From: Halichondria panicea
Lineage: Eukaryota; Porifera; Demospongiae; Suberitida; Halichondriidae
Assembly (NCBI RefSeq): GCF_963675165.1
Contig: NC_087382.1
Coordinates: 7,302,315-7,366,314 of the forward strand
Direction of reading: 5' to 3'
Length of the DNA: 64,000 bases
The notes beneath the pieces are model-generated. The model was not told the DNA's origin and ran no database searches. It was given only the letters and a program-made list of their open reading frames with translations. Position numbers and translations under genes: made by a program. Positions 1 through 64,000 of this stretch are shown here, piece after piece. The first letter of the stretch is position 1, and each line of letters starts with the position of its first letter.

Positions 1-339
1 GAGCAAAGAAATTATAATAATATTATGAAGGAAATCACAATGACTTGCCATATTAATTAATGAATCCTTTCTTTGGTCTTAATCTATAACTAAATCTAGA
101 TCTGTAAATTAAACTGTATCTGTAACTAGATATCTTAGATATAATTTATTATGTAGATCTCGGACTCCTATAGATCGATCATAGCAGAGATAAAGTCTAT
201 TACTCTATCTCTGATCATAGATACACAAAAGAAAGGGATAGGCAACGCCCAGCACTTCCGTTGGATGAGGCGAGCTGCTAAAAAGGGGCGGTGCACTCAA
301 AATGTCAGTAAATTTATAGGCATTACGAAACCATAGAAA

Positions 340-700
340 TGCCAATTTTTTTCAAAACATAAAAAAATAGTGAATCTGAATCTACACACCAAGGAGAGCA
401 CAAATGCGTTGTTCCTGAACTCCTTGTTCCTGAACTCCTAACTCTTCTTCTTACTGACGATCTTTACAAAATGCAGGTAAAGGTAACATCTAAATTGGTT
501 TGGAAAGTCTCTCCATGTAGCCGCGGTTAGTAGAATTAACACCGCGGATTGCCTAACGTCCGCCGCGGCCCTTAGAATTTACGCCGCAGCTGTTAGAACA
601 AAGCCGCGGATTGTTCGAAGTCACTTTAATGTGGCCGCGGTGAGTGAAAAAACAACAACTTTATTGTGGCCGCGGTCAGTGGATTTAACGCCGCAGCGCG
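340..700 (+). repeat. Dispersed repeat with an exon-like segment, copy 1
   Basis: About 140 bp here (roughly 345-500) recurs at 35469-35640 with the same order of motifs. Both copies contain an open stretch with residues like HKCVVPELLTLLLTDDLY that ends at an apparent splice donor (GCAG then GTAAAG). This copy has an 18-bp internal duplication that the other lacks. Both copies are followed by a GC-rich tract of repeated CCGCGG motifs. The family is unknown to me. It may be a fragment of a multicopy gene or of a transposon. Confidence 0.55.
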
Positions 701-948
701 CGCTTTATATAGAAATTAATTCAAACTACTGAGCTAGCTGCAGACACAAGCAGTAAGCTAGCTAGCTAGCTATCCTATATGGCCTATGGTAAGTGAGATG
801 ATTATATGTAAACTAGACAAATAAATTTATTATAATTATGCATGTGCTGTAGCTGCTCTAGTTAGATAGTGCTGTTGCAGCTGATATATAACGTCCTTTT
901 GTTGTCTTCCACTGCACTGTACAGGTGTATGCCCACACGGTGATGTGG
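701..948. other. AT-rich gene-free stretch
   Basis: No coding signal is visible. It holds short AGCT/CTAGCTAG-type microrepeats (about 720-775); similar runs occur at 1140-1180. Confidence 0.5.
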
Positions 949-1343
949 CAGGGGCGTAGGGAGGGGGAGGGCTTTGGGGGCTGGAGCCCCCCCTTTCTCT
1001 GCAAAAACTACACTAAGAGCCCCACCTTCTCTGATGAGTCTTCAGCCTGGGAATTACTGGTATAGATTAGTGGCAGACAAACAGCATGTCCAAGAGCTAG
1101 CTATACTATACTAGTAACTTTGATTCTTTAGTGCAACAGAACTAAGCTAGCTAGCTACGGCTAGCTAGCTAGCTAGCTTTATTAATTGAAGCAAGGTGTG
1201 GCTATTTCTTGCACATGCGCAATGAGTCATTAATTAGGGGGTGTGGCTCCTGGTCACCGGAATTTTCGGCGCTCCGCGCCAAGTAGTTTCTGGCGCGAAC
1301 AGCTCAGCCCCCCCCCTTCCTCAAATTCCTGCCTACGCCCCTG
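949..1343. mobile_element. hAT-like short terminal-repeat element (MITE)
   Basis: The ends are inverted: CAGGGGCGTAG at the left and CTACGCCCCTG at the right. Purine- or pyrimidine-rich G/C runs lie just inside each end. Ends beginning CAGGGGCG are common among hAT-type MITEs. Only a 5-bp match (TGTGG) remains as a possible target duplication. No transposase is encoded. A related end is seen near 57505-57566. Confidence 0.5.
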
Positions 1344-3700
1344 TGTGGGACTGCTTTGCAGCTACCAATAGCTAGCGCTAAAGTGCAGAACTAACTACTA
1401 AGTAGAGTAGCAACACTCTATGGACAAGTTTTGCTACGAACTATTCTGAAAGGCTGCAATATAGCACAAAACTAGAGGCATTCTTTTGCAAATCCACAAA
1501 TTGAAATCGAAACCTATATAAAAGCTTTTACTTGCACTTATAATCGAGTGATAATCCAGTATATGATTTGTTGTTTGTGTCTGGCATTATCTTACCTCTG
1601 TTTTGCGCAGACTTGGTTTGGGTGTGTCCTGTAGGCTTTGTGTTGGAGTTTGTAAAGCAGGCTCCTGTTGCCCCTAAGCAATAGAGTGTGTGAATCATCA
1701 AATTTGCTGTATATAATCATGCTGACAGTACAGAACATTTTGATACACTTAATCAATGTGTATAGAGGTTCAGATCGTTTACTCGTACTAAACCCCACTT
1801 AGTGTTGTGACATTATTTTTACCTTCTCCAGATCAGTGGCGTCTTTTTGAGAGAAGCCGTCGTTAATTTCCTTCTCCTAACAATAGAGTGAGTGTGCATG
1901 TTAGTCAAAGTAATGGTTGCATATGATTGAAAGGATTACTACTTAAAGTTTAGGTTCCGTTTACGTAGTACGTACGCTAAAAGTATATGTACGCTTAAGA
2001 TTTAACCGTACAGTATACAATATGTAGTTGTAATTCACATAAAATGTCGTTGCATGGATTTGTTGCCTACATGTATATACACTCAGAAACGGAGACAACT
2101 GCATGCAAACCGACAACCCCCCTCCCCCCCCAATTTCCACCGAAATATGACCTCCTGGCCAGTGTACAGAGTGAGAGTCTATTCAATCAGGAGGGACGAC
2201 TCAACATAAAAAAGGTACCATTATTATTTCTTCAGGAACCACATTTAATCCCTTGCCTTTAAATCTAGACCTATAGCCTCGTCCCCATGGCAGGCAGGTT
2301 TTATTATTAATAGAACGCCTGCGATACACTGTATCTGCATGGGTGTGTCTAGAGCGATAGTAAACTGTATTGTAAACATGCTGTAAATGCCTATTACCAA
2401 TTCCAACCACGTCCAGATACAATCTTCCCCAGGCCTATTTTTCGACCTATGGGAACTGGGGGAAACACTCCCAGCTGACTCGTATGTGCGTTCTTTACAA
2501 GAAGCTGTCTTTGAAATGCTTGCGCTTCATGTGCGCTACCTAGATAATAATTGTGACTCTACTACATGTGTCGGTGGTGGTGGGTTGGGCGTTGTATGTG
2601 CGACCCCACCTAGTGTACTTAATACGATAACGCCACGGCTAAGAGGATATAGAGGCGGTGTCATACATGTAGGTCGGTAGGGGTTGGGTACCACCATACC
2701 GCAGTTTATTAATTACTTTGCGGTAACGCCGCGGCTATATAGGCTGGGGTCATAGGTCGGTAGTTTGTGCTTTATATAGAATACATGTAGGTACCTGCAA
2801 AATTCTAAGAGTGAAACTACATGAACAAGGTAGAGATAGTTCTTGTGTCTACTAGCCTTTTTATGTAAGAAACTAGTATAGTAGTACAGGTATAGTATTA
2901 CTAACTATACCCACCTCCCCTAGACTAGGGCCTAGTATTGGCATACATCATACTGCACCTATCAATGTGATGCACCCAACTACTCCCCCCCCCCCCATTA
3001 GGGGTCGGGCTATATGACCGTACCCCAGAAAAGCTACACTCACTGGCAGAAGCGCATCCATTGTTAACTTTGCAGATCCACCCCTTTTCTATAATAATAA
3101 TTATCCTCATGCATGATTATGTCTGTAATGTATGTACATTAGGGTGGATCGCACTATCCTATAATGCCTGAGTGAAACAAACGTCTGGCACCCAGGTCCC
3201 AATACCATATAGCAGGTTATTTTTGTATGGTGGAAATTTTTGTGCAGACTCGATCAGAGTAAGTCAACGTGTTATACGGTACCTCTTAGATGTGGGTCAT
3301 TCATTTCTCACGTTTAATTCTTAAGTTTCACCCCAAAAGCATTTTTCCACTCTATGTGTAACTATACACGACAATGTATAGTGTACGTCCCAAAGTTGCT
3401 ACTTGCTTGCACCATAATATGATTGACACTTTGGTACCTGCAGGTGGTGTTGCATTGTTTACTGGCTTTCCTATACAATGTCTAATTGTTATACTTTAAG
3501 AACTCATCAATAGTTAGCAAGGAGTTGGGTTAGTAGGTCGTCCTTAGTTGTGTCACAACTAACTCGCCCATGCAGTCATCTCTGACGATGGTACCACATA
3601 CATTTGCATAGATATCAATCAGCCCCAGAATCTGTCCTGTTGGACCATAACTACATGTACACTTAGTCCATTTGCCTATTGCCATGACCACTTTCCATTA
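1344..3700. other. Gene-free region with a CCGCGG-type repeat
   Basis: Short open frames here lack family motifs and convincing splice context, and I recognise no gene. Around 2625-2780 there is a repeat with motifs such as AACGCCGCGGCTATATAG, related to the GC-rich tracts at 500-700 and 35640-35720. Confidence 0.45.
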
Positions 3701-3924
3701 AATTACACTGGATGCAAGTAATTATTTATTAGTTCTAGAAACCGCTAATAGTGTGAGCAAAGCACATTTACTGAGTGCGCGTGCAGTCCACTGATGAGTC
3801 CCGGCACAATAAACATTAGGGACGAAAAGGTCTTGTATTCGACCTTCTGGGCTATACCAATGATGGATGATCGACTTGATCGATCGTCCGTTACTGTAAG
3901 TGTATGGCTTTTTGTCGCACTTTT

Positions 3925-5535
3925 CTGCAGCTCAAGCACACCTGTCCAGCAACATTTTCTCCATACAACGCCTTCTCATGGATCTGACCAATCAGGTTGC
4001 GTAACACCAGGTGGAGGTAGCAAGAGTATGGCCGCCCAGATTGAGAATGGCGGCGTGGCAGGATATCAATACTGGAGACTGCTGCCAGGTAACTCCACTG
4101 CAGATAGTGTGAACTGCATACTGTTACTGTTCCACCTCACTTGTATTAGAGCTTTAGCTAGCAAGCCAAGAAAACACTGGCTCTCTCCTTAGCTGTTCAT
4201 GTATTGTTTATGTGCGTGCTACGTCAGTGCTGCACGTGTTTTTTTGTTTTGGTAATTATAATGTTCTCCTGTCCTTACACAGAAAAAAGTGGTTGACTCC
4301 TTCGGAAAGTTCAGGTCAGCTTTACTACATGTGTACGTACCTGACTTAGCACCTATTGGGGTGTAAATAAGAGATTGAGTTACTATTGGGCATACAGGAC
4401 ATGTAATGGGTAAAAAAAGTACCCGTATATATACATGAACGTACTAGTGATTATCAAAGCCAAAACTTTGTTCCCCGAAGGTGTCCGTTATGTAGACCAC
4501 TCAAACTTTGTGCAATGCTGACATGTAATGTCTAAACAACCTCTGCCACCTCTCTTTTTTGAGAGGCTTCAGTAGTTACGTATCTACCTCCCTAAAATCT
4601 CTCTAAATGCTGAGAAATTATCAGTGTTTTCTTCTGGTTCACAGACTGAGTTCATTGTAGACAGTGAGGAGTGTGCACAGGGCCAGAAACACGGGAGCAA
4701 GCCTGGCATCTCTCTCCAGTTTGATGGCCACTGGGACCCATCGCCAGCATCAGCTCTTACCGGACAGCTGGGAAAACGTACGTGCTTTATTTTAAAAGAA
4801 TGCCAGCCTGTTTTGAATACATTTTGTTATGGGCAGTCGAAGATAGTTGCGAATTCCTCTGTAACATTATTCTATGTACATCTAGCCCTGTATCCACTTT
4901 TTCAGTGGTGCTCCCTTTCTTGCACTGGGCGTAAGCACACAAACAGCTTATACACTACACTTATACAAGTATGTATTTCCTACTAAGTCAGTAGAGCTAC
5001 TTTTTAGCTTATTCTGTCTGATCATGTGTATCATTATTATTGTGGGGAGGGGGTATTATTGCGTATCATGTGCGTTTTCTTGAACTTTGACCTCGACTGC
5101 CAAGTACGAGTACGAGTGGCAACCCAGAGTAAGGATCTGCATTATACCCTACACCTACAAGACATGAATCAAATACGTACATGTATGTATAGCATCGTAC
5201 CAATCGGCCTGATACAAAAGAAAAAGCATGTACCATCATGACCGTCGGTTCTTGCACGTCCCTCCAAATAAGCTGAAAGTAAACTCGAAGCAGCCACCCT
5301 CCCAACCAGCTCAACAGGTGAGTATAGCGGGCTTAGAAGCAAGAAGTGTATTGCATGCAGTGTTACAATGTATAATTAGTTCCTGGTAGTGTTTTGAGTG
5401 TGTGTCAGAAAGTACTCTGATTCTCCATCTGACCGTACAGGTAGAGTTGATTGGGAGCAGTGATATGAGAATGAAGCAGCTAAGGATAATATCAAAGAAC
5501 AAGAACAGAAAGCGAATGACCTCGTGGTAAGTGTT
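3925..5535 (+). other. Exon-like segments of an unrecognised + strand gene
   Basis: Several segments are bounded by plausible splice sites. About 3932-4087 (CTGCAG acceptor, GTAACT donor) includes GGVAGYQYWRLLP. About 4645-4778 (TTCACAG acceptor, GTACGT donor) includes the residues SLQFDGHWDPSPASALTGQ. Further segments follow at about 5240-5315 and 5440-5526. The last two recur at 10200-10516, so this is half of a diverged duplication. I could not join the pieces into one frame and do not recognise the family. They may be remnants. Confidence 0.35.
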
Positions 5536-5539
5536 TCAG

Positions 5540-6007
5540 ATTTCCTCTAACAGCTAGTGTACAAGTTCCGTGTGTATTTAACCTACCACCTATTATCCAG
5601 GCTATAATTATACGTACTTTAGTTATCTACATGTAATTAGGTAGGGTCTTTAGGAGGAAATTCCCTTACAAATATCCCCCACTATAGCAACCTGAATTGT
5701 AGCAATAAATTGTTGAGAGGATAAGTAGTACACCACATCTTTGCAAATGCTGCCACGCCCTTTCTCGAGAGGCACCCAAAAACAATATAATTATACACAC
5801 GAACTACGGATGCTTTCCCAACATTAGAACTCCTCATGCATATGAACACCATGCATAGACTCTGACACTCAGTAACATGCTTTAAAATACTTTATGTGGT
5901 TGTGTACTTAACAGTGACCCTGTACACAATGCAAGAAAACAACAATGTGAGTACATAATATGTACATGCATATATACAATGTACAATATGGGAGCTCAGG
6001 TATAAGG
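5540..6007. other. Gene-free spacer
   Basis: No coding or repeat structure was recognised. It is AT-rich and lies between the + strand exon-like segments and the 3' end of the FHA gene. Confidence 0.4.
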
Positions 6008-6096
6008 TTATTTACGCCGCTTCTTAGCAGCAGGTACTTGAGACGTCTCAGTGGCTGAGGCCGAGGCCTTACGGTTGGAGGTGGGGGTGCGGCAAA
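6008..6096 (-). CDS. Alternative terminal exon of the FHA gene with a basic tail
   Basis: This exon follows a TTTCAG acceptor and ends with KKRRK and a TAA stop, which looks like a nuclear-localisation tail. It connects cleanly (phase 1) to a donor at 6322. The connecting exon 6322-6439 is then read in a different frame from the one the FHA exons deliver. So this is an alternative 3' end reached by alternative splicing or a frameshift, or the upstream stop reflects a sequence error. Residues just before the exon are proline-rich. Confidence 0.4.
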
Positions 6097-6356
6097 CTGA
6101 AAGGGTTGTTGCTGGAAGGAAATACAATTGGTTTGAAGTACGCCAAGTTTTTGTTTTTGCGTTGAGCAGTTACAGAGCTGGAATACACACACACGGACAC
6201 AGTCAGCTTTATGCCGTAGTCCTCGTGCGGTCGAGACATAATTATGTCAATGTTCGTAGACACTAAAGCTACCACTCAAGTAATCTCCTATACGTACATA
6301 TATTTGTTGTACAGCACTCACCAATTGGTGGTGGTTGAGGTTGAGGGCTCTCCTCC

Positions 6357-7112
6357 TCAGTTGTAATCATAGTCCTCCACACTCTCTTGAGCCTCACTGG
6401 GGCCATGCAACACTGTACTGGTTTCACTCTCCTCTGAAACTAAGACAAACCATATAGTTCACCAAAAACCTACTGGAGCATAGAAGAGTTACCTTCTTGT
6501 TCATCATTGGCTGCCTCCTCCTGCCCGTTTCCTATGAGGTAGTAACAAGTGATATTGGCCAACGTCACCTGCACTCCGTCCGTCAGCTCATAATAGATGT
6601 TAGGCTTGAGGGCCACCTGGGAGGTGGGAGGGAGTGACATGCACATCACTACAATTACATCTCAGTGTAAGTTAGATTTTTGTCTTGTCGCTCAATAATC
6701 ATTTAACCAGCGGTCAAACATTAGACAATCTAACTGTCTCACATGCATGTACATGTATGTATGATTGCAATACCACCTTTCGCCTGAACGTCTTATTCCG
6801 ACTTCCAAGATCCTTTATAAAGTGTGAACCCTTCTCCACAAGTATCTGTGCATGTTTCCGGGAGAGGGACCCATTGGAGAGTGTCACATCACAATCCTCC
6901 CCACGTCCTACCAAGTTATCCCCTGTTGTACATATATGTGTGTATAGAAAATCGGGGACACACGCACACACACATGCACAGAGTATGTACAATCGACTCA
7001 CCCTCTTTGAGGAAATAGTCGAAATATACCGGGGGTGTATATTCTACGTTTTGGGAGATATTCTTGTCCTGGGAGAGCACTCGCAAAAGGCTCGCTGATT
7101 GGTGCTCAAAGT
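6357..7112 (-). CDS. FHA-domain protein, MDC1-like (5' end incomplete)
   Basis: Exons on the - strand are 7002-7112 (5' boundary uncertain), 6777-6922, 6493-6616 and 6357-6439. All have GT-AG borders and matching phases. Joined, they give a forkhead-associated phosphopeptide-binding domain. It has the NLVGR strand, the central LSRKHA motif with the phosphothreonine-contacting S-x-x-H, and the LGSRNKTF loop where most FHA domains have G-S-x-N-G-T. It closes with strands YYELTDGVQVTL and ITCYYL. The spacing after the GSxN loop resembles the FHA of MDC1, a mediator of the DNA-damage checkpoint. After the domain the frame is acidic and stops at TGA (6359-6357). No start codon was located. The exact orthology is inferred; the FHA call itself is strong. 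Confidence 0.7.
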
Positions 7113-7194
7113 CTCATCACGCTCTGCCGTTAGTCTTTCTGGTTGACATTATCAGAAGGTATCAGAGTGAGCAGACTCAGAATATATACAGACA

Positions 7195-7250
7195 GACAGA
7201 CCGGACTATAACCTGTGGCCCGCCTACGCGCCTCGGGTTAATAACAATCA
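7195..7250 (-). repeat. GC-rich hairpin repeat, single copy (reverse orientation)
   Basis: A short tract of the type CGCGCCTCGGGTTAATAA. It matches the unit tandemly repeated at 37270-37545, and single copies at about 31435-31475 and 39000-39040. It is flanked by simple CAGACAGA repeats. Confidence 0.5.
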
Positions 7251-7604
7251 TCGTTTACCATATTTGAACTCAATGTAGGGGCATATGTCAGTAATATCTT
7301 TGTATCTTGTGATGGTATGCACATAAAATACTACTGTTCATGTTTGGCTATATAAATACAGAAAAATAGGAGATGGTATCTGGGCGTGTCTATAGCGATA
7401 GTATTGTAAAACATGCCGTAAATGCCTATTACAATATTCAACCTACCGTTCCATTAGTAATCGAACTGTGATTGCAAATACGCTTTAATAATTTACCTGT
7501 TTCAGGCAAGATTCCTCCTGGGCTGTGGTTAGGACTCTGCGACAGGTCATTAATTAACCTCTATTATACAGGGTTTACAAACCTGATTTGGCTCTTGTTC
7601 CTGC

Positions 7605-8891
<1,287 letters not shown>

Positions 8892-8942
8892 AGCATGCAT
8901 GCACACAATACAGAAAATAGAGTAAGCTAACAGACAGTACAT

Positions 8943-9095
8943 ATGAATTACGAAAAATCTAGTATAATAAATGTTTTCATCTCTGAGCCCTTGTTCATCA
9001 TCTACACCATCTTATCCTGTGTGGGCATCCTGTTCGCTTTTGTGGTGGCTTTAACTTACCTCACTCTCACTACCCGTCAGAAAGAAAACCTTTGC
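8943..9095 (+). pseudogene. Fragment resembling the first transmembrane helix of a class C GPCR
   Basis: An open stretch with EPLFIIYTILSCVGILFAFVV is a convincing membrane helix. It is followed by a basic, polar stretch. The pattern resembles TM1 of GABA-B-type class C receptors, a family that is large in sponges. No ligand-binding domain or further helices are next to it. The same flanking DNA recurs at about 29930-30480 without the helix, so this is probably a fragment inserted in repeat DNA. The family assignment is an inference. Confidence 0.35.
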
Positions 9096-9419
9096 GAATC
9101 AGCAGAAAATTTTTGCGATCTAACTGACAAGGATTGTGTGTGTCATTATACTAAGTGAGGTTTTATTTTTGCGAATTGATCAACGTTCGCAAAGTTCGCA
9201 TATGTTTGACGCTCACAAAACATTCTAGTAATACTGTATGCATAGTTACAATGTGCATGTGCAAATTGGTTTTACACATGTTAGCAATAAAACTCTGTCC
9301 TGTTTTTGGCAAAATACCATGGGCTCTAGCCCATGAACTTGTTTTCAAATATACGCCTTCTCAACATTAGCACTTCTGGAGTTGGCACGTGATCAAAATT
9401 GTACCATCCTGACAAGACT

Positions 9420-9800
9420 GGCTGCTTGACAAATGAACGACTAACATGGAGGGAGCTGGCCGATCATCTCAGTAAGATTGGAGAGAGCAAAGGAACTCAT
9501 GACCAGCTACGAGATCGGTGAGTACATGCTGTTAGATTTGTGTTGCTACCACTGTAACTAGGGACCAATCATCCTCTAGCAAATACATGTACCCTGTCAA
9601 TATTATAATGAAGTAAGCATTGCATTAATTTACCTCCTCTCTCCCCCTCTAGGTTCGTATGTATGTCTCTTCTCAACAGATATACCTCCCACGTCTATTT
9701 CTAATGTATGCTCACTACCGAGAGTGGTGGAGAGTTGTCCTGGGGAAGGTACTAGACACACCCTCTCATTAGTGGCTCGGACTATCAAAGCCTCAACTGG
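9420..9800 (+). other. Exon-like segments, partly repeated near 29640
   Basis: A segment ending at 9518 before a GTGAGT donor reads W-R-E-L-A-D-H-L-S-K and is helix-rich. A second segment (about 9705-9799) ends before another GTGAGT donor and includes VESCPGEGTRHTLSLVARTI. A diverged reverse-orientation copy of the second segment lies at about 29645-29740. The family is unknown. Confidence 0.35.
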
Positions 9801-10167
9801 TGAGTACATTAATTAATTATTATGTACACTGCATATAAATTTCGGCAAAATGCAACTGTATTAATGCAGTACGTGTAGAATTGTGCATTTTCACAAAATC
9901 CGAGTATCGTATTTTTATTTTTGAGTGCCTGTAATAATGGTGTCCTAGATGGCCTTTGGGTCGCTCGTACTGAACAGTTGAGGTAAAATTTCATGCTACG
10001 CCCCATATGAACAACACCCCCTCCGCACAATAATAAGACTGATACGTGATCAGTGTCTGTGACGTTGCAGAATCAGTCTGCTGACGTAGTAGGATGTAAT
10101 TTAATACTTTGTATAGGTGTATAGCGTATACGCATATCTGTACTTACTGTTTTTCCTTACTTCTCAG

Positions 10168-10530
10168 GCCTCGGTAAGAAAGGAAGCACCACTGACAAAT
10201 TGAATCATCAAGACTGTCAGTTCTTACACATCCCTCCCTGGAGATCAGATTTGTCTAAATAAGCTGAAAGAGTGAATTAAATCAGTCATAGTAGAACTCG
10301 AAGCAGCCACCCCTAACCAGCTCAACAGGTGAGTATAGAAGCAAGAAGTATATTGCATGCAGTGTTATTTAGTTCCTTGTAGTGTTCTAAGTGTGTGTCA
10401 GAAAGTACTCTGATTCTCCATCTGACTACAGGTTGTGTGATTGGGAGCAGTGCTACGAGAATGAAGCAGCTGAGGATGATATCAAAGAACAGGAACAGAA
10501 AGCGAATGACCTCGTGGTAAGTGTTCTAGC
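10168..10530 (+). other. Duplicated exon pair, second copy (first at 5240-5535)
   Basis: Two exon-like pieces are separated by a short intron. The first ends in PNQLN before GTGAGT. The second (about 10432-10516) reads DWEQCYENEAAEDDIKEQEQ and ends before GTAAGT. It is strongly acidic and probably coiled coil. The copy near 5440-5526 has a stop in place of the cysteine codon after DWEQ, so that copy is degenerate. The gene family was not recognised. Confidence 0.45.
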
Positions 10531-11118
10531 TAGTGTACGACCGACTGTAGCCTACTGCAAAATCAAAATTGTTTCTTAGCTTATAGTTTTCTACAGTCCT
10601 TCTACTACCTCTCTGTAAAATCTGGAGCTTTGAATCCACTCTTTCTACCGTACCGAAGCGCTTTGTCTAAGCATGCATCCATATCCACCAATTTAGCAAT
10701 TTTGAGTGGGCGTTTCTCAACTGTGCTGTTTTATCTAAATCAAGATAGTAGAGGGGACACCCCTTTTTGCTCATTATACGCTCCTTTTTACTCAACTAGC
10801 CTCATCCAACGGAGGTGCTTGGCGTTTCCTTCCTTTATCTCTGGGTTAACTTAGTAATAGTAATATACTTAGGCACTTGGCTGTTGTACAAGAAACAAAC
10901 ATTTAGATGTGATGAGCCTGCTTGACTTTGCTGACTGTAAAACGAAGTCACTAGAATTTGACCGCATGACTCAGTATTATGGTCCTCTACTATCTATGAC
11001 TAAACATTAATGCGTAAGTATTTCTTTGTTCTATCAGAGCCTGCTCCAATATGTCCCTTTTCCCAGAGCCTGTCACATAATTATATTTATGTTACGTCCA
11101 CAAAGCTATCACTAGCAC
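10531..11118. other. Gene-free spacer
   Basis: No gene or clear repeat was recognised in this AT-rich stretch. Confidence 0.4.
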
Positions 11119-11441
11119 CAAGAGTATATGATAGAGGAGAGAGTATCGAACGTAGGCATACTGTACATTAGATGTATGCGGAGAGTAACGTGACTTCCTG
11201 TATCTGTCACAACCTTGGAATTTGCACACTGACCAATCCAAGTGTGGGTGATGTCATTATCAAGAAAGTAGATTACATCACCCACACTTGGATGGGTTGA
11301 TAGATTACATCACCCACGCTTGGATTGGTCAGTGTGCAAATTCCAAGCTTGTGACAGATACAGGAAGTCACGTTACTCTCCGCATACATCTGATACACAG
11401 TATGCCTACGTTCGATACTCTCTCTCTATCATAAACTCTTG
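11119..11441. mobile_element. Foldback element with about 135-bp arms
   Basis: The arms 11119-11256 and about 11306-11441 are reverse complements with few mismatches. Both contain CACTTGGATTGG-type and TATGCCTACGTTCGATACTC-type motifs. The short centre has a further copy of an ATTACATCACCCAC motif. No coding potential and no clear target duplication were seen. Confidence 0.8.
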
Positions 11442-11993
11442 CTCTCAACACAGCAGAGGTTGTCTGTACATAAGTAGACTGGATAACAAGTCAAATATGA
11501 AAACAATTACAATTATGAAGGATTATGAAGATCATAAAATACATAAATTTTTACTGCAAAAACATTCAGGTATATTGCTGCTCAAATGTAGGTAAAATTA
11601 CACAAACACAGGAGGCCGTGGAGAGTGATTGTTCGTCATTGTTCATGCCGTATACAAAGAGTCAGTGTGCTCTTGTCGTACCTTTTTTTGCCGGGTTACA
11701 CACTCATGTTTTCTTGTAATCTATACCCCACAAACAAAACGGATGCAGAGCACCACCGCAACTCGATCTTAGTAGATACAAAGGGTGTTCCTGCATGTAC
11801 AAGGAAAATCATTTGAAAACAGTGGTGATGTTTTGGAGGAGTTAGAACAAGAACAAAGGACATGAATAGGAATTAGTCTTATGAATCAGCCGCTCCCTAG
11901 AGAGACTGTCTGCACTTTAGTCTAAATTTTTTGGCCAGGTCGGACCAATCAGATCAAAGATTGACATAAATTAAAGGAATGATAAAAAGCGTA

Positions 11994-12392
11994 TACCGTA
12001 TATCTTCTAATTTATCGGACAGCAAAAAATAATTATTTTGGAAATTGTCCGGGTATAATTGGAACAGATTTTTATACAGCATGCGAAGTGTCCAGAATAA
12101 TTAGAACAAGCAAGCAGCTGCATGCAAGCTAGCTAAGTTTAATAGAACAAGGTACGACTGAATAGTTGCACTAACTATCTAAAACTAGCTACTCAAAGCT
12201 ATCTAACTGCAGCACTCCAAGTCTTACTTGCCGTCTATGAATGGTAACTCAACTTTTCAAGGTATTGTCCAGATATTTAGAACAAATGTAATATTAAAGT
12301 ACTGGAGTGTCCGTTGTATTAGAACAACAAAAATTGCCCAAAAGAGTGTTCGGGTAATTAGAAGTGTCCGATAAATTAGAAGATATACGGTA
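11994..12392. mobile_element. Nested MITE with TACCGTATATC ends
   Basis: The inverted ends TACCGTATATCTTCTAATTT and AAATTAGAAGATATACGGTA match over about 27 bp. Internal ATTAGAACAA motifs repeat several times. The ends suggest TA-targeting Tc1/mariner-type mobilisation. It is non-coding. Confidence 0.75.
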
Positions 12393-12903
12393 CTATATGC
12401 GTTTTATACAGTAGGACACATTTATAGCTAGCGCTGGGCTACTGTTAGCCAGTCAAGGAGCTATAGTAAGTTGAGTTGACTGCACTAGTGCTGTGCAATA
12501 GGTAGCCCTGAGTGCTACTCCTAGTTGATAGTTCAAATGCGTAGTTGGTAGTTCGCAGTTGCTACTTGATAGTTCAAACGCGTAGTTGGCAGTTGGGAGT
12601 TGGCAGTTTGTATAACCTTTAAACCTTGCAACAATAATTAGCCTGCTTTTATGTAAGTTAAAATTATGATACTGACACCAATAGATATCTAGCTGGCCTA
12701 AGACGGCCATATTAATCATATATGTACACATCTATAGTAGGGAGGTAATTTCAAGTCTAATCCCCAAGCACCTATATTCCCGGATCTCATGCAGTAGTGA
12801 GGGAGGGGGGGGGAATATAGAAACAGGTTTTGCATGGCACTTTTTATAAATCTTAGATTCTATTGAGGTTATGGTTAAAAGATTAGAGGCAGTGCAAAGA
12901 TCT

Positions 12904-13273
12904 AGAGTTCATTAGGAAGAGTACGCAACTCCACTTAAAACCATAGTAGGCGTTTCTTCAACCCTCGTCACAACCGGTCTATAACCACATGCTGTTGTAT
13001 AAACTGTAAAATCAAATATGCAATGAATAACATAGTGATGTATGTGATAATTATCACTACCGACGCTGATAATATTCAACCAAAATGGAATGCTGTGCTT
13101 TTTGTTGATGACGTCATTTACAACTGCCGGTAGGAAAGGCAATGAGTTACTAATTTTATTCATTGCCTTTCCTACTTGTTGCGGTTACAACAGCCAGTAT
13201 CTGTGACGTAGGAAGTGAGGAATGCTTTTTATGCACAGTCTATTGGAGTTGCGTACTCTTCCTAATGAACTCT
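12904..13273. mobile_element. Nested MITE with AGAGTTCATTAGG ends
   Basis: Inverted arms of about 30 bp (AGAGTTCATTAGGAAGAGTA and its complement) bound 370 bp. A second short hairpin around 13137-13165 uses GCAATGAGTTAC-type sequence. It is non-coding. Confidence 0.7.
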
Positions 13274-13941
13274 TGATAATATATACAACATTTGCTAACT
13301 GGCGTAGAAGATGTAGTCTTTGCTGGCCTCAGACAGCACTAACGTGTGTCCACTATACAATGTACATTAAGTAGGGCTTGTCCCCATCAATGAAGGCTTA
13401 GAGAAACAGATTAATTCCTGGCATTAGTTCGTTGCGAAGTTTAAAGGTCACGAACTACTAATTGCCAACTGCCAATTGCCAATTGCCAACTCCCAACTAG
13501 GAGTAGCACTCAGGGCCACCGTAGTGCAACCTTTTTCTTGTTTTTAGCAACGTTCTTGGAGCAAGCTAAACAAAAATTCATAGCTGCTAAGTCAAGCGTT
13601 TGCGGTTGACCTTTTACATGCGTTGGAAATAATCGAATTCTTTTGGTTTTGACACTGACGTAATGACATCCATTGTGCAATGACCTCTGGACGGAAGTGC
13701 TCAGACGGTACCTCTAGGGAGCGGCTGATTCATGAGACTAAATAGGAACCTGGTTGAACAAGGAGATAGAAACACGCTTTGGTTCACTGTATTAAAGTAC
13801 TCGTGCAATTAATTTGGCCTAGGTTTGAGCTTACAAACAGTTCTAGATTAGCTACAATTGTGGTGCAAGCTAAAGTCTATTTGTGTTGAGTTCGACCTTC
13901 ATAAAGTTTTCATACTTCACTGAAATTGAATGTTTCATATA

Positions 13942-14215
13942 CAGGGTTTTGCAGAATCTTTGCAATATCTACAAAAAAGCGTTGTGCGTTGAGCATTCCT
14001 TATATGGTTATCTGTGATCAACCAGAAAGTTGTAGATCTTAGTCAGCATGTCACTATTCTCCATCTTGTATCCCAAATAATGCCTTAATCTTTTTGAATT
14101 TTGTTTCCCAATCAGGCATTTCACCACAATATGTAATGACACCACTGTGTAAACATTAGATATCCATATAAGGAACGCTCTACACCCTCTATTTCAAAGA
14201 TTCTGCAAAACCCTC
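13942..14215. mobile_element. TA-flanked MITE with AGGGTTTTGCAGAATCTTTG ends
   Basis: The ends are inverted over about 22 bp and flanked by TA on both sides. A second inner inverted match (CCTTATATGG against CCATATAAGG) continues the arms. It is non-coding and fits a Tc1/mariner-type MITE. Confidence 0.7.
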
Positions 14216-14454
14216 TACTAATGGATTCCTTGTTAAAAAGCACTTCTATCTATATGCTGTAGAGTATCTAAAACTGACTTATGTAGACACACGTTATCTA
14301 TTGTATATAGTATCATTGTTGTGTTTTGTGGCTTACCAGGACCTCAAGGATCTAGGAAGCAACAAAGAAGAAGATTGATTCTGCTAGGTGCTGGGTGGGG
14401 TTTAAAATGGACACGTGGTGATTAGCGCGCATGCGCATTAGATCCAGAATAAGG

Positions 14455-14855
14455 TAGTCTCGCGAGCAGACGTGGGAGGGAGGGAACGTCTGGTCACTAT
14501 TGCAGCAATTCCGTGGACCCCTGCCAGAATGTTGGCAGTGCCAATCAGATTTGTCCACGTCATAGTGGGGCGGTAACACCCCGTATATTTTCCGCATAAA
14601 ATGAACGTGAAAAGAAGGATTATTGACTCTAGCAAAGGCTAATTTTAGTGTTGAACCATACCTGGCTGCGAAGGAACTCGGTTGCAAGGAGCTCAGACCA
14701 AGCAAGAGCTAGCTAGCTGCGAAGGAAAATATTTGTCTACATGTGAATTTGGTTAATTAACAAATATCTTGCACGTGACTACATTCCTCAGTGCCATGGA
14801 ATTGCTGCAATAGTGACCAGACGTTCCCTCCCTCCCACGTCTGCTTGCGAGACTA
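14455..14855. mobile_element. Foldback element with TAGTCTCGC ends
   Basis: Arms of about 65 bp (TAGTCTCGCGAGCAGACGTG and complement) are separated by about 270 bp. Its end sequence resembles that of the large element at 11.9-13.7 kb, so the two may share a transposase source. It is non-coding. Confidence 0.75.
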
Positions 14856-15101
14856 AGGAATAAGGCCCTTAAAGGCACTTCATTATTTATGGTACCAACC
14901 CTGAGTACCGTATAGCGGGTAAGTTTCGTGGGGTAAAAAATTCGTTCAACTCGAGAAATTTACTAAGATATCTCGATCAAGAATCTTGGGGCAAATGACG
15001 CATGTACAGACAGTGTATACCAGGCCGTCTTTCTCAATTGAGAGCGGCCTGGAATCAAGGCTAACCTACAACTTACTTAGCATTCCTAGTAAAGAGGATT
15101 T

Positions 15102-15224
15102 CAGGTTGGTTGGCAGAAGTTAAAAGTTGAAGTGCAACCCATGACCACGCAGTGTCCTACTAATGCAATTAGTTGTCATGGCTGACTGCACTTTAACTTT
15201 TAACTTCTGTCAACCAACCTGAAA
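15102..15224. repeat. Short inverted repeat
   Basis: AGGTTGGTTGGCAGAAGTTA and its near-perfect complement form arms of about 35 bp around a 50-bp loop. It lies directly after a one-armed copy of the GCCTCGAT/CCAGGCC family (about 15022-15065). Confidence 0.7.
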
Positions 15225-16069
15225 AGTTATATCCTCAAAGGCAAGGTTTTTTGCATGCGCACTAATATCTAGATGGGTAAGACACCATTTTGTCAGTGTC
15301 CATGTGATTTAGAAGCCCTCAGGCACTTTGTAGTTCCCTCGGGATACTAAAGGGCTTCTAAATCCCATAGATACCTCCAAAACAGTGTCTAACTGCGTCA
15401 CATAATATTTATTTACTTTGCTACATGTACATGTATACGTTGAATTCATTAAAATGTTTCTCACAACACATTGTTCATTTTCGTTTTGTGGTGCAGATCG
15501 CAGCCATCTTACTGATGGCAAGTTGTGTGAAAGGTAAGAAACACAAAATAGATCCAAAACTAGAGCATTGGAAAACAGTTGATTTTGTGATTCCCCCGCT
15601 ATAAAATTACTGGATCTGCCCCTGGGTTGAAATAAAGATCTACGTAAGAGCCAGTGTACAAGTTAGTTTATGCTCTCTTTTATTCAACTTATTCAACTTA
15701 TTGTGTTGTTGTTGTGTTGTAAATAGCTATACGTATGCTGTAAACACAGTGATTTAGCTTCCAGGAGATCCTACGCACCTTGGGTTAATTAATGGTGCTC
15801 TGATTGGTCAGTGTATCTGTTTCTGTACAGGGCAAATCGTGGACCTAGTGTCACCGTCACCAACCAGCTATTGTGATGGTGATGCTACGACATGCCGGGT
15901 TAGTGGGCCTGCAATCTTTTGGCAGGCCTCACCGTTTTTAGATGCCGCTGTAGGGTATCAGACTCAGGTAGGTTAAGGCCGTTTTTTCTTGAAATTGAAG
16001 AAAAAGTGTACTATAAAAAATCTCGTCAATTACACATTATTTTTTTCAAAATGTATTGTAAACATGAAT

Positions 16070-16485
16070 ACCGATAACATTATTACCATGGTTACTATCT
16101 TGTGCGTTTAACTGTGACCAAATACGACTTACCTTAACCAATAGTTTTGAATATGCTGCCTCCAATACCGAAGCCATATTGGTATCAAAAGAAAGCTCTT
16201 AGTGAGATCTACTAGAAACAAGGTGGATATTTGGTCATTTTAGCTCTGATTACATCAACTTTGTTGAAAAAAATGCTCAGAAAACGTGAAAATTTATGAT
16301 TTGTATGCCTACTGTATACAAAATACGTGATAGCAGCCCTAAATATCCACTTCGTTTCTATTGTACTGTATTTCTTTTAATACTAAGATTGTACCATGAA
16401 AGTGATTATTGGAGGCAGCATTTTTTGGTTTAACAAGTTAACATACGCAACAAGGTGGTAACCATGGCAATGATGTTATCATCTA
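16070..16485. mobile_element. Foldback element inside an intron of the Ig receptor
   Basis: Inverted arms (GATAACATTATTACCATGG on the left, the matching complement near 16455-16483, and inner GCTGCCTCC against GGAGGCAGC) bracket the intron between two Ig exons. A second inner pair around 16205-16235 and 16345-16370 continues the fold. Confidence 0.6.
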
Positions 16486-16888
16486 ACCAACCTGTGTTTG
16501 CAGGACTCACCGCCAGCCACCAACACATTTGCTGATGGGCATATTTCCATATCCCTCATCAGCAATAACCCTCTGGCATCAGAGTTGGTATTGAGAGGCA
16601 TTGACACTGTCAATATCACATGCTCAACACTAGATGTAGATGATGCAATTGTATCCCAATCTATACAACTGACACGATCATGTAAGTACCATTGTATACC
16701 TGTAGATGTGTGTGGCTTAGTAAAACTACATGCAAGTTGTAGTGTCATTATTCCTACATGTATTCCCCCCAAACTATACTATTTGTTTCTTTATGTTTGC
16801 AGCAACACCCACCCCCTGTGGTTAATGCCACCATGACATACACTGGTGGGGCTGTTTTCCACATTAGTCCAAAATTGGAAACTGGATG

Positions 16889-16926
16889 GTGTCACACTAC
16901 CTAGGTGGTGTCCTAGGTAGTGTGAC
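16889..16926. repeat. Short perfect hairpin within the Ig-like exon
   Basis: TGTCACACTACCTAGG and its exact complement flank a 6-base loop. It interrupts the reading frame of the second Ig-like segment. Confidence 0.8.
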
Positions 16927-17512
16927 AATTAACCAAATGACAGTGGTGAGGTTCAACGTAACTGAAAATCACGTTGATATGAACCTCACCTGTCAGGTAA
17001 TGACCACCTTACAGCAGAAGTGAGGGTTGTTTCTAGGTGTGGTCAGGTGTCTGCACCGAGAAACACGAACGACATTTATATCATATCAAGTGAGTCACAA
17101 TCACTCAAATGGGGACAAGCCTAATAATGTTTTTGTGCAGCTCGATCTCTTGGTGCAGACCCAACAATGACAGACCTTACTATATATACCAGTGATAACG
17201 TTGTCAGCGCTCTTTGTTTTGTCTGTTTTGGTTTTGTCTGTTCTGCTGCTTCTGATGGTCATTGTGGTAAGTGAAATTTAGACTGAATGATGGCTAATAC
17301 TACGTACACTAATTAGATTACATGCAAATTCCCTGTGTTTGCTTTACACATAATAATTATTATCAGCAATTCCCACTTGTGGTACAAGCTTAGTGTGTCC
17401 TGGACTTGTACAGTCATGCATGCACTCATGTCAACAGATACTAATACTCACAGCTTGTAAGTTAATCACATTGCTTAGCCACAAGCAATACAAGCGTAGG
17501 TTGAGCTAGTTA

Positions 17513-17885
17513 TGCCTCGGTGCGCATGAGGTATACGGTAGTGTGTTTGTGTATGTGTGTGTGTGTGTAGACTGTTACAGCTGCTGTGTCTGTGTGTGTA
17601 GAGCTGCTCAAGGATCAATGAAGTGCAAGTAAGAGTTTCTATAGGCTTCTAGTCATGTTTTCTTGGATTCGTATTTGTGGATTTGCAAAGTAAAGCTTTG
17701 TTCTCGAGTTATGCCTGCTGACTTGCAGCCATAATTTTAGGCTTGAACTTTTGGCATCTAATCGTGATCATTACCCACTCTTTGTGCTGCAAAATTAAAA
17801 ATGCTCATCATAATGTATAAAAGCTAGCTTTATGTTATGTAGCTTTGGCACCTCCATCGAGGTATCAGCACCCGCGGTGCTTTAA
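17513..17885 (+). repeat. SINE-like dispersed repeat, longest copy
   Basis: It begins with GCCTCGGTGCGCATGAGGTA and contains a GT run, then GAAGTGCAAGTAAGAGTTTC, TATAGGCTTCTAG, a TCGAGTTATGCC motif and a tail with TAGCTTTGGCACCTCCATCG. Shorter relatives lie at about 48195-48410 and 60722-60905, with a head-only copy at 42060-42180 and tail-only copies at 41170-41205 and 53217-53270. I did not find convincing pol III boxes, so SINE is only a working label. Confidence 0.55.
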
Positions 17886-19010
17886 TTTTTCAGGTGACCC
17901 TATCGTACCTTATCTGGGACACTATTTTGTCTTTGTACTGAAAATCAGTGCATTTGTAAATTCTCACCTATAAAAGTAGCTTGTTATTGAATGATATTGT
18001 TTATGTTGTAGTGCTGGAAATATCAAGGCCACTTTAGGCGGACCACTCATCATTCATCGGTTAGTTCACTTATATGGTTTGCATAATATGATGCATGTGT
18101 TGCAAATAATTTGTTTTGCTTGTCATTTAGCAGGAACACAATGCAAGGCGCGTTAAATTTTAATTGCATGTGTGAAGCCACTCGCTTATACGTGCACTCA
18201 CCTGGCCTTAGAATAAAATACCTAGTATTCCTCAGTGTAAACCACATAGAACACGTGCCAACAAGATAATTATCTACAAATTCACGTATGTAGGCCATGC
18301 AGCAGATGTTTCTACTATACTGACTCGTACTTATTATAATCATGAAGGTTCCAGTAACCACATGATATGCCTATATTAACATGCTCAAAAGTATGCTGTA
18401 ATAGTCTAGCTCTATATTTTGTCACATTGTACTATTCCTTTATTAGAATGCTGAAGAAGTTCCTACTGAGACTAAACAGTGTAATTACCTAATTAGAACG
18501 TAAATAGTGGTCTTAGTCTGTAATTTTTGGAGAAATCTATATAGCAGTCCTAGTACTTTTTACATACACCGAGTATGTATATTGAAATTTTTATTCTGAG
18601 CTGTATAATAATTATTGCTATACTAATACTAGTACAAGAACTGCATGATTGTTATAACAGACTGATACCAAAAAAAATGCAATCAGTGTAAATAAATTCA
18701 TGTAGCAAGTTGCTGTTTTTACTGCAGATGTTCGATTAAGCTAGTGTACCACAAAAGTGTACAAACAAGTGCAAAAAACATTGTGTGAAAAAATAGGAGG
18801 AAGTAGAGCTGAGCGGCTCATACACCAATGAAGTGTTCGTGTTGGTGCTGGTTATTTATAGACTTGAAAGTTGCAAAAACTGAAGGAGAAGTAGTGCTGT
18901 GCATGCATGGACCTCACTCAAACCATGCCAATTAATTAAGGGATGTCTATAATTATACCGAATGCAAAGTATACAAGTATAATTTTCTTATAGAGCTCAC
19001 AGTGTGGAAT
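17886..19010. other. Gene-free spacer
   Basis: It is AT-rich and I recognised no gene. A short open stretch after a TTGTAG at about 18011 could be a cytoplasmic exon of the upstream receptor, but nothing confirms it. Confidence 0.35.
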
Positions 19011-19017
19011 TTTAGAG

Positions 19018-19205
19018 CAATAAGAAGACAAAAGACATTATACAGACAAAGGTGCAAAAGACATTATACAGACAAGACAAAGGTGCAAAAGACATTATAC
19101 AGACACAGACAAAACAAAGGTGCAAAAGACATTATACAGACAAGACAAAGGTGCAAAAGACATTATACAGACACAGACAAAACAAAGGTGCAAAATACAT
19201 TATAC
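19018..19205 (+). repeat. Tandem repeat of about 30-39 bp
   Basis: Five units share GGTGCAAAAGACATTATACA and are separated by GACAAGACAAA or an extended spacer. The array ends about 45 bp beyond the stop codon of the adjacent - strand kinase-like gene. Confidence 0.9.
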
Positions 19206-19250
19206 AACAAGATAATTTCTTGCTAATTAAACCGTCTTTGAAGTACTAGT

Positions 19251-20895
19251 TTATTGATCTCTCTTTGATAAAACATCTTGAAGTACCAGTTTATCCAACT
19301 CACCTAAGAATGGGAATGAGTAATAAAATTATCATTTGTATAAGTGTATAATCATTTCTTACCAGTGAAGACAAGCTTTTTAAAAAAGGGCAAACAAATC
19401 TTGTAGTCCCTGTGGTCAGTGTCATCTTTAAATAACTGATAAAAGATGAGCCCAACCTGCTTCCAATCTAAATTTTCAGCAGTCCACCTGCGATCCAACG
19501 GGTAGTACATGTCATTTTCAGGATTGAAATCACTTGATATGGCTTTTGCTTTTGTGTTCGCTTTAACGCTTCTGTCTAAGTCTATTAAAACCAAAGTGGA
19601 GAAATCCGTTGCCACACAAACATTTTCTCTTCGAATGTCCAAATGGGCAATGTTTAGTTGATGAAGCTCTTCGATGATTTGCACTAAAACTTGTAAGTAC
19701 CAATACAAATTTTTTTTAATTTCGCTAGGCAGGAGCGGTGGTAAGTACAATGGGTAAGTGAAGTAGGTAAACGGGAAAACTTCATTGGAAATGGGAAACC
19801 CGATTGACTTGGATCTCAGCCCAAAACGTAACAGATGGAACAATCTCGATTCTTCCTGCTGATTCATTGGTATTTTGTGTACCAGCTGCTGAGTTGGATT
19901 CACGATGACAACACTCTGGCCAGACATCAATTGTTTTGCTCCAGGCCCAAATACCCCAGCGATGTTGCTTTGGCATACTGGGAAAGCGAAGAGGTAACAT
20001 TTTGTTTCTTCCCATCTCTTGCCCCAAAGATCTTTATTCTTTTTATAGACACGCTTGAGGTGGGCAGGAACGTCACAATGCATAATTGGCAAATGCTCCT
20101 CGTCAAATCTCATGTCATTAAATACCCATGCCACCGTGACCAAGATAACGCATTCAACGCTCTCAAACGGAAAGTAAAACCCTTGAAGGGATTCTTCTTG
20201 GATACACCGGTTTCTCAGTGATGACAGCATTTGTGCTAAGTGGATCGCTAGCTTCAGAGTAGTGTCCTTGTATGAACTGTTTGATTCGACTTCACAAATA
20301 AAAAATGTTGCTCCACTTCGATCTGCAATTGTTACGTCCGGATATCTTCGGATTGTAACTGGCATTGAGCTAGTGTCTGGCAATAGTTTCAAACCTTTGC
20401 ACACTTGAGCTTCGACTCCCAAAACTTCTGATATGTAGTCACCAACTCTAGTTTCGCTTTTAATAATCTTTCCAGAAGCAGATACCTTCAAGCCCTTATA
20501 CAAGGCATCCAAAGAGTAGAGTTTAGGGGGGGGTGTGTCACCTCTGTGAATCAACTGTTTTAATACTGACGTACTATACGGCGACTTGGATAGCGCCGAA
20601 GGGAGAATTGGTTTGCTGGCTCTTGAAGTTCTAACGTAATCAAAGTTTGAATTCCATCCCATACGCTTTCCTGGATAATCCTATGAAGGAAATAATGAGT
20701 GGTGGTTATTATAAGCACGAGAGGTTCTTAATTAGGCACTTTCGTAATACTAACACTTTGTGAGCGAAGCAACACACTGCTCTGTGCCCACTCGTTTTAT
20801 TTACCAGTACAGTACGAGCATATCTAGTGATAGAACACTAGCTAAGTTGTGTTTACCCCTACGGCGCTCAAGAGTCCAACCATCTTCTCAGCCAT
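19251..20895 (-). CDS. Kinase-fold protein with an N-terminal PD-motif region (gene A)
   Basis: Three exons join in frame: 20857-20895 (ATG at 20895), 19363-20680 and 19251-19303, giving about 469 residues. The main exon alone runs on into an intronic stop. The last exon restores a charged tail like that of gene B. The C-terminal half has the hallmarks of the protein-kinase-like fold. There is a candidate ATP-site lysine in QLVHKIP, a catalytic loop HLDIRRENV at about 359-367, and IDLDR in place of DFG at about 377-381. Upstream, RRYPDVTI followed by FFICEVESN and a helix resembles the core of PD-(D/E)XK nucleases, with the last K replaced. The substrate is unknown. Kinase domains fused to such nuclease-like modules are known among Crinkler-type eukaryotic effectors, which is only an analogy here. 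Confidence 0.75.
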
Positions 20896-22004
20896 CTTCT
20901 TTGGAGTTTCTTCGTAGCCCCGAGACGGTAGATTTCTTGCCTAAATTTAAATTAAGCCATTTGACTTAACAAATTCCACAGAGGCAATACTTGCATTTCA
21001 TTGGGTTAAAAATCACATTACAGTCTCTAGACCTAATCCTAGCTCTACTTGATTTTGTTAACATACCAAGTTAATGTTTAATGGTTAGGGCCGGAAACTA
21101 TATGCAGGCTAAAAAACAAAAGGTTTGCTTAGTATTTGTAAACTGCAAATGGCCAGCAACGTGACGCATTTGTACGTTGTGAAATAAACGTGGCACGTGG
21201 GCCCCACTAATTTGCCTCATGTAACAGAAAGAAAGATAAACCAAGTTTCTATTCTATTCAATGAAGTTTCTCCAGAAAAGTATACTACTTCAATACGTGT
21301 TAGGATCAAGTTTATTTTATGTTTGAACCTTCTGAAGCCGATACATTTGCTAGCATGCTGGAAAGACTAATAGCCGAAAATTCTCTCACAGCCAACCAGC
21401 TTGCTCTACATGGGAGTCAAAGGACACTGTCAGTGATGTAACTGCTCAACTTGGCTTTGCAATGCTGTCAACTTAATGGAAGATTTGTTCAGTATGTGTT
21501 CCATCCTAACAAGAAAGCAGTATCTATGGACTTTCTGTTGTTGTAAGAGAGCAAAGACTACTGCGTGTAGGACAGTGACAAATCAGAAAGGCCAGAATAT
21601 CAACATAGAGCTACGATGGAATAGTGGCCTCCCAGAGTCTCTGGTTGATTCAACAAACTGCTGGGCTGAGGTCACTATATTTTTGGGGATACCCTGCAGT
21701 AGAGAGGTACTTCAATACCGAAAGGTTTCAAGGCACTAATTTTCAAAGGTAAACTGCGTAAATTTAGTGCCTCGAAGATACCAGTTCTTTTTTGCTTGTA
21801 CCAATGGTACTCGCGTCTTTAGGGAGGTTACACATTTTGAAAGTGGTGCCTATTATAATACAAGCAATAATCTACCACCCCTACCTGTACATTATGTATT
21901 TCTAAAGCTTGTCGACAAGTAGAAGTCTATTTATATACCAGCAATATTCTACCAACCCCTTCCTGTACATTCTGTATTTCCAAATAATTTCCAGAGCCTA
22001 AAAA
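20896..22004. other. Mostly gene-free; weak + strand open stretches
   Basis: An open stretch near 21320-21440 reads EPSEADTFASMLERLIAENS and another at about 21575-21700 reads NIELRWNSGLPESLV. Neither has a recognised family or a complete structure. They could be exons of an unknown gene or remnants. Confidence 0.25.
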
Positions 22005-22095
22005 AGTTAAAGAGAGGGATTGGAAGTAAGCCTCGATTAAAACCGCGGGGAAACATGGATGGTACCTTGTTTCCAATCCCTCTCTACTCAATCTA
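22005..22095. mobile_element. Small foldback with GAGAGGGATTGGAA ends
   Basis: GAGAGGGATTGGAAGTAAGC and the complement of a similar sequence form arms around a CCGCGGGG centre. The same terminus occurs at 32038-32165, and a variant at both ends of the 32.3-33.0 kb element. Confidence 0.6.
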
Positions 22096-22192
22096 TGATG
22101 GAAGCATGCAGTGCCGTGCACGTTCTAATTAGCTAAGCACCACAAAAAATAATCATCATTTCGTAAATTGTGTTATAGTTAGAACATGGGCA

Positions 22193-22269
22193 TGAGGTAT
22201 CTATGTGTTATAGTGTCCCATATCACGAGGGCAACCCGAGGGATGAGGGACACTATAACCATAGATACC
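22193..22269. repeat. Short inverted repeat
   Basis: GGTATCTATG and TATAGTGTCCC pair with GGGACACTATA and CATAGATACC around a loop containing CGAGGGCAACCCGAG. Confidence 0.65.
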
Positions 22270-22549
22270 GAATGCACATGTGCTAACTGATTTAGATCCC
22301 ACTTTTCCTTGGCAAGAAGTGTATCTATAAAAGCAACAAGCCTTAGCAACAGCTTTATTTTTGAAAATGTCCTGTTCTGACAAGCTAGTCTAGGATGATT
22401 TCTGCTAAAAAAAACCTTTGCATTGGCCTTGCTTCAACATTGGAATGGACAAACTAGTGACTCCACCTTGTGCAGGAAGCGCTCTGCAACAAATGAGCCC
22501 AGCCTCCTCTTTCTCTGCACCGAGTCAAGCCCCACCCCAGCTCAAGCTA

Positions 22550-22650
22550 CACTGAACACCCTCACGAAGTGTAAGTTGTAGTAGGATGAGGTCTCCTATC
22601 TTATCGGACCCCATCCTACTACAACTTACACTTCGTGAGGGTGTTCAGTG
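22550..22650. mobile_element. Perfect 36-bp-arm palindrome
   Basis: CACTGAACACCCTCACGAAG and onward is matched exactly by its complement, with a loop of about 28 bases. The internal GTAGTAGGATG motif is also found, degenerate, at 23690-23830, which suggests a family of foldbacks. Confidence 0.8.
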
Positions 22651-23689
22651 TGGTTCAACTCCTCCGAACCTCTTTGAACTATGCGAATTTAGTGCTAGAA
22701 AAAAGTTGAATTAAAGAGCACCACTAAAGATCCCTTTTTTGGGAATATGCTAAGCGTTACAGAAATTTTAATTTTAGGCATACATTCATTCCCTTATGAT
22801 TGGTGATCACCCCAACTACTACAAATGCTGTTTCATCTATATTTTATATAGCAATACCTCGCAAGCCAAAACTTACTGAGTACGCTGAAGAAAAGAAGAC
22901 AGAAGAATACCGAAGAATACCCCTCCTCTCTACACCCCTACACATCACCGCCCTCGTAAATGTTATTGGCTGTTCTGGCTATATATACACTCTTGTATGC
23001 CTCACCAGCTTCTCTCCATCTAAGACTGTCTGATTAGAGTGCTAAACTAATCATAATTATAGCTGTAATAATCATTTTTATCGTGTAAGTTTTTGTTAAT
23101 GTTGTTCGGTTTGATCCCACTCGTTTTACACTTAGAAAGCAACTGGCAGTGCTGTGGAGTGTTTTGCTGTCTCCAAGTGTATGTAATTATACTTAATGAA
23201 TTGGAAATTGAAATGTACGCTCACCAGCCTAGTATATATAGAAACTTCGTACAACTGATTCATCAAAAGTGAAAACAATTAAGAAAGTTACATGGTGTAT
23301 TATGTATCTTGTCGTGTGAATGATCATGGTTATTGCCTCAAACTAGTGGACTTCTTGATGGTTTTATTTTTCATTTAATTTTAAGTTGGCAGCAAAAGAG
23401 AAGCCTCTGACAGTCTTGATTGTCACCAAGTCTTGATTATTGTTCCTCAGATAATTGCAATTATTGACTGTGTGAACATGCATAATTATATGGTTGATTC
23501 GCGATCAAAATGTTGTCTATCATACATGTAACTCGGGATCCTGAACCGGTTGATATACATCCATTGTGTTACACCCATTAATACTTTTCTTGAGGAGGTG
23601 TTGTACGGCACAAAACAATGTGCATAAAAAGGGGACGCTGCTGATATGCTGGTATGCAGCTGAATCAATAAAATAATAATCTATTATCA
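22651..23689. other. Gene-free spacer
   Basis: No gene was recognised. The open frames present lack family motifs and splice context. Confidence 0.35.
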
Positions 23690-23835
23690 CACATCCTACC
23701 ACGTCATACACGGATAGTGCATCCTACCCCATCCTACTACAACCTTAATTCTTCGTCCTACACTGGATTGTTAAGCCATCCATCCTAAAGTACCCTATCA
23801 TACATCCTACCACGTCCTACACTGAATTGTTCATC
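23690..23835. repeat. Degenerate ATCCTACCACGTC repeat
   Basis: Multiple imperfect copies of CATCCTAC(C/T)AC and GTCCTACACTG lie just beyond the 3' end of gene B. They are related to the arms of the palindrome at 22550. Confidence 0.5.
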
Positions 23836-23915
23836 CATATATACAAGAAGGATCATTTACAACTTGAGACTCTATTATTATTAATCACACAATTAACACA
23901 ATTAACAATTAACAA

Positions 23916-25588
23916 TTAATAACGAGCTAACAACACTTGTTCAATTGTCTTCACTTCCGATACGCAATTCTCCAACAATTCACTCTTAAACTTCCCGGAC
24001 GTGATCAGGGACTCAACGAACTTGTTGGTTCGAATTTCATCTGGTTCCGTTATCCATTCTCGTGAGTGGTACGAGCTAGAGCTGGTGCTGGTATTCAATA
24101 TCCAGGCCGCCATCCAGCCCAGCTGGAACATGTCAGTCCTGGCACCGTCGTCTCTCCATGTAGAGTCGAGTTTGTACATGCAGCTGTCAGCTTTACTAAA
24201 TAAGCCATGTGCTAATTTGGCTGGATCTGATATCGAGGCCCTATCTACGTCGATAAAAACTGGTGTGAAATTTGAAGAAAACAAAACGTTCTCCATTCGC
24301 ACATCGTTGTGCGCAATATTCATGCCATGCAGCTCATCAAGCGCGGCCTTCAAACGAAGCATGAACTCTTTGAAGCACAATCGAGCTTCTTCCTTGCTAA
24401 AGCAATGGTACGGAAGATAGGGGTACTCGACAATCATCGGATCAAGTGAAAATGTCTGGACATTAACAGTCAGCGTAGGTGCTGTTCTACCGAATGCTTT
24501 TTGGACTATCATAATTGATTTGTTTTCACCAGGGGCATGAATTACTTTGTACACAGTATTCTTGGAGAGAAAAAGAATGTGAGAGGTTGAACACAGCTGC
24601 TTGGGTGGTTGATATTCCACAAAAGTAGCACCAGCTTCAGAAGCAACCTGAGCAGCAGCATTTTGTAACTCAATCTTGGTCAGCTTTACGAGGTGGCGCA
24701 CAATCGACGTAATTGGTAAAACTTGACTGCACTTCAGTTTAATTTGGGACTTCATGTATTCAATACCTTGTTTGATTTCTGGAAAACGTTTGAGAGTGAC
24801 CAGAAATGCCATGTCTTTGATGCTGACTTTTATTGAAGTGATGCATTGCTTGTTTGTTAAATTTGGTAAAGCAAATACTTCAACGTAATCTAGTTCTGTA
24901 TTTTCTCGTAGATTCCTGAATAGGTCCGTCGCGACTAGAACAGACTTTCGCTCTGTCCATAACATTGGAGAGGATTGAATTTGTGCGACCTGTGAGATTT
25001 CCTTAAAGTTTGATTTTTTTACTATTTGTATATCGGGTAGCTTTAAATTTGATGATACTATGTCGGCTTGATTGTCAGAATCAGGTAGTGGTAGAGCAAC
25101 GGTTTTCAGGACCATCCAGTCACGGCTCAATTGACAATCCTCTAAGATCTTTTCGAAGCACACTTTACCTACAGAGTCGCTATTTCCTTTTGACACTGAC
25201 ATGCTGTTGGCTATCATATAATCAACATGCTCAAGATTATGATCAACACTCTTCAAGTTCAGCTCTTTGAAAATGTCCCATAGTGAGTAGGTTTTTATCT
25301 CAATACCTTGTCTTTCCCCCCCCCCCAACAGGTAGTAGCCATACAAGTTCAGATCAATCGCTCTAGAAAAAGAACTTGAGGAAGATTTTTCCCCGTCTAT
25401 GGCGGTAGACGATCTGGATGGTATAGGTGCAACTGCTGATGACAAGCGAGTATTGTGGAAATGCCTATGAAAAGAAAGAGGCAAAAGAGGTGATACAGTA
25501 ATACAGAACAAAATCAAAGGGTCATATGTGAGCACACGGTCACCTAAAACGCGTAAAAAACTTACGACGGTTTCTTCGGCATCGACAT
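23916..25588 (-). CDS. Kinase-fold protein related to gene A (gene B)
   Basis: Two exons join in frame: 25566-25588 (ATG at 25588, encoding MSMPKKP) and 23916-25464, giving about 523 residues. The intron is 101 bp with a GTAAG donor and a TTTCATAG acceptor. The apparent longer N terminus seen without splicing is intron read-through. The kinase-like half has an ATP-site lysine in VYKVIHAP, the catalytic loop HNDVRMENV at about 393-401, and FIDVDRAS in the DFG position. The N-terminal half shares a PDIQI motif and surrounding pattern with gene A but is otherwise diverged, with a serine-rich stretch near residues 35-45. Conserved lysine, HxD, Asn and Asp suggest a working phosphotransferase. The target is unknown. 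Genes A and B are same-strand neighbours 3 kb apart and look like old tandem duplicates. Confidence 0.75.
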
Positions 25589-25944
25589 AGATCTACTTGC
25601 TCCACGGAACTGGTTGAGAGAAGGAAAGGGAGATGGAGGAAAGTGAGTAGAGGCTAGACTGACTGCTCTTGACTTCTGGGCTGCACAATGGACCTGGGCT
25701 GCACAATGGAATGTATTACGTCACTTTACAACCTGAAAAACCACAAAAATGTAACCACATCCGCATTCACTGCCTACCACATCACTGCTCAATGCTCAAC
25801 CGCACATAAACTTTCATTATTTGCTGCCTCCTATCTAGACCACATGATACTTGTGTAAAGAGTGCCCAGACGGTCTCTCCCCAAGAGAGGGCGGCTGGTT
25901 CACGAGACTAGGGCACTACTACGGTGGCCCTGAGAGCTACTAGT

Positions 25945-26425
25945 AGTTGACATTCGAAGTAGGTAGTTCGGTTGGCTTAGCTATTTCGTAGTAGGTAGTT
26001 GGGTTGGCTTAGCTATTTCGTAGTAGGCAGTTGGCTTAGCTATTTCGTAGTTGATAGTTGGCTAAGCTATTTCGTAGCAGGTAGTTGGCTTAGCTATTTC
26101 GTAGTTGATAGTTGGCTAAGCTATTTCGTAGTTGATAGTTGGCAAGCTATTTCGTAGTTGATAGTTGGCTTAGCTATTTCGTAGTTGGTAGTTGGCTAAG
26201 CTATTTCGTAGTTGATAGTTGGCTTAGCTATTTCGTAGTTGATAGTTGGCTAAGCTATTTCGTAGTTGATAGTTGGCAAGCTATTTCGTAGTTGATAGTT
26301 GGCTTAGCTATTTCGTAGTTGGTAGTTGGCTAAGCTATTTCGTAGTTGATAGTTGGCTTAGCTATTTCGTAGTTGATAGTTGGCTAAGCTATTTCGTAGT
26401 TGATAGTTGGCAAGCTATTTCGTAA
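25945..26425 (+). repeat. Minisatellite of about 24-27-bp units
   Basis: About 18 units share AGCTATTTCGTAGTTGATAG and TTGGCTAAG/TTGGCTTAG, with occasional 3-bp deletions and a higher-order alternation. It lies 0.36 kb upstream of the gene B start codon. A related degenerate tract lies inside the 12-13.5 kb element. Confidence 0.95.
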
Positions 26426-26503
26426 GTTTAAACTATACAGCAAAATGCAGCAAATCCGCCATAAAAAGTAACCAGACATTGTATAATCATGACAAGAACG
26501 CGA

Positions 26504-26822
26504 ACCTGTTTTGTTGAGAGAGATGGCATAGTAGGTTGAGACGGTAGAGCTGGTAGGTTGAGAGGGTAGAGCTGTAGGTTGAACTCTCGCTAACGGTAAG
26601 GTTGAGCTATAAGACGGTAAGGTAGAGCCAGTCTATATAGTCGTACTTCGCCTCCAGTTTTGGTGAGTAGCTCACGAGGGCAGATCACGTGATAGCCTTC
26701 CTGTTATTATCCCCCACTACGTACTTCAGCTCAGCCCAGCTCTACCTGTACCAGCTGTATCGTCTCAGCCCGGCCCAGCTCTACCGTCTCACTCTACCAT
26801 CTCTCTAAACAAAACAGGTTCA
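26504..26822. mobile_element. Foldback repeat with AACCTGTTTTGTT ends
   Basis: The left arm runs AACCTGTTTTGTTGAGAGAG and then GACGGTAGAGCTGG. The right arm is the reverse complement (26755-26822). The arms contain degenerate GGTAGAGCTG repeats, also found tandemly at 28545-28715. Confidence 0.65.
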
Positions 26823-27036
26823 CCGTACCCTATCATACATACCCATCCTACTTTTGACAATGATGACAAGTGATTCGCGGAGGCGACAAAGAAGAAGCCC
26901 TAGCCACGTGTCAGAAGTGATCCTAGATCGATCGCAGCTACTTCTTTTTCCTAGCTCCTACAGTGTCTTCTCATCCTACTACCCATCCTACTTCACATTT
27001 CACATCCTACCGATCCTACGTGTGTCTTCTACCACG

Positions 27037-27270
27037 ATGGACAGTGATCCTCGGCCTCAGGACAGTGATCCTCGGCCTCAGGTAAGTGACAGTAGGATGT
27101 GTAGTGTGTCCTTTATATGCAAAGCTTAACCTTACTTCTTAAATGTAAATGTTGGCCCTCTGTGTGTTACATAGAACACTCTGAACAGTGGAAGCAGTGA
27201 TGGCAAAATCAACGGATTTGTTGGCAAAAGGGGGAAGCCGTATGCCATTCCAGCTCAAGCTTCTCAGTAA
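27037..27270 (+). CDS. Possible small two-exon protein (46 residues)
   Basis: Exon 27037-27081 encodes MDSDPRPQ twice with slight variation and ends at a GTAAGT donor. A TTACATAG acceptor leads, in phase 0, to 27175-27270, which encodes a Gly/Ser/Lys-rich segment ending in PAQASQ and a stop. A further open stretch 27293-27484 (ending KKRYNPANAI) lies just beyond and might belong to another isoform. No known family. The two repeated octapeptides are also a DNA repeat, so this may be chance. Confidence 0.3.
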
Positions 27271-27644
27271 CGGCTAGCTAGTAAGGAAAAGCTTGCAGCA
27301 ATGCTACAGTGAACTATCGTTCCCAAAAAGACACAGGAGTCTACTGCAATTTGAAACATGGCTGCAGGATAGAAACAGAAGTCAGGAGGACGAAGTGACA
27401 ATGGACCCAGAACTGTTAAAATCGTTGGCTCTTAGTGTTCCTCGTAGAGACAAGAAAAGATACAACCCAGCAAACGCTATATAAACTGGTAGTGAAAAAA
27501 CTGAACAGCCATAGCTAATTATCATTTCTGTACATTCAAAAATGATACTTGTACTTTATACCCTCAAGCTTATAATTCCCTGGGAAACTATGAGATTACG
27601 GCTCATAATTCCCTACTAAACACACACAAGTGGGATCTAAATAT

Positions 27645-27781
27645 AGGTTATAGGCTGAGTCCAAGGTCTCTATGGGGTTTTGAGAACCGAAGGCCCAAGG
27701 CTGTAGCATCCCGAGCGTAGCGAGGGTGCTACTAAGGGCCTCAAAACTCCATAGTGACCGTTGGACGAGGCCTATAACTGA
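27645..27781. mobile_element. Foldback with GTTATAGGC ends
   Basis: Arms beginning GTTATAGGCTGAGTCCAAGG pair with a diverged complement around a CCGAGCGTAGCGAGG centre. Similar centres (CCTGAGCATAGCAGG and a GGGCTTCTAA motif) occur at 15310-15360 and 33960-34060. Confidence 0.6.
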
Positions 27782-27903
27782 TTTAGAATAGTGCTAAGCA
27801 AGCTAAGCTATTATTAACACAAAGAAGACTCTGTTTCTACAAACCTCAAGCAACATTAAAAGCTTTGCTCTGGCTAGTCTACATAAAAAAATATTGTATA
27901 TAC

Positions 27904-28080
27904 ACAGTAAGTGCAGTATAGTGCAGTAGTAGTAGATCTAAGAGGTAAACTAATGCTCAAAGATGGTGGAACATCTCCTCTACACAATTCTGCAGATGCC
28001 TATATGTATATAAGATGTTCCATCATCCTTGAGCATTAGACTACCTCTTAGATCTACTACTACTGCACTTACTGTGTGTA
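27904..28080. mobile_element. Foldback with ACAGTAAGTGCAGTA ends
   Basis: ACACAGTAAGTGCAGT, AGTAGTAGATCTAAGAGGTA and AATGCTCAAAGATG pair with their complements around a loop of about 40 bp. A 12-bp stretch is present only in the left arm. Confidence 0.75.
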
Positions 28081-28540
28081 TAGTAGGTATATATCTTCAA
28101 GACCAGCTAGCTCACTGACAGTTGACAAACACTCTCTGGGACAAAAACCATTGTGTAGCTCTTACTTCAATATTTCACAAACTTCCTTTATTTAGAATAA
28201 TAGCGCATGTATTACAGAATGCAGAGGCTGCAAAAACACATTGATTTTACAATGACTTCAATGTAAAAGGGTGTGCCAGCTCAGCACAATTTTACTGCGG
28301 AAGCTATACAGGAAGTAGTTAGTGGGCGTTCAAATAGCAATCAAAATTCCAGGCTCTTAAAAGGAATAGGACTATTAAATTCTACAGTTGGTGCTTAATT
28401 AGTAGTGTGGTTCTATCACAACAGTTTTTGCTTATAATTATATTGATGATAGTAGTTTTGAACAGGCTATTTAGCTCCCTCAATATTAGGGGGGTGAGAA
28501 ACATTTAGATGTCTCATAATACCACATACCCTAATCACGA
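28081..28540. other. Gene-free spacer
   Basis: I recognised no gene or named repeat here. Confidence 0.35.
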
Positions 28541-28544
28541 CACG

Positions 28545-28720
28545 AACGCACCTGGATTGTTGAGACGGTACGGTAGAGCTGGGCTAGTGAGACGGTACGG
28601 TAGAACAGTGATCCTCGAAGAATGCACCTGGATTGTTGAGATGCACCTGGATTGTTGAGACGGTAGAGCTGGGCTAGTGAGACGGTACGGTAGAACAGTG
28701 ATCCTCGAAGAATGACAGCG
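28545..28720 (+). repeat. Direct duplication of a GGTAGAGCTGGGCTAGTGAG tract
   Basis: Two near-identical copies of about 75 bp share CACCTGGATTGTTGAGACGG and ACAGTGATCCTCGAAGAATG. The latter motif partly matches the repeated codons of the small protein at 27037. Confidence 0.75.
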
Positions 28721-29639
28721 AGTTACTGAGTAGCGACTTTTTATACTCTCTAGTCATCCGGTCATAAATACTGCAATCCGATTGGCTAAATGAATATGGG
28801 CAGTTCTATTTTTAGAAAGTGTCTCTATTTTTGTCATTACGTCAGGGTCAAAACCAGGTGTTGATTGTCTGCCACTTGCACTCTTACGTATACACCCTTA
28901 GGCCATAGATACTACAATGTAATTTTTTATAGTATCTATGCTTAGGCAAGCTTGTTGTTCCTCTCAAACACCTTGGTGTCATTGTGTGTTAAAACATTGT
29001 TCACATCCTCATCTCATCTTCTCAAATGACATGCATGTACAACCCCCCTCATTCACACACACACACACACACAAGCTCATAGCTAATATACTGTACACAA
29101 CCTTCCCCCCTACACACACAGGCTTATAGCTAATGTACTGCTTAAAATACGTACAATGTTCAGTTGTGACAATGTTTATACATAATTATCGCGATTCTTA
29201 GAGCTATACCCCCCCCCAAGCTCCTGGTGGTGAGGGCACACCTTAGACACGACTGACGGCTAGCCACAGGGATCACTCGATTAAACCCCTACGTGCAAGG
29301 TGTGCATGCAATTACAAACCCGGGTTTAGTGAAGCCCTTCTTGACAGCTACATTGTACATGTATGTTGCACTCCAAAGTAGTTGCTTAAGAAAATTTTGA
29401 CATGTATTTTATTCTCAAAACCACGAGCACAACATAGACTACATCATTGCCATCACACAAGCAACCTCACAAATTTATGATGGCCACATAACAGGATTCT
29501 GTTTACACTAATAGCTGAGGAATCACCCATAACTAATGTCTCCGTACAGACATGTGTTTCCAAAGCCTGCATATAGTTACCCCTTTTATACCAGCATACA
29601 TGTGTAATTCTCACCCAAAAACTTGAACTTTCTCAATGT

Positions 29640-30480
29640 ACTCACCAGTCGAGGCTTTGAAGTCCGAGCTGAATAATGAGAGGGTTTGTCTAGTCTTTCC
29701 CCCAGGACTGTGGAACCCACCACTCAGAGTGGGGGTCTGGACCACAACTCTCTGTTCTGCTGTTGAGGGATAGTGAGCGTAGAGAACAAGACGCAGGGGG
29801 TAGTGAGCAATAACTATGCACGAGTTCGAGCGTGCACCTCAGGCCAAGTGTTAGCTGTGTGTGTGTGTGTGCAGGGGGGGGGGTTGAGAGAGTGAAGCTG
29901 TGTGTTAGTGAGTGTATTGGGTATAGCATGCATGCACACAATACACACCAACAGGATCTAACTAGCCCAGAAAATAAAGTAAGCTATAACAGACGTACAC
30001 ATGAAATCCGCAAAATAGTTATTCGTATTACTAGAATAATTATTTTGCGGATGGCCTTTGCGAATAAGCCAAATCAGCAGAAAAATTGACCTACCGGAAT
30101 TGAGGTTTTGGGATTTTATTTTGGGAATTGATCAACACTCGCAAAGTTCACATATATGGCTCTAGCAATACAATATGCACAGTTATTAGTGAAAAAATAA
30201 TGTGCATCACGCCATGTGCAAATTGGTTTTATAGCAAAATCCCCTGTAGATGGCGCATGTGGCCCAGAAGGTCTAGACCTTTTCTTCCCCTATGTTTATT
30301 GTGCCGGGAGTCATCAGTGGACTGCACAACTAAATCTAGTTTGCAGTCTATCATTACGAGCACGTACGTATGATCCAGTGTGGTTCCTCTGATTAATCGT
30401 AATTATTTGAACAACGACTAACCCTTGACCTTTTGACAAGTGCCCACTGGTCTGTGTGACCACCCTCCAGGTCTCCTAAG
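29640..30480. repeat. Diverged copy of the 8.9-9.8 kb repeat region
   Basis: From about 29930 it follows the same order of motifs as 8894-9450 on the same strand (CATGCATGCACACAATAC, TTTGCGAAT, GGGAATTGATCAAC). The segment at 29645-29740 matches 9705-9800 in reverse. Here the membrane-helix piece is replaced by a short palindrome (CCGCAAAATAGTTATT and complement). It is not a gene as it stands. Confidence 0.5.
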
Positions 30481-31851
30481 AGTAGAGCCCCACATCCTCA
30501 GCCACATGGTACATGTACCTGAGAGGAGGGTTAGTAATGTTCAATGAACACAATAATCCAGCAATGTGACTGTCGCTCTAACACTTACTTGTCTGTTGAA
30601 ATTCTTGAGTGCAGAAACACACTGTTACATGTACGTGTAGCAGTCGTTGTAACAACAGCCAGCTTCTCTAGCGTAACTATAGTCAATATAGGGACCACTG
30701 GTGGGTGGGCGAAGTAATCCATGAATGATGAAGAGTGTAAAGAGGCATCAATCCAAGAGGTTCGTCTCTCTGGTCAGTCGTGCGTGAGACAAGAGAGGGG
30801 TGGATCTGTGTGAGGGGTGGGGTTGATGTGTACTGTATGTCATTAACACATACATTCAGTAGCTCTAAAGGAGGTCTATCACATCACATGAGTAAAGTTG
30901 GAAACCCCCCCCCCCTGCACACACACACACACACACACACACAGTTGGAGGAGTTGGGGGATAGTAGGGGAACAAGTGGAGATCTAGAGTGAGGGATATT
31001 GGGCAAACTGTATGTGAAACGGTGAATGTCAATGGTAACATGTATGTGGTGTATGTGGTGTAAGGAAGGGTTTAAATAATGTATTCAGTGAGTTGGCGCG
31101 GTAATTACAAGTACATACTGTAAAATTGTTTGAAATGACAGGTTACTTAATTGCATTTTGGGTGCAATTTTCAATTCAGGTAATCATTTCCATGTTGTCC
31201 CCGACATACTGATAACGAACTGGAGCACTGAAGTGCTACGTCTCAAAACGAGGTATATGTACCCATAGCAAAAGTTTAGTAGGTGCATATTTTCGCTAAA
31301 TGACTCGAGAGCCCTCAGAAAAAATTTCCTCAGTCAATTCCACGCACCTCATGGGTACACAAACACATTATTATAACTTGTTGTGTGATATGGAATCCAG
31401 GTGAGTGGATTTAATCGCAAACAGACAAACAAACCAACGGACTATTATACCCGTGGCTTCCACGCGCCTCGGATAATACAGTACAGCTATATGCATAAAA
31501 TGGATGCGCACAACGGACCAAAAAACAAAGCTGACTGCACCTTGTCCTCCACGGAAATTATTCACTTGTGAAGTAGAACACTGATTCAGCCGTATTGCGG
31601 GAATGTATGTACCGTTAGCGGGAATTTCGCGGGTGCAAAAGAACAAGAGCACGTGTATGGAATATGAACAACTGAGTGCAATGTACAGTAGAGGCACAAA
31701 AGTTCTGTTCCATTTTTTGATTCTGTTGCAGCAAGCAAATCCAAACATCAACATTACACTAGAAGGGACTGCTTCAACAAACCACCACACTTCACTTCGA
31801 CCTTTATTATTTTTGGGTGTGTGGGTGGACTAAAATAACACAACAACTACA
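30481..31851. other. Gene-free spacer
   Basis: A CA run lies near 30918-30943 and a hairpin-repeat copy at about 31435-31475. Overlapping open frames on both strands at 31371-31833 have no family motif. Confidence 0.35.
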
Positions 31852-31954
31852 TAGCCTCGATCCCAGGCCGAGTTTTCGCTTTTATAACGGTTAGGCGAAC
31901 AACTGGTTCGCCTAACCGTTATAAAAGCGAAAACTCGGCCTGGGATCGAGGCTA
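31852..31954. mobile_element. Mutator-like foldback (TAGCCTCGAT family), perfect palindrome with 10-bp target duplication
   Basis: Two arms of about 49 bp begin TAGCCTCGATCCCAGGCCGA and are exact complements around a very short loop. AACAACTACA is duplicated on both flanks (31842-31851 and 31955-31964). A 9-10-bp duplication fits the Mutator superfamily. No transposase is encoded. Other members of the family lie at 54318-54493, 61329-61386 and, diverged, 56470-56555. Confidence 0.85.
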
Positions 31955-31984
31955 AACAACTACATTGTGGTTGCAGTGGCTCTA

Positions 31985-32165
31985 GAGTATAGCCTGCAAA
32001 GGACTGTAGTAGTACTGTGGAACAATAGATACAGTAGAGAGGGATTGGAAACAACGTACCTCAGAAGTACCACCCATGTTTCATAGCCTGCAAAGGACTG
32101 CAGTAGTACTGTGGAACAATAGATACAGTAGAGAGGGATTGGAAACAACGTACCTCGAAGTACCA
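31985..32165 (+). repeat. Two direct copies of an about 80-bp unit
   Basis: TAGCCTGCAAAGGACTG, AGTAGTACTGTGGAACAATA and GAGAGGGATTGGAAACAACG occur twice, about 90 bp apart. Confidence 0.85.
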
Positions 32166-32296
32166 TTGCTTGTCCCCCCCCCCCCCGTTTTAATCGAGCC
32201 TTATTTCCAAGTGAGGGTCTAAACATGAATAATTGTTTTTGCTGTCTTTGTTTTTGCTGTCTGTAAAAAGGTCACGTTTCTCCAGTCTGTTCTGTC

Positions 32297-33044
32297 ATAG
32301 ATTGAAAAGGAAGGGGATTGGAAACGAAAATGTTTGTGTGAAACACTCCGCGTTATAGGGCGTGGCTAACACTACAAAGGGATTATTTTATAGTCAGCAT
32401 GCTCATTACCTGTCTTGGCTGCCATACAATGTGCTGTACACAGAAATGGTGAAATTGATCACTTTTAATGTTGAATATTCTAAAGTAAAGAAAATATAGC
32501 TCTAAAAGGTCGACTAAGCAACGCAACCACTATCACTAAACAAATAAATGTTATAAAAGAAGGAATAGCCCTTACTATGAAGTCGTGAGAGGTCAAGGCC
32601 TGTGGTGTGTCTAAAAGTATAGACTATACTGCAAACGTTTATGAACAGTAAAGCTTATCCATGGCATGAAACCATTCTATATAGCACTTAGATACATAAT
32701 AACCAAGTCAAGCAATGTCTTTTGCTGTTTAGGCTTCGCAGCAGGGAAAGAGAAAAGTTGACATGGAGTAATTCAACTATACTCAACAAAAACTAAAAAC
32801 AGAGTAAAGACAGCGGACTTAGACAAGTTAGAGCTTGTCAGTAGTGTAAACTTACTTCTCTAGAGTAACCTCCCAGCCTCTGAGTGATCGCTAGTGGATA
32901 GGAGAGCTAGAAACAGTTGAAATACAATCAGAGTACGGTCAAAACAAAAATAATCGCGAGCGCGAAATCATAACGTGGAGTGTTTCAACCATTTACACAG
33001 GGAGGCCTGGTCGTTTCCAATCCCCTTCCTTTTCAATCTATGGT
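32297..33044. mobile_element. About 750-bp non-coding terminal-repeat element
   Basis: Inverted ends CATAGATTGAAAAGGAAGGG and CCCTTCCTTTTCAATCTATG are followed by further inverted matches (GGATTGGAAACGA; AAACACTCC). The interior is AT-rich with no open frame of note. Confidence 0.75.
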
Positions 33045-33089
33045 TCTGTGCAGCACACCACTGCTCCTTTTAATGTTACATTCATTGTC

Positions 33090-35340
33090 TGGAATTAATC
33101 AAAACCAGGCAGGTTTGAGAGGTGCTGCTGAATCTTGCCTTAGCCACAAGGTGCTCATTAGCTCCCCACACTCTATCTGACATCTACCACATGGCAACAA
33201 GCTGGCAACAAGCTGGATCTTGCCTGGATTCACACTGGGCAGACAATGAATCAACACCTCTATCTGACATCTACCACATCCAACAAACTGTGTTGCCTTG
33301 CATGGTAGATGGTCAGATAGAGGTGTTGTGTGATACACCATACAAGCACTAGATGAATTCTTGAGGCTGTCAATAGATAAGCTAATGAGCCACCTTGTGG
33401 ACAGACAATGAATCTGTGGCCTGCTCAACTCATGCCACAAGTCATGCCACAATAAGGCAAGATTCAGCTTGCAGCACTAGTTTGTTATGTGGTACTAGCA
33501 TATGCTTCATACCCTTGGTATACAAGATATCAGATGAATATGTGGCTAAGGCAAGATTCAGCTTGTTCTCTTGATCAAGGCCTCCTGGTTTTGATTAATT
33601 CACACAGACAATGAATCAAGGACTAATGCTGCTACTGCTGCTTTTCATTTTGTGAAACTTTACCTATATGAATTGCAGGCAACAGCTATAAGAGGCAGCC
33701 ACTGGCATTAGCTATAATTATGCAATTACAAAATTATTTTGTTGGCTTGCTGGAATTCATGCACTCCTGATGTGCAAAATATAAACAATTAATTGGGGTC
33801 CAGAACATAACATATAGGTGTAGCTACTGATTTGCTTACATATTGTATCCACAAACCAGATAAGTCCAACCTAAATGCACACTAAAATTTTAACTGTAAA
33901 ATTTGGGCTTGTGATGTAGTAGTACTTCCCATGTAGATCTAGTGTCTAGATAGACACTGTTTTGGAGGTGGTCTATGGGATTTAGAAGCCCAAAGGCTGA
34001 TTTAGTATCCTGAGCATAGCAGGGTACTAAAGTGGTTAAGGGCTTCTAAGTCACATGGACATGACAAAACAGTGTCTAACTATTATTTAAAACCCCCAAG
34101 TTCAAATAGCTCATTCCCAAATAATTATAATTAAATTTTCCAGGTGTAGGTACATCAACTTCCTCACATTTTGTCTGAATGTGCTCAGCTAACTTGTTGC
34201 TTGGTTCATTTTGGCAAAATGATGGGAGCTAAAACTTGTATGTATTGGAGCTGAGGGCCTGTATTTACTATCCACACTATTATAGGCTCAGCAGCTTGTT
34301 GACCAATCAAGCATAAATGATATATAGAAGGAATTGAATGCTGTGAAAGTAGAGTAGTAAATGTACATCCCCTTGAGTTGTGTGGAAAGTCAGCAGTAGT
34401 CTGTATTTTTTTACTTCACTTTGAGTTTTGTGATGTGTGGGTGGACTACATACACTACATTGTCATAGCCTCAAGGTTTGGAAAACCACTTGTAGTGGAA
34501 CTGTGGAGCCACTCAGTCAGGTGTGGTTAGGTGGCAATCTGGGCAAGCTTCAGCTTGTTCAGCTTGTTGCCTTGCCGTAGATGGTCAGATAGAGGTGTTG
34601 ATTCCAAGTGAGCCTTGTTGCCTTGGTAGATGGTCAGATAGGGGTGTTGATTCATTGTCTGCCCAGTGTGATACACCATACTACCACTGGATGAATTATA
34701 CTTCAGAATGCTCCCTCTCACATATCATATCATGATTGATATGCTCGACTTCACATTCCGACTTCACATTCCTCATATAATCCAGAATAGCTGGCGCCCA
34801 CTTCGTGGGCTGAGCCATTCTGTAATTCTTGAGGCTGTCAAGTCCCGGCACCTTGTTGACAGACAATGAATCTGTGGCCTGCTAATAAGGCAAGATTCAG
34901 CTTGCAGCACTAGTTTGTTATGTGGTACTAGCAAGGACATAATTATGCTTCTCTTCATACCCTTGGTATAAAGATATCATGTGGCTAAGACAAGATTCAG
35001 CTTGTTCTCTTAATAAAGGCCTCCTGGTTTTGATTAATTCACATTTCACACAGACAATGAATCAAGGACTAATGCTGCTACTGCTGCTTTTCATTTTGTG
35101 AAACTTTACCTATATGAATTGCAAGCAACAGCTATGACTTGGGGCATAGAGGCAGCCACTGGCAATAGCTATAATTATGCAATTCCAAAATTATTTTGTT
35201 GGCTTGCTGACATTATAACAGAAGCCAACTGTATTTACTACATTGTGGTTGCAGTGCTTTTGCAGTATAACCTGCAAAGCTTTTCAAGTACAACCTTTTT
35301 CACCTCACTTGAAATAAAAAGAAACTACCACTAATTGACC
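33090..35340 (+). repeat. Internally duplicated non-coding block
   Basis: Sequence at about 33440-33770 recurs at about 34885-35215 (GCAAGATTCAGCTTG, GGCCTCCTGGTTTTGATTAA, CAATGAATCAAGGACTAATG, TTATTTTGTTGGCTTGCTG). A GGTAGATGGTCAGATAGAGG motif and its complement recur at least six times. A region at 33950-34080 matches 15290-15400. No gene was recognised. Confidence 0.65.
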
Positions 35341-35468
35341 TCAGGTATATGTGTACATATAGTAATGGTCAGAGCTGGATGCTCATAGTTTCAAATTGTA
35401 AAGGTTGTGCAAGACCTACATCTATTTTTAGAGCATGTATTGATGTGTTTAGCCTTCTTTCGAGTGAA

Positions 35469-35930
35469 TCCTAGGTATTACGAAACCAAAGAAATTGGCA
35501 TTTCTTTCAAACATAAAAAAAACAGTGAATCTGAATCTACTCACCAAGGAGAGCACAAATGCGTTGTTCCTGAACTCCTAACTCTTCTTCTTACTGACGA
35601 TCTTTACAAAAATGCAGGTAAAGGTGGCCATCTAAATTATGCAGCTAGCGGCGGATTGTTCCTTTATAGTGGCCGCGGTCAGTGGATTTAAAGCCGCAGC
35701 GCTAGTGCTTTAAGCCGCCGCCAACAACTGACACCTGCCGCCACCCTCGAGGTTAAGCCGCCACCACCAAGTAAACACCGCCGCCTCCTAACACAGCAAA
35801 TTCGTTTGCCACCAACCACATCGCCGCCATCCTGGAGGTTAAGCCGCCGCCAACAACTGACACCTGCCGCCACCACCAAGTCACCGCCGCTTCCTAACAC
35901 AGCAAATTCGTTTTCTTTTGGCACTATTCA
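35469..35930 (+). repeat. Dispersed repeat, copy 2, followed by a GCCGCC-rich tandem tract
   Basis: The first part matches 345-500 (see there). It is followed by CCGCGG motifs and two copies of a GCCGCCACCACCAAGT and CCTAACACAGCAAATTCGTT unit (35745-35810 and 35840-35910). Confidence 0.6.
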
Positions 35931-37265
35931 CCTCTCATAATTCCATGCCGCTCTCAGTTAGTATACACTGTCTGCGCATGCGTCAGTTGCCCCAAGATTC
36001 TTGGGGATCGAGATATCTTAGTAAATTAGTCAGTATATTGTATACTTCTGTTCTGCTCTTGCTCAAGCTCTCTCCAGTGTTGAAAAGTCAGATTTTGTCT
36101 TCTCTTGTACTGTGGTAGAGTGGTAGGCATTTTTCTGTCAGTACCAACCAGCTCTGGCAAATCTACTTGCTTCCAGACGCTTGTTTGATGCATGCCATCT
36201 CAGTAAGATCAGTGCTCCTCGTATGAGCCTAGAGTTGTGATGGCGATTTCTCTCTCTTGACACTAATCAACCCCACGTACGTCGGGTGACCATAGTACAA
36301 AAGGTTAATTGATAAAAATTAATTACAAAGAAATCCACCCACGCGCAAACGGTGATTACCAGGCCCTCTAGTGAGAGGGGCTGGGATCGAGGCTAACCTA
36401 CGTATCTCCTCTGCTCTGCGTCCAAAGGAGGTCGGACACTTTTTCACCAATAATATTTATGACCTTAGGCCAAATTGCTTTTCGTTTTTGCTGACTCAGC
36501 AGTAGAACAGACTGGCCGGATCTAGCTTGTATGGCTATTATGTGCTGATAAGGTTAGGTCCAGTAACCATCACAGACACCAACACAACAAGTTGTCAACA
36601 GATTCAGCGACAGAAACCGTGCAGAAACATTGTCTAATAAATCAGTCGCTCTCTATGACATGGACTACAGTACTGTAGTGATTAGGCCGCCCAACTTTTA
36701 GAGGGCGGCGGAAATATGAGACTAGCTACTAAGCTGCTAAGCTGCGCTATACTCTGTCTTCCTACAATGTAGTATAACCTTCTTCATTTAGCTACTCTGT
36801 TCCAAGTTTACTGTTATTGTCTTCCTAAAGATAATCTAGTAGATTATCATCTGTTGCACTCAGTTACTGTCTTCCAAGTTATTGTCTTCCTACATAGATT
36901 GTTCCTACAATACATAGACTCATCTGTTGCTAAATATATACTTACTCTGTCTTTCAATTAAGTTATTTTCTTCTTAGATTAATCTCATATGTTGCATCTA
37001 GTATAATTACGTACATGCCAATTACCATCCAATAAATCATGAAGAAGTGAATAGCTGCATGCAAGAGTAACTTTATCTATATACTCTTGCTGCATGCCTC
37101 GGTGTGCATTAATCATTGGTAGCTGCAAGAGTGAGGGCTCTGCTGACATGATGCAGCCACTTTTAGCATCGATCGTTTTTAACAACAATCATGGTCGATC
37201 ATTACCTATATATACTGGATTCTCTTGCAAGTGCAAAAATGTTCATCGTGATATAATGTATAAAG
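35931..37265. other. Gene-free spacer
   Basis: A one-armed copy of the CCAGGCC / GGGATCGAGGCTAACCTACG family is at 36359-36405 and a GCCGCCC hairpin at about 36690-36712. Nothing coding was recognised. Confidence 0.4.
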
Positions 37266-37269
37266 CTTT

Positions 37270-37548
37270 ATTAACCCGAGGCGCGTGGGCGGCCACGGGT
37301 TATAGTAGTCGTTTGGTTTGTTTGTTACCCGAGGCGCGTGGGCGGCCACGGGTATAGTAGTCTGTTGGTTTGTTACCCGAGGCGCGCGTGGGCGGCCACG
37401 GGTATAGTAGTCTGTTGGTTTGTTACCCGAGGCGCGCGTGGGCGGCCACGGGTATAGTAGTATGTTGGTCTGTTTGTTTGTTACCCGAGGCGCGTGGGCG
37501 GCCACGGGTATAGTAGTCTGTTGGTTTGTTTGTTTGTTTGTCTGTTTG
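37270..37548 (+). repeat. Five tandem copies of a GC-rich hairpin unit of about 55 bp
   Basis: Each unit contains ACCCGAGGCGCGTGGGCGGC, CACGGGTATAGTAGT and a GTTTGTTTG tail. GAGGCGCG-rich and CCACGGGT parts can pair within a unit. The GC content stands out sharply from the AT-rich surroundings. Confidence 0.85.
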
Positions 37549-37550
37549 TT

Positions 37551-40500
37551 TGTCACAGGTATATCTACTCACCTGGATGCCACAGCACTGCATTTACAGC
37601 ATGGATAGCCTTCACACAACAATATCTTGGTTTAAATAGTGACAGATTGTGATGTTAAAGCTTCTTTGTCGAGCAAAAGCTAAGAAGCTTGAACAAGCTT
37701 GTGACTGGGTCTGCTTACCTGGATGCTCTAGCACTGCGTTTACAGCATAGGTAGCCTCCACACAACAAGTCAGTACTTCTAATACTGGCAGCTTTCGGTG
37801 TTAAAGCTTCGTTGTCTAATAAAAGCGAGCAAAATGTAGCTTGAACAGAACTTGCACATGCGTTACTTATAACTGAAGTGATCCTGTACCAGGTCCAGAA
37901 ACAATGGAACAGGGTCACTAAAGTAGAAAGTTGTATATACCAAGAACAATGGAAAACAGGGTCACTAAAGCAGAAAGCTTGAATTATAGCTCCTGCTTTT
38001 AGCTCTGGGATCTAGGACCTGGAGCCATACTTCTCTGAGACTCTAGGCTTCTTTGCTGTGATCCTAATCCACAGTGCATATAGTACCACTACCTGTTCTC
38101 AAATGTTTCAGCATGCCTCCAGTCTGGTTTAGTTTTATTGTTCCTTAGTTGCTGTGCAAGTCATACGTGATAACAACATCACTATATGCACTGCATTATA
38201 TTTCTGGTTTCTTTATAATCATGTCACCAGCCGAGGGTTTGCACTTTAGTGCTCTAGTTTGTTTGTTTGTTTGTCACAGGTATATCTACTCACCTGGATG
38301 CCACATCACTGCGTTTACAGCATGGATAGCCTTCACACAACAATATCTTGATTTAAATAGTGGCAGATTTTGCTGTTAAAGCTTCTTTGTCGAGCAAAAG
38401 CTAAGAAGCTTAAATAAGCTTGTGACTAGGTCTGCTTACCTGGATGCTCTAGCACTGCGTTTACAGCATGAGTAGCCTCCACACAACAAGTTAGTACTTT
38501 TGATAGTGACAGCTTTCGGTGTTAAAGCTCCTTTGTCTAATAAAAGCTAGCAAAATGTAGCTTGAACAGAACTTGCACATGCGTTACTTATAACTGAAGT
38601 GATCCTGTACCAAGAAAACGATGGAACAGGGTCACTAAAGTAGAAAGCTGTATATACCAGAAACAATGGAACAGAAGAGTCACTAAAGTAAAAGCTTGAA
38701 TTATAGCTCCTGCTGCTGACTGGGATCCTACTCCATGCAGAACCTGGAGCCATACTTCTCTGAGACTCCAGGCTTCTTTACTGTGATCCTAATCCACAGT
38801 GCATATTATCTAAAGTACCACTACCTGTTCTCAAATGTTTCAGCATGCCTCCAGTCGAGTCTGGTTTAGTCCTGAGTTGCTGTGCAAGTCATGGCATGAT
38901 GATGATAACAACATCACTATATATGCACTGCATTATATCAGTCTTCTGGTTTCTTTATAATCATGTCACCAGCCGAGGGTTTGCACTTTAGTGCTCTAGT
39001 TACCCGAGGCCGTGCCGCGGCCAGCGGGTATAGTAGTCTGTTGGTTTGTTTGTTTGTTTGTTTGTTTGTGATGGGGTTTTCTACTCACCTGGATGCCATA
39101 GCGCTGCGTTTGCAGCATAGATAGCCTTCACACAACAATATCTTGATTTAAATAGTGGCAGATTTTGATGTTAAAGTTTCTTTGTCGAATAAAAGCGAGC
39201 AAAAGCTAAACTTGCCCGTTGGCAGCTGCTAACTACACGCGGCCTTTATTCGAGATACCCTATGTTACATTGTGATTTTTCCACATGGGTTACTTACAGC
39301 TGACGTGATCCTGTACCAGAAACAATGGAACAGGGTCACTAAAGTAGAAAGCTAGAATTACTACCTCTGCTGACTAGGTATTTGCAGCTGAAGTGATCCC
39401 GTAACATGAATAAGGGCCAAGAAAGTAGAATTGTGACTAGTTGTTGTTGACTGACTCTGGATCCTATACTCTAGCCTGGAAGGAGCCATACTTCTCTTAG
39501 TCTAAGACTCCAGGCTTCTTTGCTGTGATCCCAGTCCACAGTGCTAGTGCATGTCTCATGTGACATACTCAATGTTTCAGCATCCCTACAGTCTGGTTTA
39601 GTTTTATTGCTCTTGAGTTGCTGTGCTAGTCATACATGCTACATGCACTGCATTATCACTCTTCTGGTTTCTTTATTATGTCACCAGCCGAGGGTTTGCA
39701 CTTTAGTGCTCTAGTTTGTTTGTTTGTTTGTTTGTCTGTTTGTCACGAGTATATCTACTCACCTGGATGCCACAGCACTGCGTTTACAGCATGGATAGCC
39801 TTCACACAACAATATCTTGGTTTAAATAGTGACAGATTGTGATGTTAAAGCTTCTTTGTCGAGCAAAAGCTAAGAAGCTTGAACAAGCTTGTGACTGGGT
39901 CTGCTTACCTGGATGCTCTAGCACTGCGTTTACAGCATGGGTAGCCTCCACATAACAAGTCAGTACTTCTAATAGTGGCAGCTTTCGGTGTTAAAGCTTC
40001 TTTGTCTAATAAAAGCGAGCAAAATGTAGCTTGAACAGAACTTGCACATGCGTTACTTATAACTGAAGTGATCCTGTACCAGGTCCAGAAACAATGGAAC
40101 AGGGTCACTAAAGTAGAAAGCTGTATATACCACGAACAATGGAACAGGGTCACTAAAGTAGAAAGCTTGCTTTAGCTGACTGGGATCCATGCAGGACCTG
40201 GAGCCATACTTCTCTGAGACTCCAGGCTTCTTTGCTGTGATTAATCCACAGTGCATATTATCTATAGTACTACTTGTTCTCAAATGTTTCAGCATGCCTC
40301 CAGTCTGGTTTAGTTTTATTGCTCCTGAGTTGCTGTGCAAGTCATGCATGATGATGATAACAACATCACTATATGCTATATCAGTCTTTTGGTTTCATGT
40401 CACCAGCCGAGGGTTTGCACTTTAGTGCTCTAGTTTGTTTGTTCGTTTGTTTGTTTGTGACAGGTGAATCTACTCACCTGGATGCCACAGCACTGCGTTT

Positions 40501-41172
40501 ACAGCATGGATAGCCTTCATACAACAAGTTATTAATTTTAATAGTGGCAGAATTTCATGTTAAACCTTCGTTGTCAAATAAAAACGAGCAAAAGCTAAGA
40601 AGCTTGTGACTGGGTCTGCTTACCTGGATGCTCTAGCACTGCGTTTACAGCATGGGTAGCCTCCACACAACAAGTCAGTACTTCTAATAGTGGCAGCTTT
40701 CGGTGTTAAAGCTTCTTTGTCTAATAAAAGCGAGCAAAATGTAGCTTGAACAGAACTTGCACATGCGTTACTTATAACTGAAGTGATCCTGTACCAGGTC
40801 CAGAAACAATGGAACAGGGTCACTAAAGTAGAAAGCTGTATATACCAGGAACAATATTGGAACAGGGTCACTAAAGCAGAAAGCTTGCTTTAGCTGACTG
40901 GGATCCATGCAGGACCTGGAGCCATACTTCTCTGAGACTCCATGCTTCTTTGCTGTGATCCTAATCCACAGTGCATATATTTATAGTACTACTACCTGTT
41001 CTCAAATGTTTCAGCATGCCTCCAGTCTGGTTTAGTTTTATTGCTCCTGAGTTGCTGTGCAAGTCATGCATGATGATGATAACAACATCACTATATGCAC
41101 TGCATTATATCAGTCTTCTGGTTTCTTTATAATTATGTCACCAGCCGAGGGTTTGCACTTTAGTGCTCTAGT
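37551..41172. repeat. Tandem array of about five 0.65-0.75-kb units with exon-like modules
   Basis: Units start near 37551, 38275, 39057, 39746 and 40461. On the - strand most units contain two related modules. One ends GCTAGAGCATCCAG before a GTAAGC donor, the other ends GGCATCCAG before GTGAGT. Both encode GYPCCKRSA in the same frame. The GTAAGC-type module is open back to a plausible acceptor (TTTATTAG); the GTGAGT-type has an in-frame TAA. Units are separated by GTTTGTTTG runs and a CACCAGCCGAGGGTTTGCAC motif. It is either a satellite derived from a gene fragment or a decayed gene with repeated exons. The family is unknown. Confidence 0.7.
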
Positions 41173-41487
41173 GTTATGTAGCTTTAGTATCTCCACCGGG
41201 GTATCAGCCATTATACCCGGGATTCAAAATCTGCAATTAGTATAGAAAAAGGAAAGTGATATCCACGGTTACCCGATACTCTGTCTATTGAAGTGCAGCC
41301 TACAACAAGACAACCATTCTCACGTTATCTAAGTTACCTCACATGTACGGCAACCAAGCAATGTGACTAAGAAGAGAATTTAGGTTATACTCCTGACACA
41401 TAGTGTCTTCTGTTCTTGTGCTAGGAAACAGCAACCATCATTATTTTTAGATCAATTGTTAGTGCAAATTTTCGTATGAACTACTGA

Positions 41488-41708
41488 CAAGGGCGTATAA
41501 AAGAAGAGAGGGCATGCAACTCCTATATGAGCAGAGTTTAAACGTGGGCGGATAAATGTGCACGACTGTGCATGAAATGCTAAAAATATACATTTCTATT
41601 TTTAGCACTTCATACAAATGCACACATTCCTCCGCCCACGTTTGAACTCCGCTACCTACGTGTACTGATAGTGGAGTTGCATGCCCTCTCTTCTTTTATA
41701 CGCCCTTG
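41488..41708. mobile_element. Foldback element with 7-bp target duplication
   Basis: Ends CAAGGGCGTATAAAAGAAGA and the exact complement continue into arms of about 100 bp. CTACTGA is duplicated directly outside both ends (41481-41487, 41709-41715). It is non-coding. Confidence 0.85.
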
Positions 41709-41852
41709 CTACTGAGTTGTATTTTCGAACAACTCACAAAATGGTGACATATATGTGCATAATTATATACACATTTTTCTCAAACATGTAACATGCATGT
41801 CTACTGTATACTACAAACAAACAGGCACGCATGCAATCGTCACACCTCAAAG

Positions 41853-42126
41853 TTAGTAGAGGTAAGGTAACAGTCTGGGGGTTGCTCTAAAGTACTGCAT
41901 GTACTGTGGATTGTCCTTCCACTTTCTCAAGTTCTGTTTCTCCAGTATGGGTATACCCGATAGCTTGGTGAGAAGATAGCCAACAAAAAGCGGAGAGATC
42001 ACACTGATGTAGTCAGTGCTCTGTATGGGAAACATAACGGTATTATTTATATGATGTAGTATAGTAATTATACCTCGAGGTGTACAGCCACACGAGGGGT
42101 ACGGTATAAAGCTGACTGTGCATGTG

Positions 42127-42178
<52 letters not shown>

Positions 42179-44646
42179 CACTTGCTATTCCGGCTCTCTG
42201 AAGTACGGCCATCTCGATAATATACCGGCCATTTAGTTTGAAACTGATTTCTATAGCTAGATATTTACTGCACAAAACTCGTCCTGAAATGCGGCGACTT
42301 GCTATTCCGTGTACTGCCCCAAACTAGGTTTTTAATGTAATTTTATACGTACGACTTTTCGGGTGTGGTATGGCAGATAAAATTGAATTACATTTATAAA
42401 ATAGAGAGCATAATGATTCATTATCCTCGAGACAGAACCGCTCATTAGATTCGAGGTAGGGTGGTTTTTAAGGTGCGGCTATTTTCTAAAAATTAATGCG
42501 GCCACCTCCCTATTCCGGCCAGGTTGCACTCCCCGAGGGTGACCAGATTATACTGTATACCACATACGAGGCTACCACGTTACAGAATTGAATTGAATAA
42601 GTTTATTAGAGGAAAGGGTCACATAATAATTATAGGAAAAAACAATGTCTATGTGTGACTATGATACTATGTAACAGTCAATATCTTGACATGTACCTTG
42701 AATGATGAAGAAGCAGAGAGGAACATTCCAGACCAGAGCAGTATTTCACCAAGATAGTTAGGAAAACGCACATACTTCCACAGCCCATGACTAATCCACA
42801 CATCTCTACAAAGCAGGAGAAATACGTACAAACACAGTAAATTATGCTTGTGTTCACAAGTATGTGAACATGCAGGTACTCAACTGCGCACTGATTTAGC
42901 ACCAACTCTGCATGACTACAGAGTACACCTAGTGAGTGGAGGTACGTGTGCAAGCTCAATCTCAGACCAAACACCACTATATGTGTCATTACTCCTTCCT
43001 CACTTGTTGGCAGGGTTACTCCTGAATGTGTACTTCTGGAAGTCAGCAACTGACTCTAGTAGCATGCCAATCAGCCACACGCTCCACCCGCAGTAGTCCC
43101 TGGTGGTGAGCTGCCTGTCTTCGTCTTTAGAGTTCAGGATTAACGTTGGGAGTAGGGTCACAAAGATCCATAGTGCTGGATGGATTAAATACTCCGGGTA
43201 TAGTATGATAATGTAAAGTTATAGACTCACTATACGGTTTATGGTAGGCAGGCTAATTACTGCAAATCACTAACACTGCAAATCAAAATACATACTACAG
43301 CCATAACACAACAACTGAAAAAGTCTCTCCTTAGACACATGATTTCCATTTCAAGCATCCCTGAAACTTGAACATACCTTGCACAGTCCAGTAAATGAAG
43401 AACCGCTTGGGATCATTCCGAACTCTGTTGAACCTGCTGTCATGGCCATCCTTCATCACCCTCATAAATAGAAACAGACCCAGGCGAATGGCCCACACAC
43501 ATACAAGTGCAGTTTGGATGAGCTGTAGAGGTAAAGCACCATTCACCATTCACTTGCAACAGGCACATCGGTATTCTTGAAGCTGCTTAAAGAATTAAAT
43601 AAAAAGTTCTCGTACTGTTTCCGTAGTTCCTGCGTAGTACGCTCGTATTTAACACCTTAAAATGGTGCGCACATTATTTTTATTACGAAATAGTACGTAC
43701 AGTTACTATTATTATACAGGAAAAGTGGAATTGGAAAACCTAAACTTCTCGAAATTATACCAACACTGTTTCTCTACAATTTAATCGAGCCTGTTTACTA
43801 CAACACAACATAGACGGGCTATAGGTGGCAACGATTATACCTTAGCTACATGTACTTTCCAACAACCGAGATTATCGATTATTTACACGTAGTATTTTAT
43901 CATTCCACATGATACCTGCACCATCAAGTTGGGACGAGGCTACTGTCTTTTGTCTAATTACAGTACCAAGTTCATTTTATTTGAGAGCGTCAAGTAAAAT
44001 ATTTTTTGCTGGCGCTTAGGTAATGTACGCGGCGGCATTAATTTTAATCGAGGCTCTATGTACAATTGATCTATGATAGCTCGCGGAAACAGCTACTAGA
44101 ACTTAGCGTTCTATTGCTAAGCGCCAAATGGAGTTTTTTCTTGTTATATTATTTGTGCGCCACTGGAAAATGATTAAATTTTAGCGGCACTGTAATTAGA
44201 AGACAGCAGATGACGTACAAGTGGCAGAGATAAATGCTAAACACGCAATTTCTGGCATTAAAATTAAGGTTTGTGGGGGTTCAGAGAGTTCTGTATTACC
44301 ATATACGTAGTTTCTTCGGGGTTTGGGGGGACAAATGAATGAAATTTGAGCTCCTACATAAATATTGTACATTTTATGTGAAGCTATAATGTGCGCACAC
44401 TATCCCTATACTCTTCTCCTGTATGTAGACAGAGCCAGCCAATACTTAACCGATCTAACACACCACACTTACCTGTCTAGGGTAGAACTTGCCAGTGTGC
44501 ATGAGGGACTGTGTACTGAGCAGAATGAAGGTTGCAGAGCCAGCCAGGTCATAGAACTTCTCTGTCTTGAAATAGGCTGCCACCAAGAAGAGTGCCCATT
44601 GCAGAGCAAGGTCTGTCACTGCTGCTTTGGACAGTACACTTCCCAT
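41853..44646 (-). CDS. Steroid 5-alpha-reductase-like (DUF1295) membrane protein
   Basis: Five exons join in phase: 44473-44646 (ATG at 44646), 43378-43522, 43004-43175, 42697-42805 and 41853-42020, totalling 255 residues, normal for this family. The protein is strongly hydrophobic with several membrane segments. Signature stretches include VWAIRLGLFLFMRV, then HDSRFN, QALWIFVTLLP, and the NADPH-site-like HGLWKYVRFPNYLGEILLW. The C terminus SPLFVGYLLTKLSGIPILE then a WKDNP-type Trp/Asp/Pro motif also fits. Known relatives are predicted ER oxidoreductases; some reduce steroid or fatty-acyl enones, but the substrate here is unknown. The 168-bp last exon ends at TAA. An intron contains a CACTAT-rich stretch; no regulatory site is evident. 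Confidence 0.88.
42062..42185 (+). repeat. SINE-like repeat head with a GT run
   Basis: CCTCGAGGTGTACAGCCACA precedes a (GT)n tract. It resembles the head of the repeat at 17513 and 48195. It lies in the last intron of the DUF1295 gene. Confidence 0.5.
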
Positions 44647-46035
44647 GATTGCGATAGCTAGCCAGTGTCCACAGATCAGTGAATTTCAGTTCTAGACCAG
44701 ACGTTTTGTGTTGTGCATATTAATTAAATTAGTCACCTCTGACCAATCATTATCCACGCCTACTTCCGCTTGATACAATGTCATAATAATTAGTAATGAT
44801 TGAAAAATGGAAATGGCAAGTATTCCGAATTGCATCATTTGTTCAGAGTCTATATCCAGCTAAATTGGTCTCGCCATAATATGCTAAACATAGCAATAGG
44901 TGTCAGGATGGCTGCATCTGTATGAAAAAGAATAGCGAGTACATGTACTTCCATTTTCATGCCATTGAATCCCAACAAAACAAAAGTTAACAACTCCCTG
45001 TTTACAGCTACGAAATTGCAGGTACCACGCTCACTTAATTGGTGTATGTACTGATTGGAGAGATTAGGCTTAATTATAGTGCCTGTAATCTAGAGAGTAG
45101 AATACTGTATAGGAACATTCCTAAGAAATGGTGCTGATACTATTGTGAATGAAAGCTTCAAAAATGATTTGTTATACAGTGTAGTGGGAAATGATTTAGG
45201 TGATAATGGGGGTGATTGTTTAATTATCTCTGGAAGTAAAGTGTTATGAAAAAGTTTTTACCAAACGTTACAGAATGTCATGTGTAAAACACTTAGCTAC
45301 TTGAGTTCCATCGCTTAGTGAGCAGGGCAATGGTAACCAAAAAGGTGCTCTAAAAATTGAGTACTAAACAGCGTGTGTACTTATAATTATGTAAACTATG
45401 ACAAGCTGTAAATTAGAATAGATCTGCCAGAAAGACAATCAAGTGGGGGGAGGGGGTTCCACTAGCAAATCATAAATACATACCTATAAAGCCATAGCTG
45501 GTTATTAAGGCTCAAGGTTCAAGCTCGAAAGCCGCAAAAATGGTAGTTCCGGTATTAAAACCTCTCTACTGTAGGGGTGTGGTTAATTGAGCCTCTATCT
45601 TTGAAAAAAATTCTGAAAAATGCTTAGTTTAAGCAATCTGCGAAAATTAAGTGCCTCGAAAATAACCCGCTAAACAGTGTACTGTTAAATGATCACCTCT
45701 TTTCAACTCACCTCTTTCAAGAGCCCCCCCAGCTCAATACCTGCAGTGTACAATATGTATAATTATATATATTATTACAACCAGAATATTATACGTTGTA
45801 AGTATAGGATTGGCATAGCGATATTTCACATTATAGCTATTGCTCGTCCAGCTACTATAAATTTTTTGTTGAGATCAACATTGTTGAACCTGTCATATAT
45901 GGGGTTAGGGGGGCGTATTATTGAGATGAATGTCTACGATACATTTCATACTCTGGCTAGGGGAGGGCTTAAATTAGAAAGGGGTGTTACAGTGTATTTT
46001 CGGGTGAGTATACATTATAAAGCCCCCAAAACACA
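44647..46035. other. Gene-free spacer
   Basis: It contains one arm of the inverted pair at 44918-45015. The rest is AT-rich with no recognised coding sequence. A missing 3' exon of the neighbouring kinase gene might lie here, but I could not identify it. Confidence 0.4.
44918..45015 (+). repeat. 98-bp inverted repeat, left arm
   Basis: Starts CTGTATGAAAAAGAATAGCG. Its reverse complement is at 47042-47139 with only about four mismatches. The pair brackets the kinase exon of the Death-domain kinase gene. Confidence 0.9.
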
Positions 46036-46088
46036 TCAGCTAAAATAAATATTATCATGTACATGCATGTAAGAATTGTTTGACTCAC

Positions 46089-47652
46089 AAAGCTCTCTGG
46101 CAGACGGTCTTCTTTTTACGTCTTTTTGCAAGCAGCCATCAATAAGTGGTCTTAACTTGTGTGTGAGAGGTGTCTGGCCAAAATAATATGATCGATCCTT
46201 AGCTGATTTGATAGTCGGTCGCTTATGAACAATTTGAACAATGACCACCCCAAAGGAGAACACATCCAGGCTTTGATCATAATTATCATCATCCATTCTG
46301 AGAGCTTCGGGAGGAAGGAACCCCATTCTGTGGCTAACGGCTGCAAGGGTAGAGCTAAGTTGGTCGGGATCAAACAGCCGAGAGTTTCCAAAATCAGAGA
46401 TTTTTGCCAAAGGAATTTGAGCGAGATTTAGCAACACGTTATCGCTACAAAGGTCACGGTGGATTATCTGCTTACTATGAATATATGCAAGGCCAGAAGC
46501 AACATCGTTAGAAAGGCTAACTTCACATTCGCTAGTGAGGGACTCTTCACCAAGACGGGACAGATAGGATCTTAGACTGCAATCCATGAGCTCAACAACG
46601 AGAACTGTTCCACCAGATTTGGGATGGTTACACGTCGCTAAGTACTCGACAACATTTGGATGCTGAAATGATTTCAGAAGCTCGAATTCACGCTGAAGAG
46701 CTTCCATACCTCTCTCTGTTGCCTCTGTACTAGCTGGAAGGTTGGTTTGCATCTGAATAGTAACATGATGTAAAAGTTTCACTGCACAAGGGTTGCTTTT
46801 GTAGAGTCCTTTGAAAACTGCCCCGAATGCACCAGCACCAATGTTTTCGTTTGTAAAAATTAGCAAATCTTCATTCATTTTCTGGTGGGGAGGTAGAGGA
46901 TCAACTGTATTATGTGTGTGGGTGTGAGGACATGTAAAAGTCAATTAAACGAACATAATTATACTATAATTGCAATAGATAAGTAGGTGCCAACTGTCCC
47001 ACATTAAATATCCCTGTTCCTTGCCCTGCACAGAAGACCTTTTTCGTAGCTGTGAACAGAGAGTTGTTAACTTTTGTTTTGTTGAGATTCAATGGCATGA
47101 AAATGGAAGTACATGTACTCGCTATTCTTTTTCATACAGAAAGCTTTTTGTTGGCCGTGAGTTTGGACTTGAATAGAGCCTTACCTTGTCTATACCTAGG
47201 TACTATCAGCTTAGTGCTTTGAGGCGCTGTCCTCGAGAACAAGCGTTCGAAAATAGCACGTGTTCGATAATCGGTTGTTTACTCTACATGTATATCTGGT
47301 TCAGTACGCAGATCTCAGATAGAAAAAATATCATCTCAGACTTGTCTAGATCTGTACAGCACTCACCACGACGCTGAATTCGATGTCTCTCAATTGCCTT
47401 GGCTATGTCGCTGTGACCCACAATTGGACCAGACAAAGCTACCATCAAATCCCTCCAACTTCTATTCCCACCTTTCAGCCACTCCAAAATTCCCTCACGA
47501 TAGCAATCATCAGGATTTTCACGCCATCTCACACCAATGCTGTCGATTGTAGTATTGTTGATACTCAGTAGAAGTAAGACATTGCGCCACTTGTTCCGAA
47601 CTCCAAATGTGATCTTGTAGACGTCCATGAGATCATTTACTGTGAGAGACAT
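46089..47652 (-). CDS. Death-domain and TKL-type protein kinase (RIPK/IRAK-like architecture)
   Basis: Exon 47367-47652 (ATG at 47652) encodes a Death domain, with the WRNVLLLL helix, the GILEWLKGG helix and W-R-D-L-M-V-A-L. An 11-base candidate exon 47185-47195 restores phase to the kinase exon 46089-46881. The kinase has glycine loop GAGAFGAVFKG, CAVKLL lysine, IHRDLCSDN catalytic loop, ISDFGNSR and FLPPEAL, so all catalytic residues are present. The exon ends at a GTGAGT donor after RRPSAREL, so at least one more 3' exon is likely; if unspliced, the frame stops at 46036. A Death domain followed by a kinase matches the logic of IRAK proteins, acting as an adaptor kinase below receptors. The microexon link is the least certain part. 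The two could be separate genes. Confidence 0.65.
47042..47139 (-). repeat. 98-bp inverted repeat, right arm
   Basis: Reverse complement of 44918-45015. It lies in the intron between the candidate microexon and the kinase exon. Confidence 0.9.
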
Positions 47653-47659
47653 CGTTCTG

Positions 47660-50600
47660 TATTACTATACTATTGAGCAGATAGTATACCATGCATGACA
47701 CTGGAGTGTAGATCTTCACTTGCACTGTACTATAGCTATAATTATACACAGTATCTTTGTTTTAACCGAGCCTGGACTATGTCCATGAACTTTGACCTTA
47801 TAATTAATTTTGTCTGTGCGCATGCCTCGACTCCCCGCGGCCTGGAACCAAGGCTATACATGGGCAGTTCCAAAGATACAGGCTCTGAGAGACTGAGACA
47901 CACTGTGACAGGGCCAAAAGAGTTCATTTACAGTAGTGTACAACACTTTCTTTGTAAACTATGAAGGAAACTATTGTAGATGAACTAAAATTCAACAACA
48001 TTGTAAACTATTAATAGTCTGTGATGTACACTCGCAAGTACAAACAAGCTGTAAACTAGATCTACTACTTTGGCCCTGTGAGAGGATCAGGATTATACAC
48101 AGTGCTAGTGCTGCACCAGCACATGATACAAGTGCAGGGGGAGGTCACTACATGTACATGCACACTATGCTACTGCTGTCAGGGAGGTAATAATTATTAT
48201 GCCTCGAGGCGTAGCCGCACAAGGGATACGACTGTGTGTCTGTCTGTCTGTCTGTCTGTCTGTGTATTCCAGCTATAACTGCTCAACGGTTACAATGCAA
48301 CGAAAACTAACAGCTTCTATAGGCTTCTAGCCACGTTCTCTTGGATTTTGATTCGTGGATTAGCAAACTAAAGCTTCTTTCTCGAGTTATGGCTAGTTTG
48401 ACTCACATTGAAGGCTGTTGCAGTTTCTTCAGAATCTTTCATAGCATCATCTGTTCCCACAAACTTTCTATTCAACTTATGAGTTAGCCTTGCACTTAAG
48501 CGCTAGCTTTTTGTTGGCTACAAGAGTTAGAAAGAGCCAAGCTAGCTAGCTATTTTAGTAGCCATTATTGGCAGACACACCCCTATTCCTGGATGTAGAT
48601 CTAATGCGCATGCGCGCTCAATACCTGTAAGAGAATCCATTTTGCAGAATCAGCAATTTTCTTCTTTTGAGGTCCAGGTAAGCCACAAACCAATCTTTTC
48701 TACACAATTTGCTTTACTGTGTTTAATGTTCATTCAATTGCTAACACCTATTTGAAATCATAAATTATTGCAAATTATTAACCTTTCTATAACACTCTAA
48801 TACTTTTGAGCGAAATCAAAAACATGGCGAGAGGCATTAGCACAGCGCCAGCTTGAACACTAGTTATCAAGGCAAGGGGTGAATGCACCACCAAATGGAC
48901 TTTGAACTAACCTGGGAAATTCAAAATCCAATGCACAGTAGCTCAATAACCACAACAGATAACACAGCAGCAGCACAACAATTAAGCCACAGACAGGAAA
49001 TACAACACACAACAACCACAATTAATTAGCTATTATAGTCTGTACACAGGCAGTAGTCAGTTTTCCTTTAGTACTCCTAATGCAATATGAGAGTATAGTC
49101 TGGTGTAACAATCTCTGACAGATATAGAGAATTATCAACGGTCTATATAAACAAAATTATGTCCACGAAGAACCTGGCTTCGTGTTCGGTCCTGAACGTA
49201 CAGAATACCTTTTTCTTAGGATCCTGATTGATTGAAAAGTAAAATTGCTTTCCATCATGTCCCACCATCCACATGTCACATATTAAATACTTTGTAGCAA
49301 AAGGTCCTTTCCTATTGCTTCTGCCTCACCAGTATTGCAACTTGTCTATTGGGCATGCCCATATCTTGTTGTTGCAGTGAATTTTCAGCGACATGCACAG
49401 ACAGACAGCTTCCCATAGTGATACTCTTGAGCACTTTCTTAACATAAATTCATAAAAGTAAAATCCGATAGAGGTCTGTAGCCAGAGCATGTGCATGCTC
49501 CATCCATGCATAACCACTATACATGTACTCTTGACCACTACTCCTGACTGACCACTCTCATTCATGTCATTCATGTGTGGCCAGTGATTAGGTCTGATAA
49601 TGTGCATTTGTCTGTAAAATTCTGTATGGCTATATTGGATTTGCATACTAGTTGAGAAGTGTGGCGCTTCACTGCTAACTTAAAGGATAATAGATCTACT
49701 GTCAAGAGGGTTCAAAATAAACAGAACACACCCTGCATGAGGCACATAGAAGCTACGTAACACCATTGTTGCATCTAAGAAGAATGGTTTTGTGTTAGCC
49801 CACCAGGAATTCCTGTATGATAGCTGATTCAAACATTGCAAAGGAGTAGTATTAAAATGTGTCTGGTTGCTATTGTTGATGCAGGTGTGTCTCAAAAGAC
49901 ATAATTAATTCATGTTTGTCAGTACTTCCATGTTTGTAATGAGCTGCATGCCCTATATATATAGCTCTCCACCTTTGTGGTTTATACGCCCTGGCATGAT
50001 AACGAGTAACTTCAGCACTGCATATAGTGGTGAGACAGGTTCTGCATGACGAAACCCAGTTCATTCAGTGAGTTTACGAAGTAGCTATAGAAGATGCCTG
50101 ACGCTGTTGATATAGATTCGCAATTTCAGATATAATTATAGCTCCCCAAATGGCAGCTGCTCTGAAGAAAACTACATAATGCCTGGGATTCACCTACAAA
50201 ACCTATCGACTCTCCACTTGAGACAATTTCAATCATAATCATCAGGGCAGCTACCATGCAACATCCATACCTGTCCAACACTCAGTGGATTTTAATGCAC
50301 TCACTGATTTCCATTCTAGGACCAACTATATACCACCTGCAAACTCACGTCACTTCACAAGCATGCACTGAGCTCTCAAATTTAGACATGGATGAAAATT
50401 ATGCTCAGAAACTTTGAAGCCTTCAGTAAGCCAGATTGTCCTGCTGGCTTAAATGTGTCGCTATCAGTATAGCAAATTTGAACAAAGTATTTTAATGGAG
50501 CTCTTCCTAAACTCTGCAACATGCATAACATATCTGGCCCAAAAGAAACACCTTAGCTGAGCAACATGCATGCATGCAGCACTCTGTTTGCAGGGAGAAT

Positions 50601-51215
50601 TGTCCGAAAGTCATACAAAAGTACATCGTGTTCAGAAGGTAGCTCTTTACTGAAGGGGATTGTACCAGCAGCAAAGCGACGAGATCTATCTTTCAATGGT
50701 TTATCTCTGTATGACTGCAATCCTTTAATGAGGCTGTGAAGCTGCTGCAGTTTAGAATTTGTTTGGTTGGATTGGTTGATGATTGTTCAGCTGATTGACT
50801 TTCAAGTGAAACATTATTTTGTGTTTATGCTATTAAATTTTAACGTCAACAGCAATGTATCAGGTTCAGTCAATTCAACGACAAGTTTTTAGACTAGCTG
50901 CCAGTCAATAAGTGAACTGGCAGGATATGTACCATACCGCTGATTTAGACATACAGGCTTGACTGCCTTTAGAACCATACCGCTACAGATGATGAAAATG
51001 ACTCATACTTAGTAGAAAAAATCGTATAAAAGCGCTTCAATGCCCAAAAAGTTCAGTATAATAATATATATAAGTACCTTGTAAAATATGGCTTATATAG
51101 GCATGCTTCAACACAACAAATATTCCAAGAGACATACTCAATTCATTTGAACAAACAATTAACTGACTGGAACTTCTACAACTGATGGACAAAGAAGCAG
51201 ATTGAGATCGTATAG
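47660..51215. other. Gene-free region with a SINE-like copy
   Basis: About 48195-48410 is a diverged copy of the 17513 repeat, with a (CTGT)n tract in place of the GT run. A one-off CCTGGAACCAAGGCTATACA end near 47842 may be another Mutator-like arm. No coding sequence was recognised. Confidence 0.45.
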
Positions 51216-51217
51216 TA

Positions 51218-51863
51218 CAGAGGAACCTCCGAATAACGGTCAAGTTGGTGCAGGCTGAGGGGGTTTTGTCCGCTATTCGAAAGTTTCTTTTATTAGGAGG
51301 TTATACCATAATTATAAGGTTACGTTACCACAAATGTGTTTAATGAGACAATAAATACACAAATAATATGATGAACTGAATCAGTATACATGTAGCCATG
51401 GTCTTTGGGAACAGATTAACTACCACAAATTAACATTTTGTAAATGCAAGTGGACTGTCGTCAGTGACGACTCGTCACATGACAGTGAGTGAGAGACTGA
51501 ATGGTGAAATGCAGCAGATTGAATCTGAACTGTGCATGCACACATGACAAGAGAATAATTATTATACTTAGCTAATAGTCACAGCAGTCCTCTTGCTAAG
51601 ATTGAAATGTGAGTATTTTCGTATATCTATATTGACTATAATCACATGCACCCTTTGTCCGTTGTAGGACTGTTGTATTCTTGCACTAAATGCATCTTCT
51701 TTCGTGCAAGGGTGACATCCGTTGTTCGGAGTTTAGAGCAGTTGTCCGCTATTCGAGGTTGCAAATACACTAGTTAGATAGTAAAAGCAGTTGGTACAAG
51801 GCATGCTGTCCGCTACAACAGAGGGGTCCGCTATTTAGAGAACCGTTATAAGAGGTTCCACTG
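51218..51863. mobile_element. pogo/Tigger-like non-autonomous element
   Basis: Ends CAGAGGAACCTCCGAATAAC and the complement of CAGTGGAACCTCTTATAACG are imperfect inverted repeats flanked by TA on both sides. Several internal GTCCGCTATT(C/T) motifs repeat the same theme. Such ends are typical of pogo-like Tc1/mariner elements. No transposase frame is left in the 646 bp. Confidence 0.75.
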
Positions 51864-51865
51864 TA

Positions 51866-53448
51866 CACGCAGAGTGACTAGTAATATCAGCTGTCATGCA
51901 TGGATAATGATAAGTATAATTATCAAATTATAGTCTTAGATAATGACGTAATTAGTCCATGTTTGTTGTGTATTGTGCAATTTGTGTCAATGAAAATCTA
52001 TTTTTTAGAGCTGCTATATCTAGCTAGAGCTGTCACTGTTACATGTATTATAAATACCTGTACATGTAGTGGATCCACTGGATCAGTTTATGAGCGTGTA
52101 CACCGTACGGGTACCCTTTGCATCGCATGATAGACATGAATAGTGTTGAGCTCTTATCTTGGTATAGAGAGGGATTCTAGAAAGGCTAGACAAATTAGCT
52201 ATAGAGACAGGTTTCTAGCTATAGGCAACAACAACTAGTTACCAACAAAGTAATTTCACAGTGTAGCTTAACCAAATTCTTAGATCGAGGAGCAAAACAT
52301 CAACTGACAATACAGGGTAAAACGAAGTTAAAGTGAAGTTAAGGTGAAGTTAAGATGAAGTGAAGCAAAAACGTAAACAAAACCTTAAATACGTGGAGCG
52401 GGGCCCCAGAGGCTCGCACACCAACAAAGGGTTGAAGTGGAGCACTAACAATGAGAATTGTACGTTAGAAAAGAGTGATATCAACATCAACATCAAATCA
52501 ATATTACATAACATAAGGTGTTAATAAGGTTCTAATTTAAAGTAAGGTACATTGAGTGTGAACAAATAGTGCATCTGTTGCGGCGATAATGGAATGGTCA
52601 AGGGGTCAAGAGATTAATTTTTGCAGTCAAGGGTTCAAGATAAATATAAGCTCTCAGTTGATATGCTAACAAAACAAGCTAGAACTTTACTTATAGTCAA
52701 GAATATGAGCCAGCTCAACAAAATTAGTTGCACGGTGATCGTGTCCACGCTTTCCAAGAAACGGAATCCATTACTTGCGCGCTACTATTTCAGGCTGTAC
52801 TATAGTTATCATGCTTTAGGCCTACTGGGATTTCCAGTAAATCCACTCTTTGTCAACTCTCACTAGTGAATCCAAAAGCCTCCCCAGATTCTATTTGCGA
52901 CCAGTCACTTCTTAACAAGCTATAGATCTAGATCTTTGGGCTTATTTGCGACCAGTCACTTATTAACAAGCTAGATCTTCGGGCTTGTAAAGATACTGGG
53001 CAAGATCGTGGCTTATAGCTAGAGTATGCATTAGTATGGCCGTTGCCACCAGGCTGTAGGTACGCAGCCTAACCACCAACTTTTCACAGCATTGGAACTG
53101 GTATAATAATTATAGCTTTTGATAATGATCTGAATTGGATTCACACCAACTAGGACAATTTGTCAGCATTATATGATAAGAAGGCAATGTGTAAGCTATT
53201 GCTAATAGCTAGTAGCTTTATGTTATGTAGCTTTGACACCTCCATCGAGGCATCAGCACCCACGGTGCTTTATTAAAAACAAACTATCAATAAGTACAGA
53301 TTCTGAATTAAGTCATTGGACAGCCCAACTTTTAGTGCACTCTAGTTAGTATAATTATGTACAATTTAATACACAGCTATTTAAATCGCATGTAAAACTT
53401 TATGAGGCGAGAGCTTAAATTGAGGCTGATCGATTCCCCCCATCAATG
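51866..53448. other. Gene-free spacer
   Basis: Two near copies of TTTGCGACCAGTCACTTCTT lie at 52896 and 52945. A tail-only SINE-like fragment is at 53217-53270. No gene was recognised. Confidence 0.4.
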
Positions 53449-54126
53449 ATCCAGTCCAACAATAAATAATCCATACAATGTGTAAGTATTTTCTAGAACC
53501 ACAAAATATATAGTCAGTTACAAATGACTTACTGTCAGTGTGCATTGTTTTGCTACAAATGTTGAAAATAATACTTTTTCTCCCAGTTTGAATCCTCCTT
53601 GTTCTCTTCGTACAGCCGTATTTCATGTTTCTTGACTGCTGTAAAGCACCTTACAAATTCATCACCTAATGAATCAACAATGACTTTGTCTTCATTTAGA
53701 GCATCTAGAGACTCATGAAGACTCATGAAGACTTCTTGGTAATGGGGGACAAACATCAGGACCCAGTTTAAAAGCTTCGTCTTTGATTTCATCGGGCAGT
53801 TCAAGTTCTCTCCTGACACCGTCTATTCCAGAAGCAATTGTAGCAGCCAGGCAAAGGTAAGGATTCGCTGAACTGCAAACCATTCGGTTCTCATAGTATG
53901 TCTTGTCGTTACCACTGTTTTTTACTCGAATGAGTGTGTTGCGATTGTCTATACCCCAGGAGATATTGTAGGGAATGTAAGCTCTCTGAGATAAAATTTT
54001 CCAGCAGTTGATGGTTGGTGCCAGGAGACAAGAGATGGCTTGTGAGTGCTTCAGATTTCCGGCAAGCTACAATAAAATGTGAGGAAATAATCTAAACAAG
54101 GTCCTAAACAAAGTCCTAAACAAGGT

Positions 54127-54300
54127 CGTTAATACCATATAGCGAGAAATGTTTGTGAGGTGCCAAATTTTGGTTTTTTAAGGGCAGAGCAGTGACAAAA
54201 AATTTAACTGGGAGAAACCTAGCTAGCTCCCACGCACCCGTATTTCACATGCAAAGCTCTTTGGTAGCTATAGTGTAGCGGGTTACGGTACTTGATACGC
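54127..54300. mobile_element. Partial TACCATATAGCG MITE in the intron (copy B)
   Basis: Shares its first 130 bp with the complete element at 58590-58852 in copy A, including GTGAGGTGCCAAATTTTGGT. The 3' part is shorter and ends near GGGTTACGGTA. Shared position shows it inserted before the gene duplication. Confidence 0.6.
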
Positions 54301-54317
54301 TAGATCTAGTTATATAC

Positions 54318-54493
54318 TAGCCTCGATTCCAGGTCGAGTTTCGCTTTTGGATGATTCGCTCTAGGTTTGCAAGCTTGCTTTCTGCACTCGCTGTGGTAAA
54401 TTTTGAGCCGAATTGCTGCGATTGGATTACGGTTAGTTGAGCGAACAAATTTAACTGTTATAAAAGCGAAAACACGGCCTGGGATCGAGGCTA
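54318..54493. mobile_element. Mutator-like foldback carrying a captured exon fragment
   Basis: Ends are TAGCCTCGAT and ATCGAGGCTA, with the family-typical CCAGGCCG(A/T)GTTTTCGCTTTT inside. GTTATATAC (9 bp) is directly duplicated at 54309-54317 and 54494-54502. The interior 54345-54441 is identical over 97 bp to 55383-55479, the 5' part of the glutamine-synthetase exon of copy B, in the same orientation. The matching intron of copy A (near 58883) has a single GTTATATAC and no element, so this insertion came after the duplication. Confidence 0.88.
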
Positions 54494-56469
54494 GTTATAT
54501 ACATGCACATGCACATGCACACAAATTATAGGTCACAAGTTCACAACTGATCCGTGGCTATTTTTTGGTCTTATAGAAATATAGATACATGCATAACAAA
54601 CCCAGTGTTGCCCCATCTTGCTAAGACTGTAAGCACCATTATGATCAGAGAAAACATTTCTCTTTCGATCCATGTCCCATATAGAATAGTTGTAATGCGC
54701 TGAGGAGCCACATGCGTCAGGGAACGGTTTTGTCATGAAGGTTATCACATGCCCTTGCTGTTGGGCAATTTCTTTGATGGCTGTTCTGAATGCAAATGCC
54801 TCGTCTGCTCCCCCAAGACCCCATGCTGGCTTGCATGATATTTCAAACTGTCCCGGACCACCTTCTGATTCGAAACTGTACATATCTCCTGGGATTTGTC
54901 TGAAGATTTGGTGAAACAATTTTGGGAATTGATTGTTTCTAATTGTAGATCTTGTACTCGTACTTGTTTCAATGGGTGTGCAATCTTTGTTTGTGATAAA
55001 GAATTCATGCTCAAAGCAGGATAAGAGTGCAAGACCCATGTCTTCAAGATTTTGCAGTTGACGTTTTGCTAGCCATCGCGGATGAGCTGACACAGGTTTG
55101 TTGTTTTGATGAAATGGTTCGACTAGAATTTGAGCAGTGGATTCAGCCCAGGGTAGCACACAGAATGTGCTCAGATCAGGGAAATTCAAAAAATCACCGT
55201 AGCTCATTTCCTCCAAAAATCCAGCTCCCTCTACATCATTTGATGCTACATCAATACTCAACATTGGGGGCATGTACTGCCCTTTGTATGCCCTATCTCT
55301 GAGATACTTTGATAGAATAGTTTTCGAGCGTGAAATACCATGCATATCAGTTTGCTCCAAACGAATAAACTCAATCAGCTCATTTTGGATGATTCGCTCT
55401 AGGTTTGCAAGCTTGCTTTCTGCACTCGCTGTGGTAAATTTTGAGCCGAATTGCTGCGATTGGATTACGGTTAGTTGAGTGGACTAAGCACAAATATTAT
55501 TGTAGCATTGCTTCATAAAAATTATTAAGACACAACATTAAATATTGATCTACTGTGCTTTGGAACAACAAATATAACACTCGCTGCATGTGGCAAATTT
55601 TGAGCCGAATTACTGCAACTATAATTATTACAGTTAGTTGGACTAAGCACAGCTGATATTACTGTAGCATTGGCATATGCTATTACAAAATACAATTGAT
55701 CTACTGTGCTTTGGAACAATTGATATTAGCTGATAATTTCCGGGAGGGGGGAAAAATATTCGTGGTTGAACACTGGACCACAAAATAATATTTACCCACG
55801 AATGAATTAAGTGACCTTGACTGACCCCCCCCCCCCCTGAAAATTACCTGCTATACGGTATCACCATTATATTTTTAACCACGACCTCAGTTCATGTAAG
55901 TTAGAGAAGAATACTCACTTTTCTATTCAGTAGAATCGACATGCATACCATCACAGCTGTATATATATAGCTAGATAATATATATACATAATAATTTATA
56001 CCTGAGATAGAGTGTCAGATATAATGTCAGATATCTGAAGCACACTAGATCTATAGCCAAAGACAATCTGTAGTATAAATTAGTGGCTATAGTTATCTCT
56101 AGCTAGATTTATAGTTTTATTACACCATTGATATACTAACTCTAGCAGACTAGCGAGTATATATAGCAGATTATATAGCAGCATTATAGATCTACTCATT
56201 ATAAAACATACCGAGGATGCCAGCAGCAGTCTACATGGAACTGTCATATTGAATATCCCTCAAGCAAAGTCTCGCGGGAAGCCATTGCATGCATACCTTA
56301 TCACAAGGCTTGTGTTGCCATATACCTAACCAGCAGAAATCCCATAATTCCAAAATGTGACCGCGCCTGTTGTGCCACACGCCAATGCAATCAAAATCGC
56401 TTTCTAGATAAGCTGTGAAACCGCACCCATATAAGCTTACTGTATTATGGTCTATTAATAATGTCTAGC

Positions 56470-56555
56470 CCGATCCCAGGCCGATCTGTCTCCAATTGAA
56501 CGCTAGGAGGTGACCTAGCGTTCAATTGGAGACGGATCGGCCTGGGATGGAGGCT
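56470..56555. mobile_element. Diverged GATCCCAGGCCGAT palindrome
   Basis: TAGCCCGATCCCAGGCCGAT, then TCTCCAATTGAACGCTAGG, and the complement form nearly perfect arms around GAGGTGA. The outer 20 bp resemble the TAGCCTCGAT family and the inner arm is different. No clear target duplication was seen. Confidence 0.65.
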
Positions 56556-56649
56556 CTAGGTTTGCACAACAGTTGTCCACAGTAATAGCAAAACCACAAT
56601 TATCCTTGGAAGCCAGCTATATGAATAGAGACTGACTTCTTGTGTGTGA

Positions 56650-56871
56650 GTACCGTATAGACCCGGGTAATTTTCGTGGGGCAAATATTCGTGGGTTTTG
56701 TGGTTGAAGGTCTGACCACGAATATTTTACCCACAAATAAAGCGACCTTGCCTACCTTTACCCGCAGTGCAAGCTCCAACCATGAAAATATTACCGACGA
56801 AATGTCTCAATATTGCTAAACCACGAATATTTTGTCCCCCGAAAATTACGCTATATACGGTAGTTGTATAT
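56650..56871. mobile_element. TACCGTATAG MITE
   Basis: Ends TACCGTATAGACCCGGGTAA and the complement of CGAAAATTACGCTATATACG are inverted. Interior CCACGAATATTTT motifs occur in both orientations. TA is at both borders. Related pieces lie at 14905-14960 and 55740-55860. Confidence 0.7.
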
Positions 56872-58034
56872 AATTATACTGGAACATTTCTAACGAAAAT
56901 AATATTGCTCATAATTATTATTATTATTCAAAAATATTTCCCCCCAAAAGTTTTATTGAAGTGTGTGGTTTTTGGACTTTAGTCGTTAAGTCTTCTTCAA
57001 ACCTCCCCCTCGCCGAAACCGCACTAAAAACTAGCAATTTTGAGCACTGCGGAGGATGTGCAACATCGAATCTTGCATAAGATTATAGCCAAACTTATTA
57101 GATGTTGTGACAAAATCCCAAAATATAACAATTGTTCACTGTTCTATTGAATCACCACAAATCCACCACCTATATGTTGTTATGGAAATATTTTTGGATA
57201 TGTTGTAACTTATTCATTCACCTACACAATGGTATATATCAGCACATTTTCTTTACCACTACTCGCACATTAATTTTATGGCACTGTAAATCAGTAAAGC
57301 ATGATATTCATAAGCTGCATGACTACCTTATACATGCATGTACAGAAATTAAACTGTGGTTTACTATTTTGCCTTTGCTCTGGACAACTGGTGCAAACCA
57401 TGCACTGTAGCTAGACCTGGCTGTTGTCTAGCATCTCTTAAGTCAGTGAGTCTACAGATGCATAAAAGTAACAAGGTTATTCACAAAATTGTTGTAACCT
57501 CAGACTAGGTAGTTTTCAAAGGGGGGGGCTTTAGCCCCCCAAAACCACCCCCTGGATCCGCCCCTGGTGCCATGCGCAGAGTTTCTCCGTAACATTAGAC
57601 TTGGTCGCATTATGTTTGACTCACTAGAAACTATATACCAGCTCAATCCTCCACTCTGTCTGCTGTGACTGACTGTATAACTATATAATTATGCATGTTA
57701 TTTACTGCTATACCTCTATTATTTTATCTACTTACACTGTATACATGAACACCTTTTCTGGTGTGTTCATTATATATAATTATAGCCATAGTATCATGCA
57801 CTCCTGCTAGTATTTGCATGTGGATAGCAAATTATTAATTAGGGCCGATCTATAGTTGTCCCGCTCTTCGTACATGCTTCGTACATGGATAATGATGCCT
57901 TCTATATGCACTGCACACATGATGCATACATATATAATTATAGTGTCCAACAATTATTATCCATACAATTAATGCATGTGCATTAATATTACTGTCAGTG
58001 TGCGCATATGCACCCATGCAGTTACATTGTTTTG

Positions 58035-59883
58035 CTACAAATGTTGAAAATAATACTTTTTTCTCCCAGTTTGAATCCTCCTTGTTCTCTTCGTACAGCC
58101 GTATTTCATGTTTCTTGACTGCTGTAAAGCACCTTACAAATTCATCACCTAATGAATCAATAATGACTTTGTCTTCATTTAGAGCATCTAGAGACTCATG
58201 GAGACTTCTTGGTAATGGGGGACAAACATCAGGACCTAGTTTAAAAGCTTCGTCTTTGATTTCATTGGGCAGTTCAAGTTCTCTCATGACACCGTCTATT
58301 CCAGAAGCGATTGTAGCAGCCAGGCAAAGGTAAGGATTCGCTGAACTGCAAGCCATTCGGTTCTCATAGAATGTCTTGTCATTGCCATTGTTTTTTACTC
58401 GAATGAGTGTGTTGCGATTGTCTATACCCCAGGAGATATTGTAGGGACTGTAAGCTCTCTGAGATAAGTGTTTCCAGCAGTTGATGGTTGGTGCCAGGAG
58501 ACAAGAGATGGCTCGTGAGTGCCAGATTTCCGGCAAGCTATAAAATACAATAAAATGTGAGGAAGTAATCTAAACAAGGTCCTGAATGTACCTACCATAT
58601 AGCGGAAATTTTTGTGAGGTGCCAAATTTTGGTTTTTCGAGGGCAGAGCATTGACACAAAAATATAACTGGGAGAAACCTAGCTAGCTCCCACGCACCCG
58701 TATTTCACAAGCAAAGCTCTTGGTGGGTGTAGTTTCCTGGCATTGAAGCAAGTATTACAATGCCAGGAAACTAATAATTAATTTTTTTCGGAGGGCTCTA
58801 GAACCAAATAGTGAAAATTTGCACCTGCAAACATTTTCCGCTATATACGGTATTAATACATTTGCATCCAATGATATGCTGGATCTAGTTATATACACAT
58901 GCACATGCACAATGTAGGTCAAAAGTTCACAACTGATCCGTGGCTATTTTTTGGTCCTATAGAAATATAGATACATGCATAACGAACCCAGTGTTGCCCC
59001 ATCTTGCTAAGACTGTAAGCACCATTATGATCAGAGAAAACATTTCTCTTTCGATCCATGTCCCATATAGAATAGTTGTAATGCGCTGAGGAGCCACATG
59101 CGTCAGGGAACGGTTTTGTCATGAAGGTTATCACATGCCCTTGCTGTTGGGCAATTTCTTTGATGGCTGTTCTGAATGCAAATGCCTCGTCCGCTCCCCC
59201 AAGACCCCATGCTGGCTTGCATGATATTTCGAACTGTCCCGGACCACCTTCTGATTCGAAACTGTACATATCTCCTGGGATTTGTCTGAAGATTTGGTGA
59301 AACAATTTTGGGAATTGATTGTTTCTAATTGTAGATCTTGTACTCGTACTTGTTTCAATGGGTGTGCAATCTTTGTTTGTGATAAAGAATTCATGCTCAA
59401 AGCAGGATAAGAGTGCAAGACCCATGTCTTCAAGATTTTGCAGTTGACGTTTCGCTAGCCATCGTGGGTGAGCTGACACAGGTTTGTTGTTTTTATGAAA
59501 TGGTTTGACTAGAATTTGAGCAGTGGATTCAGCCCAGGGTAGCATACAGAATGTGCTCAGATCAGGGAAATTCAAAAAATCGCCGTAGCTCATTTCCTCC
59601 AAAAATCCAGCTCCCTCTACATCATTTGATGCGACATCAATACTCAACATTGGGGGCATGTACTGCCCTTTGTATGCCCTATCTCTGAGATACTTCGATA
59701 TAAAATAGGATAGTTTTCGAGCGTGAAATGCCATGCATATCAGTTTGCTCCAAACGAATAAACTCAATCAGCTCATTTTGGATGATTCGCTCTAGGTTTG
59801 CAAGCTTGCTTTCTGCACTCGCTGTGGCAAATTTTGAGCCGAATTTCTGCGATTGGATTACAGTTATAGTTGAGTGGACTAAG
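58035..59883 (-). pseudogene. Glutamine-synthetase-type protein, copy A (two or three frame lesions)
   Basis: Exons 58988-59883 and 58035-58537 match copy B exon for exon. A 7-bp insertion (59700-59706, ATAAAAT) breaks the frame right after HGISRSKTI. A 2-bp deletion at about 58522 breaks it again after LAGNL. An extra A near the C terminus (KK run, about 58058-58063) changes the last residues. Elsewhere the protein reads as in copy B, including the FEHEFFI and GGPGQFEIS motifs and an intact C-terminal stretch ENRMACSSANPYL. The lesions sit at different sites from that of copy B. It is most likely a pseudogene, unless the assembly is faulty here. Confidence 0.75.
58590..58852. mobile_element. 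Complete TACCATATAGCG MITE in the intron (copy A)
   Basis: Ends TACCATATAGCGGAAATTTT and the complement of AACATTTTCCGCTATATACG match. A short internal hairpin GTTTCCTGGCATTG / CAATGCCAGGAAAC is present only in this copy. Confidence 0.7.
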
Positions 59884-60149
59884 CACAAATATTATTGTAG
59901 CATTGCTTCATAATAATTATTAAGACACAAAATTAAATATTGATCTAGGAACAACACGTATATAACACTCGCTGCATGTGGCAAATTTTGAGCCGAATTA
60001 CTGCAATTATATTACAGTTAGTTGGACTAAGCATGCATGCAGCTGATTTTACTGTAGCATTGGCATGCTATTACAAAATACATTGTGCTTTGAAACAATT
60101 GATGTGAGCTATTAGCTGATAATTTCCGGGGGGGGGGGTCAAAGATGCA

Positions 60150-60295
60150 GGATGATTTCCTTTTTATAAGCGCCAGAAAAAAATAATTCCAGCAACGGTT
60201 GGCGCTTTTTTAGGACCTAAAAAATTATGCTGATGCTGTCGTGGCGCTTAAGTTATGGTGGCGCTGTAATTACATCAATTATATACGGTATATAA
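60150..60295. mobile_element. GGCGCTT-type MITE
   Basis: TAAGCGCCAGAAAAAAATAA, TTGGCGCTTTTTTAGG and TGGCGCTTAAG alternate in opposite orientations, ending at TATATACGGTA. A related piece lies near 44010-44190. Confidence 0.5.
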
Positions 60296-60721
60296 TTATA
60301 GCTAGATAATAATTATACATTATACCAGAGATAGAGATGTCAGATATCTGAAGCACACTAGATCTATAGCTAGCCAAAGGCAATCTGTAGTATAAATTTA
60401 TAGTGGCTATATCTATATCTCTAGCTATAGTTTTATTACACCATTGATATACTAACTCCTAGCGAGAGACTATATATAGCAGATTATATAGCAGCATTAT
60501 AGATATACCCATTATCATACAGAGGATGCCAGCAGCAGTCTACATGGAACTGTCATCATATTGAATATCCCAACTCTCAAGCGCAAGCAAAGGTCTCCGG
60601 TGCAGAAGCCATGCAATGCATACCTTATCACAAGGCTTGTGTTGCCGTATACCGTAATCCTTCTAATTATAGAACCAGTAAAAAATAATTATTTTTCTAG
60701 AAACAATGTACTGTATAAAGC

Positions 60722-60905
60722 AAGGTATACGGTAGTGTGTTTGTGTGTGTGTGTGTGTAGACTATTTCAGCTGCTCAAGGATCAATGAAGTGCAAGTGAG
60801 AGTTTCTATAGGCTTCTAGTGATGTTTTCTTGGCTTGCAATGGTTGGATTTGCAAAATAAAGCTTCGTTCTCGAGTTATGCCTAGTTTTGCTTACTTGTC
60901 ACAGT
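60722..60905 (+). repeat. SINE-like dispersed repeat, second copy
   Basis: Shares AGGTATACGGTAGTGTGTTT, the GT run, CAGCTGCTCAAGGATCAATG and the TCGAGTTATGCC motif with the copy at 17513-17885. Confidence 0.6.
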
Positions 60906-61328
60906 TCTAAACTGGTTTGACGGCATCTTACTCAGCAAGAGAGAGGGATTAACACCTTGTGTGTACAGTCATACACTATTGCACAACAATACCAAATAAG
61001 TAGATGTAGTCTATTTAACACTATAACTTCTATAATCAAGCTAAGGCAAGAATCCTGGCATAAAAGTACCTATATAATAACGAACAAATACTACGCACAA
61101 ACAATAACCAACTAAGAAACGCACTAGTCTTTCACAATGGTGTTGGATGAATATGTGCATTTAATTGTTATAGTGGTACTCATTACTTGGGGTTTATATT
61201 GTGGCTTGAACTACTTTCCACCATCTCAACTTCCTTTTTGTTCATGCGTAGATGCCGCGAAAGTTTCGACCTGGAAGATTAAGTAAGAACGAAGACAGAA
61301 AACCCCTTCTTGATCTCACCCAAGACAC
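60906..61328. other. Gene-free spacer
   Basis: I saw no coding sequence or named repeat. Confidence 0.4.
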
Positions 61329-61386
61329 TAGCCTCGATCCCAGGCCGAGTTTTCACTTTTATAACAGTTAGGCGAACAACTAGCCA
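61329..61386. mobile_element. One-armed Mutator-like element with 9-bp target duplication
   Basis: TAGCCTCGATCCCAGGCCGA and the rest of one arm, ending AACTAGCCA, are flanked by CCAAGACAC on both sides (61320-61328, 61387-61395). The second arm is missing, so this is an internal-deletion derivative. Confidence 0.75.
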
Positions 61387-61395
61387 CCAAGACAC

Positions 61396-62841
61396 TAGAT
61401 AGATTTTATTTTCAGTTTATATATCTGTTGGCCATATCATTTATGACAATGATTTACATGTATGTGAAATAATGAACTGAATATAGATGATTAAAACATT
61501 GCAGCTATATAGTATCTATATCGTTTTCTTCATCTTCTCCTCAGTTTCTTTCGATCTTTTAACCTTGGAGTGTCCAATAGGAAGACTATAGGAATTCCTT
61601 GCCCTCCAGAATAGCTGCTAATAGCTGCTCTAACTGCTTTGACTGCCATTTGTTATTTATTGTGATTGAACTCCACTCTTACTATTGACAACAAATTTTC
61701 CCTCTCAAGCTTAGGGTAGATGTTTTCAAATACCTTGGCATCAACTTCTCAAGTGATTTCTCCTGGACTAAGCATAATTATTACTTCTACATGCAATAAA
61801 TCGAGAAAACTTATTGGCATGCTCCACAGGAGTAAAGGTAGTAAAGGTAGTGTATATAAATATATTATATGTTAGGCCTTATGGGAGTACTAGTATCTAG
61901 GTGATTTCTTAGGTAATTTCCAATACATGAGTTGTGATCTCCTTCAGTGCATCAGTCTAGGCTGGTGTTAACAGAGTCTATATGTGGCCATAGACTATAT
62001 AATGTTGTGCTAGTGGTTTACACTGAGGAATAATAGGTTGTTGTTTTGAGATAATAGGCAGTGCATGCATGGCTTGTCAATGGGCATAATTTAGCTAACC
62101 CCACCCCCCTACATTGGCACTTGCTAGTCTACTTCTTGCTCTCTCAACAGACATACCACACCCCCTCTTTTTAGCTGGATTAAACCACACCCACACTGTT
62201 ATTATTGTAATCAACGCATGGCGGAATGAACAGGAATAGAGAATTGGAATTTGTTTGTTTTTCATCCACATAATAGGATTTTGAAAATCGTTTTCATTAT
62301 TTAATTTTCATCCTCAAAATTAGATAATAATTATTGTGGCTTGTATAGATAGGGCCCGCATTTCTGTGCTGCATGTATATGTAACTAATAAACTAGAATG
62401 TGCATGCAAAGTGAACAACTGAATTAAGGTGGGGGGGGGGGGGGCGACATAATTTGTTGGGTTTGCTTATTTGACACTTGCATGCCAGTCAGTATACTTA
62501 TAGTCAGTAGCTATATAAGGTCAATGGCTTTTCTGTGCGCTTGCATGTTATTGACATGACTTAATTGTTTCAGCACTGCTATATATCGTAATTCGCTTGC
62601 TCATATAATATACGGGAATTGACTAAAACAATGTTAATAAATGCAAATAAAACAAGTGACATTATTGCCAATTTTTGCAAAACTAAAGCATGTTCATGAC
62701 TATACACGATAATGTGTTTCTAGGAGGAATACAACTAATTATTATGTTTCTCATGTTCAACTATTATACTTCTACAAAATATATACCTCTACAAAATATA
62801 ATGTTTTTTAAAGTTTCCAATGTCCATAAATCGTTTATTTG
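61396..62841. other. Gene-free spacer
   Basis: No gene was recognised. A G run lies at 62430-62443. The last 30 bases contain the 3' end signal of the gene beyond. Confidence 0.4.
62834..62839 (-). terminator. Candidate polyadenylation signal
   Basis: AATAAA on the - strand begins 2 bases after the TAA stop of the repeat-protein gene, which would give a very short 3' UTR. Confidence 0.45.
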
Positions 62842-64000
62842 TTAGTTTCCAGTGAGGTTGTAAGCGGTGAACCCACTTGCTGTAGTGGCATTAGAGGCAT
62901 TGCTGTTGTTGCTACTATCGTCGAGGATTACAGAAGTGGGACACGAATCTTGCAGTGTGAAAGTGGTTATATCGAGAGTAGTCGTATTGACTGTTTCGCT
63001 GAAACGGAAAGTAATCTCTCCTCTATTCAAATCCACTGAGAATGATACAAGTTCTGGTGGAGAGCTGTCTTCAGTGTAACTTGTGACTGGAAGTGCGTTG
63101 GTTCTTGGTATTTCAACAACATTATTGCCACTTGCATCTTTAATGGCCGCATCTGTGATGCTAATAAAAGTACTGGAGTTAGAGACAGCTAGTAAAGGAC
63201 GACTCTTGATCTCATTCAGGTCAGAGTTAGCAAGTCGAACGAGGATTTCGGTATTAGTAATGTAGGAGATATTATCACTTGATGTAAGAGAATATAGAAT
63301 GCTTGCATTCATTGGTGCAATGTTCCTGTACTGTAAAGTGATGGCTGATGGGTCTACTGAAGAGGCTAATACTGTCTCAGAGAATCTCAGTAACAGTGTA
63401 GAATTGTCAATATCCAAATCGAATCCAGTTAGCTGAGGCTGTATGGCGTCTGCAACAGGGACATCAGCAACTTTAATTGCCATATCTGAGAGGATTTCTT
63501 CAACTGGGTTTCCACTGGTATCGAGAACAGTGCTCTCTTCGAGTGTGATGTATGTGTTGTTTTCATTCATGGCAAGGTCTAGATTTGCTTTGATATTATC
63601 GAGATCAATCTTAACAATTTCAAACACAAGATAAGTTTGATTTACCAAAACAACCGAGCCATTGGTGAGAGAGTATGATTGACTGTAGTTGGCAGAGTTA
63701 TTGCTCAAAAAAGATATACCAGTAGGGTTAAAGGATGTTTCATTGACTGCTTCAGTGAATGTCAGTGTTACTAAACCAGAGTTGAGATCAAGGCGGAAAC
63801 CCAATAGATTTGGAGTCGTAATATCAGATGTGAATTGAGAGGCTTCCCGAGCAGAAGATCTTGGAGTCTCAAAGACAGAGTTACCATTAATGTCTGTTAC
63901 TGCAGTTGATCGAATAGAAATGAAGGTGTTTACAGAAGCATTGTTATTTCCAGATGCTAGTTCAGGTAGACGTTTAATTTCATTGAGATCAAACTGAGAT
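62842..64000 (-). CDS. Large repeat protein with SwmB-like beta-sandwich domains (3' part)
   Basis: The frame is open from the right edge to TAA at 62842, so the 5' part lies beyond the window. About 386 residues are visible. They hold one partial and three complete repeats of roughly 100 residues. Each has a GF(R/D)LDL-like start, a strand of the type LLLRFSETV, then a D/N-x-x-E-I-K turn and a stretch like TFISITDAAIKDASGN. The pattern fits the SwmB-type repeat of bacterial surface proteins, also found in large sponge extracellular proteins; the assignment is from memory of the pattern. Asn-x-Ser/Thr sites are frequent, as in secreted proteins. No membrane segment or anchor is seen at the C terminus, which ends TAYNLTGN. 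No intron interrupts the visible part. Confidence 0.7.
   Translation of the reverse strand, partial: SQFDLNEIKRLPELASGNNNASVNTFISIRSTAVTDINGNSVFETPRSSAREASQFTSDITTPNLLGFRLDLNSGLVTLTFTEAVNETSFNPTGISFLSNNSANYSQSYSLTNGSVVLVNQTYLVFEIVKIDLDNIKANLDLAMNENNTYITLEESTVLDTSGNPVEEILSDMAIKVADVPVADAIQPQLTGFDLDIDNSTLLLRFSETVLASSVDPSAITLQYRNIAPMNASILYSLTSSDNISYITNTEILVRLANSDLNEIKSRPLLAVSNSSTFISITDAAIKDASGNNVVEIPRTNALPVTSYTEDSSPPELVSFSVDLNRGEITFRFSETVNTTTLDITTFTLQDSCPTSVILDDSSNNSNASNATTASGFTAYNLTGN

Follow-up and report, generated by a model that had tools for sequence, protein, structure and literature searches.

Host-gene sequence inside TIR transposons has been described in animals as well as in plants, with 370 Pack-TIRs reported across 100 animal genomes by Tan et al. 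2021 (PMC8277862), a survey that overtakes the view, in the initial annotation of the present DNA, of gene-capturing forms as known chiefly in plants. The Pack-TIRs reported there belong mostly to hAT and Tc/mariner. Among the unique ones, 56.9% lie within 15 kb of the parent and 67.6% have microhomology at a breakpoint, and multicopy Pack-TIRs of frog and alligator are distal from their parents. Captured gene sequence is also described in plant Pack-MULEs and in Ssk-FB4 of Drosophila, a foldback element; a multicopy state is reported for Ssk-FB4s and for roughly one third of the Pack-MULEs of rice. AcademH, a group of the Academ superfamily attributed to Kojima 2020 (cited in PMC10045372), is described as having target-site duplications (TSDs) of 9 or 10 bp, those of AcademX being 3 or 4 bp, a property related there to helicase and nuclease (PMC10045372). 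KolobokH of fungi is described as a TIR transposon with RecQ, and Kolobok as duplicating the 4-bp TTAA (PMC9587614).

A 64-kb window of Halichondria panicea DNA (the whole stretch that was analysed) contains a short hairpin element filled with a piece of the glutamine-synthetase-like gene in whose intron it lies. Like the gap-filled, single-copy animal Pack-TIRs (PMC8277862), this element has non-TE sequence between both ends of one TIR element, with breakpoints within the element, a close source (within 15 kb) and short words in common at the breakpoints; it is single-copy, its identity to the parent is at least 90%, its best parent is unique, and there is microhomology at a breakpoint. It differs from the Pack-TIRs of Tan et al. 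in being a palindrome of predicted AcademH type, and its 97 bp of captured sequence fall short of the internal length of more than 100 bp used in their pipeline, which is not a biological criterion. The filled element would therefore escape that pipeline, and is likened to Pack-TIRs by mechanism and not by their criteria. With AcademH (PMC10045372), the family has in common TSDs of 9-10 bp, helicase in its long members, and ends common to short and long elements; the filled element itself differs in being a gene-free palindromic derivative of ~100 bp. Plant Pack-MULEs and Ssk-FB4, which is a foldback element as here, resemble it in having captured gene sequence, a TIR element and 9-10-bp TSDs, and differ in that the long members of the present family encode RecQ-like and DUF6589 sequence and no MULE, and in that the filled element is single-copy; the best-matching MULE clade, described below, has other ends. 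KolobokH has a RecQ helicase in a TIR transposon, as do the long elements described below, but its TSD is the 4-bp TTAA, whereas those found here are 9-10 bp without TTAA. No captured-gene case in Academ was found among the matches listed in searches of the literature on animal Pack-MULEs, metazoan gene capture, AcademH, and Pack-TIR or Pack-TYPE elements. The process behind the filled hairpin is a known one, of which this is a clear but single example, and the transposon type is not the one first proposed; the readable junctions reveal how a hairpin transposon can acquire a piece of its own host gene.

Anatomy of the filled element and its source

The features of the element, of the gene copy that contains it (copy B) and of the second gene copy (copy A) are as follows.

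54309..54317, + strand: left TSD GTTATATAC (sequence comparison)
54318..54348, + strand: left arm of the short palindrome, of which 31 bp remain (alignment to the 106-bp family palindrome)
54345..54441, + strand: captured segment, identical to 55383-55479
54442..54493, + strand: right arm of the element, matching the family end without change over the outer 19 bp and altered further in
54494..54502, + strand: right TSD GTTATATAC (sequence comparison)
54533..55453, - strand: copy B exon of the glutamine-synthetase-like gene, with an approximate 3' boundary (profile and sequence matches)
55383..55479, - strand: source segment in gene copy B (exact match to the captured segment)
about 55580-55640 (copy B) and 59966-60024 (copy A): partial tandem copies of the exon start and intron end
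58888..58896, + strand: empty site in gene copy A, a single GTTATATAC (flanks match those of copy B)
59776..59874, - strand: homologous segment in gene copy A, with 3 substitutions and one 2-bp indel relative to the captured 97 bp

The 176-bp element (54318-54493) has TAGCCTCGAT ends and lies in the intron between TSDs identical at 9 of 9 positions, which bears out its initial description as a foldback element with a perfect 9-bp duplication. Its left arm differs from the 106-bp family palindrome by 2 substitutions and 1 deletion, and a genome search allowing up to 3 mismatches found the inner variant of its right arm nowhere else; compared with the end of the short elements, its own left end has 2 mismatches and its right end none. 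The longest exact match between the element and the exon region is 97 bp (54345-54441 = 55383-55479). The TTTT that ends the left arm is common to element and exon and can be attributed to either, so that the unambiguous filler is 93 bp. The initial annotation had described the interior as 97 bp of exon: the exact identity holds, but on the coding (minus) strand the piece begins with 26 bp of probable intron, the last three bases of which are CAG, and continues with about 71 bp of exon. This boundary was placed from the reading frame, and the 71-bp part is open when read in phase with the coding sequence downstream. A putative 98-nt exon would extend between the captured 3' splice site and the TSD junction GTATATAAC; of the three frames tried, 0 and 2 are open in it. 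The presence of a captured piece of the host gene inside a hairpin element is confirmed. When folded as single-stranded DNA, the filled element has a predicted energy of -34.9 kcal/mol (z -4.85).

The host gene matches the profile Gln-synt_C (E 2.2e-31) and 33 distinct solved sequences (E <=0.001), nearly all of them named glutamine synthetases or relatives. Source and filler lie 1,038 bp apart in the same gene and on the same strand. Between gene copies A and B, 26 of 1285 aligned positions are substituted (about 2%), and copy A retains the empty site, with one GTTATATAC between matching flanks, as had been proposed. The segment of copy A, with its 3 substitutions and 2-bp indel, is not the source, in support of the earlier choice of copy B. 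A genome search with the 97 bp, in which very common words were skipped, gave four matches, none of them outside the glutamine-synthetase-like locus. Two are the element and exon B, and the others are exon A, at 95%, and a partial copy next to it, at 83%. On this genome-wide search the 97 bp are not a dispersed repeat. At one site within the 97 bp, exon B and the filler have ACGGTTAG, copy A has ACAGTTATAG, and the partial tandem copies have ACAGTTAG; either exon B changed first, thereby offering the ACGGTTAG homology, or the filler later converted exon B. Next to the source exon, each gene copy also has a decayed, incomplete tandem duplicate that covers the start of the exon and the end of the intron. 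In the intron of copy A, near the empty site (about 58731-58772), there is a different short inverted repeat, AGTTTCCTGGCATTG ... CAATGCCAGGAAACT, which is absent from copy B.

Family ends and the long TAGCCTC elements

At up to 1 mismatch, TAGCCTCGAT occurs 11 times in the 64-kb window, whereas 100 shuffles gave 1.89 on average and never more than 6. The genome searched comprises 131.5 Mb in 39 contigs, in which the end TAGCCTCGATCCCAGGC was found, at up to 2 mismatches, 4650 times in the forward and 4625 times in the reverse orientation; the same pattern read backwards occurs 1 and 2 times. With two ends per element, these numbers put the family at no more than a few thousand elements.

Two long elements have TAGCCTC at either end and 9-bp TSDs on their flanks, one of 5,643 bp (TSD GGTAAACAC) and one of 6,353 bp (TSD CATCATCAT), and the outer 19 bp of the short-element end match the left end of the latter at 18 of 19 positions. 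The 5,643-bp element encodes a RecQ-like helicase with DEAD, Helicase_C and RecQ_Zn_bind domains and, on the opposite strand, DUF6589 open reading frames (ORFs; E 2.7e-31 and 1.9e-15), together with a weak match to zf-AD, below its cut-off, on the DUF6589 strand. The 6,353-bp element has a DEAD-box piece and a DUF6589 match limited to the beginning of the domain (E 2.7e-9), its frames being otherwise broken. No MULE domain was reported in five ORFs of the long elements (E <=0.1). For a wider comparison, 44 of 150 listed RecQ matches were used, namely those under 85% identity, with a near-identical group of 1-kb elements left out, and 18 of the 44 lie within 6 kb of one of the 92 DUF6589 hits, compared with about 0.4 expected; the other 26 have no DUF6589 hit within that distance. 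DUF6589 was found in 0 of 14 control genomes, and literature searches for DUF6589 by name returned no paper. DUF6589 is presumably the Academ transposase. Because helicase together with 9-10-bp TSDs is the published signature of AcademH, Kolobok being characterized by TTAA, the TAGCCTC family is assigned, from sequence comparison, to a probable AcademH type, with DUF6589 as its putative transposase.

Several further sequences of this kind were observed. An ORF inside the 6,353-bp element (L068 and L070 joined, 5199-6466) appears by eye to be tyrosine recombinase-like and is perhaps a nested element, and EGF-like or teneurin-like coding sequence, which points to an animal host, adjoins one of the long elements. 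Within the window, 35961-36395 is a long TAGCCTC element with an internal deletion, in which pieces of the 6,353-bp element are recognised from its helicase side and from each of its ends. Single ends of long elements are found at 14957-15063 (a 92% match to 110 bp at the left end of the 6,353-bp element) and 47838-47856. A 1,065-bp TAGCCTC element (L035:5506-6570) contains a RecQ-like remnant, the peptide of which has no Pfam match at E <=1; at least 40 scored copies exist (of 149 candidates), with different 9-bp TSDs in five of the six examined. This peptide was considered as a second captured host gene and rejected, since it is multicopy and matches the helicase of the long TAGCCTC elements, and the 1,065-bp element is read as a probable deletion derivative of the latter.

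The initial annotation had placed the filled element in the Mutator superfamily, with reference to Pack-MULEs, in which case the exon piece would have been captured during MULE transposition. TSDs of 9-10 bp are compatible with MULEs, the MULE domain (PF10551) has 31 hits genome-wide, and TAGCCTC-like ends (up to 6 mismatches) were found at 6 of the 20 MULE loci scanned for 1.5 kb on either side. MULE copies were read across both sides (three) and at the right end (a fourth), together with four further 7.2-kb stretches, one of which (L047) has a 44-bp TAGCCT-like end pair ~0.4 kb past its last long ORF. The best-matching PF10551 clade, however, has inverted ends of its own, starting with CGCTGTGACTATTC, and one copy has the TSD AATAATTAA (by eye); TAGCCTC occurs there only as insertions, copies L033, L034 and L035 sharing one position within the left end that is occupied by TAGCCTC palindromes of 36-57 bp, with GCAACTTCC on the flanks. 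At L022, one of the six loci with TAGCCTC-like ends, a 516-bp TAGCCTC element with a 9-bp TSD lies directly beside the MULE hit, and the ends here, at L047 and near the other MULE loci are, by analogy with that clade, read as probable insertions. What the TAGCCTC ends and 9-bp TSDs do enclose is RecQ-like and DUF6589 sequence, and none of the 44 RecQ matches has a MULE hit within 6 kb. The Mutator assignment is not supported by these observations, a Pack-MULE origin is very improbable, and MULEs were rejected as the autonomous partner in favour of the RecQ/DUF6589 elements. AcademH likewise makes TSDs of 9-10 bp, and TSD length alone thus misled the first reading; the move of this case from Mutator to AcademH-type indicates that it is an unsafe guide to superfamily.

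Junctions and the order of capture and insertion

In alignment with the 106-bp palindrome, the element retains 31 bp at the start of the left arm and the greater part of the right arm, and the filler sits between TTTT and CGAACAA, within one half of the palindrome, and some bases of the centre are missing beyond it. The last 13 bases of the filler, ACGGTTAGTTGAG, have ACGGTTAG in common with the element's own TATAACGGTTAGG, which precedes the point where the element resumes. Among 20,000 random joins, at least 4 shared bases on the left occurred at a frequency of 0.005, an 8-base word on the right at 0.001, and both together at 0, frequencies that are indicative, the windows having been chosen after the junctions were seen.

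The filled element probably arose by gap filling in situ, through template switching from an exon of the same gene into an AcademH-type palindrome. The starting point would have been a non-autonomous palindrome of ~95-106 bp in the intron, flanked by its own 9-bp insertion duplication. The palindrome may have broken, or a replication fork stalled, near the palindrome centre, whereupon the growing strand would have paired via TTTT with the exon ~1 kb away, on the same chromosome or the sister, and copied ~93 bp. Annealing at ACGGTTAG, with a bulge of 4 bases, would probably have brought the strand back to the element, where it would have completed the right arm. Capture in place is favoured by the single copy of the filled element and by a source that shares its gene and strand.

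The reverse order, in which the exon piece was acquired elsewhere and the filled element then jumped into the intron (FoSTeST type), is possible but rather unlikely. With a perfect TSD and outer ends that are still recognisable, the filled element could move, the unique variant of the right arm could also have been left by a cut-and-paste move, and multicopy Pack-TIRs are reported to have formed in this way (PMC8277862); but the genome contains one filled copy, with its source 1 kb away in the same gene, and the transposed multicopy cases of Tan et al. are described as distal from their parents. The arms have 5 changes in 76 positions and the filler 0 in 97 (Fisher 0.015), and at the ~2% divergence of copies A and B, 0 in 97 has P 0.14. 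Since that divergence is so low and the insertion is probably younger than the A/B split, the identity of filler and source does not date the capture. That the intronic 97-bp copy does not exist, and is an artefact of assembly, is hard to credit: the copy is exact and its source merely 1 kb away, as such an error would have it, but it stands between two mutually differing arms, with homology-marked junctions and a matching TSD, in an assembly of 39 contigs for 131 Mb.

Length variation in the short palindromes

The following two members of the short family in the window retain their TSDs.

31852..31954, no strand assigned: ordinary 103-bp palindromic member with 10-bp TSD AACAACTACA (ends and TSD)
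61329..61386, + strand: half element in which one arm is present as far as the centre and the other is missing, between its two copies of the 9-bp TSD CCAAGACAC (61320-61328 and 61387-61395)

The typical short member is a near-perfect palindrome no longer than 106 bp, with a TSD of 9-10 bp where this is clear; by the test used, no TSD was found for members L001 and L006. The 103-bp member has a predicted single-stranded DNA folding energy of -65.7 kcal/mol (z -20). Lengths were sampled among 117 elements of 85-115 bp with exact 16-bp ends, of which 50 were listed, 43 of them of the main type: from their coordinates, 9 of these 43 are 106 bp long, 33 are shorter and 1 is longer. Most of the 50 retain both arms and vary at the centre (by eye), and in one, at C5:1789037, the break appears by eye to be at the same CGCTTTT as in the filled element. 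The variation in centre length among these members, together with the half element at 61329-61386, indicates that change in the length of the centre is a habit of the family.

The comparison of element interiors with host DNA that the initial annotation had proposed was run on part of the family. A census of elements of 144-174 bp with exact 17-bp ends yielded six, from which the filled element is absent because its left end carries 2 mismatches. Five of the six consist to over 90% of the short-element consensus; in the sixth (L039) the consensus covers 92 of 168 bp, and the remainder resembles another family element (by eye). Recognisable host filler was found in none of the six. When 10 longer elements, five of them copies of one element, were compared with their own flanks (2-12 kb each), one matched, and this was the filled element. 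Captured host filler as a habit of the whole family is not shown by these samples.

In-situ gap filling at this one locus, considered probable above, could be an instance of something more general, in which palindromic AcademH-type short elements break chronically at their centres and repair sometimes writes in neighbouring host DNA; this is offered as a tentative suggestion, with the odds somewhat against it. If it is true, the family would be a natural record of hairpin-induced template switching, and pieces of exon bearing splice sites would have been sown into introns. The many short palindromes of variable centre length are in any case a natural sample for the breakage and repair of palindromes in an animal genome. 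Just upstream of gene copy B (56466-56556), where no TSD was found by the test used, lies a palindrome of a second short type, with the same outer end and a different arm (CGATCTGTCTCCAATTGAACGC).
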